From contig JAJYXB010000004.1 in the NCBI GenBank assembly GCA_021791195.1, positions 1 through 64,000 of the forward strand: DNA of 64,000 bases, given 5' to 3'. The notes beneath the pieces were generated by a model, which had not been told where the DNA came from, made no database searches, and was given only the letters and a program-made list of their open reading frames with translations. Positions within the stretch are counted from its first letter, which is position 1, and each line of letters begins with the position of its first letter. A program made the translations under genes and the position numbers. The DNA comes from Actinomycetes bacterium. Its GTDB lineage: Bacteria > Actinomycetota > Thermoleophilia > BMS3ABIN01. Shown here piece by piece: positions 1 through 64,000 of the stretch.

Positions 1-126
1 CGGCTGCTGAAACCGATCGGCGACATCCCGCCGGCAGAACTGGAAGCTCAATATCGTGGACAAGAAGGCAGAGAAATCATAGAGTTACCCAAACAAACGA
101 GTCTCCGGTAAACCCGGGGCGATTCA
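1..126 (+). mobile_element. IS3-family insertion sequence, right-end remnant
   Basis: Bases 1-111 are open from the window edge and encode the last 36 residues of a transposase, with RLLKPIGDIPPAE followed further on by KQTSLR before TAA. Both are typical of the C-termini of IS3-family OrfB integrase-type transposases. After the stop, the minus strand read inward from base 126 begins TGAATCGCCCCGGG, which looks like the terminal inverted repeat of this group, so the IS end is placed at base 126. The sequence right next to it is coding sequence of a VirD4-like gene, so the element interrupts that gene. The rest of the IS, including its catalytic core, is left of the window. Confidence 0.7.
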
Positions 127-470
127 AGTTCTAGAGTCTGCGTATACGGGTCTATTCCTTCTTGCTGTTCGAGTGGGTTGAAGCCGATGATGTTGTCCGG
201 GTCGGTCATTTCCACCAGCGTGACATTTCGGAAATCCTTTAGATTCCCAACAATGTCGTTTACGAGGTCGCCGTGGGGATCGATAACACCGCACCCATTC
301 CCATTCATGATGTCGCCGAGAATCCAAGTGGCGAGTCCTTTGGATTTTCCGACACCTGAGCTTCCCAGGACATAGACATGCGTCGACCTGTCTTCCTCAG
401 GCAAATAAAAACCGACGATATCGTCGGTTGCGGGCTTGCATGTCATCCCTAGTTTCAATGCAGACTTCAT
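127..470 (-). pseudogene. VirD4/TraD-like coupling ATPase, 5' fragment cut by an IS
   Basis: About 114 genuine N-terminal residues remain. They contain a Walker A loop, GSSGVGKSKG at residues 36-45, and the downstream GVIDPHGDLV strand typical of type IV secretion coupling proteins and TraM/VirD4-like DNA-pumping ATPases, followed by NPLEQQEG and DPYTQ as in full-length relatives. Such proteins are usually 500-700 residues. Here homology ends at base 127 where the IS3 end begins, and the remaining open frame down to base 48 is read from IS DNA. The start ATG at 470 is only approximate for a family that often has more N-terminal sequence. The gene cannot make a working coupling protein unless the other half lies beyond the IS and the IS leaves precisely. 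Confidence 0.65.
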
Positions 471-671
471 TGCATTGATTATAATACAATGATTCGAGAT
501 CGAAGCGGAGAAAATTTAGTAATGCAGAGAAAGACTATTCTTAGCATTCTTTTTCTTAATCACAGTACGTGCTACAGCCGAGGGCATATCAACATTAGCA
601 GTGAGGGAGCGAAGCAGGCATTGCGTCGTTTAGTCTGAGAGTTCTTGTTTTGCGGACTTCCGAGGAGAGTT

Positions 672-1463
672 GTGTTCGATTTTATAGATCAAATAATTAC
701 ATATATCGAGGGCCATGAGTTGCTCTTTCAACTGGTTTTAACCGGTATTGTATCGATTCTTTCTGCTTTATTTGGTTATTACTACTTTACCCTGAAGGAT
801 TTCTTTGTCCGCAGGCGACCGCTAAGTAGGGTTTTTTGTTTTGAAAAGAATTCTACTGTTTACATCACCTCTGGAGACGATCCGGCTAGCGGTACTGATA
901 AACCACCCATCATGCAACCAGGGGATGTAGCAGCTCTAATTGAACTTTATAGCACTCTCCGAAGTAATCGAAAGGATCTTAATGTGGTTTACTACCCTTC
1001 TGGGACTCTTCCTGCAGATGCTCTTGATGAAAATCTGATATCAGTTGGTGGCCCGCATTCTAATTCGACTACAAATTTACTATTAGAAAAATTATCCAGT
1101 TCTCTGAATTTTGATAAAAAAGGCCGGTTGCTTTCGCCAACCCTTGATAAGCCTCTGAGCTTTAAGGCCAAGGGAAATACGGCCGTCGACTATGGTTTTT
1201 TTATAAAATCTCGCAATCCCTTCAGGAGCGATGAATCCAAGTATGTGTATATTATTGCTGGATGTGAGACATGGGGAGTTCTGGCTGCGGCTAGACGTCT
1301 TTCATGGCTGTATGCTCCAACCTCTATACGTAAATTGGCCAAGCTCTTTAAAAACAAACCTATTTATCAAATTGTAAAGACCGACATGATTAATTTTCAC
1401 GTTACAGACATCAGTGTTGTCGATCAGGGAACGTGGCCAATAGAGACTCATGTAAACTTATGA
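672..1463 (+). CDS. Unknown membrane-anchored protein, first gene of AT-rich cassette
   Basis: The GTG at 672 is preceded by GAGGAGAG at 662-669, a good ribosome-binding site, and is preferred over an upstream in-frame TTG at 645. The 263-residue product has one hydrophobic segment near residues 15-40 (LLFQLVLTGIVSILSALFG), a basic stretch (VRRR), then a cytosolic domain. Recurring-looking motifs are PGDVAALIELYSTL, SVGGPHSN, DYGFFIKSRNPF and IIAGCETWGVLAAARRL. The GGP-N and IAG-W-G-AA pattern suggests a Rossmann-like ligand-binding fold, but I cannot assign a family. Its stop overlaps the next ATG (ATGA), so it is co-translated with the glycosyltransferase. Base composition is much more AT-rich than the 10-60 kb region, consistent with recent transfer. 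Confidence 0.75.
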   Translation: MFDFIDQIITYIEGHELLFQLVLTGIVSILSALFGYYYFTLKDFFVRRRPLSRVFCFEKNSTVYITSGDDPASGTDKPPIMQPGDVAALIELYSTLRSNRKDLNVVYYPSGTLPADALDENLISVGGPHSNSTTNLLLEKLSSSLNFDKKGRLLSPTLDKPLSFKAKGNTAVDYGFFIKSRNPFRSDESKYVYIIAGCETWGVLAAARRLSWLYAPTSIRKLAKLFKNKPIYQIVKTDMINFHVTDISVVDQGTWPIETHVNL

Positions 1464-2386
1464 ACCTCCATAAAGCAAGTATAATCATGGTTGTAAACGA
1501 ATCTTGTGGAACGCATATTGACCAAGCCATAAGCTCTGCGGTAAATCAGAATTATCCCCCGTCCTCGTTTGAGATAATTATATTCTTTGATGGAACAGAC
1601 AATCACTATTGGAATTTTTTATGCGAGATAACATCAAACATTGAATCTCCTACTATACGTCTTATTCGCGGTGTTGGGGATGAAGGGATTGGGGCAGCGA
1701 GAAATAATGCTATCGAGGCTGCGAGTAACGAGTTTCTCATGCTTCTTGACGGCGATGATTATTTATTTCCAGACGCGCTGCTTTCATGTTCTCATGTAAT
1801 TAGACCCGGAATCGATTTAGTATTTTCAGATTGGACCAAGGTTGATGTTTTTGGTAACGTAAGATACTTAAATAATTCTGGTCGAATCTATTTTCAGCTC
1901 CACAAAAGATTCAAAGGGTCAATTTATGACCCACTTTTTTATTTCATCTTTATTCTTCAATGCCAATTTATACGCCGATCAGCTTTTTTTAAAGCGGGAT
2001 GTTATAACCCCTTGATGACTGTCGGCGAAAGTTCTGATTTTTTAATTCGTTTATCTCAGATAAGCAAAGGTATCAACTTTGATTATGTTCCGGATGCTCT
2101 CTATGCATATCGAGATAATCCAAGAGGGGTTTGTAATACAAAAAAGGAATTATTAATGAAGAATCGTTTATCAAATATGTCGTCTCACGTAAAAACTCAT
2201 TGCCAAGAAATTATGTCGATGAGATACTTTGGTCGTGTACAACCAGGTAATGTTAGATTATTCATTCCAGAGTTCAATAGAAAGTGTTCTTTTTTCGAGC
2301 TGCCGTATGTTGACTATATCAATAAGAAAATCATAGATGGTACGACCGCGTATAAACAAACCGGAGAGTTAGCACATCAGATATGA
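1460..2386 (+). CDS. Family 2 glycosyltransferase
   Basis: This 308-residue protein starts at an ATG that overlaps the previous stop by four bases. It has the GT-A fold layout: an early strand KASIIMVVNE, the SAVNQNYP segment that follows the first helix in GT2 enzymes, GIGAARNNAIEAA, and the metal/nucleotide-sugar motif LLDGDD near residue 97. It should move a sugar from a nucleotide donor to an unknown acceptor in the cytoplasm. No transmembrane helix is evident. It ends by ATGA overlap with the hydrolase gene, so cassette genes 1-4 form one translationally coupled operon. Substrate is unknown. An alternative in-frame GTG at 1433 lies inside the previous gene and is less likely. Confidence 0.85.
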   Translation: MNLHKASIIMVVNESCGTHIDQAISSAVNQNYPPSSFEIIIFFDGTDNHYWNFLCEITSNIESPTIRLIRGVGDEGIGAARNNAIEAASNEFLMLLDGDDYLFPDALLSCSHVIRPGIDLVFSDWTKVDVFGNVRYLNNSGRIYFQLHKRFKGSIYDPLFYFIFILQCQFIRRSAFFKAGCYNPLMTVGESSDFLIRLSQISKGINFDYVPDALYAYRDNPRGVCNTKKELLMKNRLSNMSSHVKTHCQEIMSMRYFGRVQPGNVRLFIPEFNRKCSFFELPYVDYINKKIIDGTTAYKQTGELAHQI

Positions 2387-3171
2387 GCTTACAAAAATTT
2401 ACATTAATTACAAATGATGATTTCAGACTTTCATTGGTATTGGAAAAGCTAAGTTCTGAATGTTCAGGTCATGTTGTGCTTGCTCATGGAATTACTAGCG
2501 ACAAGAATGAAGACGGTTTCTATACTCGCTTATCTCAATACTTAGCGGAAAACATGTACATGGTTTCGCGATTCGACTTCAGGGGTCACGGAGAAAGTTC
2601 AGGAAACAGCAAGGATTTTAACGTGAATGGGCAGATTGAAGACTTTTCGACAGTTTTAGACTGGGCAAGTGATAGTTATCAGCTACCGATTGCCATCATA
2701 GCAGCTAGCTTTGGTGCGCCTGCGGCAATCAATACCACAATCGATCATGAGTCCATTATTCACGCATTGGTACTTCTTAATCCCGTTCTTGACTTTAATA
2801 GAACTTTTGTAAATCCAGAAGTACCGTGGCTAAAGGGTAAATTCTCATCTGACATTTTAATTTCAGCATTAAACAATAACGGCATTGAACTTACTCCCGA
2901 CTTCACTCTAGGCAAGAAATTAATACGCGAGCTACTTGAATTAAGACCTTATGAAAAACTCACAAGAATTAAATGCCCTGTACTTAGTATCCACGGCGAT
3001 CATGATGAGTATGTTCCCTATGAAGTCACAGCACAGTATTACAAGGCTAACGAAAAATCTAGATTGCTTACGATAGAGGGGGCCAACCATGGCTTCGGAA
3101 TTGAAAATGAGCAAATAGTTTTCACTTCATGTAAAGAATGGCTAGACCAAAATCTGATCAATGCAAATTGA
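2383..3171 (+). CDS. Alpha/beta hydrolase (serine aminopeptidase S33-like)
   Basis: The 262-residue protein has the alpha/beta hydrolase core: VLAHGITSDKNEDGF oxyanion region, RFDFRGHGESSG, a nucleophile elbow AASFGA with Ser near residue 109 (Ala in the usual first Gly place), HGDHDEYVP supplying the acid near 208, and GANHGF supplying the catalytic His near 235. No signal peptide is seen, so it probably acts in the cytoplasm on an ester or thioester. It sits between a glycosyltransferase and an acyltransferase with overlapping ends (ATGA upstream, 11-base overlap downstream), which suggests it edits or loads an acyl group on the same glycosylated product. The substrate cannot be told from sequence. 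Confidence 0.85.
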   Translation: MSLQKFTLITNDDFRLSLVLEKLSSECSGHVVLAHGITSDKNEDGFYTRLSQYLAENMYMVSRFDFRGHGESSGNSKDFNVNGQIEDFSTVLDWASDSYQLPIAIIAASFGAPAAINTTIDHESIIHALVLLNPVLDFNRTFVNPEVPWLKGKFSSDILISALNNNGIELTPDFTLGKKLIRELLELRPYEKLTRIKCPVLSIHGDHDEYVPYEVTAQYYKANEKSRLLTIEGANHGFGIENEQIVFTSCKEWLDQNLINAN

Positions 3172-3802
3172 CAAGACAAGTAGGATAATGGCCAATGTCG
3201 AATTTGGTCAAAACATCGAGATTGGGTGCTTCACTGTCATTGGCGCTCAACTTCCTAAAGCCTGGGCAAGTCCGAAAAATGATATTACTTTGATAGGCAA
3301 TAGTTGTAGTATTGGAAACCACGTCGTCATTTATGAAGGCTCAAAAATTAGTGATGAGTGTTTCATTGATGATTACTGCCGCATCGGAAGCGATTCTATA
3401 ATAGGCCGGAATTCAATGATCTTATATGGAGCAAAAATCTATCAAGACGTTCAAATCGGCAAAGGTTGCCGAATCGGTGGTTTTTGTTGTAATAGAACAA
3501 GCATCGGTAATAATGTAACAATGATGGGAAGATTGATTCACAGCTACAGAGAACCATTTGGCGAATGGTCGAAGAATGAAGTTTCACCTGTGGTGCAAGA
3601 TGAAAGTATTATCGGATGTGGAGCCTTGATTGTTGGGGATGTAATAATTCACAAAAACTCGTATGTGGCAGCCGGAGCTATTGTAACGAAAAGCGTGCCT
3701 TCACACCATATTGCTGTAGGGGCAGATATCATCCATCTGGAAGATTGGCATGGGACATTAACATCGGACATATTTTTTGTTGAGATGGAAAATCCTTATT
3801 GA
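3161..3802 (+). CDS. Hexapeptide-repeat (left-handed beta-helix) acyltransferase
   Basis: The 213-residue protein is largely hexapeptide repeats of the [LIV]-G-x4 type, such as IGNSCSIGNHVVIYEG, ISDECFIDDYCRIG and VQIGKGCRIGG, ending with AAGAIVTKSVPSHHIAVG, a common C-terminal signature of sugar O- or N-acyltransferases. It should work as a trimer using acyl-CoA or acyl-ACP. It is the last plus-strand gene of the cassette and overlaps the hydrolase gene by 11 bases. Whether the acceptor is a sugar, as the neighbouring glycosyltransferase suggests, is inference. Confidence 0.85.
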   Translation: MQIDKTSRIMANVEFGQNIEIGCFTVIGAQLPKAWASPKNDITLIGNSCSIGNHVVIYEGSKISDECFIDDYCRIGSDSIIGRNSMILYGAKIYQDVQIGKGCRIGGFCCNRTSIGNNVTMMGRLIHSYREPFGEWSKNEVSPVVQDESIIGCGALIVGDVIIHKNSYVAAGAIVTKSVPSHHIAVGADIIHLEDWHGTLTSDIFFVEMENPY

Positions 3803-3833
3803 AAATTGCGCCTCGGTCGGCTGCCGGCATACC

Positions 3834-5153
3834 TCATAATTCTCCATATTTTACAGCATCCATTAGATTTATTGACTGTGGGAAATTACTTTGCAAATGG
3901 CTTCTTATTTTTGGCAATGTTTCCCTGTTAATCGTAGGGTGCCGAATAATACTTCCATGGAAGTAATTATCAACGATCTGCGAAGTATCGATATAATCTT
4001 CCCGCCGATATTTTCTGTACAATTTCGTGCCTTTTAGGGGGTACAATAGGCTGAAGAAGGCATAATCTGCTTTAATCTCAATATTGAAATCGTATGTCCT
4101 TTGGATATCTTCAATAGTTTCAGTAGGAAAACCAATAATGTTAAATGATGCAGTCTTGATATCTACTTTACGGCAGCGCTCGAAAGCATTTAAGATTTCT
4201 TTGTCGCTTACATGCTTATTTAATAAGTTCTTGCGGATTTCTTCGTCACCTGTCTCCACCCCCATGTGAATCCGAGAGCATCCTGCGAGTTTTAGATCGT
4301 TGATTAAGGCATCGCTGAGTCCGCAGACTGTATCCGGTCTGGCTAGAAAGCCAAAGTGTTTATTCACCCTCCTTTCAATATACTGAGCGCAAAATTCTCT
4401 AGCCCGATGTTCGTTAAAGATAAAATTCTCATCTGTAAAAAAAAATTCATCGAACGAGAATTTATGTTTCAGGAATAGCATCTCATCAATTACATCGTTT
4501 ATTCTGCGATATCTCATCTTTTGTTTTAATTTCTTCCGAATTTCTCGATTGCAACAAAATGAACAACTGTAATTACAACCTCTCGAACTTGATATAAAGA
4601 GACGCCTTTTGTATCCGTCGCCGAAGTCGTTTACGCTGATTATTGAGTTGTATCGGAAAACGGTGTAGTCGAGCCATGGTAGATTATCAAGACAGTCAAC
4701 TTGAGCGATTTGCCGATCAACTCCTAAATTGTCTTCTTTTGTCCATAATCCATGAATTTGGTCATATGGTGTTTCATTAAGAAGCTGGTTTAACAAGAAT
4801 TCGCCGTCACCCACACAAACTAGATCGACACCTATCCTATTTAGACAATAACGAGGAAATAGCGAAGGAAAGATGCCACCGAATATAATGGGGACATTTA
4901 TTGAATCCTTTAAGGTCTCACTGAGTGTAAATGCGTGATAAGAATGTATTTCGGTAGTTGAAATACCAATCATTTTTGGTTGTAAACAGCAAATCTTCTC
5001 TATTATGCTTGCATCAGAATCATAATATGTATCAAATACAAAAACTTGATGGCCTTTCGAACGCAAATAAGCCGAGATGCTTCCAATACCAATCGAAATT
5101 TGTGCGTAAGACGCGGGACCATCATTGAGATAAATCAAAGCTAAATCTGGCAT
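3834..5153 (-). CDS. B12-binding-domain radical SAM protein
   Basis: The 439-residue protein has an N-terminal B12-binding-like Rossmann domain (ISIGIGSISAYLRSKGHQVFVFD; later IGISTTEIHSYHAF and IIFGGIFPSL), then a radical SAM barrel with the cluster motif GCNYSCSFCC, cysteines near residues 192, 196 and 199, and downstream ETGDEEIR and NIIGFPTETIED, typical of the Elp3/MiaB/NifB-like superfamily. Members carry out methylations, rearrangements or C-C bond chemistry in antibiotic, lipid and glycan biosynthesis. It is convergent with the four-gene operon, 31 bases apart, and shares its AT-rich composition, so it probably arrived with it. Its start at 5153 is the first ATG. Substrate unknown. 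Confidence 0.85.
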   Translation of the reverse strand: MPDLALIYLNDGPASYAQISIGIGSISAYLRSKGHQVFVFDTYYDSDASIIEKICCLQPKMIGISTTEIHSYHAFTLSETLKDSINVPIIFGGIFPSLFPRYCLNRIGVDLVCVGDGEFLLNQLLNETPYDQIHGLWTKEDNLGVDRQIAQVDCLDNLPWLDYTVFRYNSIISVNDFGDGYKRRLFISSSRGCNYSCSFCCNREIRKKLKQKMRYRRINDVIDEMLFLKHKFSFDEFFFTDENFIFNEHRAREFCAQYIERRVNKHFGFLARPDTVCGLSDALINDLKLAGCSRIHMGVETGDEEIRKNLLNKHVSDKEILNAFERCRKVDIKTASFNIIGFPTETIEDIQRTYDFNIEIKADYAFFSLLYPLKGTKLYRKYRREDYIDTSQIVDNYFHGSIIRHPTINRETLPKIRSHLQSNFPQSINLMDAVKYGEL

Positions 5154-5237
5154 GACGAACTTTCTAATTATGTGATTCGATATGTGAAAGCGGAATTGAT
5201 TGGTCAGATTATACTTAATTTGATTTCATTCCATTTT

Positions 5238-5273
5238 GAAAAATAGGCACAGCCATGTTGAAAAGCTGTGCCT
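5238..5273 (-). terminator. Rho-independent terminator after radC
   Basis: A perfect 9-bp inverted repeat, AGGCACAGC (5245-5253) and GCTGTGCCT (5265-5273), is followed on the minus strand by ATTTTTC. It lies just past the stop of the RadC gene at 5283 and would end minus-strand transcription before the radical SAM gene's promoter region. Confidence 0.75.
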
Positions 5274-5282
5274 TGTTGCGCA

Positions 5283-5699
5283 TTATCGCATGATACTCCG
5301 AACCTTCCCGCCCGCTGCTATGATGACCTGGTCAAGAAGCTGGATTCCCAAGATCTCTGCCGAGTCCTTGAGTCTGCTGGCTAACATCAGGTCCTCTTTG
5401 CTTGCTTCGGGGTTGCCACTCGGATGATTGTGGACGGCTATGATAGCAACTGTGCCGTTCATGACCGCCTTTCGCATCACGTCAGCTGGTCTCACCAGGC
5501 AGGAATTCACAGTACCGATTGCCGTAATCTCCTTCTCGATAACCTGGTTCCTGGCGTTCAGGTGTAGTATCCAAAAGCATTCGCGGTCAGCGAAAGCTTC
5601 CTCGGCCATGTTCTCCTGAACAAACCGGCCTACATCCTGCGGGGATCGGATCGGCTCACCCTTTGCGACCTCCTTGACCTTCAGTAGTTCAAACTTCAT
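5283..5699 (-). CDS. Short RadC family protein (JAB/MPN+ domain)
   Basis: The start at 5699 is chosen because the minus strand reads AAAGGAGGAAGTC before ATG, a near-perfect ribosome-binding site; a longer frame to 5738 lacks this. The 138-residue product is a single MPN+/JAMM domain: FWILHLNARNQVI, then HNHPSGNPEASKEDL with the His-x-His...Ser...Asp zinc motif, then LLDQVIIA. Chromosomal RadC is about 220 residues with an N-terminal helix-hairpin-helix region; the short form is typical of plasmids, genomic islands and antirestriction loci. The name 'DNA repair' is historical and the real role is unclear. Confidence 0.85.
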   Translation of the reverse strand: MKFELLKVKEVAKGEPIRSPQDVGRFVQENMAEEAFADRECFWILHLNARNQVIEKEITAIGTVNSCLVRPADVMRKAVMNGTVAIIAVHNHPSGNPEASKEDLMLASRLKDSAEILGIQLLDQVIIAAGGKVRSIMR

Positions 5700-5935
5700 G
5701 ACTTCCTCCTTTGAATTTGGGCAGGCTAAAGCCAGCACTGGTTTTGGAACGCATTGGGTGGGTGGTGGTATTTGAGCCTTCAGCCCGGTTCAGGGACGCT
5801 TACCCGCAGCCTGAACCGGACCTTCCACAACCGGTGAAGGGCAATACCTACCTAGTGTTCAAGGTGCGCGGTAAGTTTGCAGAAATTGAGCCTCGTCCTT
5901 TTGGGATCTACTCCGAAGGCTCATGCCCTGGCGGG

Positions 5936-6775
5936 CTATTCCAACAGTGAAGTTGGTGAATCAATGAAGGGAGAAAGCCAAACGCTTCCAAGGGGGCTGT
6001 CATTCTGAATCGCTGAGAAGGTCGTAAACAAGAACATCTGCCTTCCCCCCACTTTCCCTGTTGCCTGGATCAAGTTAGCCAGGCGTCTTTCACTTTCAGC
6101 GACCGTCAGGACGCGAAAGTGATTGTATCCGTATTCCTCTTTATACTGACCGGACTTCCAATATCTCTTGTAAGCCACAATCTTCTCAGCAAATCTCGAC
6201 AGTGTTTCTGTTCCCATATCAACCTCAAGAAAGAAGATATGCTTGCCCCTGCCGCTTTGAATGCCAAAGAAAGCATCCGGGGCGACAACGAAATATTTCT
6301 TCTTCGCGCCAGTCATCGAGATTCGTCTCAGATGGGACTTGTCGCCTCGCTGGTAGAAAAGAAGCTCCTCGCGTCTGCCAGCAAGCGCAAGGTCGAGACA
6401 AACCCTGAACTCAGAAACTCCGAGGGTGTGTTCAAGAAATAGAAACTCGACGCGATTATTGGCGCGGTTCCACCTGACCTTGTGGCGGTCGATTTCAAGA
6501 GTGGCGGCCACAATGTCAGCCCCACAGCGGTCAAGGGCATAAACAATCTGATGGCTTCCGACCGCGACTGGCTTGATTAGCTTGTCCAGGAAATTGTGCT
6601 CATCAAGTTTCTTCAGTCTTCGATTGCAAGCAAAGACCGAAGCGCCGGCGAAATGGAGCCGCTGGATTTGATCCCGTTTCAGAAAGCGGTTCTCGTACAC
6701 AGCGAGAATAATGGCAACGTCACGAGCCGTCAGTTGCATTGGAGCTATTCGATTGTTTCTTCTTGCTGTTTTCAT
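5936..6775 (-). CDS. Replication-relaxation family protein
   Basis: The 279-residue protein resembles the replication-relaxation (Replic_Relax) family found on plasmids and integrative elements of Gram-positive bacteria. An N-terminal winged-helix region (LTARDVAIILAVYENRFLKRD, then RRLKKLDEHNFL and YALDRCGADIVA) would bind DNA. The C-terminal part (RVEFLFLEHTLGVSEFRV; ...VAPDAFFGI; FFLEVDMGTETL...KIVAYKRYW) looks like a PD-(D/E)xK-type nuclease core with D...E-D. It is encoded beside the hairpin/direct-repeat array at 6811-7008, the expected partner if that array is an origin. Starts at 6775 and 6739 are both possible; neither has a strong ribosome-binding site. Confidence 0.75.
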   Translation of the reverse strand: MKTARRNNRIAPMQLTARDVAIILAVYENRFLKRDQIQRLHFAGASVFACNRRLKKLDEHNFLDKLIKPVAVGSHQIVYALDRCGADIVAATLEIDRHKVRWNRANNRVEFLFLEHTLGVSEFRVCLDLALAGRREELLFYQRGDKSHLRRISMTGAKKKYFVVAPDAFFGIQSGRGKHIFFLEVDMGTETLSRFAEKIVAYKRYWKSGQYKEEYGYNHFRVLTVAESERRLANLIQATGKVGGRQMFLFTTFSAIQNDSPLGSVWLSPFIDSPTSLLE

Positions 6776-6810
6776 CTTTTGTCTTTCAGGTTTTCACCAG
6801 GGGAAATTAA

Positions 6811-6847
6811 GCGCCCGCAGGGCGCGCCGTCTGGCTGTAAGCCAGAC
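6811..6847. repeat. Two adjacent perfect hairpins
   Basis: GCGCCC-GCA-GGGCGC (6811-6825) and GTCTGGC-TGTAA-GCCAGAC (6829-6847) are two perfect palindromes. They start the structured array that continues into the 83-bp repeats and lie in the leader of the replication-relaxation gene. Confidence 0.7.
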
Positions 6848-7008
6848 TCCCCTCGCCTCTCCAAAATGGGTTTATACAACTGAGGCGGGGGGAGTCGGGC
6901 TTCGTTTGTGCCTTCCAAACGAAGACAGACTCCCCTCGCCTCTCCAAAATGGGTTTATACAACTGAGGCGGGGGGAGTCGGGCTTCGTTTGTGCCTTCCA
7001 AACGAAGA
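6843..7008. repeat. Two exact tandem 83-bp repeats, each with two hairpins
   Basis: Bases 6843-6925 and 6926-7008 are identical. Each unit holds a 15-bp stem, GACTCCCCTCGCCTC pairing with GAGGCGGGGGGAGTC (one mismatch, about 21-base loop), and a perfect 9-bp stem, CTTCGTTTG-TGCCTTC-CAAACGAAG. The region has no convincing reading frame. Tandem, hairpin-rich DNA next to a replication-relaxation gene and near DnaA-box-like sequence fits an origin of replication or transfer, or the target of a nicking enzyme. Function is inferred only from position and structure. Confidence 0.85.
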
Positions 7009-7142
7009 CAGACGGCGCAGGATTGGAGTGGGCTAAATGCCCCGTAAATCCTGTTAATTTCCCCCTGGTGGTTTTAATGTTTTTCAAGGTTTTGGGTGTT
7101 GTAATGGGGTGTTTCAGCTAATTGCAACAGGCAATACAACAT

Positions 7143-7298
7143 CTATTGGGTGGGTCTGGGCGCTCTGTCTGCCATCTTCAGCATCTCTTTTTCTCGCGCG
7201 AGCTCTTCCCGGGCAACGTCCAGAAAAGCTCGGATCATCATTCTGAATTCAAGCTCGGCTTTCTCTGGATCTATTTTCTTTGGGAAGATTTCGTACAT
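7143..7298 (-). CDS. Small charged helical protein (51 aa)
   Basis: ATG at 7298 follows AAGAGG with a spacing of about six bases. The 51-residue product starts MYEIFPKKIDPEKAELEF and is rich in Glu, Lys, Arg and Met with an amphipathic helical middle (FLDVAREELAREKEMLK), like small accessory proteins of mobile elements. It is transcribed away from the XRE gene, and the palindrome at 7327-7346 lies just upstream of its start, so it is probably under control of the same regulator. I recognise no family. Confidence 0.5.
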   Translation of the reverse strand: MYEIFPKKIDPEKAELEFRMMIRAFLDVAREELAREKEMLKMADRAPRPTQ

Positions 7299-7326
7299 CT
7301 CGCGCCTCTTCGTCTTAATGCTATCT

Positions 7327-7346
7327 CTAACGTATTTTTACGTTAG
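7327..7346. promoter_or_regulatory. Operator-like palindrome 1
   Basis: CTAACGTA, four T bases, then TACGTTAG form a perfect 8-bp inverted repeat. It is 28 bases upstream of the 51-residue ORF on the minus strand and shares its plan (TAAyGTA-N4-TACrTTA) with a second palindrome at 7413-7430. Two matching sites between divergent genes next to an XRE gene suggest its binding sites. Confidence 0.6.
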
Positions 7347-7412
7347 GAGAGGGGAAAAAGAAACGGGTCTATTCGCCCGTTAAGCCTCCTGCCTCTCTCC
7401 TAAAGTCAATGT

Positions 7413-7430
7413 TAATGTAGTATTACATTA
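7413..7430. promoter_or_regulatory. Operator-like palindrome 2
   Basis: TAATGTA-GTAT-TACATTA is a perfect 7-bp inverted repeat with a 4-base spacer, the same geometry and nearly the same half-sites as the palindrome at 7327-7346. A further half-site, TACATTA, is at 7524-7530 between the predicted XRE promoter and start codon. Confidence 0.6.
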
Positions 7431-7445
7431 GAGTCAATACCGAAG

Positions 7446-7466
7446 TTATCCACAGAAAGTGGATAA
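7446..7466. other. Inverted pair of DnaA-box-like sequences
   Basis: TTATCCACA at 7446-7454 matches the DnaA box consensus exactly. It is followed after three bases by AGTGGATAA, the reverse complement of TTATCCACT, one base from consensus. Together they form a palindrome with 8-bp arms. An AT-rich stretch (7467-7515) follows, as at unwinding elements, but that stretch also holds the XRE promoter, so the palindrome could instead be a regulator site. Confidence 0.45.
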
Positions 7467-7473
7467 AAAAGTA

Positions 7474-7502
7474 TTGATTCATTGATTTTGTTGATTTATA
7501 GT
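7474..7502 (+). promoter_or_regulatory. Promoter for XRE-ImmA operon
   Basis: TTGATT (7474-7479) and TATAGT (7497-7502) are separated by exactly 17 bases and lie 35 bases upstream of the XRE start codon. The match to sigma-70-type -35 and -10 boxes is good and the surrounding DNA is AT-rich. Confidence 0.6.
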
Positions 7503-7536
7503 AGTTTCTATTAACGGCAAGGATACATTACGCATT

Positions 7537-7896
7537 ATGGCATTCAAAGACAAAATAAAGCAGATTCGCTTGGAGAAGGGATTATCCCAAGAGCAGGTGG
7601 CAAGGGATATGGGCTACTCCTCCAATACTTACGTGTCAGATATTGAGCGGGGCAGGTTTATCCCCCAGCCTGACAAGCTGGAAAAACTGGCTTCAGCCCT
7701 CGGAATGACGTCGGAAGAGATGGAAGACCTTCTGCTTGAATCCAAGCTGCAAGATTTGGGACTGGACGATCCGGGCTTCACTCTGATGTTTAAGGAAGTC
7801 CCAAACATGACCCGCGAAGAAAAACAATCATTAATTCGGGCTTACGAGGCAGTAGTTAAGGCCAGGAGGCCCGAGAGGAAAAAAAGATCGTCATGA
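7537..7896 (+). CDS. XRE-family helix-turn-helix regulator
   Basis: The 119-residue protein has an N-terminal HTH_3 domain: IKQIRLEKGLSQEQVARDMG, then YVSDIERGRFIPQPDKLEKLASALG, covering residues 5-60. A charged C-terminal part (MTREEKQSLIRAYEAVVKARR) probably dimerises. It is the likely repressor for the palindromes at 7327 and 7413. Its stop overlaps the ATG of an ImmA-like gene (ATGA), the layout of ImmR/ImmA and related phage and ICE switches, in which the metalloprotease removes the repressor to induce the element. Confidence 0.9.
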   Translation: MAFKDKIKQIRLEKGLSQEQVARDMGYSSNTYVSDIERGRFIPQPDKLEKLASALGMTSEEMEDLLLESKLQDLGLDDPGFTLMFKEVPNMTREEKQSLIRAYEAVVKARRPERKKRSS

Positions 7897-8363
7897 ATCG
7901 AGTAATCGAGCAGGCAAACAGAATAAGCAGAGTATACGGAAACGACCTAGACCAGATAGCAGAAAGTCTAGGTCTTAATGTCATTCCTCAAAAAATGGAA
8001 GGCAGACTGAGAGAGTTCTACGTCTCCGGCACTATCGTGATCAATGAGAATCTTTCAAATAGAGAGAAGCGCGAACTTGTAGCTCACGCTATCGGCCATC
8101 ACCTGCTTCACGCTGGAAACCACCTCGCCATGCAAAAGCGGATTTACTCATTCGGCAATTATCACGAGAAACAGGCCAACGTCTTTGCCGCTTGCCTGCT
8201 TATGCCTCTCGACAAGTTGGAAGGCTTCATTTCAAACAGAAGCAGAATCGATGAGATCGCCAACCATTTTCAGGTACGCGAACAGCTCGTCAGAATGCGG
8301 CTCAAGATTTGGGCGAATTTCGAGAATGATTTAACCGGCAGACAAAGCGCCAGGGTGGGTTAG
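7893..8363 (+). CDS. ImmA/IrrE-family protein with altered HExxH motif
   Basis: The 156-residue protein has the ImmA/IrrE (COG2856) arrangement: a short helical N-terminus, VINENLSNREKRELVAHAIGHHLLHAGN, then YHEKQANVFAACLLMP, in which the EKQANVFAA helix normally supplies the third zinc ligand. The usual HExxH is HAIGH here, so the general-base Glu is Ala. It is co-translated with the XRE gene and precedes the recombinase. In relatives it cleaves the partner repressor; without the Glu, proteolysis may be lost or slow, though zinc binding and a sensing role could remain. The codons around the motif (GCT CAC GCT ATC) read cleanly. Confidence 0.85.
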   Translation: MNRVIEQANRISRVYGNDLDQIAESLGLNVIPQKMEGRLREFYVSGTIVINENLSNREKRELVAHAIGHHLLHAGNHLAMQKRIYSFGNYHEKQANVFAACLLMPLDKLEGFISNRSRIDEIANHFQVREQLVRMRLKIWANFENDLTGRQSARVG

Positions 8364-8367
8364 AAAT

Positions 8368-9942
8368 ATGAAATGCATCATTTATCTTCGTGTATCAACT
8401 AAAGAGCAGGCTCAAAGGCTGGGGACCAAAGAAGGCTATTCAATTCCCGGCCAAAGAGAAGCTTGCCTTAAATATATTAAAGAAAAAGGCTGGGAAGTAA
8501 TTGATGAGTATGTGGACCGCGGAGAGTCGGCTAAAAGCTCACGGCGTCCCCAACTTCAGGAAATGCTCTCGCGCATCAGGAAAGAAAAAGACGTGGAAGC
8601 GGTCGTGGTTCACAAGATTGATCGCCTTGCCCGCAACATGGAAGACCACATAACGATAAAGGCCGTTCTCAAGCGGGCTGGTGCTGGGCTTGTTTCCGTT
8701 GTTGAAAATATCGAAGATTCTGCTTCCGGTCATTTGATTGAAGGTATTCATGCACTCATGGCCGAGTTCTATTCCGAGAACCTTGGAATGGAAGTCAGAA
8801 AAGGAATGGAACAGAAGGTTAAGCAAGGCGGTTGGCCTTTTAGAGCTCCTATGGGCTACAAGAACGTGAGGGTCGGCGGTGATGCCCGCCGGGGAATGGC
8901 GAAAACAGAAATTGACCCCGAGACTTCCCCGTACATAAAAGAAGCTTTTGAGCTTTATGCCTCGGGAAATTATAGCATCCAGCAGATCAGGGATTATCTA
9001 CTGAAAAACGGAATCGGGAGCAGACACAAGGAAGGCGAGGCATTAGCCCACTCCACTGTCAACAATATGCTTGCCAATCCTTTCTACATCGGCAAGATCA
9101 AATTCGACGGCGTCTATCATAAAGGCGCTCAGGAACACTTAATCACAAAGAAGCTCTTCAACAGGGTTCAAAGCGTCCTCGAAGCTAATAACGTTGCTGG
9201 GGTTCGGCATCGAGCCTACGGCCACTATCTAAAAGGAACTCTCTTCTGTGAGACTTGCGGTTCAAGGCTCTCGATTGATATGGCTAAAAATGCCTACACC
9301 TATTTTTACTGCCTGGGACAAAAACAAAAACACTCCAAAAAGAAGATCGAATGCCACGAAAAGTATGTTCAGGTTGAAGATATGGAAGCTCAAATGATCG
9401 AGCTTTACAAAAGAATTGAGATGCCAAAATCCTGGTCCAAGAAACTCGTTGAGGGATTTAATGAAGAGATTGTTGCCCAGCACTCCCAAAATACTATGGA
9501 AGAGGAATTCGCTTTAAAGCGAATTGAAAGGCTCAACCTTGAAAAGAAAAAGCTCATGCAAGCCTACTATGACGGAGCCGTTCCGATTGACGTATTAAAA
9601 GACGAGCAGAAACGGATAGCGGAAGAAATTGCCAAGATTGATGATAAACGTTCAACTAGCAACAACAATCTTGATCAGCACACTGAGGTTCTTGAAAAAG
9701 CAATCAGGATAGCCGAAAACTGCGCCCTGGCCTACGAGAAAGCCAAGCCGGAAACCCGGCAACTCTTTAATCAGGCTTTCTTTAAGAAGGTTTTTGTGAA
9801 GGATAAAAAAATCGAGGGCGTGAAATATACCGATCTATTCGGCACTTTGCTCTCGAAAAGTTCGAGTAAAAAAGAATTGGTGGGCGATACCGGGTTCGAA
9901 CCAGTGACCCCCAGCTTGTCGAGCTGGTGCTCTCCCAACTGA
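8368..9942 (+). CDS. Large serine recombinase (integrase)
   Basis: The 524-residue protein has an N-terminal resolvase domain (IIYLRVSTKEQ with catalytic Ser10 and Arg8; KIDRLARNMEDH), a recombinase domain (GYKNVRVGGDARRGM... STVNNMLANPFYIGKIKF), a zinc ribbon (LFCETCGSRL ... YFYC) near residues 292-320 and a long coiled coil near 365-440, the classic layout of phiC31/TnpX-type integrases. It starts four bases after the ImmA-like stop. Its final 20 or so residues (VGDTGFEPVTPS...) are encoded on the strand opposite tRNA-Val, so the frame crosses the attachment site and the C-terminus changes on excision. It should catalyse integration and, with a directionality factor, excision. Confidence 0.93.
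   Translation: MKCIIYLRVSTKEQAQRLGTKEGYSIPGQREACLKYIKEKGWEVIDEYVDRGESAKSSRRPQLQEMLSRIRKEKDVEAVVVHKIDRLARNMEDHITIKAVLKRAGAGLVSVVENIEDSASGHLIEGIHALMAEFYSENLGMEVRKGMEQKVKQGGWPFRAPMGYKNVRVGGDARRGMAKTEIDPETSPYIKEAFELYASGNYSIQQIRDYLLKNGIGSRHKEGEALAHSTVNNMLANPFYIGKIKFDGVYHKGAQEHLITKKLFNRVQSVLEANNVAGVRHRAYGHYLKGTLFCETCGSRLSIDMAKNAYTYFYCLGQKQKHSKKKIECHEKYVQVEDMEAQMIELYKRIEMPKSWSKKLVEGFNEEIVAQHSQNTMEEEFALKRIERLNLEKKKLMQAYYDGAVPIDVLKDEQKRIAEEIAKIDDKRSTSNNNLDQHTEVLEKAIRIAENCALAYEKAKPETRQLFNQAFFKKVFVKDKKIEGVKYTDLFGTLLSKSSSKKELVGDTGFEPVTPSLSSWCSPN
9878..9905. other. Probable attachment site in tRNA-Val 3' end
   Basis: The serine recombinase frame enters the tRNA from the left and stops inside it at 9942, placing the crossover in the shared T-arm/acceptor sequence. 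The other att copy should be a repeat of this tRNA 3' end at the far boundary of the element, outside the window. Exact core limits cannot be set from one side. Confidence 0.5.
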
Positions 9943-9953
9943 GCTAATCGCCC
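9878..9953 (-). tRNA. tRNA-Val (GAC)
   Basis: The minus strand folds as a standard 76-base tRNA with encoded CCA: acceptor GGGCGAT/ATCGCCC, D-arm GCTCAGTTGGGAGAGC, anticodon stem CCAGC/GCTGG, and T-arm ACTGG-TTCGAAC-CCGGT. The loop TCGACAA places GAC at positions 34-36. Position 33 is C rather than the near-universal U. The 3' half is the integration target of the element to the left. Confidence 0.93.
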
Positions 9954-10281
9954 ACATTTTGAGGAAATTCGCCGCCGGCGGCCGCTTTGGGCGCGGCCCA
10001 GCGGCGAAAGCGTTTGGCTGGTAGCGTTCTAATTCTAGCTATCCTCCCAGGGCATCGCAAGAAAGCCGCGACGCATGGTGCCTGTTCGGTCTTCTACTCC
10101 CCGCGGGGCATCCCGCGTTCGTCCGCGGGAGCAGGCCACCGCGCCGGCGTTTCGTTCTTCACCGGCGCGGGTAAAAAAGGCCGCATAAACCGGTTTCCGA
10201 GCGATGTTCTTATGTCGCGCGCAACCTGAACGTGCGCTTGCCAGGACCGTGCCCACCAATCCGTATCCACCGGAGGCCAGG
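9954..10281. other. Intergenic region with GC-rich inverted repeats
   Basis: No convincing gene is seen. Three inverted repeats stand out: one around 9970-10010 (GCCGCCGGCGGC and nearby CGGCCGC/GCGGC runs), one around 10099-10131 (CTCCCCGCGG pairing with CCGCGGGAG) and a perfect 9-bp stem CCGCGCCGG/CCGGCGCGG (10139-10147 and 10162-10170) followed by TAAAAAA. They lie upstream of the DUF2769 gene and may be transcript leader structures. Confidence 0.4.
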
Positions 10282-10569
10282 ATGAAGGATATCCACATCA
10301 GCCTGAACAACGTTGCCCACTGCGCCTGCAGCCGCTGTCCCAGCTTTCCCGGCCGCGTCCACGAACTCATCCACATGGACATGGTGACCAAGCTGTTCTG
10401 CGGCCACGGCAAAGCCAGGAGTGAGGTCGCACAGAAGAATTGCATCTGCGGCGAGTGCCCGGTCTACGACGCGCATGAGCTGACCGAGGGCGGCAGCGGC
10501 AAGCAGGCTTTCTACTGCATCTATGGCATGGCCGGCGAAAAATACGAAGGGACCGGGGCCAATCCGTAA
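10282..10569 (+). CDS. DUF2769-like cysteine-rich small protein
   Basis: ATG at 10282 is preceded by GGAGG at 10272-10276. The 95-residue protein carries about eight cysteines in paired motifs (HCACSRCPSF; KNCICGECPVYDAHEL; FYCIYG), the pattern of DUF2769 proteins from archaea and anaerobic bacteria, which probably bind zinc or an iron-sulfur centre. No membrane segment is present. It is convergent with the leader-like gene at 10589, their stops about 20 bases apart. Function is not established for the family. Confidence 0.7.
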   Translation: MKDIHISLNNVAHCACSRCPSFPGRVHELIHMDMVTKLFCGHGKARSEVAQKNCICGECPVYDAHELTEGGSGKQAFYCIYGMAGEKYEGTGANP

Positions 10570-10588
10570 AGCCCGGCGGCGTCCCGCG

Positions 10589-10810
10589 TCACTGGATGGC
10601 CCAGCCCACCAGCCATTCCCGCATCCGGTGATTCAGACTGTCGGCTATCTTGTCGAGCGGCTTATGATCCATACCCGCGATCGCCTGCATCTCCTCGCCG
10701 GTCAGCTCGTATCCGGACATGGCTTCGTGCGGCTTGCTCTTCAGAAGCTCACGATAATGCTTGTCCACGCTGGCCAGCCCGATAACGATGGCAACACCCT
10801 TTTTTGACAT
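10589..10810 (-). CDS. NHLP/Os1348-type leader-like small protein
   Basis: The 73-residue protein resembles the nitrile-hydratase-leader-like (NHLP clan, Os1348/Franean1_4349-type) proteins: AIVIGLASVDKHYRELLKSKP, then EAMSGYELTGEEMQAIAGM, where the helix-'GYxLTxEE' pattern is diagnostic. Such proteins are either RiPP precursors or stand-alone proteins of unknown role. The short tail after residue 50 has no Cys and a single Ser, so it is a poor thiopeptide- or lanthipeptide-type core, and no modifying enzyme is next to it. AGGCGG six bases before ATG supports the start at 10810. Confidence 0.6.
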   Translation of the reverse strand: MSKKGVAIVIGLASVDKHYRELLKSKPHEAMSGYELTGEEMQAIAGMDHKPLDKIADSLNHRMREWLVGWAIQ

Positions 10811-10911
10811 AAATACCGCCTTTTGTTCGTTTCATGCTGAAGTGCAGGGGCGTCAATTTCCCGGTAGGGCGTCAAATCCCCGGTGCTCAAATAAAATTTT
10901 ATCCCGGGACA

Positions 10912-10943
10912 AAAAATCCTGCTTCCAGAACCCGCCAGGATCA
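10912..10943 (-). terminator. Weak terminator after the M4 peptidase gene
   Basis: Right after the stop at 10941, the minus strand reads TCCTG...CAGGA with a 14-base interior, followed by TTTTTTG. Stem strength is low but the T-run and position are right. Confidence 0.4.
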
Positions 10944-13900
10944 CGAGCCCAGCACGGTGCCTTCGACCTCGTTGAAGTGGCCGCTCCACATCACCCGCTG
11001 GCTGGCAAGAATGCTGGCATTGGGACTTCCGGGGCTGGCCGGGTTATAACCGGCGGCATTGTAGCCGCGAACCTCCACGGGCCCGCTCATCACACCCGGG
11101 AAGGTGTCCGTCTGGCTCGAGCCCGCAGCCACGTCCAGCGTGGCCATCTTGCTGCCGGCGATCCATACCTCGGCCTTCACGGCGCTGGCGCCCGGATTTG
11201 AAACCAGCACCCAGTTCTGCGAACCGGCGGACTTCTGATCGTACCAGGAGAAGTTGTAGTCGCCCGCAAGCGCGCCCGCGGCGTAACCGCTGATCTCTTC
11301 GAACGAAGTGCCGAACAGGGAGCGCTGCGTCGTGTAGAACGTCATATTGGGGGCGCCCGGGCTGGCCGGATTATAAGTCGCCGCGTCAAAGCCGCGAACA
11401 TCCACCGGCCCCGCCATCTTCCCCGGGAAAACCGGCTTGATGGTGCCCCCGGCGGGCACGGTGAAATACTGGTTGCCGGAAGCGGAGTCGGTCATCAGGC
11501 GGCCGCCGATCCGGATCTCGGCAACCATGCTTGTGGTGTGGGGGTTGGATACCAGGATCCAGTCGGAAGCGCCCGGGCTCTTCATGTCATACCAGGTATA
11601 GAGATATTCGCTCGTCATCTGCGACGCCGGGATGCCCGCGGCTTCGTTGAAGTTGCCGTTCCAAAGCACCCGCTGGGAGGCGATGATCTGGTGCGGCGAT
11701 GCCGGATTGCGCGCGTCATAGGCCTTGACCTCCACCGGCCCGCCCATCTCACCCGGGAACTGCGGCGTGACGTTGCCGCCCGGCGGGATCTGGTACGGAG
11801 TCTGGTTAATCTTCTGGCCGTCGATGTATACGTCGGCCTCAGCCGACGAACTGCCGGGGTTCGCCAGCATGATCCAGTCCTGGACGTTGCGGCTCCGGTT
11901 GTCATACCACGTGAAATAGTAGTGACTGTCAAGCTTGGAGCCATCCAGAGCGTTGATCTCCTCGAACGAGTTGTTGTAAAGCGTCCGCCTGCTGACTACC
12001 TGCTGGCTGCCGGTCAGCGACGATACCTCCACCGGTCCGCCCCTGGTGCCGCCGTAACTGACGGGTTGCGTCTGGCCTGGCTGGATCCTTACCGGTCCGC
12101 CATTAGCCTTGCGGCCACCAATGTAAAAGTCGAAGCCGGCGGCGCTGCCGGACGCGGGGTCGCCGACAACCAGCCAGTCGCCCATCCCCGGGCTGGCGGT
12201 GTCATACCAGGCAAAATAGTAAGGCCTGACCGGCGGCCCGGTAGTAAAGCTCCACTGATAGTTTTGCGCCATGTGGCGGCCGGTAGTATCGGTCACATCC
12301 GTGGTAATGGTGGCATCGTAGGCAGTTAGAGGAGTGAGGCCTCCTGCCGGCGTCAGCGTGGCGGTAAAAGAGCTCTGGTTATAGGAGATCTCGCCTGCTA
12401 CCGCGGCGCCATCGGAATGCTTCTTCACGGAGAAGCTGGCAGGACCCAGCGTTCCCGGCGTCACATCCTCTGAGAAAGTGGCCGAGACCCTGGCGCTGCC
12501 ATAGACACCGGTGTCATTCGCGGCCGGGCTTGTGCCCGTCACGGTCGGCCGCGCCTGATCCCCCGAGGGGATATAGGAAATCGAGGTCTGGAAATCGTTC
12601 ACCGGGATGGGCGTATCATTCGCCGTGTATGTGGTCCCGTTGTCTGTGATGGCAAATTTCTGGATCGAACCGGTATCCTGGGCGCTCGCATCGTAGACCT
12701 TGAGGAACCAGTGGTTTGGCCCGGCGGGCGGCAGGTATGCGGCTGCGCCGCTGATATCGACCGTGGTGTAGATGTTCTGGGCCGAGCCTCCCTGGCGGTT
12801 GGAAACCACGTCTGACCAGGTAGGCGCGTTGGGGTCACCCACTCCGAGCGTCACCACCAGGTCGCCGCGATAGGTGTGATTGATCTCGATGCGCGCCGTC
12901 ATGTTCGAAGTCTGGGTGCTGCCAATGCCGACGGCGGCAAACCCCTTCTCCACCGCGGTGACTTCGGCGCTGTTGGCGCCGTAAAGGTCGGTGGCCGCCT
13001 GCACGCTGGCGTCGCGCGCATCGGAGAACTGGGCGTCCGAGGTGAGATAAAGGGTAAGGGCGCGGTACCAGATCTGCCCCATCTTGTCCTTGCCGATGCT
13101 CATGGCGACATTGTAAGCCGCCTTGTTGGTGATGCCGCTGTTGGTATGCACGCCGCCGTTGTCGCTGTCGGTGCTGACATAATTGCTCATGTTGTCAGGC
13201 TGGCCGTAAAGCGGCGGATTGGACATGCTTCGCAGCGCGTCGCCGGGAGTATTCGGCGTGTAGACCGACTCGCCGATCTGCCAGTCCGGATTGGGCTCGG
13301 CCAGTTCCCCCAGCACGTCGGAGTAAGATTCGTTCAGGGCGCCGGTCTGATACGAATAGATCAGCCCGGCAGTGTGCTGGGTCACGCCGTGGGTCAGCTC
13401 GTGGGCCACCACGTCCAGCCCCTCGCCCAGCGGACTGAATATGCTGCCGTCGCCGTCGCCATAGACCATCTGGTAGCCGTTCCAGTATGCGTTGTCATAA
13501 CTGGTGCTGTAATGGACAGTCGAATTTATGGTCATGCCGGCGTTGTCGATGCTGTCGCGGCCATAGCCGTTTAAGTAGTAGTCATAAACGGTGCCGGTGT
13601 TGTTGTGCGTTATCTGGGCCACTTTGTCACTCGAGGAACCGCCTTCACTGATGAGCAGCGTCCCCGGCAGGGTTGTGCCATTGCCGGCGGTATAGGTCAT
13701 GCGGCTCCTGGCTCCTTCGAGGTCGTCGTAGCGCGCCGCCAGCTGGCCGGTGTGAGCATCGACGAAGTAGACCATCCGCAGCGGCGGTTTGTCGCTGGCC
13801 AGGATGATCTTCCACGTCAGCAGCGCCTGCCGGCCGCCAGGTGTCAGCACCATCAGCTGCGGCGGCTCGAACTTCGATGTCGATACCGCCTGGCCCAGGT

Positions 13901-14585
13901 CTTTCTGCGCCACCGCTACCGCCTGGTCGACGCTCACGTCAGGCTTCACCGACAGGGCGATGCCCGGCACGTATCTGCCGTTGATGGCGACAATCTTTCC
14001 CTGCCGGAGGTGCACCGCCAGATCGGAACCGAACACCGGCACGCCCTGATAGACCTGCGCCAGATGCAGATGGGTCATGCCGAGGCTGTCCACTTCCTGG
14101 CGCTTTAACGAAAGCTCGGACGCGGGATCGCTGATGTGGAACACATTCTTGTTCTGGTCGAAGAAGGCCAGAGTGGAGCCGGCCGCAGTGGCCCGGGGCG
14201 GCGGAGTGATCGAGCCGGTGACAAAAGCGGGTGTGCCGGTGCCCTGATCCCAGCGGATGTCGGCCGCCTGCCCGCCGGCAAGCGAAGTCCCGCTGGCCCT
14301 CTCCTTGCCGGTATCAGGTGTGCGGAGCAAGACACCGCCGCTGGCGCCCGAGTTTTCCAGGTTTGGCGCGGACACACCCGGCTGTTCGCCGCTGGCGGCA
14401 GCCATCAGCGTCCCGGCTGAGCCGGACTTGGCTTGAAGTGGAGGATGAACCGCGCCGGGCGAATCGCCGGCAGTCACAACAAAAACCAGAGAAACAGCGA
14501 GCCCCGCGAGCAGGGCAACGAATAAAAACGCTAGCCTCAGTGCCTTCCCCTTGATGAATCTTCTTTTGTCGTTCCCAAAGGCCAA
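10941..14585 (-). CDS. Secreted M4 (thermolysin-family) metallopeptidase with C-terminal repeats
   Basis: A TTG start at 14585 follows GGGAGGAAACA. The 1214-residue product has a basic N-terminus and hydrophobic signal segment (residues 16-38), a linker, an FTP/PepSY-type propeptide (SDPASELSLKRQEVD...; VYFVDAHTGQLAARYDDLEG near 280) and a thermolysin-like catalytic domain with HELTH near residue 395 and the third zinc ligand in NESYSD near 420. After it come a proprotein-convertase P-type beta domain (IEINHTYRGDLVVTL), a Big_5-like Ig domain (DTGVYGSARVSATFSEDV) and four ~100-residue repeats, each beginning with an aromatic-WYD motif (FAWYD, FTWYD, YTWYD, FSWYD) and a W-(L/I)-(V/M) strand. 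It is probably a secreted or cell-surface protease, with the repeats holding it to the envelope. Confidence 0.92.
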   Translation of the reverse strand: MAFGNDKRRFIKGKALRLAFLFVALLAGLAVSLVFVVTAGDSPGAVHPPLQAKSGSAGTLMAAASGEQPGVSAPNLENSGASGGVLLRTPDTGKERASGTSLAGGQAADIRWDQGTGTPAFVTGSITPPPRATAAGSTLAFFDQNKNVFHISDPASELSLKRQEVDSLGMTHLHLAQVYQGVPVFGSDLAVHLRQGKIVAINGRYVPGIALSVKPDVSVDQAVAVAQKDLGQAVSTSKFEPPQLMVLTPGGRQALLTWKIILASDKPPLRMVYFVDAHTGQLAARYDDLEGARSRMTYTAGNGTTLPGTLLISEGGSSSDKVAQITHNNTGTVYDYYLNGYGRDSIDNAGMTINSTVHYSTSYDNAYWNGYQMVYGDGDGSIFSPLGEGLDVVAHELTHGVTQHTAGLIYSYQTGALNESYSDVLGELAEPNPDWQIGESVYTPNTPGDALRSMSNPPLYGQPDNMSNYVSTDSDNGGVHTNSGITNKAAYNVAMSIGKDKMGQIWYRALTLYLTSDAQFSDARDASVQAATDLYGANSAEVTAVEKGFAAVGIGSTQTSNMTARIEINHTYRGDLVVTLGVGDPNAPTWSDVVSNRQGGSAQNIYTTVDISGAAAYLPPAGPNHWFLKVYDASAQDTGSIQKFAITDNGTTYTANDTPIPVNDFQTSISYIPSGDQARPTVTGTSPAANDTGVYGSARVSATFSEDVTPGTLGPASFSVKKHSDGAAVAGEISYNQSSFTATLTPAGGLTPLTAYDATITTDVTDTTGRHMAQNYQWSFTTGPPVRPYYFAWYDTASPGMGDWLVVGDPASGSAAGFDFYIGGRKANGGPVRIQPGQTQPVSYGGTRGGPVEVSSLTGSQQVVSRRTLYNNSFEEINALDGSKLDSHYYFTWYDNRSRNVQDWIMLANPGSSSAEADVYIDGQKINQTPYQIPPGGNVTPQFPGEMGGPVEVKAYDARNPASPHQIIASQRVLWNGNFNEAAGIPASQMTSEYLYTWYDMKSPGASDWILVSNPHTTSMVAEIRIGGRLMTDSASGNQYFTVPAGGTIKPVFPGKMAGPVDVRGFDAATYNPASPGAPNMTFYTTQRSLFGTSFEEISGYAAGALAGDYNFSWYDQKSAGSQNWVLVSNPGASAVKAEVWIAGSKMATLDVAAGSSQTDTFPGVMSGPVEVRGYNAAGYNPASPGSPNASILASQRVMWSGHFNEVEGTVLGS

Positions 14586-14775
14586 TGTTTCCTCCCGCCT
14601 GGAGGCTCCCGGAATTGGACAAAAACAACCGGGATGGCCTGGAAAATCGACCTGCCATCACCCTTATTACTAGATTCGGCACGGAACAGGAGGTGTTAAA
14701 GCGCTTTCAGGAGAATCGACACAGGGAGCCGGGCGCAGCTGATCGGGATCTGGAAGGATCGAGGGTACAACTTAA

Positions 14776-14792
14776 AGCCGGTGGGACCGGCT
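14776..14792 (-). terminator. Hairpin terminator after the alcohol dehydrogenase
   Basis: AGCCGGT-CCC-ACCGGCT on the minus strand, a perfect 7-bp stem, is followed by TTAAGTT and lies 10 bases past the stop of the dehydrogenase gene. The T-run is short, so efficiency is uncertain. Confidence 0.45.
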
Positions 14793-14801
14793 GTTCACAA
14801 A

Positions 14802-15830
14802 TTATTTCTGCGGTTCGATGATGACCTTGATCGAATCCTGGGGATTTACCACCAGGTCGAAGCCGCGGCCGGCATCTGCCAGCGGCAGCCGGTGCGTGAT
14901 GGTATCGGCAACCGGCAGGCGTCCGGCGCGGATCAGCTCCAGCGCCATTTTGCAGTCGGCGGGGCCGCCGGCGTAGCTGCTGGTAAGCGTCACCTCGTTG
15001 CGCCAGAAGAAGCGGTTAACCGCCAGCGGGATAGAGACTTCCGGCTTGGTGGTGGCAAAGAAGAGGACGGTGCCGGCACGGCCTACGGCCGCCAGCGCCT
15101 GCTCCACCGCCTGGGGCGCGCCGGCGCAAACGATCACCAGGTCGGCGCCGCGGCCGCCGTTGAGCTCGCGGAAGCGGGCGGGCACGTCCTCGCGGGCGTC
15201 GATGACCGCCTCCGCGCCCAGCCGCCGGGCCGCCTCCAGGCGGAAGTCGACCACGTCGGTGGCCACGACGCGGCCGGCGCCGAGCGCCCTGGCCACCATC
15301 ACGTGCAGCAGGCCGGAGATGCCGCTGCCGACCACCAGCACCGAGCATGCCGGCCGGAGGCCGGCCTGGCGCTGGCCGCGCAGCACGCACGCGACCGGCT
15401 CCACGAACGAACCTTCCTCGTAAGAAACCGAATCGGGCAGATGGAAAGTGCCGCGCCGGACGTTGATCGCCGGCACGCGCACGTATTCGGAGAAGCCGCC
15501 GGGATCGAAGCTGGTGGTCCTCAGGGTGTCACAGACAGTTTCGTGCCCTGTCTCACAATAGTGGCAGGACATGCAGGGGACGTGGTGGGTGACGGCGACG
15601 CGGTCGCCCTGCCGGAAATTTTTGACCCCCTCCCCCACCTCGACCACTTCGCCGGCGATCTCATGTCCCAGCACCAGCGGCACCTTGCCGGCGCGGTACC
15701 ATTCCATCACGTCGCTGCCGCAGATGCCGCTGGCCTCGACCCGCACCAGCAGCTCGCCGGCGCCGATCGCGGGGACCGGCAGCTGTTCCAGCCGCAGATC
15801 GCGGTTGCTGTAATACATGGCTACGCGCAT
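14802..15830 (-). CDS. Zinc-dependent alcohol dehydrogenase (threonine/sorbitol dehydrogenase-like)
   Basis: The 342-residue medium-chain dehydrogenase has catalytic zinc ligands in GICGSDVMEW (Cys near 37) and GHEIAGEV, the four-cysteine structural zinc lobe CMSCHYCETGHETVC near residues 88-102, and a Rossmann GSGISGLL near 168. The segment PGGFSEYVRVP is typical of polyol and L-threonine dehydrogenases. It should oxidise a secondary alcohol with NAD(P). It follows the LsrF-type gene by 54 bases on the same strand, and the pair probably handles one short sugar or polyol intermediate. The exact substrate cannot be told. Confidence 0.9.
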   Translation of the reverse strand: MRVAMYYSNRDLRLEQLPVPAIGAGELLVRVEASGICGSDVMEWYRAGKVPLVLGHEIAGEVVEVGEGVKNFRQGDRVAVTHHVPCMSCHYCETGHETVCDTLRTTSFDPGGFSEYVRVPAINVRRGTFHLPDSVSYEEGSFVEPVACVLRGQRQAGLRPACSVLVVGSGISGLLHVMVARALGAGRVVATDVVDFRLEAARRLGAEAVIDAREDVPARFRELNGGRGADLVIVCAGAPQAVEQALAAVGRAGTVLFFATTKPEVSIPLAVNRFFWRNEVTLTSSYAGGPADCKMALELIRAGRLPVADTITHRLPLADAGRGFDLVVNPQDSIKVIIEPQK

Positions 15831-15884
15831 CGGCTTCAGGCGGCGCTCATCATGCGGTTATCGATGCGGACCGGGCGCAGGGAC

Positions 15885-16685
15885 TCAGGCCTGCGCCGGC
15901 ACATTGCCCTTCAGATCCTGATAAAGATCGTACGCTTCATCAACCGAAGCGTTGTCGTGCACGACGCTGCGCACCGCCTGGATCATTGCCACGGGGCTGC
16001 CGGACTGGAAGATGTTGCGGCCCATGTCGACGCCGGCGGCGCCGCAGGAGACGGCATCACGCGCCATCTGCAACGCGTCCCGCTCGGGGATCTTCTTGCC
16101 GCCGGCGATGACCACCGGCACCGGACAGCTCTCGACTACCTTCTCGAAGCCATCGACGTAATAGGTCTTGACGATGTCGGCGCCCAGCTCGGCGCCCATG
16201 CGCGAGGCCAGCGCCATGTAGCGTGCGTCCCTGACCATGTCGCGGCCCACGGCGGTCACAACCAGGCTGGGAATGCCATAATTTCGCGCATTATCAACCA
16301 TCTTCGTGAATTCGAGGATGGTGTCGCGCTCGTACTCGGCGCCCACGAGAATGGAAAAAGCGACGCACGAGACGTTCAGCCGGACGGCATCCTCCATGCT
16401 GCAGACGGTACCCTCGTGCAGCAGCTGCTTGTTGAGGATGCTGGTGCCGCCGGACATCCGCAGCGTGATGGGAATGTCCACGCCCGGATCTATATAGTAG
16501 CGCAGCGCGCCGCGCGTCAGCATCAGCGTATCGGCGTAGGGCAGCAGCGGATCCACCATCTTGTTGAGCTGCTCGAGTCCGGTCGTCGGGCCCATGAAAT
16601 AGCCGTGGTCGACCGCCAGCATCACGGTGCGGCCGCTCGCGGGCTTGATGATTCGGGAGATACGGTTTTTCATTCCCCAATCCAT
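15885..16685 (-). CDS. LsrF/archaeal class I aldolase-like protein
   Basis: The start at 16685 (MDWGMKNRIS) is chosen because GGAGG lies nine bases upstream; a longer frame to 16775 has no such site. The 266-residue protein closely follows LsrF: DWGMKNRISRII, TVMLAVDHGYFMGPTTGLE, GVGRDMVRDARYMALASRM-like GRDMVRD, IVKTYYVDGFE (Schiff-base lysine region) and CPVPVVIAGGKK, then AAGVDMGRNIFQS. LsrF is a thiolase acting on the phosphorylated autoinducer-2 product; related TIM-barrel enzymes are archaeal fructose-bisphosphate aldolase and ADH synthase. No lsr transporter or kinase is nearby, so an aldolase-type role in sugar metabolism with the next gene, a dehydrogenase, is equally possible. Confidence 0.85.
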   Translation of the reverse strand: MDWGMKNRISRIIKPASGRTVMLAVDHGYFMGPTTGLEQLNKMVDPLLPYADTLMLTRGALRYYIDPGVDIPITLRMSGGTSILNKQLLHEGTVCSMEDAVRLNVSCVAFSILVGAEYERDTILEFTKMVDNARNYGIPSLVVTAVGRDMVRDARYMALASRMGAELGADIVKTYYVDGFEKVVESCPVPVVIAGGKKIPERDALQMARDAVSCGAAGVDMGRNIFQSGSPVAMIQAVRSVVHDNASVDEAYDLYQDLKGNVPAQA

Positions 16686-16895
16686 GCCGGTAAACCTCCA
16701 GAAATAGATGAAAAGCGGCTCCGGAAGCGCAGCGCCAGGCGCGGCAGGCTTCGACGGCAGACCGTTCCAGGGCAAAAAAATAAGATATCACGCCCGGCCC
16801 TGCTCTGCTAGCTGGGGGGACGTTCCTTAACTTTCCTAACTTGCGCTGCCAGTTGGGCGTTACCGGCGCGTGCGGGCGCCAGCAGTGAATCCGGT

Positions 16896-17375
16896 CTACG
16901 CGACTCCCAGCTTCTCCCGCAGCGTCACGAGATTCATCACGTCTTCCTCGTTGTATTTCAGCAGCCGTTTGAGGGATTCCTCGTCACGCTTGTGCTTCCA
17001 GCGCGTCCAGCAGTACTGGATCTGACTGTTGTCAAGCGGCGGCTGCGTGCGCGCAATCCCCAGCCGGCGCTCGACCGCTTTCAACCCGCCCTTGAGGCCG
17101 TGCGACCAGCAGTCGTACATGAGGTCGCGGCTTTTGTAGCGTTCCAGCAGGTCGATGCCCAGCTTCTGCCGGATCACCTTCAGGTCAAACATGTTGCCGT
17201 TGAAGGTGTAGATGCGCTCGGCCTCTGGCAGTTCGGCGCTGAGCGACTCGGCGGACAGATCCGGCCAGAGAAGCTGCCGCAGCCCGGTTGTCTTGTGATA
17301 AAAGCCGACTACGGTGATATATTGCCGCTCCCAGCTCAGCCGGGGCACGGCGCGCGTTTCTATGTCGAGATAAAT
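16896..17375 (-). CDS. DEDD-type 3'-5' exonuclease (RNase_H_2 family), non-AUG start
   Basis: The frame encodes YLDIET (Exo I), TFNGNMFDL (Exo II) and YNEEDVMNL (Exo III), the full catalytic set of the small YprB/RNase_H_2 exonucleases that trim nucleic acid 3' ends. Exo I lies upstream of the first usual start codon (GTG at 17348), so translation must begin earlier. Between there and an in-frame TAA at about 17412 there is no ATG, GTG or TTG. ATT at 17375 or ATC at 17381, downstream of GAGG (17386-17389), are the best choices, giving about 159 residues. A sequencing error or 5' decay is the alternative. It lies downstream of tRNA-Gly and tRNA-Cys on the same strand. Confidence 0.7.
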   Translation of the reverse strand: MYLDIETRAVPRLSWERQYITVVGFYHKTTGLRQLLWPDLSAESLSAELPEAERIYTFNGNMFDLKVIRQKLGIDLLERYKSRDLMYDCWSHGLKGGLKAVERRLGIARTQPPLDNSQIQYCWTRWKHKRDEESLKRLLKYNEEDVMNLVTLREKLGVA

Positions 17376-17482
17376 TGCGATTTTTCCTCGGTGATTGGGG
17401 AGTCCTGGTTATATTTTAGCGGCCGGGCCGGCCGGAAGGAATCATGGCGGCGGCTTGCGGGGTACGGATCGATCCGGGACAG

Positions 17483-17556
17483 TGGAGGCGACGAGCGGAA
17501 TCGAACCGCTGTACGAGGTTTTGCAGACCTCTGCCTAGCCACTCGGCCACGTCGCC
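17483..17556 (-). tRNA. tRNA-Cys (GCA)
   Basis: The minus strand gives a 74-base cloverleaf with encoded CCA: acceptor GGCGACG/CGTCGCC, anticodon stem GAGGT/ACCTC with loop CTGCAAA placing GCA at 34-36, and T-arm CAGCGGTTCGATTCCGCTCG. It lies 80 bases downstream of tRNA-Gly on the same strand. Confidence 0.96.
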
Positions 17557-17636
17557 ATCGGGTTCGTCACGGTGGGAAAGCCTGAAGAGACGTCAAACCG
17601 GCGCGCCCGACCGGGACAAAAAACCAAGAAAAAGAT

Positions 17637-17713
17637 TGGAGCGGATGAAGGGATTTGAACCCTCGACCTTCTGCATGGCAAGCAGACGCTCTAGCCAACT
17701 GAGCTACATCCGC
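17637..17713 (-). tRNA. tRNA-Gly (GCC)
   Basis: The minus strand gives a 77-base cloverleaf with encoded CCA: acceptor GCGGATG/CATCCGC, D-arm GCTCAGTTGGCTAGAGC, anticodon stem TCTGC/GCAGA with loop TTGCCAT (anticodon GCC), and T-arm GAGGG-TTCAAAT-CCCTT. Confidence 0.96.
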
Positions 17714-17783
17714 CCGGACGCAGTAGCAATTATAGCAAAACCGGGTGCGGATTCCAGAGTCGGGGCGCCGGCGATGGTTATCT

Positions 17784-19004
17784 TCAGTTGCTGCCGCCGG
17801 CCGGCGACCAGATATGCATCTGCGGCAGCAGCCGCACGAACTCTTCCCATTTTCTCTGGAACTGAAGATATTCGCCGAACAGGTCGCCGCGGGCGTTGAG
17901 CTCAGCCTTGCTGATGGCCATGTTCAGCAGGCTTTCGCGCGCATCCTCCTCCAGCCCGGCAGCCAGGTATTCGGTTGCCATTTCCAGGCTCGTTTCGGTG
18001 ACGATGTTGTTGAGGTCGTCCTTGAGAAAGCGGCCGGGGTAGGGGTCGAAATCCTCAGCTGTGACCCGGCGCATGCCGTCGCCGGAACGCTGGCTGGCCA
18101 GCTTGCCGCGCTCGCGCGCGAACCGGATAATGTCCTTGCGCAGCTGATGCCAGGGAGGCGCACACCTTGGCGGCGGCAGATGGCGCACCATGAGCTCGTT
18201 GTCGAAAAATAACCTGTGACCGAAAAGAGCAGCATTGATCAGATAGTCGCTGGCGCAACCACGCGGCACGGCCGGATCGAAGGGGAGCTTCTCAAACAGG
18301 GTGCGGTGGATCGCCATGTTGCCGCCGCGCGCGAACGTTGCCGGCTTCAGCCGCGGCGGCTTGCTGGCGGCGGCGATCGCCTGGTTGAGGGCGGCGCGTC
18401 CACCCCACTTTTCCTCCCAGTCGAACGCCGGCGAAGGCATCATGATGCCGCCGTCACGCTGGACATAGTAGCCCGTGACGCCGCCGACGAAGCTGCCCTC
18501 GTATTTCGCGCCGATGAACTCGGTGGCCTTTTTCAGGTATTCCGGGTCCTCGTAGATCTGGTCGTCATCGAACAGGATGGCGGCGTCGGCCTCGGTCAGG
18601 ATCGCGGCAATCAGGCACATGTTGCGCACCTGGGCATAGCCTTCGAGAGCGAAGAAATCGTCGAAACGACCAAAGCCCGCTTCGGCCAGTCGCCGGCGCC
18701 ACAGCACCAGCTCGTCGGGGCCGATCATCAGCAGGGGGAAATCGTAATCGTACTGCGCCACGATCGACTGCACTTTCAGCTCGACGGCCTGCTTGATCTC
18801 CCGCCGCGTCGAAACCGCTACCACGGCGACGATGAACTCTTCATCGCTCTGAAGGATGGATAGACTCGACAGGGCCCGGCCGAGGGTGCCCTCGGAATCA
18901 AGCGGCGTGGCGTGGTCATAGGTGAAATCCGATTCCAGTGTACAGACCGGCGCTTCTTCGGCCGGGCCCCGCCAGAAAGTCGGAATTATGATGGTAGTTC
19001 TCAT
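17784..19004 (-). CDS. GT-A fold glycosyltransferase-like protein
   Basis: The 406-residue protein starts with a strand (RTTIIIPTFWRG) typical of GT2 enzymes, then FIVAVVAVST, and holds an acidic AAILFDDDQIYEDPEYLKKA motif near residue 150 in place of DxD. FVGGVTGYYVQRDGG, then FARGGNMAIHRTLFEKLPFDP and GCASDYLIN follow, matching the acceptor-side region of GT2-like proteins that build cell-surface glycans. A helical C-terminus (~120 residues) has no recognisable domain. No membrane segment is evident. It is a single gene upstream of tRNA-Gly; the acceptor is unknown. Confidence 0.75.
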   Translation of the reverse strand: MRTTIIIPTFWRGPAEEAPVCTLESDFTYDHATPLDSEGTLGRALSSLSILQSDEEFIVAVVAVSTRREIKQAVELKVQSIVAQYDYDFPLLMIGPDELVLWRRRLAEAGFGRFDDFFALEGYAQVRNMCLIAAILTEADAAILFDDDQIYEDPEYLKKATEFIGAKYEGSFVGGVTGYYVQRDGGIMMPSPAFDWEEKWGGRAALNQAIAAASKPPRLKPATFARGGNMAIHRTLFEKLPFDPAVPRGCASDYLINAALFGHRLFFDNELMVRHLPPPRCAPPWHQLRKDIIRFARERGKLASQRSGDGMRRVTAEDFDPYPGRFLKDDLNNIVTETSLEMATEYLAAGLEEDARESLLNMAISKAELNARGDLFGEYLQFQRKWEEFVRLLPQMHIWSPAGGSN

Positions 19005-19033
19005 CAGTCGCTGTTACAAATCCGCAGCAATTG

Positions 19034-19435
19034 TCAACCAACGGCCTCATCAAGGGCCTGATTGACGAGACTGTCGGCATGCTGGTTCGACTCCCGCGGG
19101 ATGCTTTTTAGCTCAAACCGCTCCAGACGCGCCAGAGTTGACTTCGCCTGCTGATAATATGGCCGCAATCCTTCATTCTTAACCCTGTAGATACCCTGCA
19201 GCTGCCTGACGATCAGCTCGCTGTCGGAGAAGATGCTCAGCCGGCCGACGTCATGGTCAAGCGCCATCTCCACGCCGGCGATCAGCGCCTGGTATTCGGC
19301 GATGTTGTTGGTGGCATCGCCAATGAAATTTGCCAGAGTCTCCACGGTGTCACCGTCCGGCCGCCGCAGGACGGCGCCGATGGCGGCCGGCCCCGGATTG
19401 CCGCGAGAGCCGCCGTCAACATAAAGGTGGTGCAT
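19034..19435 (-). CDS. Possible separately translated RNase H-like protein (internal start)
   Basis: ATG at 19435 has a near-ideal ribosome-binding site (GGAGGAGG, spacing eight) inside the Nif3-RNase H frame. The 133-residue product MHHLYVDGGSRG... is a full-length stand-alone RNase HI-family protein by comparison with actinobacterial and archaeal forms. Both fused and free forms may exist, or the free form may be the only RNase H with Nif3 reading through. Confidence 0.5.
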   Translation of the reverse strand: MHHLYVDGGSRGNPGPAAIGAVLRRPDGDTVETLANFIGDATNNIAEYQALIAGVEMALDHDVGRLSIFSDSELIVRQLQGIYRVKNEGLRPYYQQAKSTLARLERFELKSIPRESNQHADSLVNQALDEAVG

Positions 19436-20587
19436 TGATGTTTCCTCCTCCGGAGAAAGGCGCATCTGTTCGCGCCGATGGGCTGTCTGCCAGAAACTGT
19501 TCGCTGTCTCCGAGACGATCACCTTCACCCCGGCCGCAGACAGCTCCCGTTCCAGCAGGCTGGACCAGCTCTGAAGCGCAACCGCTTCGCTGACTTCATG
19601 CGGCACTTCCACCAGCGCCAGCCCCAGCTCGCGGGCGCGCAGCGCGTCGTGATATCGGAAGTCGCCGCTAACCAGCGCATCGGCCCCGCGTGCCGCACAG
19701 AGCGGGATGAGGGAGGCGCCGCTCCCCGGTGCCACCGCGATCCGGCGTACGGAAAGGCCAGCGTCGCCGAGATACCGCGCCTCGCTCAGGCCAAAAAGTT
19801 CGGCGGCCATGCCGGCCAGATCGGCCAGCGGCCGTTCCGGGGAAATCTCGCCCAGGCGGCCAATGCCGGCGTTGTGCCGGACTGACTCCAGCGGATAAAT
19901 ATCGTAAGCGGGCTCTTCGTAAGAGGAGGCCTCTGCCAGCGCCGCGACGATTTCTCCTTCGCGGCCGGTGGGAAAAATCATCTCCAGGCGCATCTCCGGG
20001 ACTAGTTCATCGCGGCCGACCTCGCCTATGGAGGGATGCGCTCCCGCCACCGGCAGAAAAGAACCAGTGCCGGCAGCGGTAAACGAGCAGTGCCGGTAGT
20101 CGCCGATGGTGCCGGCGCCGGCTGCAAAAAGCGCCGCTTTGACCCGCTCCAGATCGGCCTCGGGGACAAATGTCACCAGCTTGGACCTGCCCGCCGCCGC
20201 GGGCGCGAGCGGCTTGGGCGAAAGCAGGCCCAGCAACTCGGCAGCCACATCCGCCAGGCCGCCAGGGGCAGCGTCGAGATTGGTGTGGGCGGCAAAGATG
20301 GCGATACCGGCTTCGTGCGCGGCGCGCACCAGCCGGCCCGTCTCGCTGTCATCGCTCAGCGATGCCACCGGCGCGAAGATCAGCGGGTGGTGTGTCAGGA
20401 TCAGGCCGCAGCCGGCAGCCCGGGCTTCCGCCAGCACCTCCGGCGTCACGCCCAGGGCCACCATCACCCTGTCGACGCCGTCGCCACGCCCGCCGGCCTG
20501 GAGGCCGACATTGTCCCATTCCTCCGCCAGCGCCGCCGGCGCCATCCGCTCCATTGTCTTGATGAAATCCTGGATCAGAAAAGCCAT
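19034..20587 (-). CDS. Nif3-like dinuclear metal protein fused to RNase H-like domain
   Basis: The start at 20587 (MAFLIQDFIKTME) follows GAGGAAGG; the longer frame to 20731 has no support. The first ~380 residues are a Nif3/DUF34 protein: EEWDNVGLQAGG, LTHHPLIF and AHTNLDAAPGG supply metal-binding His and Asp, with a central insertion domain as in full-length Nif3. Residues 385-517 are a complete RNase HI-like domain: LYVDGGSRGNPGPAA, NNIAEYQALIAG, IFSDSELIV and PRESNQHAD carry the D-E-D-D set. A strong internal site (GGAGGAGG, 19444-19451) eight bases before an in-frame ATG at 19435 suggests that the 133-residue RNase H is also made on its own. It may degrade RNA in hybrids; the Nif3 function is unsettled. 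Confidence 0.85.
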   Translation of the reverse strand: MAFLIQDFIKTMERMAPAALAEEWDNVGLQAGGRGDGVDRVMVALGVTPEVLAEARAAGCGLILTHHPLIFAPVASLSDDSETGRLVRAAHEAGIAIFAAHTNLDAAPGGLADVAAELLGLLSPKPLAPAAAGRSKLVTFVPEADLERVKAALFAAGAGTIGDYRHCSFTAAGTGSFLPVAGAHPSIGEVGRDELVPEMRLEMIFPTGREGEIVAALAEASSYEEPAYDIYPLESVRHNAGIGRLGEISPERPLADLAGMAAELFGLSEARYLGDAGLSVRRIAVAPGSGASLIPLCAARGADALVSGDFRYHDALRARELGLALVEVPHEVSEAVALQSWSSLLERELSAAGVKVIVSETANSFWQTAHRREQMRLSPEEETSMHHLYVDGGSRGNPGPAAIGAVLRRPDGDTVETLANFIGDATNNIAEYQALIAGVEMALDHDVGRLSIFSDSELIVRQLQGIYRVKNEGLRPYYQQAKSTLARLERFELKSIPRESNQHADSLVNQALDEAVG

Positions 20588-20862
20588 GGCCTTCCTCTCC
20601 CCATCGTATAGCCCGCTGAAACTTGTGCTGTTGCATCGCCATAATATCAGCCCTGAAGCGTTCATCAAGCCCCGCCGCGCCGCCGCGAAAAAAAGCGCCT
20701 CCGCCGCAAGGCAGGGACGCTCTTGTGTCATATCATGCCACTCTGGCTATATACGTGCCGTCCGGCTCCTTTTGGGCAAGCTGGATGTCCAGAAAATCGG
20801 GTGGCCGTCCGGGTAAATTCCTGTTTTTTTCTGCGGGGGGGGAGTTGTGCTCAGGCTCTTTC

Positions 20863-20994
20863 CTACAAACCGGATTCAGTCAGAACCATTTCGTGCCCGC
20901 AGCACATGAGCACACCGCCGCCCGCGATCAGGACCTCAACTTCATTTCCGCATGTTTCACAATGATAGATTTCGCCTTCGAGTTCGACGTTCAT
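20863..20994 (-). CDS. Desulforedoxin-like small iron protein (43 aa)
   Basis: The 43-residue protein begins [20 protein letters not shown] and has cysteines 12, 15, 31 and 32 in the C-x2-C ... C-C pattern of desulforedoxin and of the N-terminal domain of desulfoferrodoxin, with the intervening AGGGVL and CCGHEM typical of that Fe(Cys)4 fold. Desulforedoxins are electron carriers or scaffolds linked to oxygen and superoxide defence in anaerobes. A possible 33-residue reading frame (21010-21111, MIKKHIHLATLPDG...) ends 15 bases upstream on the same strand and might be co-transcribed; it has no recognised family. Confidence 0.75.
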
Positions 20995-21290
20995 GAGTGC
21001 CCCCCGCGGTCAAGGGTTTGTGACTGAGAACGAGACCGGGACGTTATTCCCCACAAGTGAATAAACTATGCCATCCGGAAGCGTTGCAAGGTGTATGTGT
21101 TTCTTGATCATCCCGGCGAACCTCTTTGGTGCGCTTCCCCGGAAAGCTGTCCCGGCAATACTTACCCGCACTATATAGCAGTATTGTCACATGTTGGCCC
21201 GTGTCAGTTTTCTGAAATAAGTTTGTAAAAACGGCGCCCGGATAATAATATCGTCCGGACGAATCCGGCCACTCTGCTCAGGGGTCTGCC
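20995..21290. other. Intergenic region between desulforedoxin-like and lipoprotein genes
   Basis: The only frame of note is the 33-residue minus-strand ORF at 21010-21111, with GAGG eight bases before its ATG. The rest should hold the divergent promoters. I see no clear -35/-10 pair and no RNA gene. Confidence 0.3.
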
Positions 21291-21620
21291 TTGGACCGTA
21301 AAAAGCTGATCGTGCTGGCGCTGGTGCTGCTGCTGGCAGTGGCCCTTTCGGGCTGCGCCCAGCAGAATCAGGCGCAGAACACCCCGGGAAGCGCGGGCGT
21401 GGCCGGCTTCTGGCCCGGTCTCTGGCACGGCTTCATCCTGCCGGTCTCATTCGTTGCCTCGCTGTTTGACCACAGCATCGGCATCTATGAGATCCACAAC
21501 GACGGCAACCTTTACAATCTGGGCTTTGTGCTGGGCACATGGCTGGTTTTCGCCGTCGTTATCGGAGGCGCGAACAGTGGCCCCGCAGCCGCCCGGCGCA
21601 AGGGCGCTAAAGGCGCCTAG
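21291..21620 (+). CDS. Small lipoprotein with one C-terminal membrane helix
   Basis: A TTG start at 21291 follows AGGGG. The 109-residue protein begins with a basic n-region, the hydrophobic core LIVLALVLLLAVALSG and a lipobox LSGC, so it is probably a lipoprotein. The conserved-looking FWPGLWHGFILPVSFVASLF and GIYEIHNDGNLYNLGFVLG, plus a final helix WLVFAVVIGG, match a widespread family of short uncharacterised membrane lipoproteins. Its stop codon overlaps the convergent kdpD stop by four bases. Confidence 0.75.
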   Translation: MDRKKLIVLALVLLLAVALSGCAQQNQAQNTPGSAGVAGFWPGLWHGFILPVSFVASLFDHSIGIYEIHNDGNLYNLGFVLGTWLVFAVVIGGANSGPAAARRKGAKGA

Positions 21621-23548
21621 CGCCCGATGCGGGCCAGAGCCATCGCTCCCAGGCTGGCGATCGTGTCCAGCACCACCTGCTGCTCATGGCTTTCCAGCAG
21701 GTTCTTCCGACCGCGGATGCCCATAACACCCACAATCTTCTCCCCGTACATCATCGGCACATAAAGCGCAGGAGACTCCGGCAGGGTGCTGGTTCCGCGG
21801 CCGGCCATCTGCCTGTTGGCCAGCACCCACGAGGCGACTCCGGTTACCTCCGGGTCGATCTCGAAACTTTCACTTTTGGCCTTGAGTACCAGCTGGTCAT
21901 GATCACCCATGAACACGGCAACCTCGCAGTCGAACAGCTGGCGGGTGTGGCGCAAAAGGATGGACAGCGTCTGCTCCAGGTTGCGGGCGGAAATCAGATC
22001 ACGGCTAAGCCCGTACAGGGCAACGCTCTTGGACTCGCTCTCCTTGAGCAGGCTCATCTTGCCGCGCCGTCCCAGCGCCAGATGCGCCACCACGACGACA
22101 ATCGCGAAATAAATGACAAACGAGAAGAAATATGACAGATCGGACACCCGGAAGCTGTATACCGGCGGCACGAACAGGTAGTCAAAGGCGAGGATACTGG
22201 ATATCGAAGCCGCTATCGACGGCCCCCGGCCCAGATAAAGCGCGCTGAGGATGGATGGCAGCAGGAACAGAAACAGCAGGTCGACCTGGTTGAGAGTGTT
22301 GCGCAGCAGAAAAGTAAGCGCCGCCATCGCCGCCACGCCCAGCAGGCTGTAGAAATAACCCAGCGGACGCGAGAGTTCCGGACGGAGCCGCCGCGGCATC
22401 CGGACGGGCAACGTGCCCGAGTCCATCAGATAGACATCGATGTTGGGCGTGTTGATGAGAATGTGGCTCGACAGCGACGGCAGATACCGGTGCCGCCTTG
22501 GTTTACCGATGATAACTTTTGTGATGTTGTTCTTCTGGGCGTAATCGGCGATGGTGGCGGCAACATCGGTGCCCTTGATCCAGACGATCCTCGCCCCCAG
22601 CTTCTTGGCCAGGTCCAGGGCGCCATTGAGCCAGATCTTCTCCTGGTCGGAGAATTCCGGGTCCTTTTCCGTCTCCACATGGAAAGCGATCAGCTCAGCG
22701 TCGATCCCGGACGCCAGCCGGTAAGCCGACCGGATCAGCTTCTCGGCGTAGGGGCTGGCAAAGATCGCCGCCAGCACGCGCTCTTTCGCCGGCCAGATGC
22801 CGGAGATGGCGTACTCGCGCATGTACTGGCGCATCTTCTCGTCGACGGTGCCGGCGACCACGCGCAGCGCCAGCTCGCGCAGCGCCAGCAGGTTTCCGGG
22901 ACGGAAGTACTTCTCCACGGCGATGCCGACGATGTCCTTGACGTAGACCTTGCCATCATGCAGCCGCTTGATCAGCTCCTCCGGCGGCAGGTCGATCAGC
23001 TTGATCTCGTCTGCGCGGCCGACGACCGTATCCGGAAGCGTCTCCTTGACACGGATCCCGACGATCTGGCTGACTACGTCGTTGAGGCTTTCGAGGTGCT
23101 GGACGTTGACGGTGGTATAGACGTCGATGCCGGCGTCGAGCAGTTCTCCCACATCCTGGTAGCGCTTCAGATGCCGCTGGCCTGGCGCATTGGTGTGAGC
23201 CAGCTCGTCGACGAGGATCAGCTCCGGCTTGCGTCCCAGCGCTGCTTCCAGGTCGAAATCGCGCAGCTCGAAGCCGCGGTACTGGATGGCAGCCGGAGGA
23301 AGCTGCTCCAGTCCTTCCAGCAGGGCATCGGTCTCGGGGCGCTTGTGGGTTTCGACGTAGCCGACCACCACGTCCACACCCTCCATCCGCCGCTGGCGAC
23401 CGTCGCTAAGCATGGCGAAGGTCTTGCCCACGCCAGGCGCTGCCCCCAGGTAGATGGTCAGCTTGCCGCGCTGGCCGGCAGCCTCTTCCCGCTGCGCCAG
23501 CTTCAGCAGCTCTTCCGGCTCGGGCCTGGGTTTTTCTTCCCTAGACAT
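21617..23548 (-). CDS. kdpD: KdpD-like sensor lacking a histidine kinase
   Basis: The 643-residue protein has the KdpD cytosolic domain with Walker A GAAPGVGKTFAML near residue 35 and ILVDELAHTNAPG, then a universal-stress-like domain near 250-370 (VLAAIFASPYAEKLIR; ITKVIIGKPRRHR), four closely spaced membrane helices (DUF4118, residues ~390-500) and a GAF domain (LYGLSRDLI ... VPMMYGEKIVGVMGIRG). It stops there. Full KdpD is about 880-900 residues, ending in a HisKA-HATPase kinase, and neither that nor kdpE is in the window. It may regulate the pump by direct contact or c-di-AMP binding rather than by phosphotransfer. It is the last gene of the kdp operon. Confidence 0.9.
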   Translation of the reverse strand: MSREEKPRPEPEELLKLAQREEAAGQRGKLTIYLGAAPGVGKTFAMLSDGRQRRMEGVDVVVGYVETHKRPETDALLEGLEQLPPAAIQYRGFELRDFDLEAALGRKPELILVDELAHTNAPGQRHLKRYQDVGELLDAGIDVYTTVNVQHLESLNDVVSQIVGIRVKETLPDTVVGRADEIKLIDLPPEELIKRLHDGKVYVKDIVGIAVEKYFRPGNLLALRELALRVVAGTVDEKMRQYMREYAISGIWPAKERVLAAIFASPYAEKLIRSAYRLASGIDAELIAFHVETEKDPEFSDQEKIWLNGALDLAKKLGARIVWIKGTDVAATIADYAQKNNITKVIIGKPRRHRYLPSLSSHILINTPNIDVYLMDSGTLPVRMPRRLRPELSRPLGYFYSLLGVAAMAALTFLLRNTLNQVDLLFLFLLPSILSALYLGRGPSIAASISSILAFDYLFVPPVYSFRVSDLSYFFSFVIYFAIVVVVAHLALGRRGKMSLLKESESKSVALYGLSRDLISARNLEQTLSILLRHTRQLFDCEVAVFMGDHDQLVLKAKSESFEIDPEVTGVASWVLANRQMAGRGTSTLPESPALYVPMMYGEKIVGVMGIRGRKNLLESHEQQVVLDTIASLGAMALARIGR

Positions 23549-23584
23549 GGTCGGCCGAGTGGCTCATCCCTTACCTTTCGCAGG

Positions 23585-24190
23585 CTAGCTGTTTTGACCT
23601 GCCTGGTCGAGCGCCAGGTTCAGCTCCAGGACGTTGACCCGCACCGTTCCCATGAACCCGAGCCAGCGGCCCTGCGTATGATCGTCGACCAGCTGCCGGA
23701 CTTTCGCCAGCGGCATGCCCCGCGCCTGCGCTACCCTGGCCGCCTGAACCTGGGCCGCCTCGACGGTGATGTCGGGATCGAGTCCGCTGCCGGATGAGGT
23801 CACCAGATCGATCGGCAGCGGTCCGTTGACCCCCGAATCCCTGAGCGCCCTGACGGCGCCGCTGACCTCGCCGGTGGCAGGGTCGGGCGAGACCAACTTC
23901 TGATTGGTCGGTCCCAGGTTGGAGCCGCCGGAAGCCAGCGGATCGTACGGCATGCCGCTCGCCGCGGCAGTCGCCGACGGCCGCGGCCAGAAATACTTCG
24001 GGCTTGAGAACGGCTGGCCGATGAGGCTGGAGCCCACCACGGCGCCGTTCTGTTCGATCAGGCTGCCGGCAGCCTTGCCGGGAAAGGCAACCCTGCCCGC
24101 CAGCGTCACCACCGCCGGATAGATGACGGTCAACAGTACCAGGAATGTGACGAGCAGCAACAGCGCTCTTTTTATCTCCGCCAGTTTCAT
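23585..24190 (-). CDS. kdpC: Potassium-transporting ATPase subunit C (KdpC)
   Basis: The 201-residue protein has one N-terminal membrane helix ([19 protein letters not shown]) and an extracytoplasmic domain with the family signatures [47 protein letters not shown] and [14 protein letters not shown]. KdpC stabilises the KdpA-KdpB complex. Its ATG overlaps the kdpB stop (ATGA), so the two are co-translated. Confidence 0.96.
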
Positions 24191-26253
24191 ATCGAAAAAG
24201 TCACCAGCATGTCGATGAGTTTGATGCCGATAAACGGCGCGATGATCCCGCCCAGACCGTAGATGAACAGGTTGTAGACCAGCAGCTTCTCCGCCGGCAT
24301 CGGCCGGTAGCGCGTGCCTTTGAGCGCCAGCGGGATCAGGAACGGGATGACGAGAGCATTGAAGATCACCGCTGACAGGATGGCGCTGTGCGGACTGGTC
24401 AGATGCATCAGGTTCAGCGTCGACAGCTGCGGATAGACCGAAGTCAGCGCCGCAGGGATAATGGCGAAATACTTGGCGATGTCGTTGGCGATCGAGAACG
24501 TAGTCAGATTGCCGCGAGTCATCAGGATCTGCTTGCCGATCTCGACAATATCCAGCAGCTTCGTGGGATTGGAGTCCAGGTCGATGATGTTGGCCGCCTC
24601 GCGCGCCGGCTGCGTGCCGGTGTTCATCGCCACGGCCACGTCGGCCTGCGCCAGCGCCGGAGCGTCGTTGGTGCCGTCGCCGGTCATGGCCACCAGGTAG
24701 CCGTCAGCCTGGTAGTCGCGGATGAGCTTCAGCTTATCCTCCGGCTTTGCTTCAGCGAGGAAGTCATCCACGTTGGCCTCGGCGGCGATGGCCGCGGCGG
24801 TCAGCGGGTTGTCGCCGGTGATCATCACCGTCTTGATGCCCATCTTTCTCAGTTGCGCAAAGCGGTCCTGGATGCCGCCCTTGATGATATCTTTCAGATT
24901 GATAACGCCGAGCACCTCTTTGTCGCGCGTGACCGCCAGCGGCGTAGAGCCGGCCCTGGCGATCTCGGTCACTTTCTGGTCGAGCGCGGCCGGGACCGAG
25001 CCGCCCAGCTGCTCGATATACCTGATGATCGAATCCGGCGCGCCCTTCCTGTACGAATGATCCTCCAGGTCAACACCGCTGATCCTGGTCTCGGCCCTGA
25101 ACGGCACCGGGGCGGCGTGCTCGGGCAGCTCCTCCAGCCGCGAGCCCAGCTGCTTGGCCAGCACGATGATGCTGCGCCCCTCGGGCGTTTCGTCGGTGAA
25201 AGAGGACATCAGCGCCGCGTCGACAACCTCTTCCTCGGAATGCCCGCCGATGGCGATGAACGCCACCGCCTCGCGGTTGCCCAGCGTGATCGTGCCGGTC
25301 TTGTCCAGCAGCAGCGTGTTGACGTCGCCGGCAGCCTCGATGGCGCGGCCCGACAGCGCCATCACGTTGCGCGAGAAGAGCCGGTCCATGCCGGCGATGC
25401 CGATCGCCGGCAGCAACGCCGCGATCGTCGTCGGGGCCAGGCAGACGAACAGGGCGATCAGCACCACCAGACTGACGACCGTGCCCCGACCGGCCGACTC
25501 GACACTGTAGCGCGACAGCGAGTTGAGATTTAACACCACCAGCAGGAAGATGATCGTCAGCGCGATCAGCAGGATGCTGAGCGCGATCTCATTGGGCGTC
25601 TTGCGCCGCTTGGCGCCTTCCACCAGCGTCACCATCTTGTCGATGAAGGTCTCGCCGGGGTCGGCGGTGATCCGTACGATGATGCTCTCGGTGGCGGTCA
25701 CCCGCGTGCCACCGGTGACGGCGCTGCGGTCGCCGCCGGACTCGCGCACCACAGGGGCGGATTCGCCGGTGATGGCGGATTCATCCACCAGCGCCGCCCC
25801 GAAGACGATGTCGCCGTCTCCGGGGATCAGTTCGTTGGCGCCGACCAGCACCAGGTCGCCCTTGCGCAGATCGTTGGCGTTGACCTCCTCGGCGGCGCTG
25901 GCCGGATCCGGTTTCTTCACCTTCCTGGCGATGATCTCGGTGCGCGACTTCCTGAGAGACTCTGCCCGCGCCTTGCCCCGGCCTTCGGCCAGCGACTCGG
26001 CAAAGGTGGCGAACATCACCGTCAGCCACAGCAGCACCGAGACCGCGCCGGTGAACCAGAGCGGGCCGCTTCCGCCGGCTATCAGGTCATAGACGAAGTT
26101 GACCGCCGTGATGGCGCCGCCGAGCTCGACGGCGAGCATTACCGGGTTGCGCCACAGCGTCACCGGATTCAGCTTGGCGAACGTGCCCAGCAGCGCCGGC
26201 CACATCAACTTGCCGCTGAAGATCGATTCCTGCTTCTTGTCCGTCGATGTCAC
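24187..26253 (-). CDS. kdpB: Potassium-transporting ATPase subunit B (KdpB)
   Basis: The 688-residue P-type ATPase has the phosphorylation motif [13 protein letters not shown] near residue 315, the actuator motif AITGESAPV near 165, the nucleotide-binding segment YRKGAPDSI and the hinge [20 protein letters not shown] (20 residues), typical of KdpB. Length and helix pattern match complete family members. It couples ATP hydrolysis to K+ uptake through KdpA. The GTG start at 26253 begins three bases after the kdpA stop. Confidence 0.97.
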
Positions 26254-26256
26254 CTG

Positions 26257-27987
26257 CTATCTCCCAGTCATGATCAGATGTTCGACGATGGGCCCCAGGC
26301 CCAGCGCCGGCAGGAATGTCAGCGCCCCCACGATGATCACGACCACTATCAGCCAGCCGACAAACGTCAGGTTGTCGGTCGGCAGCGTGCCCAGGCTGGG
26401 CGGCACGTATTTTTTCGCGGCCAGCGAGCCGGCCATCGCCAGCGCCGCCACAGCAGGCAGGAAACGCCCCAGCAGCATCGCCAGCGACAGCGTGATGTTA
26501 TAGAAAGGTGTGTTGGCGGAGATGCCGGCGAAGGAGCTGCCGTTGTTGTTGGACGTCGACGCATAGGCATACAGCACCTCACTGAGACCATGCGGTCCCG
26601 GGTTGAAAATGGCGCCCGTGCCGGCCCGGAGCAGCAGCGCGATTCCCGAGAATATCAGTACGGAAATGCCAGATGTCAAAACCATGATCACGGACATCCA
26701 CATCTCGCGCACCTCGATTTTCTTGCCCAGATATTCCGGCGTGCGGCCGATCATCAGTCCGGCGACAAAGACAGCGATGATGACAAATCCGAGCATCGTG
26801 TAAAGTCCGGAGCCGACGCCGCCAGGCACCACTTCGCCCAGCAGCATCAGGAACATGCTGACGCCGCCGCCCAGCGGCGTGTAAGAGTCAAGCATCGAGT
26901 TCACGGCGCCGTCGGAGGTGGCGGTGGTGCCGGCGGCAAACACGGTGGAGCCGCCGACGCCGAAGCGGACCTCCTTGCCCTCCATGTTGGGCCCGGCGAT
27001 CCCCTGCCGGTGGATCAGCGAATTGCCGGCGTGCTCGGCCCAGTACATCGCTCCCAGCGAGACGACCAGGATGATCAGCATCGCCGTGAGGATGGCCCAC
27101 CCCTGGCGCGTGTTGCCCACAATGCGGCCGAACGTATTGGTAAGCGCCAGCGGGATCATCAAAAACAGCGCGATCTCAACAAAGTTGGTCAGCGGCGACG
27201 GGTTTTCATAAGGATGCGCCGAGTTGGCGTTGAAAAAGCCGCCGCCGTTGGTGCCCAGCAGCTTGATCGACTCGAACGAGGCTACCGGCCCCATCGGCAG
27301 GGTCTGCGTGGTGACGGCGCCGCCATTCCGGTTCTGCGCCGGCTGCACCAGACGGACACCCTGGTAGCCGCTGAAATTCTGGATGACGCCCTGCGATACC
27401 AGGAAGATGCCGGCGATCAGCGCGATCGGCAGCAGGATGTAAAGTACGCCGCGGGTGAGATCGACCCAGAAGTTGCCGATCTGCTGCGTCGTGCGGCGGG
27501 CAATGCCGCGGATGAGGGCGATGACGACAGCCATGCCGGCGGCCGCGGCCACAAAGTGGCTCAGCGTCAGCGGCACCGTCTGCGTAAAATAACTGGCTGT
27601 TGATTCACCTGCATAGTTCTGCCAGTTGGTATTGGTGATGAAACTCACGGCGGTGTTGAACGCCAGCATCAGCGGGAAACCGGGCAAACCCTGGGGATTG
27701 AGAGGCAGCACGCCCTGGAAGACGAGCGCCAGGAAGAGGAAGGCGATGCCCAGAGCGTTGAAAAGCAGGAAAGCAAAAGCATACTGCGTCCAGCCGCTCT
27801 CCTTCTCCTCATCGATGCCGGCAATGTGGTAAACCAGCCGCTCCAGCGGCCGCAGCACCGGGCTGAGCAGGTTCTTCTCCCCCTGATAGACTCTGGCCAT
27901 ATAGGCGCCCAGCGGCTTGACCAGTAGCAGGAGCACGGCCAGCAGCACCGCGATCCCGATCAGGTCGTATGTCTCAAAATTCCGCAT
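26257..27987 (-). CDS. kdpA: Potassium-transporting ATPase subunit A (KdpA)
   Basis: The 576-residue, about ten-helix channel-like subunit has the repeated selectivity-loop motifs: [31 protein letters not shown] and [12 protein letters not shown]. These fit complete KdpA, which selects K+ and passes it to the KdpB site. No kdpF-like mini-gene is found upstream. ATG at 27987 is preceded by GAGACGGG. The leader contains a probable ydaO-type riboswitch at 28111-28250, suggesting that expression falls when c-di-AMP signals enough K+. Confidence 0.97.
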
Positions 27988-28110
27988 CCCGTCTCATACC
28001 TTCGACTGCTATGAGTCTGGACCCTTCCTGCCCGGCGGCCCCGATTAATAAGCATATCCGGGCATGAAAAAGCCGCCGCCAAGCGCCGGCGACCGAATGC
28101 CATGCCCATT

Positions 28111-28250
28111 GTCCTTCCAAATCCCTGCGAGGCTGGCTGTCGAATTCGGGCCGGTGTCAAGCTTTTTTTGCCGTCCACGTATTTTTCCCCGCGGCCCAGC
28201 GCGTTTGGCAAGTGAAGAACCACCGGTTAAATTTTTTTAAATCGCGCCGG
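28111..28250 (-). ncRNA. Probable c-di-AMP (ydaO/yuaA-type) riboswitch
   Basis: About 120 bases upstream of kdpA the minus strand reads GCCCGAATTCGACAGCCAGC followed by CTCGCAGGG and then GGAAGGA. This closely follows the conserved 3' half of ydaO riboswitches (CCCGAAuCCGwCAGCuAACCUCGyArGC...GGAAGGA). A GGGGAA segment lies about 50 bases 5' of it as expected, but the 5' half is shorter and matches less well. Such riboswitches turn off K+ importers when c-di-AMP is high, which fits the kdp operon. The 5' limit is approximate. Confidence 0.6.
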
Positions 28251-28296
28251 CCGGCGTTGAATCGGGGGGATCAGCGATGCTAACATACATAATTTA

Positions 28297-29328
28297 ATGG
28301 ACTCGCGAAAACTCACCAATTACCTCAAGGGCTTTGCGATTATCTTCGTGATGGCCGACCACTTCGCGGGACAGTTTCTATCCCGGGATTACGGCTGGAT
28401 CAACGGCTACGCGAACGGTTTTATCGCTATCTTCTTCCTGTTCAGCGGCTACGGCCTCTTTTATTCTTTCGAGAAGCGCTTCCGCCGGGGGCCAGCACTC
28501 AAGGCGCTTGGCCGTTATTTCCTGGACCGGGCGGTCCGGATCTACCCGCTGTACTGGCTCTCGCTGCTAATCGCTCCCCTGGTGTTCCCCGGGAATTTTA
28601 ATGTCCTGCATGAAACCAGAGGGATCCTGATATACCTGGGCCTGCCCTTCCTGGGCGCCCCCTGGCTTTACTGGTTCATGACGGCTCTGTTTCAGTGCTA
28701 TCTGCTGGCGCCGCTGTTCTATCTGGTGCTGAAGAAGATGCCGCTGTGGCTGTCACTGGGCGGCGCCGGCTTGCTGGTGCTGATCTCGACGCCGCTGTCG
28801 CTGATTCCCGCGGCGCAGATCGATCCGCTTGAGTACCGTTATTTCCTGGGAGCCCATCTGATCCTGTTCGCGCTGGGGATGACGCTGCCGGCGGCAGTGT
28901 TACGTTACCGGCACAAGGTCAACAACTCCCTGCTTGCCGGCTCACTGCTGGCTTTCTTTGCCAGCGTCTACTTCACCCGCACGCAGAGCGACGTCTTCAG
29001 TCAGTCGCACGTCATTTTCATCCCGCTGATGGTGTGGTCGGCGTTCGCCCTCGGCCTTACCTGGCTGTCGATCGGACCGGCGCTGCCGCTGCAGGATGTT
29101 TTCGGCACGCTGGGCAAGCATACGTACTCGCTCTACCTGTTTCACATCCCCTTTTACGGCCTGCTGGCTGATCTGGGGCTGCTGAAGAACAACCAGCTTG
29201 GCAGCATCGAAGTCATCATCGTGCTGCTGCCGCTGTTCATCTTCCTCTGCATCAAGTTCGAGCGGTTCTTTACTTCCTTCACGCTGTCACTGGCATGGCG
29301 GCTGCGGCGGCTGATCCCGGTCAGCTGA
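28297..29328 (+). CDS. Acyltransferase family 3 membrane protein
   Basis: The 343-residue protein has about ten membrane helices and the acyltransferase-3 layout: KLTNYLKGFAIIFVMADHF near the start (the conserved helix-1 His is at this end), FFLFSGYGLF, RAVRIYPLYWL and a late LGKHTYSLYLFHIPFYG. Members transfer acyl groups, often acetyl, to sugars of the envelope or exported polysaccharide. It is divergent from kdp and no partner gene adjoins it. ATG at 28297 has no clear ribosome-binding site. Confidence 0.88.
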   Translation: MDSRKLTNYLKGFAIIFVMADHFAGQFLSRDYGWINGYANGFIAIFFLFSGYGLFYSFEKRFRRGPALKALGRYFLDRAVRIYPLYWLSLLIAPLVFPGNFNVLHETRGILIYLGLPFLGAPWLYWFMTALFQCYLLAPLFYLVLKKMPLWLSLGGAGLLVLISTPLSLIPAAQIDPLEYRYFLGAHLILFALGMTLPAAVLRYRHKVNNSLLAGSLLAFFASVYFTRTQSDVFSQSHVIFIPLMVWSAFALGLTWLSIGPALPLQDVFGTLGKHTYSLYLFHIPFYGLLADLGLLKNNQLGSIEVIIVLLPLFIFLCIKFERFFTSFTLSLAWRLRRLIPVS

Positions 29329-29441
29329 CCGGCGCTACTTCACATCTTCGATGCGAGGCCGCCGGGACGGGCGGCCTCGCTATTTTCTGCCCGGCGATTG
29401 CAGGTATGATATCTCCTGGCGGAAAACTTCCTGCCATCGCC

Positions 29442-30611
29442 ATGGATTTTGTCGACCTGATAATCATCTTCTTTCTGGTCTCCGCGGTCGTCCGCGGCGT
29501 CAGGACCGGCCTCATGCAGCTGCTGCTCTCATCCACCGGCTTCGTCGCCGGTCTGCTGCTCGGCTCCTGGGCCGCCAGCCGGATCGCGCCGCTTTCCGCC
29601 AGTCCGCCCATCAAGCTGTTCATCGTGCTGTTTGTGGAGCTGGGGCTGGCCATGCTGCTCGGTTTTCTGGGAGAGCTGGCCGGCCTGCGACTGAACCTGC
29701 TCGCCCGACGGTTGCACCTGCACGGACTGGACGAGGCGCTGGGAGCGGCCCTGGCGGTGATCTTTGCGCTGACGGTGATCTGGCTGGCCGCATCCGCGCT
29801 TGTCAACGTCCACAGTTTCAACATCGGCCGCGAGGTCCGGCAATCCCTGATAGTGCAGAAGCTGGACGCTATCATGCCGGAGCCGCCGGACATCCTTGCG
29901 CAGCTGGAAAAGATCATCAGCCCCAATGGCTTTCCCAACGTGTTTCTTCAGCTGGAGCCGCAGCACACAACGGTGGCGCCCAATAATTCTGTCAACAATC
30001 AGGCAGTCATCAATGACGAATCCTCAGTGGTGAAAGTGCACGGCGAGGGTTGCGGCGGGACTGTCACCGGGTCAGGCTTCGTGGCGGCGCGCGGCATCGT
30101 GGTCACCAACGCGCACGTGGTCGCCGGCATCGCCCGGCCCGAAGTCGTGGATGGCTCCGGTACTTACCGGGCGACGCCCATCTGGTTCGATCCTGACATG
30201 GACGTCGCCGTTTTGAGGGTCGGCGGCGGCCTGAAGGACCCGCCGCTGACATTGGACAGCAAGACGCTGCCGGATAACGACGCCGCCGCAGTGCTCGGTT
30301 TTCCCGGGGGCGGTCCGCTCGTGGCCGGCAACGGCGTGATCATCGACCATGTCACGGCCGTAGGGCGCAATATTTACAATCAGGGGCTTGTTTCCCGCAG
30401 CATCTACGAAGTGCAGGCAATCGTGCAGCCCGGCAATTCAGGCGGGCCGCTGATCGCCCCCGACGGCACCGTGGCCGGAATCGTTTTCGCCCGGTCCCTC
30501 AGCCAGAAAAATGTCGGTTATGCCCTCACGATCGGCGAAGTCCAGCCATTGATCCGGCAGGCCGCCCTGAACAACTCCGCCGTCAGCACCGGCAGCTGCG
30601 CGGCGGAATAG
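29442..30611 (+). CDS. CvpA-domain membrane serine protease (MarP-like)
   Basis: The 389-residue protein starts at MDFVDLIIIFFLVSAVVRG, by comparison with CvpA proteins. Four N-terminal helices form a CvpA domain (residues 1-160), followed by an extracytoplasmic trypsin-like protease: TGSGFVAARGIVVTNAHVV supplies His, DPDMDVAVLRV supplies Asp and VQPGNSGGPL the nucleophilic Ser. This is the arrangement of actinobacterial MarP, a periplasmic protease needed for acid and oxidative stress resistance. It stands alone between the acyltransferase gene and the Ehr-like operon. Confidence 0.9.
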   Translation: MDFVDLIIIFFLVSAVVRGVRTGLMQLLLSSTGFVAGLLLGSWAASRIAPLSASPPIKLFIVLFVELGLAMLLGFLGELAGLRLNLLARRLHLHGLDEALGAALAVIFALTVIWLAASALVNVHSFNIGREVRQSLIVQKLDAIMPEPPDILAQLEKIISPNGFPNVFLQLEPQHTTVAPNNSVNNQAVINDESSVVKVHGEGCGGTVTGSGFVAARGIVVTNAHVVAGIARPEVVDGSGTYRATPIWFDPDMDVAVLRVGGGLKDPPLTLDSKTLPDNDAAAVLGFPGGGPLVAGNGVIIDHVTAVGRNIYNQGLVSRSIYEVQAIVQPGNSGGPLIAPDGTVAGIVFARSLSQKNVGYALTIGEVQPLIRQAALNNSAVSTGSCAAE

Positions 30612-30959
30612 ACATGAACGAGGATGCCGTGCCAGGCGCGCTGGTGGGGAGAAATCCTGTTTGAGGCTTGCGGCAGGCTGTAAACTCTTTCTCGCAGCAG
30701 ATGGTTTGCGCGCCGCACCGGAACCGGTGGATAAACCCGGTTTCCTGTGGTAAGATAGCAGCCGTTCAGCAGCCAGGTGTCATCCGCGAAAGTGTTCCTC
30801 GTCCTGACAGGAACCCCCGAAACTTGAATCAAGCGGCTTCCGCGCGCGGTCACCCGCGGCCTCATTTCGAATTACCTGTAGAAGAATTCTGGCAAGGATA
30901 TACACACGAACCTGATCCAAAAAATATTAGGGTCACCCCGGGTTTTGGAGAGCGAGAAG
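30612..30959. other. Leader region of the Ehr-like operon
   Basis: No convincing gene is seen; the open frames here lack coding character and ribosome-binding sites. An extended -10 promoter candidate lies at 30728-30756 and the operon starts at 30960, so the transcript would have a leader of about 200 bases. Confidence 0.4.
30728..30756 (+). promoter_or_regulatory. Candidate promoter of the Ehr-like operon
   Basis: TGGATA (30728-30733) and TAAGAT (30751-30756), 17 bases apart, with TG one base upstream of the -10 (TGGTAAGAT), resemble an extended -10 sigma-70 promoter. No operator is obvious. Confidence 0.35.
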
Positions 30960-31442
30960 ATGTTTGCCGATGCCCGCGAGAAATTTCCGGCCGGATCGCA
31001 TCCAGCGAATGTTAACGGCAGGATGTTCAGAAGGTCCCTGGCGATCAGGCTCGTCACCGCCGGCTCCACCAACGCCTGCGAGCAGGAACTGGTCGCGCTG
31101 GGGAATTCCTATTACGACGTCGAACGCTTTGGCGTCTGCTTCGTCGCCTCCCCCCGCCACGCCGATGTCCTGATGGTCACCGGTCCGGTGACGCGCAACA
31201 TGCGCGATGCCCTGCTCAAAACCTACGAGGCCCTCCCCACACCGCGGATCGTGGTCGCCCTCGGCGACGATGCCATCGACGGCGGGTTGTTCAGAGGCTC
31301 ATACGCGGTACTGGACGGAGCCCGGAGCGTCATTCCCGTGGACTATGAGATTCCGGGCGATCCTCCGACTCCCACGCTGATCATCGGCGCACTGATGTCG
31401 ATTCTCGCCGACCTGAGCGGCATGCAAGCGCAGAAAACCTGA
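30960..31442 (+). CDS. NuoB/HyfI-type small subunit lacking three Fe-S ligands
   Basis: The 160-residue protein is a clear homologue of the small subunit of group 4 hydrogenases and NuoB: SLAIRLVTAGSTNAC, PRHADVLMVTGPVTRNM, TPRIVVALGDD, VIPVDYEIPGDPP. The family uses four cysteines for the proximal [4Fe-4S] (N2) cluster, in GSCNGC, G(D/A)CA and PGCPP contexts. Here these are Thr37, Cys40, Asp104 and Asp134, so only one remains. It cannot hold the usual cluster. It begins the operon, with an ATG at 30960 after a GA-rich site (an in-frame TTG at 30945 is the alternative). It probably keeps a structural role in an Ehr-type complex. Confidence 0.88.
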   Translation: MFADAREKFPAGSHPANVNGRMFRRSLAIRLVTAGSTNACEQELVALGNSYYDVERFGVCFVASPRHADVLMVTGPVTRNMRDALLKTYEALPTPRIVVALGDDAIDGGLFRGSYAVLDGARSVIPVDYEIPGDPPTPTLIIGALMSILADLSGMQAQKT

Positions 31443-31447
31443 TCCTG

Positions 31448-33490
31448 ATGGACTTCTTTTCTTCGTCAGGCGTATTTTACGCATTAATTGCCGTGTTCCT
31501 GGCCGGCGCGATCGGGGCGCTGTTTTTGCGGCGCAAAGATAGTGCCGCCAACATCTGGGGCAACTCGCTGGCGGCTACCGGCTCTCTCGCCGGCCTGCTG
31601 TTCGCCGGCGCCAGCCTGCTTCACGGCTCTGCCACGGCGTTCAGCCTGGGCACATCCTTCCCGCTGCTGACGCTCACATTCCGGCTGGACCGGCTGTCAG
31701 CGTTCTTTATGCTGACCGTCTGCTTCGTCGCCCTCATCTGCTCCGTCTACGCAATCGGCTACGTCCGCCATTATTACGGGAAGTACAGCGTCGGCGTGCT
31801 CGGATTTTTCTACAACATATTCATCGCCAGCATGATCCTGGTAATGACGGTGCATAACGCGCTTTTTTTCCTCATAGTCTGGGAGGTCATGTCGCTGGCC
31901 TCGTATTTCCTTGTCATCTATGAAAGCCGGCAGAGCGCCAACATCCGGGCCGGCTCCTTTTATCTCATCATGACGCACACCGGCACGGCTTTTATCATTG
32001 TTTCGTTTCTGCTGATGTATAAAGTAACCGGTTCTTTTGACTTCGAGACCATCGCCGCGGGGCTGGCAGGCGCGTCGGCGCTGATGAAGAACGCCATTTT
32101 CCTGACGGCGCTGATCGGCTTCGGCGTCAAAGCGGGCATCATCCCGCTGCACACCTGGCTGCCGGGAGCGCATCCGGCGGCACCGTCACACGTTTCGGCA
32201 CTGATGTCAGGCGTCATGATCAAGACGGGCATCTACATGCTCATGCGGATATCACTTGATATCCTGACAGGCAGCTACTGGTGGGGCATCGCCCTGCTGG
32301 CGATCGGCGCTGCCTCATCGCTGCTCGGCGTGCTTTATGCCCTTTCCGAGCACGACCTGAAAAGACTGCTCGCCTACCACAGCATCGAGAACATCGGCAT
32401 CATCCTGCTCGGCCTGGGCAGTGCGGTCGTTTTTTCGTCGGCCGGAATGGACACCCTGGCCGTCCTGGCACTCGCCGCGGCGCTGTTCCACACGCTGAAT
32501 CACGCCACGTTCAAAGCGCTGCTGTTCCTGGGCGCCGGATCGGTGATCGCCGCGACGCACACGCGCAATATCGAAAAATATGGCGGCCTGATCAGATACA
32601 TGCCGCTCACGGCGCTGTTTTTTCTCATCGGCGCCATGGCCATCTCGGCACTGCCGCCGCTGAACGGGTTTTTCAGCGAATGGCTCACGTTTCAGGCCAT
32701 GTTCCAGGGAGTCACGGCGTTCGGCCTGACGACCCGGATTGTATTCATCCTGGCAATCGGTTCACTTGCGTTTACCGGCGGATTGGCTGCCGCCTGTTTC
32801 GTGAAGGCGTTCGGCATCACGTTCCTGGCGAGGCCGCGCAGCGAGGCGATCGCGGCGGCAAGAGAACCATCCGTCCTCTCCCGGCTGGCCATGGCCGGCA
32901 TGAGTGCGGCCATCATCGGGCTGGGACTTTTTTCCGGGGTCGTCATGAGGCTGCTGGAGGGCGTGGCCGGCAGCCTGGGCAGCCTTCGTGGCGCGGCGCC
33001 CCCCGGCTCCGCGCAGTTTCAATCCGTCAGCATCGAAAATGGTTTCGCCCGGATATCGATGCCCGTGGTTTTCGCCGGCATCGCCGTAGCGTTCATCGGG
33101 GTCATGGCGGCGGTCTATTCATTTACGCGGAAGCGGAAAACGATCACCGGACCGACCTGGGATTGCGGCACCCGGCTGACACCGAGGATGGAGATCACCG
33201 CCACCGGCTTTTCCCGCTCGATCATCACGGTGATGCGCGGCGTGCTCAGGCCCAGCAGCGAAACCGAGATCGAGTACCATGACGCCAACCGTTACTTCCC
33301 CAAGTTCGGCACGGTCACGATGGGGCTGCGTGACATTTATCAGCCGTTTATCTACCGGCCGCTGCGCGAGCTGACCGCGATGATCGCCCGCCATGTGAGG
33401 AAGGTCCAGGGTGGCAACGTCAATGCGTACATCCTCTACATATTCCTCACCCTGATCGGATTGCTGATCCTCCTGGACGTGGGATCATGA
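31448..33490 (+). CDS. hyfB: HyfB-like antiporter-type membrane subunit
   Basis: The 680-residue, about 14-16-helix protein belongs to the NuoL/M/Mrp antiporter-like family. HTWLPGAHPAAPSHVSALM and the helix LIVWEVMSLASYFLVIYE (charged Glu of the ion path) match HyfB and HycC. Lysines in GFGVKAGIIPLH and SEHDLKRLLAYHSIENIG fit the proton/sodium channel. The tail (WDCGTRLTPRMEITATGFSR...) is the HyfB-type C-terminal extension. It starts five bases after the small-subunit stop and overlaps the next gene by four bases. Confidence 0.93.
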   Translation: MDFFSSSGVFYALIAVFLAGAIGALFLRRKDSAANIWGNSLAATGSLAGLLFAGASLLHGSATAFSLGTSFPLLTLTFRLDRLSAFFMLTVCFVALICSVYAIGYVRHYYGKYSVGVLGFFYNIFIASMILVMTVHNALFFLIVWEVMSLASYFLVIYESRQSANIRAGSFYLIMTHTGTAFIIVSFLLMYKVTGSFDFETIAAGLAGASALMKNAIFLTALIGFGVKAGIIPLHTWLPGAHPAAPSHVSALMSGVMIKTGIYMLMRISLDILTGSYWWGIALLAIGAASSLLGVLYALSEHDLKRLLAYHSIENIGIILLGLGSAVVFSSAGMDTLAVLALAAALFHTLNHATFKALLFLGAGSVIAATHTRNIEKYGGLIRYMPLTALFFLIGAMAISALPPLNGFFSEWLTFQAMFQGVTAFGLTTRIVFILAIGSLAFTGGLAAACFVKAFGITFLARPRSEAIAAAREPSVLSRLAMAGMSAAIIGLGLFSGVVMRLLEGVAGSLGSLRGAAPPGSAQFQSVSIENGFARISMPVVFAGIAVAFIGVMAAVYSFTRKRKTITGPTWDCGTRLTPRMEITATGFSRSIITVMRGVLRPSSETEIEYHDANRYFPKFGTVTMGLRDIYQPFIYRPLRELTAMIARHVRKVQGGNVNAYILYIFLTLIGLLILLDVGS

Positions 33491-34422
33491 CCGCGGCGCG
33501 GCTGACATTATGGATCGTCCAGATAATGCTGGTGCCGCTGCTGTCGCCGTTCTTCATCGGCTTCACCCGGCGGATCAAGGCCAGACTGCAAAACCGCGCC
33601 GGCGCCACATCCTTCCAGCCCTACCGCGACATGTGGAAGCTGCTGCACAAGGATGAAGTCATCAGCGAGGACGCCTCCTGGCTATTTCGCGCCGCTCCCT
33701 ACCTGATTTTTGCCACGACGCTGGTGATCGGCGCCAGCATACCGATGCTGTCCACGGCGCTGACAAACAGTTTCACCGGCGACTTCCTCGTCGTGGTATA
33801 TCTGGTGGCGCTCGGCACCTTCTTCCTGGCCCTGGCAGGCATTGACGCCGGCGGCGGTTTCGGCGGTTTCGGCTCCAGCCGCGAGATGCTGGTTGCCGCC
33901 CTGGCCGAGGGCGGCCTGGTCCTGTCACTGCTTACCCTGGCCTTGGCCAGCAGGACCACCAACCTGATCGCCATCGCCGGAAACATCGGCTCCGTCCCGC
34001 TGGCGGGCTACGCACCAGTCGCACTCGCGTTCATCAGCTTTTTTATTGCCATGCTGGCCGAAACCAGCCGCTATCCGTTTGACAACCCCGCGACGCATCT
34101 GGAGCTGACGATGATCCACGAAGCAATGATCCTGGAGTACTCGGGCAAGCGGCTGGCGCTGATGGAATGGGCCGCGGCCAACAAGTATCTGATCTTCCTG
34201 GCGTTGGGGGCAAACCTGTTTTTTCCGCGCGGCATCGCCGGCACACTGGAGGCCGGCCCGGTCATGCTGGCGCTGCTGGTGCTGCTACTGAAGGTTGGCC
34301 TGTTTTCGGCCGTGATCGCCGTCATCGAGTCCAGCATCGCCAAGCTGCGGATCTTCAGACTGCCAGACCTGCTGTTCACTTCGTTTGTGCTCAGCGTGAT
34401 TGCCCTGGGACTGGTGAGCTAG
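33487..34422 (+). CDS. hyfC: HyfC/NuoH-like membrane subunit
   Basis: The 311-residue, eight-helix protein matches the NuoH/HycD/HyfC family: GFTRRIKARLQNRAGA, PYRDMWKLLHKDEV, AGIDAGGGFGGFGSSREML and ETSRYPFDNPATHLELTMIHEAMILEYSG, which forms the cavity that links redox and pump modules. Its ATG overlaps the hyfB-like stop (ATGA). All the conserved acidic and Arg residues of the connection loop appear present, unlike the stripped catalytic subunits. Confidence 0.93.
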   Translation: MTAARLTLWIVQIMLVPLLSPFFIGFTRRIKARLQNRAGATSFQPYRDMWKLLHKDEVISEDASWLFRAAPYLIFATTLVIGASIPMLSTALTNSFTGDFLVVVYLVALGTFFLALAGIDAGGGFGGFGSSREMLVAALAEGGLVLSLLTLALASRTTNLIAIAGNIGSVPLAGYAPVALAFISFFIAMLAETSRYPFDNPATHLELTMIHEAMILEYSGKRLALMEWAAANKYLIFLALGANLFFPRGIAGTLEAGPVMLALLVLLLKVGLFSAVIAVIESSIAKLRIFRLPDLLFTSFVLSVIALGLVS

Positions 34423-34425
34423 CCC

Positions 34426-35082
34426 GTGTCTCACCTCAGCGGACAGATCCTGATGGGGTTTGACATCACCGTCTTCACCGCGGCGGTGCTGCTTCATTTC
34501 ACTAACAAAAATATCTCTGCTATCAGGCTGTACATGGTCCAGTCAGCGGCGATCGGGTTACTGCTGCTGGCGTCCACGCTCGACAGGTTCACCCCGCTGC
34601 TGCTGATCGCGGCCATCGCCACCATAACGGTGAAGGTCTTGGTCGCGCCTTACTTTTTTTATGGATTGACCAAGCGGCATGATCTGAAGTTCTCTGTCAG
34701 CACTTATCTCAACCCACCGGTGACCCTGGCGGCGATAGCCGGACTGCTGGTGCTCACCCAGATCGACTTCTTCACGCCGCTCGTCTCGCTGGGGACGTCG
34801 GAAGAAAAACTGTTGCGGCTGGCGTTCGCCACGATCCTGGTGTCACTGCTGCTTAGCATCAACCGCCGGGGGGCACTGTCACAGGTGCTCGGCATCCTGT
34901 CGCTGGAAAATGGCATCGTATCGTTTGCGCTATTCGCGGGCCTGGAGCAAAGCCCGGGCTTCCAGCTCGGCATCACCTTCAACATCCTCATCTGGGTGAT
35001 CATCGCCACGGTGTTTGCTTCGATGATCTTCCGGAAGTTCGGTTCGCTTGACGTAACCTCGATGAAGAAGCTGAGGGACTGA
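34426..35082 (+). CDS. hyfE: HyfE-like membrane subunit
   Basis: The 218-residue protein has about seven helices and resembles HyfE, combining a NuoK-like N-terminal part (FTNKNISAIRLYMVQSAAIGLLLL) with a longer C-terminal extension. GTG at 34426 starts three bases after the hyfC-like stop. It should be part of the ion-translocating arm. Confidence 0.88.
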   Translation: MSHLSGQILMGFDITVFTAAVLLHFTNKNISAIRLYMVQSAAIGLLLLASTLDRFTPLLLIAAIATITVKVLVAPYFFYGLTKRHDLKFSVSTYLNPPVTLAAIAGLLVLTQIDFFTPLVSLGTSEEKLLRLAFATILVSLLLSINRRGALSQVLGILSLENGIVSFALFAGLEQSPGFQLGITFNILIWVIIATVFASMIFRKFGSLDVTSMKKLRD

Positions 35083-35085
35083 CCG

Positions 35086-36537
35086 GTGACGCTCTTGATC
35101 CTGCTTGCGACCCCGCTTGCCGCCGCCCTGGCGTCGCTGGCCGCCAGGAAGAAGCTTGTGATGCTGGAGATCACGGCGGCGCTGGCGGCGCTGGTTGAGT
35201 TCGGCTGCGTCATGGGGATCATCGCTACGACCTTTTCCTCAGGCAGCGACCGGTACGGCTCCTTCCTGGCCGTTGACAGCCTGTCCGCGGTGATCCTGAT
35301 CACGGTGGCGCTGGTTGGTCTGGGGGCCTCATTTTATTCGATCGGTTATCTGCGGGAAGAGGTGCGCAAGCAGATCATCGGGTTCAAGCGGGTGCGTCAA
35401 TATTACGTCTTGCTGCATCTGTTCCTGATGGCGATGTTTTTCGCGATTTTGACCTCCAGCCCGATCGGGATGTGGATCGCCATCGAGGCCACGACGCTGT
35501 CGACCGCCTTCCTGATCAGCTTTTACAACAAGCCCTCTTCAATGGAAGCAGCATGGAAATACCTGATCATCAACTCCATCGGGCTGCTGCTGGGATTTTT
35601 TGGCACGCTTCTGTTCCTTGCTTCGACGGCCAACGCCGGCGTGGACCAGTTCATCAGCTGGGGGGCGCTCACCGGCAGCGCCGCCACCATGAACCCGATG
35701 CTGGCCAAGATCGCCTTTATATTCGTGCTGATCGGCTACGGCACCAAAGTCGGCCTGGCGCCGATGCATACCTGGCTGCCGGATGCGCACAGCAAGGCGC
35801 CCTCACCGATCAGCGCGCTCCTTTCCGGCTCGCTGCTGAATGTTGCCATGCTGGCCGTCCTCAAGTTCAAGATTGTGGCAGACACCGCCGGCGCCTCCGC
35901 TTTTTCGCAGGACCTGATGATCTATTTCGGAGTCGGGTCACTGGTGATCGCTGCTTTCATCATCCTGGGGCAGAAGAACTACAAGCGCCTTTTCGCCTAT
36001 TCCAGCATCGAGCACATGGGAATCGTGGCCATCGGGGTAGGATTCGGAGGTCTCGGCACCTTTGCGGCGCTGCTGCATATGGTTTACCATTCCCTGGTCA
36101 AGTCGGCCCTGTTCTTCTCCGCCGGCAATATATTTCTGAAATACAGCTCCACCAAGATCGCCAAGGTCAGGGGGATTTTGACGACATTGCCGGTTACTGG
36201 TGTTATCCTGCTGGTGGGTTTTCTGGCTATCACCGGCATGCCGCCTTTCGGGATTTTCATCACCGAGATCTACATCCTTTCCGCCGGCGTCGCCGGGCAT
36301 CTGCCGATTGTGCTGGCTGTTTTGCTGCTGCTGGTGCTGGTGTTTGCCGGTTTTCTCAGGCATATTGTTGCCATGGCGTTCGATCGTCAATCCGAGCCGC
36401 TTCCCGCCGGCGAGACCAGTTTCTTCACTATCGCGCCGGCGATTCTGCTGCTTGCTGTTTTCATCGCGGCGGGATTCTATCTGCCGGCCCCGCTTGAGCG
36501 ATTCGTCACTGTCGCCTCCTCCCTGATCAATGGATGA
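35086..36537 (+). CDS. hyfF: HyfF-like antiporter-type membrane subunit
   Basis: The 483-residue, about 14-helix protein is a second NuoL/M/N-type subunit. WIAIEATTLSTAFLISFY carries the channel Glu, GYGTKVGLAPMHTWLPDAHSKAPSPISALLSG the Lys/His motif and QKNYKRLFAYSSIEHMGIV the later Lys. GTG at 35086 starts three bases after the hyfE-like stop. The gene overlaps the large-subunit gene by eight bases. Confidence 0.93.
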   Translation: MTLLILLATPLAAALASLAARKKLVMLEITAALAALVEFGCVMGIIATTFSSGSDRYGSFLAVDSLSAVILITVALVGLGASFYSIGYLREEVRKQIIGFKRVRQYYVLLHLFLMAMFFAILTSSPIGMWIAIEATTLSTAFLISFYNKPSSMEAAWKYLIINSIGLLLGFFGTLLFLASTANAGVDQFISWGALTGSAATMNPMLAKIAFIFVLIGYGTKVGLAPMHTWLPDAHSKAPSPISALLSGSLLNVAMLAVLKFKIVADTAGASAFSQDLMIYFGVGSLVIAAFIILGQKNYKRLFAYSSIEHMGIVAIGVGFGGLGTFAALLHMVYHSLVKSALFFSAGNIFLKYSSTKIAKVRGILTTLPVTGVILLVGFLAITGMPPFGIFITEIYILSAGVAGHLPIVLAVLLLLVLVFAGFLRHIVAMAFDRQSEPLPAGETSFFTIAPAILLLAVFIAAGFYLPAPLERFVTVASSLING

Positions 36538-38191
36538 CGTCGTGAGCCACACTGAAGTCACCCCGGGTGAGACAGGCGCCGGTACGAATGCCGGCGATGG
36601 CCTGCTGCAGCGCCAAAGTCTCGCAAGGAAATACGCAACTGAAGCCGGTAAGGTGGAGATGCACGGGCGGTTGCTGGCCTTTCAGGTGTCCGAAGACGAA
36701 ATTGTTGAGCTTTGTGATGGACTTTACCGTCAGCACCAGCTACCGCTGAAAATAATCACTGCGTTTGATGAGCGGCACGAGTCCGGGTTTTTCAGAATCA
36801 TGTATATTTTTGGCCTCCCCGATGAAGAGGCGTTTCTGGCGCCGTATATTTTGGTGGAAGCCGCATTTCCGTCACTGACCCCCAAGCTCCACGAAGCATC
36901 GATCTATGAGCGCAAGATCAAGTCCTTTTTCGGGCTGGAACCGCGGGGCCACCCGAATCCGCGGCCGCTGATCCTGCATGAAAACTGGCCCAAGGGCATC
37001 TTCCCCCTGCGAAAGGATTTCGATTGGAACACCAGGCCGGCCGAGGCGCGCGGCGTCTTCCAGTTCCGCAAGCTCGGCGGTGAGGGCATATATGAGATCC
37101 CGGTCGGCCCGGTTCACGCCGGGATAATCGAGCCGGGGCATTTTCGCTTCAGCGTCGCCGGCGAGGAGATCCTGTTGCTGGAACCACGGCTCGGCTACTC
37201 GCACAAAGGCAGCGAGAAGCTGTTCGAGACGCTGGCGTTGCCCGACAAACTGAAACTGGCCGAGCGAATCTCTGGTGACAGCTCCTTCAGCCACGCCCTG
37301 GCTTTCTGCCTGGCGCTGGAGGATCTATGCGGCGCCACGGTCCCGGAGCGGGTTGACTACCTGCGGGTGGTATTCTGTGAGCTGGAGCGCCTGGCAAACC
37401 ATCTGGGCGACATCGGGGCCATCATGACCGACGCCGGCTATAACTTTGGCGGAGCGGCCTGTGGCCGGCTGCGTGAAACCGTCATGCGGATGAACGAGGC
37501 GCTGACCGGCAGCCGTTTCCTGCGGGGAGCTGCATGGCCGGGTGGCAGCGGCATCAATCCGGCGGCCGAGAGCATCCGGGACGCGCGCGCCGCTATCGCC
37601 CCCCTTGAAACAGACTTCAGCGAAGTCATGACAGTGGCCGAACAAAGTGGCTCATTGATGAGCAGACTGAAAAATGCTGGTATCCTCTCGCCTGCCATCG
37701 CCCGCGACCACGGTGTGCGTGGCATCGCCGCCAAGGCGGTAGGACTGGGCGCCGATGCGAGAGCCGATCATCCATATGCGGCCTACCGGAAGCTCAAGGT
37801 CAACGCGGTTACGGAGAAGCAGGGCGATGTTTTCGCCCGCTTCCGGGTCCGCATCAGGGAGGTACATCAGTCGGCTGAGCTGCTTCGGAAAGCTCTTGAC
37901 TTTCTGGTAGGGGACGAGAAAGCGCAGGACAAACCCTGTGCGGATGCGTCTCCCCTGGCGCCGGCATTTCGTAAAAACTCATTTGCGGCCGGCGTCGTGG
38001 AGGGTTGGCGCGGCGCCATCGTCTACCTGGTGGCTACGGACTCCCATGGCGCGATCAGCCGGGTCGACGTACGCGATCCCTCGTTCCTGAACTGGACAGC
38101 GCTGGGTTATGCGGGGCAGGAGAACATGGTGCCGGATTTCCCGCTGATCAACAAGAGCTTCAACCTTTCCTATTCGGGCAACGACCTGTAG
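36530..38191 (+). CDS. HyfG/NuoCD-type large subunit without NiFe ligands
   Basis: The 553-residue protein joins a NuoC-like domain (about residues 40-170; GHPNPRPLILHENWP, PLRKDF) to a NuoD/hydrogenase large-subunit domain (GPVHAGIIEPGHFRFSV; GYSHKGSEKL; LANHLGDIG). Hydrogenases bind NiFe through CxxC near RxCGxC and a C-terminal DPCxxC. Here the first motif reads AERISGDSSFSHA near residue 244-256 and the protein ends SFNLSYSGNDL, so all four cysteines are missing. It cannot be a hydrogenase. The fold and subunit contacts seem kept, and the operon makes an Ehr-type complex of unknown reaction. Confidence 0.9.
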   Translation: MDDVVSHTEVTPGETGAGTNAGDGLLQRQSLARKYATEAGKVEMHGRLLAFQVSEDEIVELCDGLYRQHQLPLKIITAFDERHESGFFRIMYIFGLPDEEAFLAPYILVEAAFPSLTPKLHEASIYERKIKSFFGLEPRGHPNPRPLILHENWPKGIFPLRKDFDWNTRPAEARGVFQFRKLGGEGIYEIPVGPVHAGIIEPGHFRFSVAGEEILLLEPRLGYSHKGSEKLFETLALPDKLKLAERISGDSSFSHALAFCLALEDLCGATVPERVDYLRVVFCELERLANHLGDIGAIMTDAGYNFGGAACGRLRETVMRMNEALTGSRFLRGAAWPGGSGINPAAESIRDARAAIAPLETDFSEVMTVAEQSGSLMSRLKNAGILSPAIARDHGVRGIAAKAVGLGADARADHPYAAYRKLKVNAVTEKQGDVFARFRVRIREVHQSAELLRKALDFLVGDEKAQDKPCADASPLAPAFRKNSFAAGVVEGWRGAIVYLVATDSHGAISRVDVRDPSFLNWTALGYAGQENMVPDFPLINKSFNLSYSGNDL

Positions 38192-38250
38192 CAGCACGTT
38201 ACGTTATTCCAGGCCATGCTGGAAGGCGAATTGGTGGGGGCGGTCGTACG

Positions 38251-38290
38251 TGATTTGAACTTCTCTATTTTGCTTTCAGGATCTGTGAAG
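38251..38290 (+). repeat. Left-flank copy of the ORF6N cassette
   Basis: The 21 bases 38251-38271 (starting TGATTTGAACTTCTC) recur exactly at 44841-44861, just upstream of the ORF6N gene. The next bases (GCTTTCAGGATCTG) match the second copy (GCTTTCGGGATCCG) after a short gap. This is probably the left remnant of an older cassette whose right end is at 40005-40167. Confidence 0.6.
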
Positions 38291-38334
38291 AAGATTTCTG
38301 CTTAAGGCTTACATTGCTAACAATTTATATTTTA

Positions 38335-39963
38335 TCAAGAGGATGATGACAAGCGGGACAGTTCCCCGTTCGTGACATCTTTCAAAAAGATTTCAATACA
38401 TGGATCAGGGGGCGAGGTATCCAACCAATGGGGCACTTCCCTCTTCCGGGATATCCGGAATGTGCACATCCGATCCTCCATGCCCAGCCAGCTCGATAGA
38501 GCGGGGAACGCGACAAATCGGCCGTCTGCGGAGATGCTTATACCCTGGTAGCCGGCCAGAGCCGAGCTGACCCGCAGGACCTGGCCCGCACCATCTCTCG
38601 TTACCGGACCCCTGAGGTTGTACTTAGGCACACTTGTGACGCCAGTTTCTTTTTGACCATCCCGCAACTCTGGTGTCACCGGGATCATGTCCCCACTTTT
38701 CAGATTGATACGATAGATGGTCTCCTGTACAGGCGGAGTCGAGGTCGTCGGCTCGGTAAGTGAAGTTGGGGGAATCGCCTTGAGAGTGACAAAAGCCACG
38801 GCTCCTCCGTCTTTTGAGATGACAGGGCTGCCGGCGTTATTCATTGCGGCCCCGGATTCATTTTTGGAGAGCAGCTTCGTTTCACCGCTTTGCAGATTTT
38901 TAAGATACACGTTCGAACAGGAGGCGGTAATTTTAACACAAGTCGGTTCGGAAACCAGATTTGAAGCGCCCGATCCAAAAACCGCGAACCGGCCGTCGCC
39001 TGATATTGAGGCTGAATATGATGGGCCATTGGCATTTTCTCCGCTGGAACTTGTCGAGATCGCACGAAGTTCTCCCGTTTGCCGGTCCGTCATGAAGATG
39101 CCTGGTTGCAATCCGCTGCCGGTGATGGGACTGGTTGCGATACCGGATGGCGTGACGTCAACACGTTGTCCTTCAGATTGCAATCCGCTACTGCCACTGA
39201 GACTGGCCGCGAAGGCGACGAAGCGGCCGTCATCAGATATCGTCACAGCGTTAGGGGTATCTGGCAAACCAACATCCTTGCCGCCCGGCAAACCATCAAG
39301 AGGGATGACCTCTGATTGCGCAGCCGTCATATCACGAACATAAAGCTTCGCGCCCTCGCCGCCCTGGAAGAGAGCTGGCGAATAAGTCCAGTAGGCGATG
39401 AAGCGGCCATCTCCAGACATCGCCGGCAAGAAAAATGTGGCCAGATTCTGCGGCGCGGCAGGAGGCGCCGACACTGACGACAGTTCACCGCTCTGCATAT
39501 CCTTACGGAAAAGCGCAGCCTCGCCGCTTGAATTCAAAGCATACGAAGAAAAGACGACATAGCGGCCGTCATCAGAGATGGAAACCTGTGTTGGCCCTTT
39601 TCCGAAGGGAGATGATGTGCCGCCGCCGTACGGGTACCCGTGTGGGTCGACGACAGCGCCCGCCGTCCTGGCAGGCTTACCCTCGCTATCTGACGACGCC
39701 AAAGTGATGTCGCCAGTTTGCACATCCCTGACATAGACCTGCCAGCACAGCTCCTCGGGACAGTCGATCTTTAAGAGATCCCGAAGAGCGGGGTCGTAAG
39801 AAACAAAAGCGACGTAGCGACCGTTGCCGCTCAGGGCCGGGCCGTAGCTATCCTTTCTGCCCAGACCGTTGCCTTCCTTTCTGCCCGAACCGCAATCAGT
39901 ACTTGCCACCAAGATTAATAGCAGCAAGAGGATGAGAATCAATGACAGTCGTGGCCACTTCAT
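38335..39963 (-). CDS. Exported beta-propeller (WD40-like/TolB-type) protein
   Basis: The 542-residue protein has an N-terminal hydrophobic segment (LSLILILLLLLILVAST) then Cys, suggesting export with a possible lipid anchor, though the residues before Cys are not a classic lipobox. The rest is six to eight PD40-type blades, each with an SxDGRxVxF core (SGNGRYVAFVS, SDDGRYVVFSS, SGDGRFIAYWT, SDDGRFVAFAA, SGDGRFAVFGS). Related blades bind proteins or sugars. It lies opposite to its neighbours and between fragments of an ORF6N cassette, in a region rich in insertion remnants. The role is unknown. Confidence 0.85.
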   Translation of the reverse strand: MKWPRLSLILILLLLLILVASTDCGSGRKEGNGLGRKDSYGPALSGNGRYVAFVSYDPALRDLLKIDCPEELCWQVYVRDVQTGDITLASSDSEGKPARTAGAVVDPHGYPYGGGTSSPFGKGPTQVSISDDGRYVVFSSYALNSSGEAALFRKDMQSGELSSVSAPPAAPQNLATFFLPAMSGDGRFIAYWTYSPALFQGGEGAKLYVRDMTAAQSEVIPLDGLPGGKDVGLPDTPNAVTISDDGRFVAFAASLSGSSGLQSEGQRVDVTPSGIATSPITGSGLQPGIFMTDRQTGELRAISTSSSGENANGPSYSASISGDGRFAVFGSGASNLVSEPTCVKITASCSNVYLKNLQSGETKLLSKNESGAAMNNAGSPVISKDGGAVAFVTLKAIPPTSLTEPTTSTPPVQETIYRINLKSGDMIPVTPELRDGQKETGVTSVPKYNLRGPVTRDGAGQVLRVSSALAGYQGISISADGRFVAFPALSSWLGMEDRMCTFRISRKREVPHWLDTSPPDPCIEIFLKDVTNGELSRLSSSS

Positions 39964-40004
39964 GCTCTAATCGTGTCACATATAGAGAAAGAAGTACATG
40001 GGTT

Positions 40005-40167
40005 CAATGAAAGACGATACGCAATTCAAAAACAGTATTTGACGCAACCCGTGAATAATTGGCGCCGCCCAACCAAAGAAGAAACACACATCGGATTCGT
40101 TTCCGGCAAAAGGAAGAAATGAATCGAATGTTCCAAGTTCGAGTCTAGCCGGGTGTCATGAATTCGA
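40005..40167 (+). pseudogene. 3' remnant of an ORF6N-domain gene
   Basis: This stretch is a decayed copy of the end of the ORF6N gene at 44894-45385. ACGATACGCAATTCAAA, the GTATTTGA-GCAA-CCGTGAAT region, GGATTCGTTTCCGGC and AAGAAATGAATCGAA line up, and similarity continues past the stop to GCCGGGTGTCATGAATTCGA. It has indels and in-frame stops. A group II intron remnant begins exactly where the similarity ends. Confidence 0.7.
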
Positions 40168-40328
40168 ATCGGGTAGGAGGGGGCTTACGCCCCCAGTCCT
40201 CCCACACCACCGTGCGTACGGTTCCGTACACGGCGGTTCACATTGTACATTGGAGTCGCATTAGTTGATCTTGCAGTGACACGAGTCCATGATGTTCTCG
40301 CGTCCGACCACTGCTTCCATTAACTTAA
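40168..40328 (-). mobile_element. Group II intron remnant (domains V-VI, internal deletion)
   Basis: On the minus strand, ACCGCCGTG...CACGGTGGT with inner TACG-GAAC-CGTA and a CG bulge forms a typical domain V (about 40203-40240), followed by a GGGGGC...GCCCCC domain VI-like stem and an end CCTACCCGAT, as in bacterial group II introns. Upstream (40328-40279) the same strand encodes LMEAVVGREN, like the N-terminus of intron reverse transcriptases, so nearly all the ORF is deleted. An IS5-family left end abuts it at 40329. It is not functional. Confidence 0.7.
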
Positions 40329-40990
40329 GGAACCTCTGATTAACCCTCCGTCAGCAATTCTATGATAGAATAGCGGAAAGTCAACCAGGGAGGTCTCCTT
40401 GAAGCAGCCCAGTTTCGCCACTCTGGCTTACGAAGGCAAGAAAAAGCAGACAAAGAAAGAGATATTCCTCGGCCAGATGAACCAGATCGTTCCCTAGAGA
40501 GAGCTAACCGGTGAGGTTGAGCCCTATTATCCGACGGGTGGAAACGGCCGCCCGCCCATCGGGCTTGAAAAGATGCTCAGGATCTACTTCATGCAGCAGT
40601 GGTTTAGCCTCTCGGATCCGGCCATGGAAGACGCCCTTTACGACATCGAGTCGATGCGCCGCTTCGCCGGCATCGAGCTGGGCGCTGACCCGGTTCCCGA
40701 CGAGGACCACCATCCTCAACTTCCGTCACCCGCTGGAGAAGCATCATCTAACCGAGAAGCTGTTTGAGGTAACCTGCTCCTACCTGGAAGAAAATGGCCT
40801 CATGCTAAGAGAAGGCACTATCGTTGACGCCACGCTGATTGATGCGCCCTCATCCACCAAGAACAAGGAAAAGCAGCACGACCCAGAAATGACCCAGACC
40901 AGGAAAGGCAACCAGTGGTACTTCGGTATGAAAGCCCACACCGGCACCGATCCTGAAAACCGCGTGGTTCACACGAAGGAAAAAATGCCT
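40329..40990 (+). pseudogene. IS5-family transposase, broken
   Basis: The left end GGAACCTCTGATTAACC at 40329 resembles IS5-group inverted repeats. A TTG at 40399 after GGGAGG starts KQPSFATLAYEGKKKQTKKE, but an in-frame TAG at 40495 replaces the expected Trp (VPW). The frame then continues ([28 protein letters not shown]) until a one-base insertion near 40704 shifts it to [19 protein letters not shown] and [12 protein letters not shown]. The D-D-E core is cut after [17 protein letters not shown], near 40974, and no right end is found. So there is a nonsense codon, a frameshift and a 3' deletion. Confidence 0.8.
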
Positions 40991-41106
40991 TAAAATTCCC
41001 GACCCCCACTATGATACATCCGGCAAGGCAACATGCAACAAAAGGATGAACGGTGAACGGGGCCGCCAAGCCGGCCCCGTTTTATTCTCTTTGGTGTAGG
41101 CAGCGC

Positions 41107-44100
41107 TTATTTCTGCAAGATCACCCCATTATTGAGACCGTCAAGAACGTCCTTGATGACTTCCCAGTTCGGGTAGCTGCTGTTGTTGGCAGCGAAGACA
41201 GATTCGACTTTCTCAACTATTTGCCAGACAGAGACAGGCGAGCTGTCAAAGACCTGCTGCCAGCCATTTATACTTGTTAGATCCGCCTGCGAATCGGCGC
41301 CCAGATTTCCGCAAGCCAGATTAAGCCAGACCGCGAGCAACTGCGCCTTTGCTTTGTCGATCATGGGAGTCTGTTTGCCCATAGTAAGAATGGTAGCCAC
41401 CTGATCAACCGTCAGATTTGCAAACACGCTGCTGCCGCCGCGCACCAGGTCAACGAAGCTCTGCATCTGAGCAGCAGCGTAGTGATTGCTCCAGTTCTTC
41501 CAGTAACCGATCGTTCGCGGCTGACTGCCGCTCGGGTTGTCGTATATCAGGAAATCCGCCCTTGCGGGGCCGCCTTCGGGGACCACAACGGCTTTATCCA
41601 CACCATAGTGACTCATCCAGTCGGTGCCCGACAGGTCGAGCTCCACCGTGTAATCAGGTGTGGTTACCTGAGCTGTACCGTTAGGCTCCTCACTGTAGAA
41701 GAAGTAATAACCGTCCTGGTTGGTTACCGTTCGCTGACCAGTTTCTTCCAATACCACCGGAATCCCCGCAATCGAATAGCCCCAGATTTCATGGGTGACT
41801 CTGCCCCAGATCCAACCCAGATGAATATTGCCAAACGACGTTGTCGGGTTGGCTCCCTCCGTCAGCTGAACTGGCTCTGAGGCGGGGGTGACCGGCCGCC
41901 AGCCGGGTTCGGCAACCGTGCCGTCGGCATTTAGCTGTAGACCAACTGTCTGCTCGGCGGCGCTGTAAGTGCCCGGAAGCAGATTGTCAAGCAGAGCATC
42001 GCCGTTTGCGTCTGTTTTTATCCAGGTATCAACCTGCTCGCCATTGATGGCTGTTCCCGTGACATGAAACCCCCAATCGGGGATGGGGCTCTCACTGGCG
42101 TCCCAGACGCCGTTGGAATTACTATCATCCCACTTGACCGCTGTAATGGAGCCAAGCTTGACATTGCCGAAATCCATATTGTCGCAAACAGCGCCGCCCA
42201 AAGTCTGCACTTCTGCCGGCGCGAGCGTCTGACGCCAATGATCGCGCGCTTCCTCGCTCACCCGGTACTCGCCGGGCAGGAGGCCGCCAAAGCTGTAGCT
42301 GCCGTCGGCGCTGGTGGGCTGCGCGCTTACCTGTGACCAGGCGCCGTTACTGAACTGTTCGAGCGTGATCTGCCAACCAGCGATGCCCGGTTCACCTTGG
42401 TCGCGCACGCCGTTGGCATTGCCGTCATCAAATTTGGTGCCCGAGATAGTCACCGCTTTGACGTTAAGTAAGTTGGGCGCGATGGTTACCTGGCCGCCTG
42501 TTACAGTCAGGTCATACATTGTGGGAGCTGTGGCCAGCCAACCGTCAGGCACCGTTTCTGTAACAGTGTAGTCTCCCGGCTTGAGCATATCGAAACGGTA
42601 GCTGCCATTAGCATCGGTAAGAACCGGGGTGCCAACGGTTGTGCCATCTTTAGTCGAAAGGGATATCTCGACTCCGGGAAGAGGCTGCTCACCGCTGTCT
42701 AGCTGGCCGTTACCGTTAATATCGTTGAACTTTTGACCGGTAATCGATCCGGTAAGCAGATTGCCGAAGGATACTTCTACAGTTTTCCCGGAAGCAAGCG
42801 TAACATCCTCCGAGGCTGCCGAGGTCTGTTCCCAGAAAGGCCTTTCTTCCTCACTTACACGGTAGCTACCGGGCGCCAGCCCCGTGAACTGATAGAAACC
42901 GTTACTGTCGGTAAGCGTTGTTTCTGAAACCTGGTGGCCGGCCAGGTCAGAGCCGGTTAAAGTGATCGTCCAGCCGGGAATACCTTCTTCTGTATCCTGG
43001 CGCACGCCGTCTCCATCATCATCATGGTATTTGTATCCTTCGATGCCGCCGGTGGCCACGTTAAAGAAGGGAACCCGCTCAGTTTGCCCCGGAGCCAGGG
43101 TGACAGCTTGTTTGGTGTCGCCGGTGGGAACGTAACCACTTTGTTCGTCTTCCCAAACCGTGTAGGCACCGGCAGTAAGCTGGCTCCAAGACGGGGAGGC
43201 ATTTTGATCGGCGGTGGTTACAAGCGGAGGTTGAAGCTCACTTCCCTGGCTGTTTCCAAGATGCATAGTCCAACCGGCAAGCAGGGACTCACCACTATCC
43301 CAGATGCCGTTCATGTTTAAGTCATCCACCTTTAGCGGCTGGATGCTGCCGTACTGGGCATTGAGAAAATCAGCGCCGCCGAAACTGGCACCAGATGTTA
43401 TTGAATATGAGTAAGATCCGGACACCGGCGCTGTGCGGTACCAGCCAGCCTGTTGGCCTTCCTCGACGCTGTAAGTGCCTGGCCCCAGATTGCTGAAGAT
43501 GAAGCTGCCGTCAGATCCGGTCTGCGTAGCCGCCACCTGCTGGCCGCCCTTTTTCAGAATCATCGGCCATCCAGCCCGAGGAGTGTCCTCCGGACCTTTG
43601 ACGCCGTCTGCGTCCGGTTCTACCCGCTTGGTGCCACCAATAGAGCCGTACTGGAAGTTGCCGAAATCGTTGTTGGCAAAATTAAAGCCGGCGCTCCCTG
43701 ATCCCTCTCCAACCCAAACGCCTTTTCCGCCGCCGTTTGTCTGGTACCAACCAGGTTTTTGCACCTCATAGACGTAGTACCAGTTGTTCGGTAGCAGATT
43801 GGGATTGTTGGCATCCAGGACAAACTGGTAATATCCATTGCCGTCAGTCCAGGTCCGGCCGACAAAGGCACCATACCGGTAAAGGTCAATCTCCCAGCCC
43901 GCCAAAGCCGGTTCGCCGGGATCCCAGGCGCCGTTTCCGTTAAGATCGTTCCACTTATAACCGGAGATTAACGGTGGAGGCGGATTGACGCCCCACGGGG
44001 AAGAGTTGCCACAGACTTTAGAGACAAAAGACCCTCCCCATGTCCAGACGCGTATGGTGGCTCCCGGATTAAACAGGGTATTCCAGGAATGCCATAACGG

Positions 44101-44460
44101 CGTCCACCAATAAGTGCCATCATTCCGACTATATAGTTTATCCATGCCTAAGCTGGACCACACACGTGTATCTCCCCACTGCACCTGTATCGTATCCTCG
44201 GCCGAATACCAGGCAAAGTTGGCATTGAAATTGTAACGCCCATAGCGCCACATGTTTGCCGCGAGGGCTGAGTGAGACCAAATGCCGCCGAGGACTAGAT
44301 CGTAACCCGGATAACCCGGCCAAGGATTATCACCATATGGAATATCTGCTCTTGCCTCCTTCACTTGGACCAAATTAAATGTTAAAGCTAGTAAAATAAG
44401 GATAAAAAGAAACTTTGCAATCAGACCCGGTTGCTCGTGGTACTTAAAAATGTCTGACAC
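41107..44460 (-). CDS. Large secreted SdrD_B-repeat surface protein
   Basis: GTG at 44460 follows AAAGGAGAGTGGTAA. The 1117-residue product has a signal segment (FLFILILLALTFNLVQV, then ARA), a unique ~130-residue N-terminal domain, then seven SdrD_B/Cna-B-type beta domains, each opening with a Ca-binding-like D-x-N-G-x-x-D-x-G-E loop (NDLNGNGAWDPGE, NDINGNGQLDSGE, DDGNANGVRDQGE), and a carboxypeptidase-regulatory-like domain. The C-terminus (RTIGYWKNWSNHY, then ~110 residues) is a domain often found at the end of large secreted proteins. No LPxTG sorting signal is present, so anchoring is unclear. It is probably an adhesin or envelope-layer protein. Confidence 0.88.
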   Translation of the reverse strand: MSDIFKYHEQPGLIAKFLFILILLALTFNLVQVKEARADIPYGDNPWPGYPGYDLVLGGIWSHSALAANMWRYGRYNFNANFAWYSAEDTIQVQWGDTRVWSSLGMDKLYSRNDGTYWWTPLWHSWNTLFNPGATIRVWTWGGSFVSKVCGNSSPWGVNPPPPLISGYKWNDLNGNGAWDPGEPALAGWEIDLYRYGAFVGRTWTDGNGYYQFVLDANNPNLLPNNWYYVYEVQKPGWYQTNGGGKGVWVGEGSGSAGFNFANNDFGNFQYGSIGGTKRVEPDADGVKGPEDTPRAGWPMILKKGGQQVAATQTGSDGSFIFSNLGPGTYSVEEGQQAGWYRTAPVSGSYSYSITSGASFGGADFLNAQYGSIQPLKVDDLNMNGIWDSGESLLAGWTMHLGNSQGSELQPPLVTTADQNASPSWSQLTAGAYTVWEDEQSGYVPTGDTKQAVTLAPGQTERVPFFNVATGGIEGYKYHDDDGDGVRQDTEEGIPGWTITLTGSDLAGHQVSETTLTDSNGFYQFTGLAPGSYRVSEEERPFWEQTSAASEDVTLASGKTVEVSFGNLLTGSITGQKFNDINGNGQLDSGEQPLPGVEISLSTKDGTTVGTPVLTDANGSYRFDMLKPGDYTVTETVPDGWLATAPTMYDLTVTGGQVTIAPNLLNVKAVTISGTKFDDGNANGVRDQGEPGIAGWQITLEQFSNGAWSQVSAQPTSADGSYSFGGLLPGEYRVSEEARDHWRQTLAPAEVQTLGGAVCDNMDFGNVKLGSITAVKWDDSNSNGVWDASESPIPDWGFHVTGTAINGEQVDTWIKTDANGDALLDNLLPGTYSAAEQTVGLQLNADGTVAEPGWRPVTPASEPVQLTEGANPTTSFGNIHLGWIWGRVTHEIWGYSIAGIPVVLEETGQRTVTNQDGYYFFYSEEPNGTAQVTTPDYTVELDLSGTDWMSHYGVDKAVVVPEGGPARADFLIYDNPSGSQPRTIGYWKNWSNHYAAAQMQSFVDLVRGGSSVFANLTVDQVATILTMGKQTPMIDKAKAQLLAVWLNLACGNLGADSQADLTSINGWQQVFDSSPVSVWQIVEKVESVFAANNSSYPNWEVIKDVLDGLNNGVILQK

Positions 44461-44840
44461 TTACCACTCTCCTTTCTGGTTAATCATCATTAATTCACCA
44501 GCTTTGGAAATATACACACGCGACTCCAATAAACCGAATTTTTTACAAGGCATTAAGACCCTCGATCATAAAAATTGCGATGTGATAATATTTTATTAGT
44601 AACTTAATGTCAAAGATGTTATTTGTTGCATAATAAGACTACATAACTGTACAATCCCCTTTACAGCTAGACCTAGGTTCCCTAGGGATCCATAGTCGAC
44701 AAGTTTTTGTAACGTCGCAGGTTTGTCCGGAATACCAAAAGGATCAACTTTCGATGTTTTAAACAAAAGCCACACTTTGTTATAAAAAGTGGCACATTTT
44801 TTGCCAAGATCAAAACTGTGGATGCTTTTTTAATTTCCTC
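44461..44840. other. AT-rich intergenic region upstream of the SdrD_B protein
   Basis: No gene is seen. The stretch is AT-rich (44560-44650 in particular) and holds a CCTAGG-TTC-CCTAGG repeat pair at about 44672-44686. It should carry the promoter for the minus-strand surface protein; no confident -35/-10 pair was found. Confidence 0.35.
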
Positions 44841-45434
44841 TGATTTGAACTTCTCTATTTTAAGTCAGCTTTCGGGATCCGGCAGAACGTATAATGAATT
44901 CCATCCTGCTTATCCGTAGCCAAAAGGTGATGCCTGATTCAGACCTTGCTGAGTTATACGGAGTAGAAACCGGGGCGCTGACAAGCGCTGTCCGCCGTAA
45001 TATCGAAAGATTTCCACCCGATTTTATGTTCCAGCTCACAAAGCAGAAGTTTGAAGACTTGAAACGCCAATCTGGCATCTCAAGCGGGTGAGGCGGCCGG
45101 CGTTATCCTCCGTATGCATTTACTGAACAGGGTGTTGCCATGCTCTCCAGCGTGCTGCACAGCAAACGAGCCGTTCAGGTCAACATCGAAATCACGCGGA
45201 CTTTTGTGCAATTGCTTCAGATGCTGTCATCTCATGCCGACCTGGCGCGAAAACTCACGGCGCTTGAAAAGAAATACGATACGCAATTCAAAGCCGTATT
45301 TGAAGCAATCCGTGAATTAATGGCACCGCCTCGTCCGAAGAAGGAACATCCCATTGGATTTGTTCCCGGCAAAAAGAAGAAGTGAATCGAAACAGCTTAA
45401 AGTTCGAGTTAAGCCGGGTGTCATGAATTCGAGG
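44841..45434 (+). repeat. ORF6N cassette, second copy
   Basis: Sequence shared with the 38251-38290 and 40005-40167 fragments bounds this copy: the left shared block starts at 44841 and the right one ends at GTCATGAATTCGA near 45434. The unit is about 590 bases and contains only the ORF6N gene. Confidence 0.5.
44894..45385 (+). pseudogene. ORF6N-domain (phage antirepressor-like) gene with in-frame TGA
   Basis: The N-terminal part (ILLIRSQKVMPDSDLAELYG, then AVRRNIERFPPDFMFQLTK) is a classic ORF6N DNA-binding domain of phage and mobile-element antirepressors. After SGISSG the frame meets TGA at 45089-45091, where relatives have Trp or a similar residue before [18 protein letters not shown]; the sequence then continues in the same frame to 45385. 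So one base change (TGG to TGA) breaks an otherwise intact gene. The 5' end is also short: in-frame codons before the ATG (AERIM) match relatives but run into TAA. A second, decayed copy of its 3' end is at 40005-40167. Confidence 0.8.
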
Positions 45435-45437
45435 AAT

Positions 45438-45465
45438 AGAAAATGCCTTGCACAAGGCATTTTCT
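45438..45465. terminator. Strong bidirectional hairpin terminator
   Basis: AGAAAATGCCTTG, CA, CAAGGCATTTTCT is a perfect 13-bp inverted repeat with flanking A and T runs, just after the ORF6N cassette. Confidence 0.75.
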
Positions 45466-45803
45466 GATGGTGAATTTCTGGTGGGCTCCGCTGGACGCTA
45501 ACTTTTTTAGCTGGCCAGGATATCAGGTAAGGGGCTAACCTTTACACCGAAGGCTCTCCTAGCGTTTTTTAGTCATCGGTCCTACTTAAAATCGACCGGT
45601 CACGATCTGTGTGAATCCCAGAAGTCATCCGGATTTCATCTTTCTCTGGTCCCGCCGGTCCTTTGCCACTTTCTTCCATTACATCCATCCCGTCCATAAC
45701 TTACTTTCGTCTAGGCTGTCAGCGTGGCTGTCAAACGCCTACAATGTCGGTTCGCGCGACGAGCCGCACAGACAAGTTGTTACCATTTGCAGGCTGTTTG
45801 GAA
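45466..45803. other. Intergenic region before the CAT tRNA
   Basis: No gene or RNA is recognised between the terminator and the tRNA. Open frames here lack ribosome-binding sites and similarity I can see. Confidence 0.3.
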
Positions 45804-45877
45804 TGGGCCCAGCTGGACTCGAACCAGCGACCGGCCGATTATGAGTCGGCTGCTCTAACCAACTGAGCTATGGGCCC
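45804..45877 (-). tRNA. tRNA with CAT anticodon (Met or lysidine-Ile2)
   Basis: The minus strand gives a 74-base cloverleaf: acceptor GGGCCCA/TGGGCCC, D-arm GCTCAGTTGGTTAGAGC, anticodon stem GCCGA/TCGGC with loop CTCATAA, T-arm GCTGG-TTCGAGT-CCAGC. The loop places CAT at 34-36. The D-arm excludes initiator features; elongator Met and Ile2 cannot be told apart by eye, though the CGGTCGCTGGTTC segment is close to known Ile2. CCA is not encoded (ATTC follows), unlike the other three tRNAs here. Confidence 0.93.
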
Positions 45878-46284
45878 GGGGAAGCGCATCGCCTGCCCGC
45901 GCGAACACGAACGCGCTGCACATGCGAAGTATAACAAACAGGACCCGAATTCCGCTGGCTTGCAGCCCGGCCGGCACATTCTGCCCCTCCGTGCCTATCG
46001 CTGCATTCTGCCACGGGTCTTCCCCCTTCCCCCCTGCGTGCCAGGCGATGTGACCGGCGCGCACCTATTGCTGCATTCGGGTCTCCCCCCTCCCCCTTGC
46101 TGCTGCCTGCGGCGGCCGGCGGGCAATATGCCCGCACCTGAAACCCGCGCCGACGCTCCCGCAATGCTGGCACGGCTCCGGTGCCACTGGTATACTTCCA
46201 CCTAGCCTTTTTTCCAGAAATCAGGGACGGGAACGGCGGCCAGCCTGCCCCGCCCCGACAGGACCACTACCAGCGGACATCAGG
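45878..46284. other. Intergenic region upstream of rmlA
   Basis: No gene is seen. Two C-rich tracts with similar flanks (GCTGCATTC near 46000 and 46070) are the only repeats noticed. A promoter candidate is at 46167-46196. Confidence 0.35.
46167..46196 (+). promoter_or_regulatory. Candidate promoter of the rml operon
   Basis: An extended -10 (TGGTATACT, TATACT at 46191-46196) has CTGGCA as a -35-like box 18 bases upstream. It lies 88 bases before the rmlA TTG. Confidence 0.45.
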
Positions 46285-47352
46285 TTGAAACTCAAGGGAC
46301 TCATACTCAGCGGCGGCACCGGCACGCGCCTGCGGCCGATCACGCACACGAGCGCCAAGCAGCTGGTGCCGGTCGCCAACAAGCCGGTGCTCTTCTACGG
46401 CATCGAGGCGCTGCGGGACGCCGGCATCGAAGATATCGGCATCATCGTCGGCGATACGGCGGCGGAGATCGAGGAGACTGTCGGCGACGGCAGCCGCTGG
46501 GACGTCAGGATCACTTATATCCCCCAGGAGGCGCCGCTGGGGCTGGCGCACGCCGTCCTGACCGCGGAGCCGTTCCTCGGCGACGACAGCTTCGTCATGT
46601 ACCTTGGCGACAACCTGCTGCGCGACGGCATCAGCGACCTGGTGGCGACGTTCGTCAACAACCGGCCGGATGCGCTCATCCTGCTGCAGGAGGTACCCAA
46701 CCCGGAGGCCTATGGCGTCGCCGAATGTGATGACGACGTCGTCGTCCGCCTGGTGGAGAAGCCCAGTGAGCCGAAGAGCAACCTGGCGCTGGTAGGCATC
46801 TACATGTTCACGCCGCTGATCCATCAGTGTGCCAGGGAGATCAAACCGTCGGCCCGCGGCGAACTGGAGATCACCGACGCCATCCAGTGCCTGATCGACA
46901 AAGGCAAACGCGTGGAGCCCCACGTCGTCGAAGGCTGGTGGAAGGACACCGGCAAGCTCGAGGACATGCTGGAGGCCAACCGGCTGATCCTGGACGCGCT
47001 GGAGGGCGACATCCGCGGCACGGTGCTGGAATCCGAGATCCACGGCCGCGTCGTCATCGAGGAAGGCGCATCGGTGAGCAGCTGCACGGTGCGCGGCCCG
47101 GTCATCATCGGCAAGCGGGCCGTCGTACACGATTCCTACATCGGCCCGTACACCTCGATCGACTGCGATGTCGAGATCCGCAACTCGGAGATCGAGCATT
47201 CGATCATCCTGGCGCAGAGCAAGGTGATCGACCTGCGCGGACGCATGGAAGGCAGCCTGATCGGGAAGAACGTGCGCATCCTGAGGCTGGACCACAAGCC
47301 GCGGGCTTACCGCTTCATGGTCGGCGACAACTCCTGGATCGGCATCGTCTAG
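46285..47352 (+). CDS. rmlA: Glucose-1-phosphate thymidylyltransferase (long-form RmlA)
   Basis: The 355-residue protein begins with the nucleotidyltransferase signature LILSGGTGTRLRPIT and carries KQLVPVANKP, MYLGDNLL and VEGWWKDTGK, as in RmlA. After residue ~240 it has a left-handed beta-helix tail (IHGRVVIEEGASVSSCTVRG, VVHDSYIGPYTSI), the long form common in actinobacteria and archaea. It makes dTDP-glucose, the first step to dTDP-rhamnose. A TTG at 46285 starts the frame. It leads the rmlA-C-D-B set. Confidence 0.93.
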   Translation: MKLKGLILSGGTGTRLRPITHTSAKQLVPVANKPVLFYGIEALRDAGIEDIGIIVGDTAAEIEETVGDGSRWDVRITYIPQEAPLGLAHAVLTAEPFLGDDSFVMYLGDNLLRDGISDLVATFVNNRPDALILLQEVPNPEAYGVAECDDDVVVRLVEKPSEPKSNLALVGIYMFTPLIHQCAREIKPSARGELEITDAIQCLIDKGKRVEPHVVEGWWKDTGKLEDMLEANRLILDALEGDIRGTVLESEIHGRVVIEEGASVSSCTVRGPVIIGKRAVVHDSYIGPYTSIDCDVEIRNSEIEHSIILAQSKVIDLRGRMEGSLIGKNVRILRLDHKPRAYRFMVGDNSWIGIV

Positions 47353-47458
47353 TTGACGTCGTGCCGTTTCATGATTAATAGCGGGAATCCCGGCGCCCGG
47401 GGGACCGGCAGAGCTGCCGGGACGGACGCGCAGGAATGACACTTTACGGGAGGGAAGC

Positions 47459-47914
47459 ATGATTGACGGAGTCAGGACCAAGCCGCTGCGGGTCATCCCC
47501 GATGAGCGCGGCCGGCTGGCGGAGATGCTCCGGTCGGACGACGAGGTCTTCATCAAGTTCGGCCAGTGCTATTTTACTACCACATATCCGGGAGTTGTCA
47601 AAGCATGGCACTTCCACAAGCTGCAGACCGACAATTTCGTCGCCGTCACCGGCATGTTCAAGGTGGCGCTTTACGACTCCCGCGACGACTCGCCGACCAG
47701 GGGCGAGGTGAACGAGTTCTTCCTGGGCGACTTCAACGCCACGCTGCTGCAGATACCGCCAGGCGTCTACCACGGCTGGAAGTGCATCAGCGAGCATGAG
47801 GGAATCGTCGTCAACGTCTCCACCGAGACCTATAACTACGACGAGCCGGACGAGTACCGGCTTCCCTTCGACACCGACGAGATCCCGTACGACTGGGATA
47901 TCAAGATGGGTTAG
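47459..47914 (+). CDS. rmlC: dTDP-4-dehydrorhamnose 3,5-epimerase family (RmlC)
   Basis: The 151-residue cupin has VIPDERGRLAEMLRSDD, AWHFHKLQTDNFVAVTG (His as general base), and LQIPPGVYHGW, the core of RmlC. It is shorter than the ~185-residue standard enzyme, like many actinobacterial and archaeal forms. GGGAGGGAAGC precedes ATG. The rmlD gene starts immediately after its stop codon. Confidence 0.88.
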   Translation: MIDGVRTKPLRVIPDERGRLAEMLRSDDEVFIKFGQCYFTTTYPGVVKAWHFHKLQTDNFVAVTGMFKVALYDSRDDSPTRGEVNEFFLGDFNATLLQIPPGVYHGWKCISEHEGIVVNVSTETYNYDEPDEYRLPFDTDEIPYDWDIKMG

Positions 47915-48841
47915 ATGAAGATCCTGGTAATCGGCGCGGCGGGCCAGCTCGGCTTCGACTTAAGACGCACATTCTCTCCGGATCACGCAGTGACCTGCGC
48001 CGACACGGCGCGGGCGGTAGCCGAACTGCCGGGCACGGAGGGATTCCTTGCCATCGACATCACCGAGCCCGGCTCTGTGGACGGCGTGATCGCCTCCGCG
48101 GCACCTGACCTGGTGCTCAATTCCGCCGCCTTCACCAATGTGGACGGCTGCGAGGCCAATAAGGAGGCCTGCTGGGCTGTCAATGACACCGGCGCCGGCC
48201 ACGTGGCTCAAAGCTGCGCCGCGGTGGGGCTGCCGCTGATTCACATCAGCACCGACTACGTCTTTGATGGCAGCAACACCGTGCCGTACCGCGAGGACGA
48301 CCCCGTGGCGCCATTGGGCGAATACGGCAAGAGCAAGTACGCCGGCGAGGAGAAAGTGCGCCAGGCGCTGCCGCAGCGGCATCTGATAGTACGCACCGCC
48401 TGGCTCTTCGGCACCCACGGTCACAACTTCGTCAAGACGATGCTCCGGCTGGGACGTGAGCGCGACCAGCTGAGCGTGGTCAACGACCAGACCGGCGGTC
48501 CCACCTACGCCGGCCATCTGGCGGCGGCGCTGAAAAGCCTGGCGGAGCAGCGGCTGGGCGACCCCGGCGTCTACCATATGACCGGCGCCGGCCAGTGCAC
48601 CTGGTTTGATTTCACATGTGAGATTTTTCGGCTGGCGGGAATCAGTGTGGACGTGAAACCGACGACTACCGCCGCGTACAACGCCCCGGCGCCGCGGCCC
48701 GCCTATTCGGTGCTGGCCAACACGCGCGCGCCGGAGATCGCAATGCCGTACTGGCGCGACGGCCTGATAGAATGTCTGCGGCAGCTGGGCGAGCTGAATA
48801 CCGACCCCGGGGAATCCTCCATCTCCCCGGATGAAGATTAA
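47915..48841 (+). CDS. rmlD: dTDP-4-dehydrorhamnose reductase (RmlD)
   Basis: The 308-residue short-chain-type reductase has GAAGQLGFDL, NSAAFTNVDGCEAN, HISTDYVFDG and the catalytic YGKSKYAGE (Tyr-x3-Lys). It reduces the 4-keto product of RmlC to dTDP-L-rhamnose with NAD(P)H. The gene follows the rmlC stop with no gap. Confidence 0.93.
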   Translation: MKILVIGAAGQLGFDLRRTFSPDHAVTCADTARAVAELPGTEGFLAIDITEPGSVDGVIASAAPDLVLNSAAFTNVDGCEANKEACWAVNDTGAGHVAQSCAAVGLPLIHISTDYVFDGSNTVPYREDDPVAPLGEYGKSKYAGEEKVRQALPQRHLIVRTAWLFGTHGHNFVKTMLRLGRERDQLSVVNDQTGGPTYAGHLAAALKSLAEQRLGDPGVYHMTGAGQCTWFDFTCEIFRLAGISVDVKPTTTAAYNAPAPRPAYSVLANTRAPEIAMPYWRDGLIECLRQLGELNTDPGESSISPDED

Positions 48842-48958
48842 GACAGGAAACCCTGGGCCGGCCCGGGCAGGGCTGCGTCCCCGGAGGTTGATGATTTTCC
48901 GGCCTCAGCGCCTGAGCGCTTCGAAGGCAGCGGGTGACAAGACGACAAGGAGCGGATC

Positions 48959-49954
48959 TTGAAGATACTGGTAACCGGCGGCGCCGGCTTTATCGGCAGC
49001 AATTTCATCAGGCTGATCCTGGAAAAATATCCGGACTACGAGGTGGTCAACCTCGACAAGCTGACCTACGCTGGCAACCTGGACAACCTGAAGGATATCG
49101 AGTCTGATGAGCGCTACAGCTTCGTCAAGGCCGACATCGGCGACGCCGGCGCCGTCGACAAAGCGATGTCAGGTATCGACGCGGTCATCAACTTCGCTGC
49201 CGAATCGCACGTTGACCGCTCCATCGGCGGCCCGGCCGATTTCATCATGACCGATGTCTTCGGCACTTACGTGCTGCTGGAGGCGGCACGGCGGCATGAG
49301 GTCGGCCGCTACATCCAGATCAGCACCGACGAAGTCTATGGCAGCATCGCGGAAGGCTCTTTCACCGAGGCTGACCGGCTGGAGCCCAGCAGCCCCTACT
49401 CCGCCAGCAAGGCCGGCGGCGACATGCAGGTGATGGCATACCACACCACATACGGTCTGCCAACGATCATCACCCGCAGCTCCAACAACTTCGGCCCCTA
49501 CCAGTATCCCGAGAAGATCTTCCCGCTGTTTATCACCAATGCGCTGGAAGGCAAGAAGCTGCCGCTCTATGGCAGTGGCAAGAACGTGCGCGACTGGATC
49601 TACGTCACCGACAACTGCGAGGGCATCGACACGGTGCTGCACAGGGGCGAGATCGGCGGCATCTACAACATCGGCGGCGGCAACGAGCGCGACAATCTCA
49701 CCATCACCGGCCTGATCCTGGAAGCGCTTGGCAAGAGGGAAGACATGATCGAGCGCGTCCCCGACCGCCTCGGGCATGATTTCCGCTATTCGATCGACTG
49801 CAGCAGGGCCAGGGCGCTCGGCTGGACGCCGGCCCACACTTTCGAAGAAGGCGTGAGGGCGACGGTCGACTGGTACGTCAACAACCGCTGGTGGTGGGAG
49901 AAGATCAAGAGCGGCGAATTCGCCCGGTATTACCGGGAGCAGTACGGGAAGTAA
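48959..49954 (+). CDS. rmlB: dTDP-glucose 4,6-dehydratase (RmlB)
   Basis: The 331-residue protein has TGGAGFIGSNFIR, LDKLTYAGNLDNL, INFAAESHVDRSI, QISTDEVYGSI and SPYSASKAGGD, with catalytic Tyr and Lys, as in RmlB. It converts dTDP-glucose to the 4-keto-6-deoxy sugar. A TTG at 48959 has AAGGAG six bases upstream. It is the last plus-strand gene of the polysaccharide locus. Confidence 0.96.
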   Translation: MKILVTGGAGFIGSNFIRLILEKYPDYEVVNLDKLTYAGNLDNLKDIESDERYSFVKADIGDAGAVDKAMSGIDAVINFAAESHVDRSIGGPADFIMTDVFGTYVLLEAARRHEVGRYIQISTDEVYGSIAEGSFTEADRLEPSSPYSASKAGGDMQVMAYHTTYGLPTIITRSSNNFGPYQYPEKIFPLFITNALEGKKLPLYGSGKNVRDWIYVTDNCEGIDTVLHRGEIGGIYNIGGGNERDNLTITGLILEALGKREDMIERVPDRLGHDFRYSIDCSRARALGWTPAHTFEEGVRATVDWYVNNRWWWEKIKSGEFARYYREQYGK

Positions 49955-49973
49955 AACCCGGTCCGGCGGCCGG

Positions 49974-50071
49974 GTCCCCGCTTAATAACCCAAGGATTCC
50001 CTCTTGATGCCCCAAGGGCCCCGCTTGATATCCCGGGGCGCCGCATAATAGTCCCCGCTTAATAGCCCAGG
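49974..50071. repeat. Degenerate ~20-bp tandem repeats between rmlB and the ligase gene
   Basis: The motif CCCGCTTAATAnCCCAnG appears about four times with changes (near 49978, 49999, 50019 and 50054). The last copy includes the stop codon region of the minus-strand ligase gene, so the repeats look like slippage copies of that gene's 3' end. Confidence 0.5.
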
Positions 50072-52536
50072 TTGCCGCCGGCTTTTCTGATCTGGATCTC
50101 CATGTTGCCCAGTACCTGCGACTCCAGCGGATCCAGCTGCCGGGCCTTCCTGACGGCCCCCGCCGCCTTGTCGATCTGCTTGGTCTCCAGATAGATCCGC
50201 CCCATGTCCGCATAGATCTTGTAATTGTTTGGCTCGAGGTCAAGCGCCTGGTTCAGCAGGCCCAGGGCCTTGTCGATCTTCTGCTGCCCCAGCTTCTGCT
50301 GCCCCGTGTTGGCAAGATAGATCCCCTCGCCCTCGTTGGCTACCGCCTCGTCCCGGAGCGGCTGGGCATCGAGAGGATCGAATTCATGCGCCCGCGCGGC
50401 TGACTTTTCCAGCGACAGGAACTGCACCTCGGCGCCGTTGCGGTCATTCTGGTTCTCGTACTGGTTGACGGCCTGGATCAGGTGGCCGTCGTTCTCGATG
50501 CCGCTCTCCGCCACCATCAGGGCGATGGTCAGCAGCGTCACCAGCAGGCAGCCGGCCGCCAGCAGCCATTTCCAGTCCAGCAGGCGCCTGAGCGTCCCGC
50601 CTTTCCTGGTCCCGGCCGCACCGGTTTCATCCTCTTCCCCGACACCCGCGCCTTTCATCCGGCGCGAGATCACGCCGTATCGCAGCAGCCCGCCGGCGAA
50701 AAAGAAGAACGACAGGTAGATGATCGGCATCTGCCAGTCCCAGTCCATGAAGGAGTGCAGGATCAGCACGGTGCAGGCGGCGAAAAAGGCGCCGTACAGC
50801 TCGCGGTGGCGGCTGCGGCCGAGAAAGCGCAGATCGCGGATGGAGTTGACGAAGAACAGCACGATGAAGCCGGCCAGCAAGCCGGCGCCGATGATGCCCA
50901 CCTCCGCCAGGGCATCGAAGAAGATGGAGTGTCCGTTCTTGATCGGGATCTCACGGACCGTTCCATTGGTAGTGAAAGCAGGGCGCTTCGCCAGCCAGGC
51001 CAGATCCCAGGTCGCGGGGCCCGTACCCGTCAGCGGATGCGCGGCAAAAGTTTCCATGCTTACCTTGTACTCCTGGGGACGCTGCGTCTCGGTGGAGAGG
51101 AGCCGCTGGCTGGCGTTGGTGGTCTGCTCGTTGATCTGGGTGGAAGAAAACGAATCAACCTCCTTGCGGACCATCGCCACCGGCCCACCTGCCTTGACCA
51201 CGACGAAGCCGCCCGCGGCCAGAACGACCGCGGCGCCTGCAATGCCCAGGCTGATGCCGATCTTGCGCGCCAGCGCCGCGCTGAGACTGACGCGCCGGTC
51301 AAGCCACCAGACCAGCAGCTGGCTGGCCATGGCGCCGGCAAAGAGGAAGAGCGTGATAATCCCCAGGATGTGCCCCTGGCTGGCGCGCACGTCGGGAGTG
51401 GGACCGGCGGGACATGTTTTCTGGTTGTAATTGCACAGGATCATCATCGCGGGGGCGAACAGGTAGCAACCGGCGATGACCGCGCCGGTCCAGAGTACAG
51501 CCACGCCCGTCTGCAACAGCGCCCGCAGGCGATCGATCGCAAACAGCAGATAGATGCCCAGGGCGACGGCGAGCAGGCCGAGGCCGGCGCGCGAAAATGT
51601 GAAGAACAGCACCGTGAGCATCATGAACAGGGCCCCGCCATAAAGAGCGCGAAGCAAGGGGCTGGTTCCCCGGCGCGAAATCACCCGCAGGCCGATGGGA
51701 AACGCCATCACCATCATCATCGCCACGGTGTTCCAGTAAGTAAGCGGCCAGCTCAGACGGGAGTCAAAATCAAACCGGACCGGCGGATAGATCTTGTCGT
51801 GCAAAAGCGAAGCCACCGCGACGATAAAGGCGATGGTGACAAACAGATGTCCCAGCCAGGCCAGCCACTCCCGGCGTGACAGGAACAGGTAGACCAGCAT
51901 GAACCCGCCCAGATACAGGGCCGCGCGCGCGAATTCGATCAGGCTGTTGGCCGGAGTAAGCGACCAGGTGACCGACACCAGGATCCAGAGGCTGTAGGCG
52001 CCAAAAACGGCGGTTGTGGCAATGCCCAGACGTGTCATCCGGCCGGCGAGCGGCAGGCCGAACAACACGCCGATGATCAGCAGGTAAAGGATGATCAGCT
52101 CGCCCCAGCCGCGCTGGATCACGAAATAGCCGCCGGCATAAAACGAGTACAGCAGCAGGACGATGGCGATACCGCCCAGAACCATCCCCAGCCGCGCCCA
52201 CTCCTTGCCGGAATAGTCATCGAGCCCGGCGCGGGCGTACCAGCTGCCGATCCCTTTCTCCACCCGCTCCGCAAGGCTTTTCTGCCGGTTGCGGGACGGT
52301 GGCCCGCCAGGCGCGGCCGCCTTGCGCGGCTTCTTTTCGACCGGCTTGGGCGCCGGCGCCGGCTTGCGCTTCTTCTTCCTTGCCCACAGGAACGGCGTAT
52401 CGCCGGCGAGCGTAGATTCCAGCAGCCTGACGTCGGCTCCAGCCGCGGCTGGAATGGCGCCACTCAGGCCGGCCTTCAGCCGTTGAGCCAGCCGTGCGGC
52501 CGGCGATGCAAATCTGTCAGCGCAGAACTTCTTCAT
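50059..52536 (-). CDS. O-antigen ligase-like polymerase with C-terminal TPR
   Basis: The start at 52536 (MKKFCADRFASP) is chosen for GGAGAG six bases upstream; a longer frame to 52575 has none. The 825-residue protein has a basic Pro/Lys-rich cytosolic N-terminus (~130 residues), about 12 membrane helices with the Wzy/WaaL-type loop (TGTGPATWDLAW, KNGHSIFFDALAEVG) and a C-terminal tetratricopeptide region (YLETKQIDKAAGAVRKARQ). It should polymerise or ligate lipid-linked glycan outside the membrane. Its start overlaps the preceding GT4 gene by 20 bases. Confidence 0.88.
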   Translation of the reverse strand: MKKFCADRFASPAARLAQRLKAGLSGAIPAAAGADVRLLESTLAGDTPFLWARKKKRKPAPAPKPVEKKPRKAAAPGGPPSRNRQKSLAERVEKGIGSWYARAGLDDYSGKEWARLGMVLGGIAIVLLLYSFYAGGYFVIQRGWGELIILYLLIIGVLFGLPLAGRMTRLGIATTAVFGAYSLWILVSVTWSLTPANSLIEFARAALYLGGFMLVYLFLSRREWLAWLGHLFVTIAFIVAVASLLHDKIYPPVRFDFDSRLSWPLTYWNTVAMMMVMAFPIGLRVISRRGTSPLLRALYGGALFMMLTVLFFTFSRAGLGLLAVALGIYLLFAIDRLRALLQTGVAVLWTGAVIAGCYLFAPAMMILCNYNQKTCPAGPTPDVRASQGHILGIITLFLFAGAMASQLLVWWLDRRVSLSAALARKIGISLGIAGAAVVLAAGGFVVVKAGGPVAMVRKEVDSFSSTQINEQTTNASQRLLSTETQRPQEYKVSMETFAAHPLTGTGPATWDLAWLAKRPAFTTNGTVREIPIKNGHSIFFDALAEVGIIGAGLLAGFIVLFFVNSIRDLRFLGRSRHRELYGAFFAACTVLILHSFMDWDWQMPIIYLSFFFFAGGLLRYGVISRRMKGAGVGEEDETGAAGTRKGGTLRRLLDWKWLLAAGCLLVTLLTIALMVAESGIENDGHLIQAVNQYENQNDRNGAEVQFLSLEKSAARAHEFDPLDAQPLRDEAVANEGEGIYLANTGQQKLGQQKIDKALGLLNQALDLEPNNYKIYADMGRIYLETKQIDKAAGAVRKARQLDPLESQVLGNMEIQIRKAGGNLGY

Positions 52537-53623
52537 ATAGACTCTCCGTCTGCTTGGCAATCTCGTCCCAATCATTTGCTTTGCGGATGTGCTTCCTGCC
52601 GGCCTCCGCCTTCTGTTTCAACTCCGGCAGGCCGGCCAGCGCCACACCCAGTTCCTGTTTCAAATCGGTGACATCGCCGGCGCGGTAAAGCCCGCCGAAC
52701 TCGCCCCCGGCCAGCGCCTCCTGCGAGGGACCGATGTCGGCCGCCAGGATGGGCACCGCGTAAGAGAGCATCTCCAGGATAACAATCGGAAATCCCTCCA
52801 GCAGCGACGGCAGCACAAACAGAGCCGCGTGCGCCGACAGCTGCCTGAGCAGCTCACCTTCGACGTTGCCGGTGAAGATGATGCGCCCGTCACCGGCGGC
52901 CAGCGTCTTCAGGCTCTGGACATACTCGTCCGAATGGCTGGAACCGCCCGCCACCACCAGCGGCAAATCCGTATCCAGCCCCTTGTAGGCCCGGATCAGG
53001 TCATGGCAGCCTTTTTCCGGAACCAGCCGGCCCAGGAAAAGGATGTACTTGCCGCGGCCGATCCCCAGCGGCTTCAAAAGCGCCGACGCCCGCGGCCTGG
53101 GCGCAAACGTGACCCCGTTGGGGATGAACGTGGTCTCGCGGTGATATTTCGCCCGGAAATACCGTTTCAGCTCCTGCGAGACGACGATGGTCCGGTCGGG
53201 AAAATGCGCCGCCGCCCATTCGCCGGCCCTGAGGACCGCCTGTGCTCCCCTCCCCCATTTGGCCCGCTGCCAGTCGAGCGCGTGCACCGTGGCCACCGTC
53301 TTCGTGCGTCTGAGCTCGGGCATGAAACTGAAAAGCGACGGGCCGATGCCATGATAATGAACTATGTCAAAACTTTCCCCCAGCGTGAGCACCGAGCCGG
53401 CGGCGGTGTGCAGGAAGGCGTCCAGCCCCTTGCGATTGAGCGTCGGCGCCAGCCGCAGATTCACACCGCGATACGGTCCCCGCACCGGAGAATACCAGCC
53501 GCGCACGAAGATCGTGACCTCATGGCCACGCTCCGCCAGCCGGGGATAAAGCTCCTCGCAATGGCGCTCGATGCCGCCGAACTGGGCCGGGATGCCCTTG
53601 GTCCCCAGAACCGCTATTCGCAA
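52517..53623 (-). CDS. GT4-family glycosyltransferase
   Basis: The 368-residue GT-B enzyme has GTKGIPAQFGGIERHCEEL (acceptor side), FDIVHYHGIGPSLF, FLGRLVPEKGCHDLI and LPSLLEGFPIVILEML (the E-x7-E donor motif), like rhamnosyl- and mannosyltransferases of surface glycan loci. A TTG at 53623 starts the frame. The gene begins eight bases after the radical SAM gene ends. Confidence 0.92.
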   Translation of the reverse strand: MRIAVLGTKGIPAQFGGIERHCEELYPRLAERGHEVTIFVRGWYSPVRGPYRGVNLRLAPTLNRKGLDAFLHTAAGSVLTLGESFDIVHYHGIGPSLFSFMPELRRTKTVATVHALDWQRAKWGRGAQAVLRAGEWAAAHFPDRTIVVSQELKRYFRAKYHRETTFIPNGVTFAPRPRASALLKPLGIGRGKYILFLGRLVPEKGCHDLIRAYKGLDTDLPLVVAGGSSHSDEYVQSLKTLAAGDGRIIFTGNVEGELLRQLSAHAALFVLPSLLEGFPIVILEMLSYAVPILAADIGPSQEALAGGEFGGLYRAGDVTDLKQELGVALAGLPELKQKAEAGRKHIRKANDWDEIAKQTESLYEEVLR

Positions 53624-53630
53624 CGGTCCC

Positions 53631-54659
53631 TCACAGCACCGGCTTGCCGCGTGCGGCCTTCACCTTGCCGGCCGCCACCCAGCCGGCGACCCGCAGCGGA
53701 TTGCGCTTGATCGCCGTGCGGGCGGTACACACCATCCAGCAGCCCATGCCGCAACCGGCCACGGACTCCCTTGCCTTTACGGCCGCGGGAGACGTCCAGA
53801 TCTCCTCGAAGCTCGCATCGCGCAGGTTGCCCAGGGGAAGGTCCAGAACATTGCACGCATAAATGGTACCAGCGGGGCTCATAAAAAAGAAGTCATCGGC
53901 CGCCAGGCAGGCCAGGGGCCGCCCTTCCCCGCGGGCGAAGTCATAAAGACCGCGCTCGAAGTAGGCGCGAGCCCAGCGCTTTGGCGAGGTGCTGGACAGC
54001 TCGCCGGCAGCGATACGGTCCAGTTGCCCGCGCAGTTCCTCCAGCTTCACCGCGCTGGTGCTGTCTTTCTGAAAGTAATGGGAAGAGCCCTGGGCGACAG
54101 CCGAAGTGAACTCCACCCCCAGCTCCTGTGACAGGCGATAAACCTGGTAGAAATCCTGGACGTTCTCGTCCACGGCCGTAAAAGCCAGGCGCAGGTTCGT
54201 CAGGCCGTCGCTTCGGAGCGCTTTCACCAGTTCGGTAGCCCGGTCGAAGGCGCCGTCAATGCCACGGATACGGTCGTGCGTCGCGCCGATGCCGTCTATC
54301 GAGACGCCCAGGCCGACGCGGTCGCCGTAGCGCTGCCGGAAACCGGCGGCCGCCTCCCGCACACGCCCCTGCGATACCAGGCCGTTGGTAGAGATGACGA
54401 TCTGCGCCCTGGGGCTGGCCGCCATCACCGCGTCGACCAGCTCCGGCAGGTCGCGCCTGAGAAACGGCTCGCCGCCGCTGAGATTGACGTAGCGCAGGGT
54501 GTCCGGCAGCTTCGCCAGCAGCGCGGCGTCGAGATCTCCGGCGTCCTCGGTCTGCCAGATGTTGCACATCAGGCAACGGGCGTTGCAGCGGTAGGTGACC
54601 GCTATGACTGCATCGTAGGGGAGTTTGATCTTAGGTCCTCTTAACCTGTTGATAGACAT
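53631..54659 (-). CDS. Radical SAM protein with C-terminal Cys-rich region
   Basis: The 342-residue protein has the cluster motif CNARCLMC (Cys 25, 29, 32), VNLSGGEPFLRRDL and a SPASM/Twitch-like end with YACNVLD and CGMGCWMVC, which may bind another Fe-S cluster. Such enzymes modify peptides or sugars. Its place among glycosyltransferase genes, overlapping the next one by 29 bases, suggests modification of a nucleotide sugar, lipid carrier or glycan. Substrate unknown. Confidence 0.88.
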   Translation of the reverse strand: MSINRLRGPKIKLPYDAVIAVTYRCNARCLMCNIWQTEDAGDLDAALLAKLPDTLRYVNLSGGEPFLRRDLPELVDAVMAASPRAQIVISTNGLVSQGRVREAAAGFRQRYGDRVGLGVSIDGIGATHDRIRGIDGAFDRATELVKALRSDGLTNLRLAFTAVDENVQDFYQVYRLSQELGVEFTSAVAQGSSHYFQKDSTSAVKLEELRGQLDRIAAGELSSTSPKRWARAYFERGLYDFARGEGRPLACLAADDFFFMSPAGTIYACNVLDLPLGNLRDASFEEIWTSPAAVKARESVAGCGMGCWMVCTARTAIKRNPLRVAGWVAAGKVKAARGKPVL

Positions 54660-55860
54660 CTAAAATTTTATCATAGTGCGTCGCCGGCGAGTACTCGTCT
54701 TCCGCCAGCTGACGGGCGGCAGCGCCCATCTGTGCGCACGGCCCGCTGCGGTCCCAGAGCGACTCGATCACGCGCCGCAGGCCGGTGATATCGCCAGGCT
54801 CGAACAGCATGCCGGTCTGCCCCTCGCGGACCAGCTCCGGGATGCCCCCAATGCGCGCCCCCACCACCGGCGTACCGCAGGCAAACGATTCCAGGATGGT
54901 CATGGGCGCATTCTCGTACCACTCCGACGGCACGGCGGTAAAACGGGCGCCCTGCGTCAGGCGGCGGATCTCCTCCTCGGACCGGAAGCCGAGGAACTCG
55001 ATATTGCAGGCCCCCAGCTCGTGGGCGATCGTGCGGTATTCGCGTTCCAGCATGCCGGTGCCGGCGATCTTCAGCGGGATGTCGGGCAGCTTCGCCATCG
55101 CCCGGATCAGGGTCTCGACGCCCTTCTCCAGCGACATCCTGCCCGCAAACAGTACATAGTCGCGCTCGCCCTCCCCCGGCTGCCAGCTGGCAGTGTCGAT
55201 GAAATTGGGGATGACGACTACCTTTTCCGGCGGTACGTCCCGCTCCAGCAACTTGTCGGCCATGAAACGGCTGGGCGCGATGAAGCGGTCGATCCGGCCC
55301 GTGTAGGCTTTGGTGGCATCGTGATAAAACATCTCCACCGCGCACAGCAGGCTGGCGGCGCGCGAACCCTTCACGCACTTGCCCGAGAAGCAGCTGCCGT
55401 AATGCAGCGGCCGGCAGCGCTCGCACACGCCGCCACCGTTGTAGAAGCGCAGTGCCGGGCACATGAGCTTGTAGTCGTGCAGCGTCATGACGATGCCTAT
55501 CCCCCGCTTCTGAAGCGGCGGCAGGATCGAAGGCGAAAGGTGATGATAGATGTTGTGGCAGTGGGCGACGTCCGGATGCGTCAGATCGGCCAGCACCGAC
55601 ATGTTGCGCCCGGCTTCCCGCGAACGCAGGATGCGCGCCGCCGTGCCCAGCCGCTGCGTCAGCCCGAGACGGTACGGATCCGAAAGCTCCACCGGCGAGA
55701 CGAACAGCGACGAGTACGGGCTGGGCTCGTTGGCCGGATCGCGCATGGCGAAGGGGATGGTTTCATGACCGCGCTCCTCGAGCAGCCGCGACAGTTCGAA
55801 CACGTAGCGCTCGCTGCCGCCGCGCACGCGCCAGAACTTGTTTATCTGAAGAATCTTCAA
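54631..55860 (-). CDS. GT4-family glycosyltransferase
   Basis: The 409-residue protein has ILQINKFWRVRGGSERYVFE, PDVAHCHNIYHHLSP, VLFAGRMSLEKGVETLIRA and VPSEWYENAPMTILESFACG, with E-x7-E. A Cys-rich stretch, CERCRPLHYGSCFSGKCVKG near residues 138-160, is common in GT4 enzymes of this type. TTG at 55860 after AGGA is the start. Confidence 0.92.
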   Translation of the reverse strand: MKILQINKFWRVRGGSERYVFELSRLLEERGHETIPFAMRDPANEPSPYSSLFVSPVELSDPYRLGLTQRLGTAARILRSREAGRNMSVLADLTHPDVAHCHNIYHHLSPSILPPLQKRGIGIVMTLHDYKLMCPALRFYNGGGVCERCRPLHYGSCFSGKCVKGSRAASLLCAVEMFYHDATKAYTGRIDRFIAPSRFMADKLLERDVPPEKVVVIPNFIDTASWQPGEGERDYVLFAGRMSLEKGVETLIRAMAKLPDIPLKIAGTGMLEREYRTIAHELGACNIEFLGFRSEEEIRRLTQGARFTAVPSEWYENAPMTILESFACGTPVVGARIGGIPELVREGQTGMLFEPGDITGLRRVIESLWDRSGPCAQMGAAARQLAEDEYSPATHYDKILDVYQQVKRT

Positions 55861-55900
55861 GAAAATCCTGCTTTGTTAACTCGGCTTCAGAGGCGCCGTT

Positions 55901-57055
55901 TCAGTTCCCGCCGGCTACCCGGGCATAGACTTCCTGTGTCTGGCGCGCGATAGCCTGCCAGGAATAATGCTCCCGGACGCTGTCCCAGCCAGCCGCCAGC
56001 CGCGCGCGCGTCTCGGCTTCCCCCGCGATCCGCTCCATCGCCGCTGCCAGCTGCTGATCGTCGCCCGCCGGCACCAGCAAGCCGGTGACGCCGTCCTCGA
56101 TGACGTCGACCAGGCCGCCGACAGCGGTGGCCACCACAGGTTTGGCGAACCCCATCGCCACGTGAGCGATGCCACTGGTGGATGACTCGCGGTAGGGCAG
56201 CACCACAGCGTCGGCGGCTCGGAAATAAACCTGGATCTCCGGAACCGGCACATGGCCGGCATGCATGCTTACCCGATCTTCCAGGCCCAGTTCCCCGATC
56301 AGCTTCCGGTAGGGCTCCAGGCTATGCGGGCCCGGATCGCCGGCGACGATCAGCCCCGGCGGTTTTGGCCCGCCATCATCCCCGGCGCCGGTGACCGCCA
56401 GCGCCCGCAGTGCGGCGTCCAGTCCCTTATGGGGATCGATGCGCCCGAAGAACAGGAACCAGAACCGGTCCGGGTCCAGTCCCAGACGCTCCCTGGCGAC
56501 AGCGGCGGTAAGCTTGCTGTCGGTGCCGAAAAACCCATAATGCCCGTGCGGGATGACATCCAGCTTCCGCGGATCGACACCGAGTTCGCTGGCAAGAAAA
56601 CGAAACCCCGATGGAGAATGAACGATGATCCTGTCAAACAGCCGGTAAATCCGCCGAAACAGTGCCGCGTGATAAAACCTGGGATTATGCGGCAGCCAGT
56701 CATGGGCCGTAAAAATCAGCCTCGCCCCGGTTCGTCTCTGTAAGTTTAGCAAGATAGCTTCGACAGCGGGAAACTTCAGAAAGTATTGATAATGGACGAC
56801 GGCCGGGCGCTCGCGGAGAAAGAGCCGCCAGTAACGTATGACATCGATCGGATACCGGCGCGTGCGACTGAAAACTTTCACGATCGGGAACCCGGCAGGG
56901 AAATCTTCAAGATCATAGTTGCGATTGGTCACAAGAACGACATTGCTTCCGGCGGCGGCAAGCGCCTGCGCCAGGCAATAACTGTAGTGGGTGAGGCCGT
57001 TATTGCCTGCAAATACCACTATCCAGATTTTATTTGCATTTTCCGGAGTAGACAT
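55901..57055 (-). CDS. GT4-family glycosyltransferase
   Basis: The 384-residue GT-B enzyme has FAGNNGLTHYSYCLAQALA, PAVVHYQYFLKFP, FFGRIDPHKGLDAAL and LPYRESSTSGIAHVAMGF, a donor-site motif in which Glu and Ser replace the usual E-x7-E start, as in GDP- or UDP-sugar-using relatives. It is in the same direction as its neighbours with a 40-base gap to the next gene. Confidence 0.9.
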   Translation of the reverse strand: MSTPENANKIWIVVFAGNNGLTHYSYCLAQALAAAGSNVVLVTNRNYDLEDFPAGFPIVKVFSRTRRYPIDVIRYWRLFLRERPAVVHYQYFLKFPAVEAILLNLQRRTGARLIFTAHDWLPHNPRFYHAALFRRIYRLFDRIIVHSPSGFRFLASELGVDPRKLDVIPHGHYGFFGTDSKLTAAVARERLGLDPDRFWFLFFGRIDPHKGLDAALRALAVTGAGDDGGPKPPGLIVAGDPGPHSLEPYRKLIGELGLEDRVSMHAGHVPVPEIQVYFRAADAVVLPYRESSTSGIAHVAMGFAKPVVATAVGGLVDVIEDGVTGLLVPAGDDQQLAAAMERIAGEAETRARLAAGWDSVREHYSWQAIARQTQEVYARVAGGN

Positions 57056-57123
57056 GAATTGAATGGCCGTCTTATCAGCACTATTTCAGGGAAGGCTTTC
57101 TTCAACTTTTATGGAAACCGAAA

Positions 57124-58323
57124 CTACGATACAGTCGTAAGCCGCAACAGCGTTTTTTCCAAAATCTCCGCCTGAACCGGCCAATCATATTTTTCCTCGA
57201 CCAGTTTACGGCCGTTCTTCTTCAGATGCTCATAAAGAGCGTTGTCCTTATGCAGGCTAATGATCGCTTCCGCAAATTTTGCCGGTGTCTCCGCGATCAA
57301 AAGATGACGCCCGTCTTCAACAGCCAGGCCTTCTGCTCCTTTCGCAGTCGAGACAACCGGAGTTCCCGCGGCCAATGCCTCCAGGATCTTCAAGCGGGAG
57401 CCGCCCCCTATGCTTAGCGGCACTACCATTAGCGTGCTGCGACGATAGAAGGGTTTTACATCCTCGACAGCGCCGGTCACGCGGATGCTGCTGCCGTTGT
57501 CCAATCCCCGCACGGAAGCAGTTGGTTCAGCGCCGACAATCATGAATTCCATATCAGAATATCCGGGAAGAATCATCGGCAGCACTTCACGAGCGAACCA
57601 TAAAACTGCATCCTCGTTAGGATAATAGCTCATCAGGCCGATGAAGAGCAGGTGCAATCCTGCGGGCCTCCCTGTCTTATAAATGTCGGAATAAAGCGCA
57701 CAATCAACCCCATTTGTCACAAGTATAACCGGCACACCCGCCGCCATCAGTTGCAATTGTTGGCAATCCTGCGGACTTACCGCCACAACAGTTTGCACCG
57801 AACGGACCATCTTTCTTTCATAATGTCCTATCCACATCGCTTCGATCTTTTTCCACCATCGAAGCGGATGGGGGACATTTTTCGCAATCTGTCCAGCCAG
57901 TTCGCTTTCAATATTTTGATCAGCAAGCACCTTGCGGCATTTTAACCTGAGGATGAAACGCGCCATAAAGAGATGTTCCGCAACAGCCACATCGAACGTC
58001 ACCTCTTTTTCCAATGAGGCCAGCGAGTCAAAAATTGTATTTTCCCAAGCAAGGATATACGGCAGAGGTATTCCCTGAATAAGGCGTTGAAGATAAACCA
58101 AGGATTTTGCAAATCTGGTCAGTCGAGGTTTCGTTTGCAGGATTACATTGATTCCCGTATCTTTGACGGCCTGGACTGAAGCCTCAGAAACGGGGAAACT
58201 GTCAAGGCAATAAAGATGGACTTCGTGGCGCCTGGCCAACTCTCTTGCCAGATTGAAAATGCGCACCTTAATCCCGGAATCGGCAGGATAGGGAAACTCT
58301 GCGCAGCAATATAATATTTTCAT
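57124..58323 (-). CDS. GT4-family glycosyltransferase (sugar transferase, TIGR03087/Stp1-like)
   Basis: The 399-residue protein starts MKILYCCAEFPYPADSGIKVR and has NLARELARRHEVHLYCLD, FIGLMSYYPNEDAVLWF and VPLSIGGGSRLKILEALAAG. It looks like the GT4 group found in exosortase-type polysaccharide loci. Its codons are more AT-rich than those of the flanking glycosyltransferases, as is the methyltransferase gene beside it, suggesting these two were acquired separately. Confidence 0.9.
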   Translation of the reverse strand: MKILYCCAEFPYPADSGIKVRIFNLARELARRHEVHLYCLDSFPVSEASVQAVKDTGINVILQTKPRLTRFAKSLVYLQRLIQGIPLPYILAWENTIFDSLASLEKEVTFDVAVAEHLFMARFILRLKCRKVLADQNIESELAGQIAKNVPHPLRWWKKIEAMWIGHYERKMVRSVQTVVAVSPQDCQQLQLMAAGVPVILVTNGVDCALYSDIYKTGRPAGLHLLFIGLMSYYPNEDAVLWFAREVLPMILPGYSDMEFMIVGAEPTASVRGLDNGSSIRVTGAVEDVKPFYRRSTLMVVPLSIGGGSRLKILEALAAGTPVVSTAKGAEGLAVEDGRHLLIAETPAKFAEAIISLHKDNALYEHLKKNGRKLVEEKYDWPVQAEILEKTLLRLTTVS

Positions 58324-58439
58324 GCTGATAAATTCAGGATATCGCCAAAACCTGCGCAGTCGGCATTGCAGGAATATTTCCAGCTAATGATTATGATGGC
58401 AGGCGGACGCTGGCTGGAATATGGATAGACTTGTTGTTC

Positions 58440-59099
58440 TCAAGCTTCCCTTCGCAATACCACGCATGTAGCCTCGAAACGTTTCATCAACCAGGGCAGA
58501 TGATAAACATTTGTTTGCCAGTTGCGAAATTTATAAAAAGGCAATAATAATCGTACACCCGTCTTCAGCAAGGTAAAGGGGGTGTCGGAGATCACGTCCC
58601 AATACGTGCCATTGATGACAATTTCACCGCTTACCACTGATGTCCCCTGAAAAGTCGCTGCCAGCCCCTGAATATCTGGCCGGAAGCCGGTGTCGACAGG
58701 ATCCAGATGCCGCGGGTACCGGTACGGACAAGAAACGAATAAATGACCACCGACTGGGACGATTGCTGTGAGCACTGCGCTGATTTCTCTTCTATTACCG
58801 ACATGTTCAAGCAGGTTTGAGCAAAAGACCGATTTGAATTTCAGCTGCGATAACTGCCTGCGAAATCCGGGGTTTAAAAGATCGCCAACTATGTCAACGC
58901 CTGGTGCGTCCTTGATGTCAACATGTTTTACTGTCTGGCCGAGATCCCGCGCAGGCGCAAAGATGAACTCATCGATCCAAGGCTGCTCCATGGTGCGGAA
59001 TTCCCACGTGGAGCTGCCAACGTTACACATAGGGAAAATATCGTCTGGTTCGAAACTACGAATATTCTCGCCGAACCATTTAGCTTCTTCAATCAGCAA
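58440..59099 (-). CDS. SAM-dependent methyltransferase-like protein
   Basis: The 219-residue protein has VKHVDIKDAPGVDIVGDLLNP, FKSVFCSNLLEHVGNRREI and VGGHLFVSCPYRYP, the layout of class I methyltransferases (SAM-binding Asp, then the 'CSNLLEH' acidic/aromatic strand). The N-terminal glycine-rich loop is reduced (MCNVGSSTWEF). TTG at 59099 follows AAGG; an in-frame stop lies just upstream. It probably methylates a sugar of the glycan. A 190-base gap separates it from the GT2 gene. Confidence 0.75.
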   Translation of the reverse strand: MLIEEAKWFGENIRSFEPDDIFPMCNVGSSTWEFRTMEQPWIDEFIFAPARDLGQTVKHVDIKDAPGVDIVGDLLNPGFRRQLSQLKFKSVFCSNLLEHVGNRREISAVLTAIVPVGGHLFVSCPYRYPRHLDPVDTGFRPDIQGLAATFQGTSVVSGEIVINGTYWDVISDTPFTLLKTGVRLLLPFYKFRNWQTNVYHLPWLMKRFEATCVVLRREA

Positions 59100-59289
59100 C
59101 TTCTGCCTTCGTTAGAGATCAAAGACCTGCGTGCGCGCGATGAAGACTTCTGAGCTGGCTGGAAATTCATACTATAGAAAATGCGCATGAAGTCCAATTA
59201 TAAGATTACGTCCAATCCAAGAATACTTCTCCATGGGTGGTCATGCAAAGGTCGCGTAAAGCAAACAGGCACAGCGAGGTCCTGGCTGG

Positions 59290-60243
59290 TTATTTCAGCG
59301 CAAGCCAGCTGCGGCTGTTGGGACCGAATCTTCCCCGGAGGAAATCCAGCCATCCCGTGAACAGGGCCGCGAGGTACGGACCTGCCGCACCGCGATGCGC
59401 CCTGAGCGCGATGTAGCCCTGATACCCTGCCAGATGCCACGCCAGCCTGAGCATCGGCAGCGACAGCCTTCCGCAGTCCAGGTGCTGGCGGTAGGCTTCC
59501 AGCAGGTTGCGCACCTGGTAATAGGAGTAGAGCGGCCGGTAGGCGCCGCCCATGGAACGGGAGACGCGATGGCGGATGACCGAAGCCGGTTCATAGTAGC
59601 AACCGTATCCGGCGCGGCGGGCCCGCAGGCAGAAATCGACTTCTTCCGCGTACATGAAAAAACGGTCGTCCAGCAGCCCCAGCCGCTTGTAGAGCCAGGC
59701 CGGCGCCAGCAGCAGGCAGCCGGTGATATAGTCGACCTCCCGGGGCCGGTCGAAGGCCTCAGAATCAGGCAGATCCTGGCCGATGTGCGTAGTCAGGCCG
59801 CGCCGGCGGTCGATGCGTCCGCCGGCGAACCAGAGCCGGCCGGCAGGCTCGGCATAAAAGATCTTGCCGCCGAAGATGCCGGCGCCAGGCGTTGCCTCTG
59901 TCCGCTCCACCAGCGGTTCGAGGAATCCCGGCCCCACCAGCGTGTCGTTGTTGAGCAGGCAGACGTAATCCGCCCCGGCCGCCAGCGCCGCCCGGATGCC
60001 CAGATTGCAGCCGCCGGCAAACCCGAGGTTGTTCTCACTCCTGATATGCGTCACTTCGGGGAATTCTTCCCTGAGGCGGACGCCGGAGCCGTCGCCGGAG
60101 CCATTGTCGACCAGAACGGTGCGCAGGGCAGGGTAGGTGGCCGCACGCAGGCTCTGCAGGCAGTCAGCGGTGTCAGCGTACGAATTGTAGAGGACGATGA
60201 CGAGCCAGACCGTGGGGCTATCCATGTGATCACCCGTTTCCAT
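59290..60243 (-). CDS. GT2-family glycosyltransferase (rhamnosyltransferase-like)
   Basis: The 317-residue protein has WLVIVLYNSYADTADCLQSL, VDNGSGDGSG, NLGFAGGCNLGIRAALAAGA, LLNNDTLVGPGFLE (DxD-like NND) and EEVDFCLRARRAGYGC, the signature of GT2 rhamnosyl/galactofuranosyltransferases (WbbL, GlfT1). With rml genes in the same locus, dTDP-rhamnose is a likely donor. ATG at 60243 has GGAGGTGG upstream. Confidence 0.9.
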   Translation of the reverse strand: METGDHMDSPTVWLVIVLYNSYADTADCLQSLRAATYPALRTVLVDNGSGDGSGVRLREEFPEVTHIRSENNLGFAGGCNLGIRAALAAGADYVCLLNNDTLVGPGFLEPLVERTEATPGAGIFGGKIFYAEPAGRLWFAGGRIDRRRGLTTHIGQDLPDSEAFDRPREVDYITGCLLLAPAWLYKRLGLLDDRFFMYAEEVDFCLRARRAGYGCYYEPASVIRHRVSRSMGGAYRPLYSYYQVRNLLEAYRQHLDCGRLSLPMLRLAWHLAGYQGYIALRAHRGAAGPYLAALFTGWLDFLRGRFGPNSRSWLALK

Positions 60244-60261
60244 CCACCTCCGCCGTTTGCA

Positions 60262-61773
60262 TCAACCGGCTCTGAGTCGCCGGAAATAACTCATATCGTC
60301 CTGCGATACTATGCGGAAGAGCAGCAGCAGCGCCGGATATCCGACGATGCCGACCGCGCCGACGACGTACACCGGCATGTTCCGCATCAGCATCAGCAGC
60401 ACCAGCATGCCCCCGGCCACCAGCGCCGGAAACACAAACACCTCCAGCAATTTTACATGGCGCAGGTAATAAGCGGTGAAACTGTAAAAGAAAACAAAAC
60501 TGAACACTTCGGAGAGCAGCGTGGTCACCGCCGCGCCCATCGCCCCAAAATGGGGGATGAGCACCAGGTTGAGGCCCACATTCACCGCCAGTGACAGCAG
60601 CGACCACTTCGCAACCCGCCCCTGCAGGTTCATCGCCACGAACAGGTTGCCGAACAGCGTGCAGCCAACCATGAGCGGCACCGCGAATCCCAGCACCCGG
60701 AGCACATTGACCGCGGGCTGGTATTCGGGTGGCAGCACCAGCGATACCGCGGGGCCTGACAGCGCCATCATCAGAATGGCGACGCCGAGGCCGGCGATCC
60801 AGACGTATTTCATCGTCTTCTCGAAGAGCACATACAGATTATCTTTTGACTTCTGGTAAATCGTTGACATGAGCGGCAGCAGCGCCTGCACGGCCAGCCA
60901 GCCGAACATGGTGATGACCTCAAAAAGCTTGTAAGCGGCCGCGTACCAGCCCACCTCTGCTTCCGGCCGCATGGCGCCCAGCAGCACCACGTCGACCTTG
61001 TAGTACGCCAGGCTGATCAGCTGCCAGTAAAGCACCGGGAAGGATTCCTTCACCAGATGCCGGAAAATCCCGCCGTCAAGCTTCCATGGGCTGGGCACGC
61101 GGGGCAAATGGCGGTAAACCAGACCGGAATAACCCAGCCGCACGAAGCTCGCCGCGAGGTAGACCTCGGTCATCTGCGTGACGCCGCCACCGCGGTAGAC
61201 GACCGCAACGCCGGCGGCCGTGAGTGCGAGGGAGAAGACGACATCGGCCAGCGCGCTTAAGTCCATGCGCTCGAAGGCCTGGAATGTCGACTCGATCGCG
61301 GTTGACATCGAGGTGGGGATAATTGACAGCGTGGCGATCATCAGCGGCACGGCGAAATCGTGGGAGAACCCTGAGGTGAGGATGATCACCGCCACCGAGC
61401 CCGCCACCATCAGCGTCGTGATCAGCTTCAGCAGCAGCGCCGCCGCCAGGAACGAATTGGCGCGGTCACGCCGGCGGCTGATGTCCCTGATGAGAATGTT
61501 GGCCGTGCCGAAGTCGGCGGCCATCCCCACCAGCATGATAATCACCAGGATCAGCGAGTAGCGGCCGTAGCCGGTGTCTTGCAGCTGGCGCGCCAGCACC
61601 AGGTTCAGCACCAGCCCCAGCGCCCGGCTGGCCACCTGGTAGGCGAACAGGAAGGATATGTTGCGGGCCACCCGCGAGATAGCCGAGGAAGACCGTCCGG
61701 GTTGGGCAGGAGACTGGTTCACCGGCAGCCTGGTTGTCGGTTTGTCGTCACTTGCCAACGGCTTGTCCGGCAT
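60262..61773 (-). CDS. wzx: Wzx-type polysaccharide flippase
   Basis: The 503-residue protein has about 12-14 membrane helices and the MATE/MOP-type start (SRVARNISFLFAYQVASRALG), with GRYSLILVIIMLVGMAADFG and later FGAMGAAVTTLLSEV. It should flip undecaprenyl-linked glycan units to the outer face. Its start overlaps the next ligase-like gene by 26 bases, tying export to polymerisation. Confidence 0.92.
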   Translation of the reverse strand: MPDKPLASDDKPTTRLPVNQSPAQPGRSSSAISRVARNISFLFAYQVASRALGLVLNLVLARQLQDTGYGRYSLILVIIMLVGMAADFGTANILIRDISRRRDRANSFLAAALLLKLITTLMVAGSVAVIILTSGFSHDFAVPLMIATLSIIPTSMSTAIESTFQAFERMDLSALADVVFSLALTAAGVAVVYRGGGVTQMTEVYLAASFVRLGYSGLVYRHLPRVPSPWKLDGGIFRHLVKESFPVLYWQLISLAYYKVDVVLLGAMRPEAEVGWYAAAYKLFEVITMFGWLAVQALLPLMSTIYQKSKDNLYVLFEKTMKYVWIAGLGVAILMMALSGPAVSLVLPPEYQPAVNVLRVLGFAVPLMVGCTLFGNLFVAMNLQGRVAKWSLLSLAVNVGLNLVLIPHFGAMGAAVTTLLSEVFSFVFFYSFTAYYLRHVKLLEVFVFPALVAGGMLVLLMLMRNMPVYVVGAVGIVGYPALLLLFRIVSQDDMSYFRRLRAG

Positions 61774-63289
61774 CCCGCTTCTGCGCCTGGATGATGGCCT
61801 CTACCAGACCGGCTGCGAGCGCCACCACCGGCACGGTCTGAAATTCATAGAACTTGGGCGCAAAGAAATTAGCGGCCACCAGTGTGACGAGCGCGAAGCC
61901 GATCCCCAGAACCGTGGCCTGCAGCAGGGGGTCACCGATCTTGCTCCAGTTCATCAGGACACGCAGCAGCGAGGCTCCCAGCACGGCCACAAAAGCCGCC
62001 AGCCCCGCCAGGCCGAAGTAGGTCCAGAACCAGATATAGGCATCGTGGATGTACCAGCGCAGGTTATCCAGCATATTCGGTACGGTAGGCCGGTAGAACT
62101 CATTGATCGGAATGCCAAAAGCCGGCGAACCGCTGATGGCGGTCCACGCATAGCCGTCCTCGATCTGACGGCTGACCAGGCTCTGGGCATCCAGTGAACT
62201 CGAGGAAAAAGTCGTCCCGTATCTGACGACGGCCGCGTTGACGTATTTATCCAGGGTGCCGGTCGCCGACGCAAACAGCAGCAGGATAACCGCCGCCACC
62301 GCGCCGACCGCCAGCAGTTTCATCCTCACGTTCTTGCGGTTGATGAACACTGCAAGCAGCAGCAATCCGGCCATGGGAACGATGTAGCTGCGGTTGAACT
62401 CGAGGATGACGCCGGTCAGCATCAGCATTGTCAGCGGCACGAACACCGCCACCTGCTTCCAGGCCCACGGCCTGATCACAAGATTTATGATGCCGATCCA
62501 GAAGCCAAACAACATCAGCGCGTCCCCTGGCGGCCGGAGCCGCTCCACAAGGGAACTTACATCCGGCGTATCCGTCTGCAGCGACTGCGCCGACATGAAC
62601 TGGCCGAGATAGGAGTTATGCAGGATAAGGCTCAGCAGACCGACACCCACGGTAACGGCGCCCAGCACCAGCATGGCGCCGACCAGCCACCGCTGCGATC
62701 TGACAGATTCGAAAAACAGCAGCGCCGGGATGAACAGCAGGTAAAGCAGCAAAGGCCGGTCGACCAGGAAGATTGAACTCAATGAGTGCCTGGAGAATCT
62801 GCTCTCGATTAAAACCACGAGGGACTTGGCCAGCACCAACGCCATGAAAGTAATCAGCGCAATCGCGACCGGAGAAGACACGATGCGCTCGAATACTCCC
62901 GGCCGGCTCTTGATCGCCAGCGCCCGAACCAACAGCAGCAGGAGCACCAGTAAGTACATTTCGTAGGCCAGGTTGTCCGACATCCACCGGGTAAAGTACT
63001 CCGGCAGCACCAGAGTCGAGGTGAGCGCCAGCAAAAACACGACGCCCCACCGCGGCCGTTTCGCCACCAGCCAGAACAGCCCCCCCGCGGCCACGATCAC
63101 CAGCGGCATCCTGGTGCTCAGGTGCGTAGAGTACATGCCGACCAGCAGCGCCCCCAGCAGAGCGGCGGCAACCGCAGCCAGCGGTTTGGCCTCCCGGGGC
63201 AGGCCGCGCTTGAAGCTGGTGCCGGAGCTCTGTCCCCAGCTGAGCGGCGCCTGCCCGAAGGCGGAGTGGAATCCCGACATCAGCTTCAT
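61748..63289 (-). CDS. O-antigen ligase/polymerase-like membrane protein
   Basis: The 513-residue protein has about 12 helices and the Wzy/WaaL pattern: LVLLLLLVRALAI, FNRSYIVPMAGLLLLAV, and a large outer loop with GSPAFGIPINEF and DAYIWFWTYFGLAGLAAF, where the conserved loop His is present (IHDAYIW). This is the second such protein in the locus; one may polymerise and the other ligate. Its ATG overlaps the stop of the upstream GT39-like gene (ATGA). Confidence 0.85.
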   Translation of the reverse strand: MKLMSGFHSAFGQAPLSWGQSSGTSFKRGLPREAKPLAAVAAALLGALLVGMYSTHLSTRMPLVIVAAGGLFWLVAKRPRWGVVFLLALTSTLVLPEYFTRWMSDNLAYEMYLLVLLLLLVRALAIKSRPGVFERIVSSPVAIALITFMALVLAKSLVVLIESRFSRHSLSSIFLVDRPLLLYLLFIPALLFFESVRSQRWLVGAMLVLGAVTVGVGLLSLILHNSYLGQFMSAQSLQTDTPDVSSLVERLRPPGDALMLFGFWIGIINLVIRPWAWKQVAVFVPLTMLMLTGVILEFNRSYIVPMAGLLLLAVFINRKNVRMKLLAVGAVAAVILLLFASATGTLDKYVNAAVVRYGTTFSSSSLDAQSLVSRQIEDGYAWTAISGSPAFGIPINEFYRPTVPNMLDNLRWYIHDAYIWFWTYFGLAGLAAFVAVLGASLLRVLMNWSKIGDPLLQATVLGIGFALVTLVAANFFAPKFYEFQTVPVVALAAGLVEAIIQAQKRDAGQAVGK

Positions 63290-64000
63290 GAGCGCTCCAC
63301 CCGTCCGGAGACCGGCGCCGCCGTCCTTCCCCGCCTGACCATAAGATGCGGCAACAGCCGCGCCAGCGGCAGGGAAGCGAGCACAAAGACGAGCGGCATC
63401 ATCGGTACGGCGTAGCGCCCGACGGCCAGCGTGCCCAGATGCACCGCAGTCAACATCAACACAAATGAAACGATCACATAGCCGGCGTCGCGCATCGGAC
63501 CGGCACGCCTGAACAGCATCACGGCGCCCACGCCGGCGACGGCCAGCGACACGAAGTTGGCCAGCGCGAACGCGATCGAGGCTGTCGACGGGCCGCCGTC
63601 ATCAAAACCGAGATTGAACCACAGATTGAGAAAGTGCTGGCCGGAGGTCCGCGCCAGCCGGACCGGCCCCCGGTCGATAACATAGTGGACCGCCTCGCTG
63701 AAACGGCTCTCGCTTCGCTGGCCCGCCGTTTCCCGCGACAGGTTCGTCGGCTCGGTGACTTTAGCCCGCTGGCCCATTATCACCGCCTCGCCAAATCCGC
63801 TGCCGAAGGGCAGGAAGGTGCGCTCAATCAGGGAGTTGCGCACTACCCAAGGCGAATAAACCAGTATCGACACCAGCAGCGGCACCGCCGCCCAGCGCAG
63901 CAGCAGCCCCCGCTTGCGGGCAATGAGCAGCAGCAGCGGCAGCGACACCAAGGCGATGAACAGTCCCTTCGGCTTGGTCAGGATCAGCAGTCCCATTACC
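63286..64000 (-). CDS. GT39/ArnT-like membrane glycosyltransferase, C-terminal part
   Basis: The frame is open to the window edge. The visible 238 residues start in a helix (LLILTKPKGLFIALVSLPLLLL, then SILVYSPWVVRNSLI), the PW-RN pattern after the last catalytic-half helix of dolichyl-phosphate-mannose/ArnT-type enzymes, followed by four helices. These enzymes take sugars from polyprenyl-phosphate donors outside the membrane. The N-terminal catalytic loops are outside the window. Confidence 0.75.
   Translation of the reverse strand, partial: VMGLLILTKPKGLFIALVSLPLLLLIARKRGLLLRWAAVPLLVSILVYSPWVVRNSLIERTFLPFGSGFGEAVIMGQRAKVTEPTNLSRETAGQRSESRFSEAVHYVIDRGPVRLARTSGQHFLNLWFNLGFDDGGPSTASIAFALANFVSLAVAGVGAVMLFRRAGPMRDAGYVIVSFVLMLTAVHLGTLAVGRYAVPMMPLVFVLASLPLARLLPHLMVRRGRTAAPVSGRVERS

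Follow-up and report, generated by a model that had tools for sequence, protein, structure and literature searches.

A four-gene unit of sugar and acyl enzymes with an exchangeable putative sensor protein, carried as cargo by an actinobacterial integrative element

A block of AT-rich genes close to a contig end of an assembly assigned to the Thermoleophilia (Actinomycetes bacterium, BMS3ABIN01; GenBank GCA_021791195.1, contig JAJYXB010000004.1) raises the question of whether its genes form one functional unit, and what that unit might do. The window, which is the whole stretch of 64,000 nucleotides that was analysed, holds five intact reading frames in this block. Four overlapping genes span positions 672-3802 of the plus strand, and a B12-type radical SAM gene is convergent with them across a gap of 31 bases (Table 1). 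The gene for protein 1 overlaps the GT2 gene, which starts with ATG at 1460, by 4 bases, the GT2 and hydrolase genes overlap by 4 bases, and the hydrolase and hexapeptide transferase genes by 11 bases. GTG at 672, which is preceded by GAGGAG, is more likely to be the start codon of protein 1 than TTG at 645. The five genes have 37-40% G+C (GC3 33-37%), whereas the element backbone has 46-53% and the chromosome 60.5%. The preliminary description of this block as an AT-rich five-gene cassette, with overlaps of 4 or 11 bases and a facing radical SAM gene, is thus borne out.

The block lies between the ATPase gene and the RadC gene of an integrative element at a tRNA-Val gene. Comparison by blastn with sister elements showed that homology is lost at about 427-430 (at up to 490 in two sisters) and restarts at 5232, from which we conclude that the five genes make up one discrete cargo block of about 4.8 kb. 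The gap between ATPase and RadC genes varies across the twelve sister loci: it is nearly empty in L033 and L034, with about 0.4 kb remaining in two sisters, and contains a Sir2 gene (2.7e-24) in L027 and an AbiJ-like gene (1.8e-12) in L032. The earlier suggestion that the genes are cargo at a variable place of an element is therefore supported. The carrier combines a recombinase at a tRNA gene, replication and transfer genes, and relatives elsewhere, as expected of an integrative element. Relatives of its backbone were found in 10 of 199 genomes of the class, including its own genome of 2.15 Mb, all belonging to the same family. Past the slot, the backbone continues with RadC, Replication-relaxation, HTH and ImmA genes and a large serine recombinase gene overlapping the tRNA gene. 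A direct repeat of 83 bases with 27-base inverted arms is present twice at 6839-7004, upstream of the Replication-relaxation gene, and similar copies occur at the matching place in sister elements; these repeats are possibly a replication or transfer origin. The window begins at the contig end, within an insertion sequence copy, and contig C14 (L039, positions 1-127) opens with the identical end. C14 contains the remains of another element from this family, with an ATPase, a DNA methyltransferase and a Vsr-like gene but no integrase side.

Table 1. Positions of the cassette genes and of the surrounding element features in the window
Feature	Position	Strand	Evidence
IS end interrupting ATPase gene	1..127	+	100% over 127 bases to contig C14 start; transposase 3' end by sequence inspection
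Coupling/FtsK-type ATPase of element, N-terminal fragment (~126 aa)	48..470	-	84% identity to L034 ATPase
Variable cargo slot of element	428..5231	.	blastn of window against 12 sister loci and L039: homology ends before, restarts after
Protein 1: one membrane helix and predicted cytoplasmic GGP domain	672..1463	+	Pfam S_layer_C E=0.022; homologs; AlphaFold2; Foldseek; hydropathy; TTG 645 alternative start
GT2 glycosyltransferase (GT-A fold), LDGDD motif intact	1460..2386	+	Pfam PF00535 E=4e-16; conserved in L050 and L064
Alpha/beta hydrolase, esterase-like	2383..3171	+	Pfam PF12146 E=3e-20; PDB matches include feruloyl/cinnamoyl esterases
Hexapeptide acyltransferase, left-handed beta-helix	3161..3802	+	Pfam PF00132 E=3e-21; best PDB match QdtC sugar N-acetyltransferase, 3e-20
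B12-binding radical SAM protein, co-cargo	3834..5153	-	Pfam PF04055 and PF02310
RadC-like JAB-domain protein, element backbone	5283..5738	-	PF04002 E=4e-34
Replication-relaxation protein, element backbone	5936..6775	-	PF13814 E=3e-31; sister elements 65-89% identical
Large serine recombinase, 3' end overlapping tRNA-Val (9878-9953)	8368..9942	+	PF00239, PF07508; tRNA by ARAGORN

The recurring unit consists of the four plus-strand genes without the radical SAM gene, i.e. three enzymes and a changing fourth component, and is found in distant actinobacteria. Adjacent core genes with a GGP-domain protein (see below) or a STAND protein are present in full in four independent genomes (the window, L050, L064 and L065) and loosely in a fifth (L066). 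In L050, from a metagenome-assembled genome of the Pseudonocardiales, a single run encodes the hydrolase (31% identity), the hexapeptide transferase (36%), a fusion of a TIR-like part with a GGP domain, and the GT2 (30%). When 329 genomes of this order were searched with the hexapeptide transferase profile alone (E <= 1e-15), three new genomes were matched, and each match was inside a related cassette, where the neighbouring genes encode an alpha/beta hydrolase, a glycosyltransferase (known or likely) and either a GGP or an NB-ARC/TPR protein. L064 has the gene order of the window, with an NB-ARC/TPR NTPase in place of protein 1 followed by GT2, hydrolase and hexapeptide transferase, and overlaps of 11, 4 and 4 bases. 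In L065, the hydrolase and hexapeptide transferase genes face genes for a GT25 protein and an HTH-like protein with a GGP domain. The looser L066 encodes an HTH and GGP protein, a glycosyltransferase-like protein that has no Pfam match, another HTH protein whose GGP-like part is degenerate, a hexapeptide transferase and a different hydrolase. By profile comparison (hhalign 97.6%, E=3e-12), the HTH proteins of L065 and L066 have GGP domains homologous to protein 1. The fourth component thus occurs in four types: membrane helix with GGP domain, TIR-like part with GGP domain, HTH with GGP domain, and NB-ARC/TPR NTPase.

Reverse searches returned the cassette copy of the hydrolase as the best match in the genome of L065 (G1120; 154 versus 76 bits) and as the only match in that of L064 (G982), while the cassette GT2 was the only match in the genomes of L050 (G792) and L064. 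Neither the window hydrolase nor the window GT2 returned a cassette copy as best or only match in the genome of L066. The five known cassettes, of which at least one (L050) is in a metagenome-assembled genome, correspond to about 1% of the genomes in one order. In 324 genomes of the phylum, a five-row hexapeptide transferase profile recovered, apart from the window's own protein, generic hexapeptide proteins only, at no more than 88 bits, and the loci fetched contained no cassette neighbours.

The expectation that all five genes recur together held for four of them, in L050, L064, L065 and loosely L066, and failed for the radical SAM gene. This gene had no tblastn match in any of these four loci and no match at E <= 1e-70 in the 199 genomes of the class outside its own genome, and we rejected it as a member of the system given its absence from the related cassettes. 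The NCBIfam families listed for its protein are of the B12-binding and methylthiotransferase kinds, and FxsB is not among the best 25. Fourteen further places in its own genome match this protein, most of them in one region (contig C24, 69-111 kb).

We use the term GGP domain for the alpha/beta domain of protein 1, which is apparently related to the outer domain of archaeal S-layer proteins. This soluble part carries the motifs GGPxxN, DxG..NPF and AG..G..AAAR. Hydropathy analysis revealed a single hydrophobic helix with an acidic N-terminal side, followed by the basic stretch VRRRPLSR; by the positive-inside rule, and because of the TIR-like and HTH fusions, the GGP domain is predicted to be cytoplasmic. 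Protein 1 scored 14.9 bits against S_layer_C (PF05124), under the Pfam gathering cut-off of 23.9, and the archaeal homolog in L056 is above it with 29.0 bits. The closest fold to the AlphaFold2 model of protein 1 (pLDDT 72) was 9fsa, the cell-wall anchoring domain of a Methanococcus S-layer protein, with a Foldseek probability of 1.00, yet this match is weak (E=3.2e-3, TM-score 0.57 on the target); the next matches, BcsB of cellulose synthase and GH67 alpha-glucuronidases, are weak as well (all E >= 3e-3). The GGP domain shares its motif, and may share its fold, with S_layer_C, the outer domain of methanogen S-layer proteins. While the latter forms a secreted surface layer, the GGP domain is predicted to be cytoplasmic and is joined to a membrane helix or to TIR-like or HTH modules.

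Most GGP-domain proteins found are orphans, not accompanied by the three enzymes. The homologs of protein 1 are mainly such orphans in Streptomyces, several of which share the hydrophobic N-terminal helix. Identity to the window's GGP domain is 38% for the domain in L050, compared with 17-26% for full-length Streptomycetales orphans. In two Streptomycetales genomes, orphan genes for a membrane helix with a GGP domain (L041, 1513-2247; L042, 1489-2211) are separated from a tRNA-Ser gene by about 74 and 153 bases, and these sites may mark an insertion hotspot. The L056 protein (4798-5760), from a member of the Parvarchaeota, has an ArsR-like winged helix fused to the S-layer-outer-type domain, and is a possible archaeal ligand-sensing regulator.

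The active-site residues of the core enzymes are conserved, suggesting that all three are catalytically active: Ser109, Asp208 and His236 of the hydrolase are kept in four of four cassette copies, and His127 of the hexapeptide transferase is invariant in all five. The best structural relatives of the GT2 are chondroitin-synthase-type GT2 enzymes. The TIR-like part of the L050 fusion matched a PADLOC TIR effector (E=3e-5) and Pfam PF10137 (CAP12/Pycsar TIR; E=9e-4, 19.7 under a cut-off of 24.7). The single-sequence AlphaFold model of this fusion was unusable (pLDDT 36).

A stable enzyme core combined with a swapped sensor or output protein suggests a conflict-type signalling system, and exchange among membrane, TIR-like, HTH and NB-ARC/TPR components is typical of conflict and signalling systems. 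Our tentative reading, which we place slightly short of an even chance, is that the four plus-strand genes form one functional unit of a constant enzyme core and an exchangeable sensor/output protein, with biological conflict as the likeliest setting. In the cytoplasm, the glycosyltransferase, hydrolase and hexapeptide enzyme would assemble a small acylated-sugar ligand or trim it. The GGP domain, and hence protein 1 as the proposed sensor/output protein, would read the presence or loss of this ligand, and the attached module would provide the output, by membrane disturbance, NAD+ cleavage or transcription. Such a unit, travelling in a variable cargo slot of an integrative element, might for instance mediate an abortive response to phage. 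Both the ligand and the conflict role are inferred: the sole basis for the acyl-sugar ligand is the enzyme types, and that for a defence role is the TIR-like and NB-ARC links together with the other cargo of the slot. A further-reaching version seems doubtful to us, namely that these genes represent a new class of bacterial immune signalling. Its messenger would be a cytoplasmic acyl-sugar under the control of a glycosyltransferase, an esterase and an acyltransferase, and an S-layer-outer-type domain would read this messenger and turn it into a membrane, NADase or transcriptional output.

A possible defence role, already considered in the preliminary description, gains weight from the TIR-like fusion, the NB-ARC/TPR replacement, the HTH fusions and the Sir2 and AbiJ-like genes in sister slots. 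Several observations speak against conflict: none of the four window proteins has a PADLOC match, the relatives sit in ordinary chromosomal settings as far as these were read, the five cassettes include a loose one, the TIR call is below the Pfam cut-off, and most GGP proteins are orphans. The HTH versions also fit simple gene regulation. Plasmids contained no match for protein 1, the GT2 or the hexapeptide transferase, nor for the TIR-like fusion or hexapeptide transferase of L050; phages contained none for protein 1 or the hexapeptide transferase, and no cassette was found in viral contigs. Nothing was found with a GGP alignment padded by synthetic variants, which were used only to steer search patterns. 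A frameshifted fragment of a cassette-type hydrolase (58-61% to L065) is present beside the integrase of an IMG/VR provirus (L103, 3959-4455).

The surface modification proposed earlier would imply an operon that alters the envelope or an exopolysaccharide, in which a sugar transferred by the GT2 receives an acyl group from the hexapeptide enzyme and is trimmed by the hydrolase, while the membrane protein holds the complex in place or controls it; as cargo, it would change the cell surface and perhaps mask phage receptors. The enzyme types are those of surface glycans, with QdtC-type sugar acyltransferases and chondroitin-synthase-type GT2 enzymes as structural relatives, and the closest, albeit weak (E >= 3e-3), folds of protein 1 are the cell-wall anchoring S-layer domain and BcsB. 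However, no flippase, polymerase or lipid-carrier enzyme is nearby, the neighbours listed for L050, L064 and L065 gave no sign of further glycan genes (flippase, polymerase, carrier transferase), and a TIR-like fusion and an NB-ARC/TPR replacement would be unexpected in such an operon. The possibility that the genes are the edge of an ordinary polysaccharide cluster is not supported, as element backbone genes bound the slot, nor was a glycan cluster noticed next to the related cassettes. Plain surface modification loses weight with the predicted cytoplasmic location of the protein 1 domain, and we regard it as unlikely. Slightly less probable still is a small-molecule biosynthesis cassette, in which the product is a signal or metabolite and the GGP protein a ligand-sensing regulator that plays no part in defence, as in actinobacterial autoregulatory systems. 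The HTH and GGP proteins of L065 and L066 resemble ligand-responsive regulators, and the archaeal GGP protein carries a fused winged helix, but the TIR-like output, the membrane-helix output and the NB-ARC/TPR replacement are left unexplained. Chance gathering of unrelated genes in a hotspot agrees with the varied cargo of sister slots and with the radical SAM gene, which looks like independent cargo; it is highly improbable overall and refuted for the four-gene set, as the same four families occur together in distant genomes and were found by searching with one of them.

The conflict reading invites comparison with known systems. Parts of an eLife 2021 paper (PMC8195603) describe lectin-sensor conflict systems, in which NPCBM or FGS domains occur with TIR domains, AP-ATPase-TPR proteins and caspases, the NPCBM type being mostly actinobacterial. 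There too, a proposed binding domain is sometimes fused to TIR and linked to NB-ARC/TPR NTPases; the sensor here is of the unrelated GGP/S-layer-outer type and is joined to a fixed glycosyltransferase-hydrolase-acyltransferase core, a combination that these parts of the paper do not describe. In NTP-dependent conflict systems, glycosyltransferases and alpha/beta hydrolases are individual effectors or accessories, according to parts of a further report (PMC7159879). With CBASS, Pycsar and Thoeris, the proposed layout shares a signal-making enzyme and an exchangeable TIR or membrane effector, and among TIR models, those of Pycsar/CBASS come closest to the TIR-like part of L050. The core enzymes here, in contrast, act on sugar and acyl groups, and there is no ThsA/ThsB; neither a nucleotide cyclase nor a CD-NTase is among the window genes. 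The L064 NTPase is just below the FxSxx_TPR cut-off of the FxSxx-COOH system (295.8 versus 300 bits), but neither an FxSxx precursor nor an FxsB maturase was seen, and the window radical SAM protein is of the B12 type. In the literature, we found no description of this gene set and no described equivalent.

If the conflict reading is true, these genes would constitute an effector-swapping system built around sugar and acyl enzymes rather than a nucleotide cyclase, and TIR-like, HTH and membrane outputs would share a new sensor module, the GGP domain. Under the milder readings too, the cassette would provide a compact four-gene unit with an easily tested pairing of ligand and sensor.
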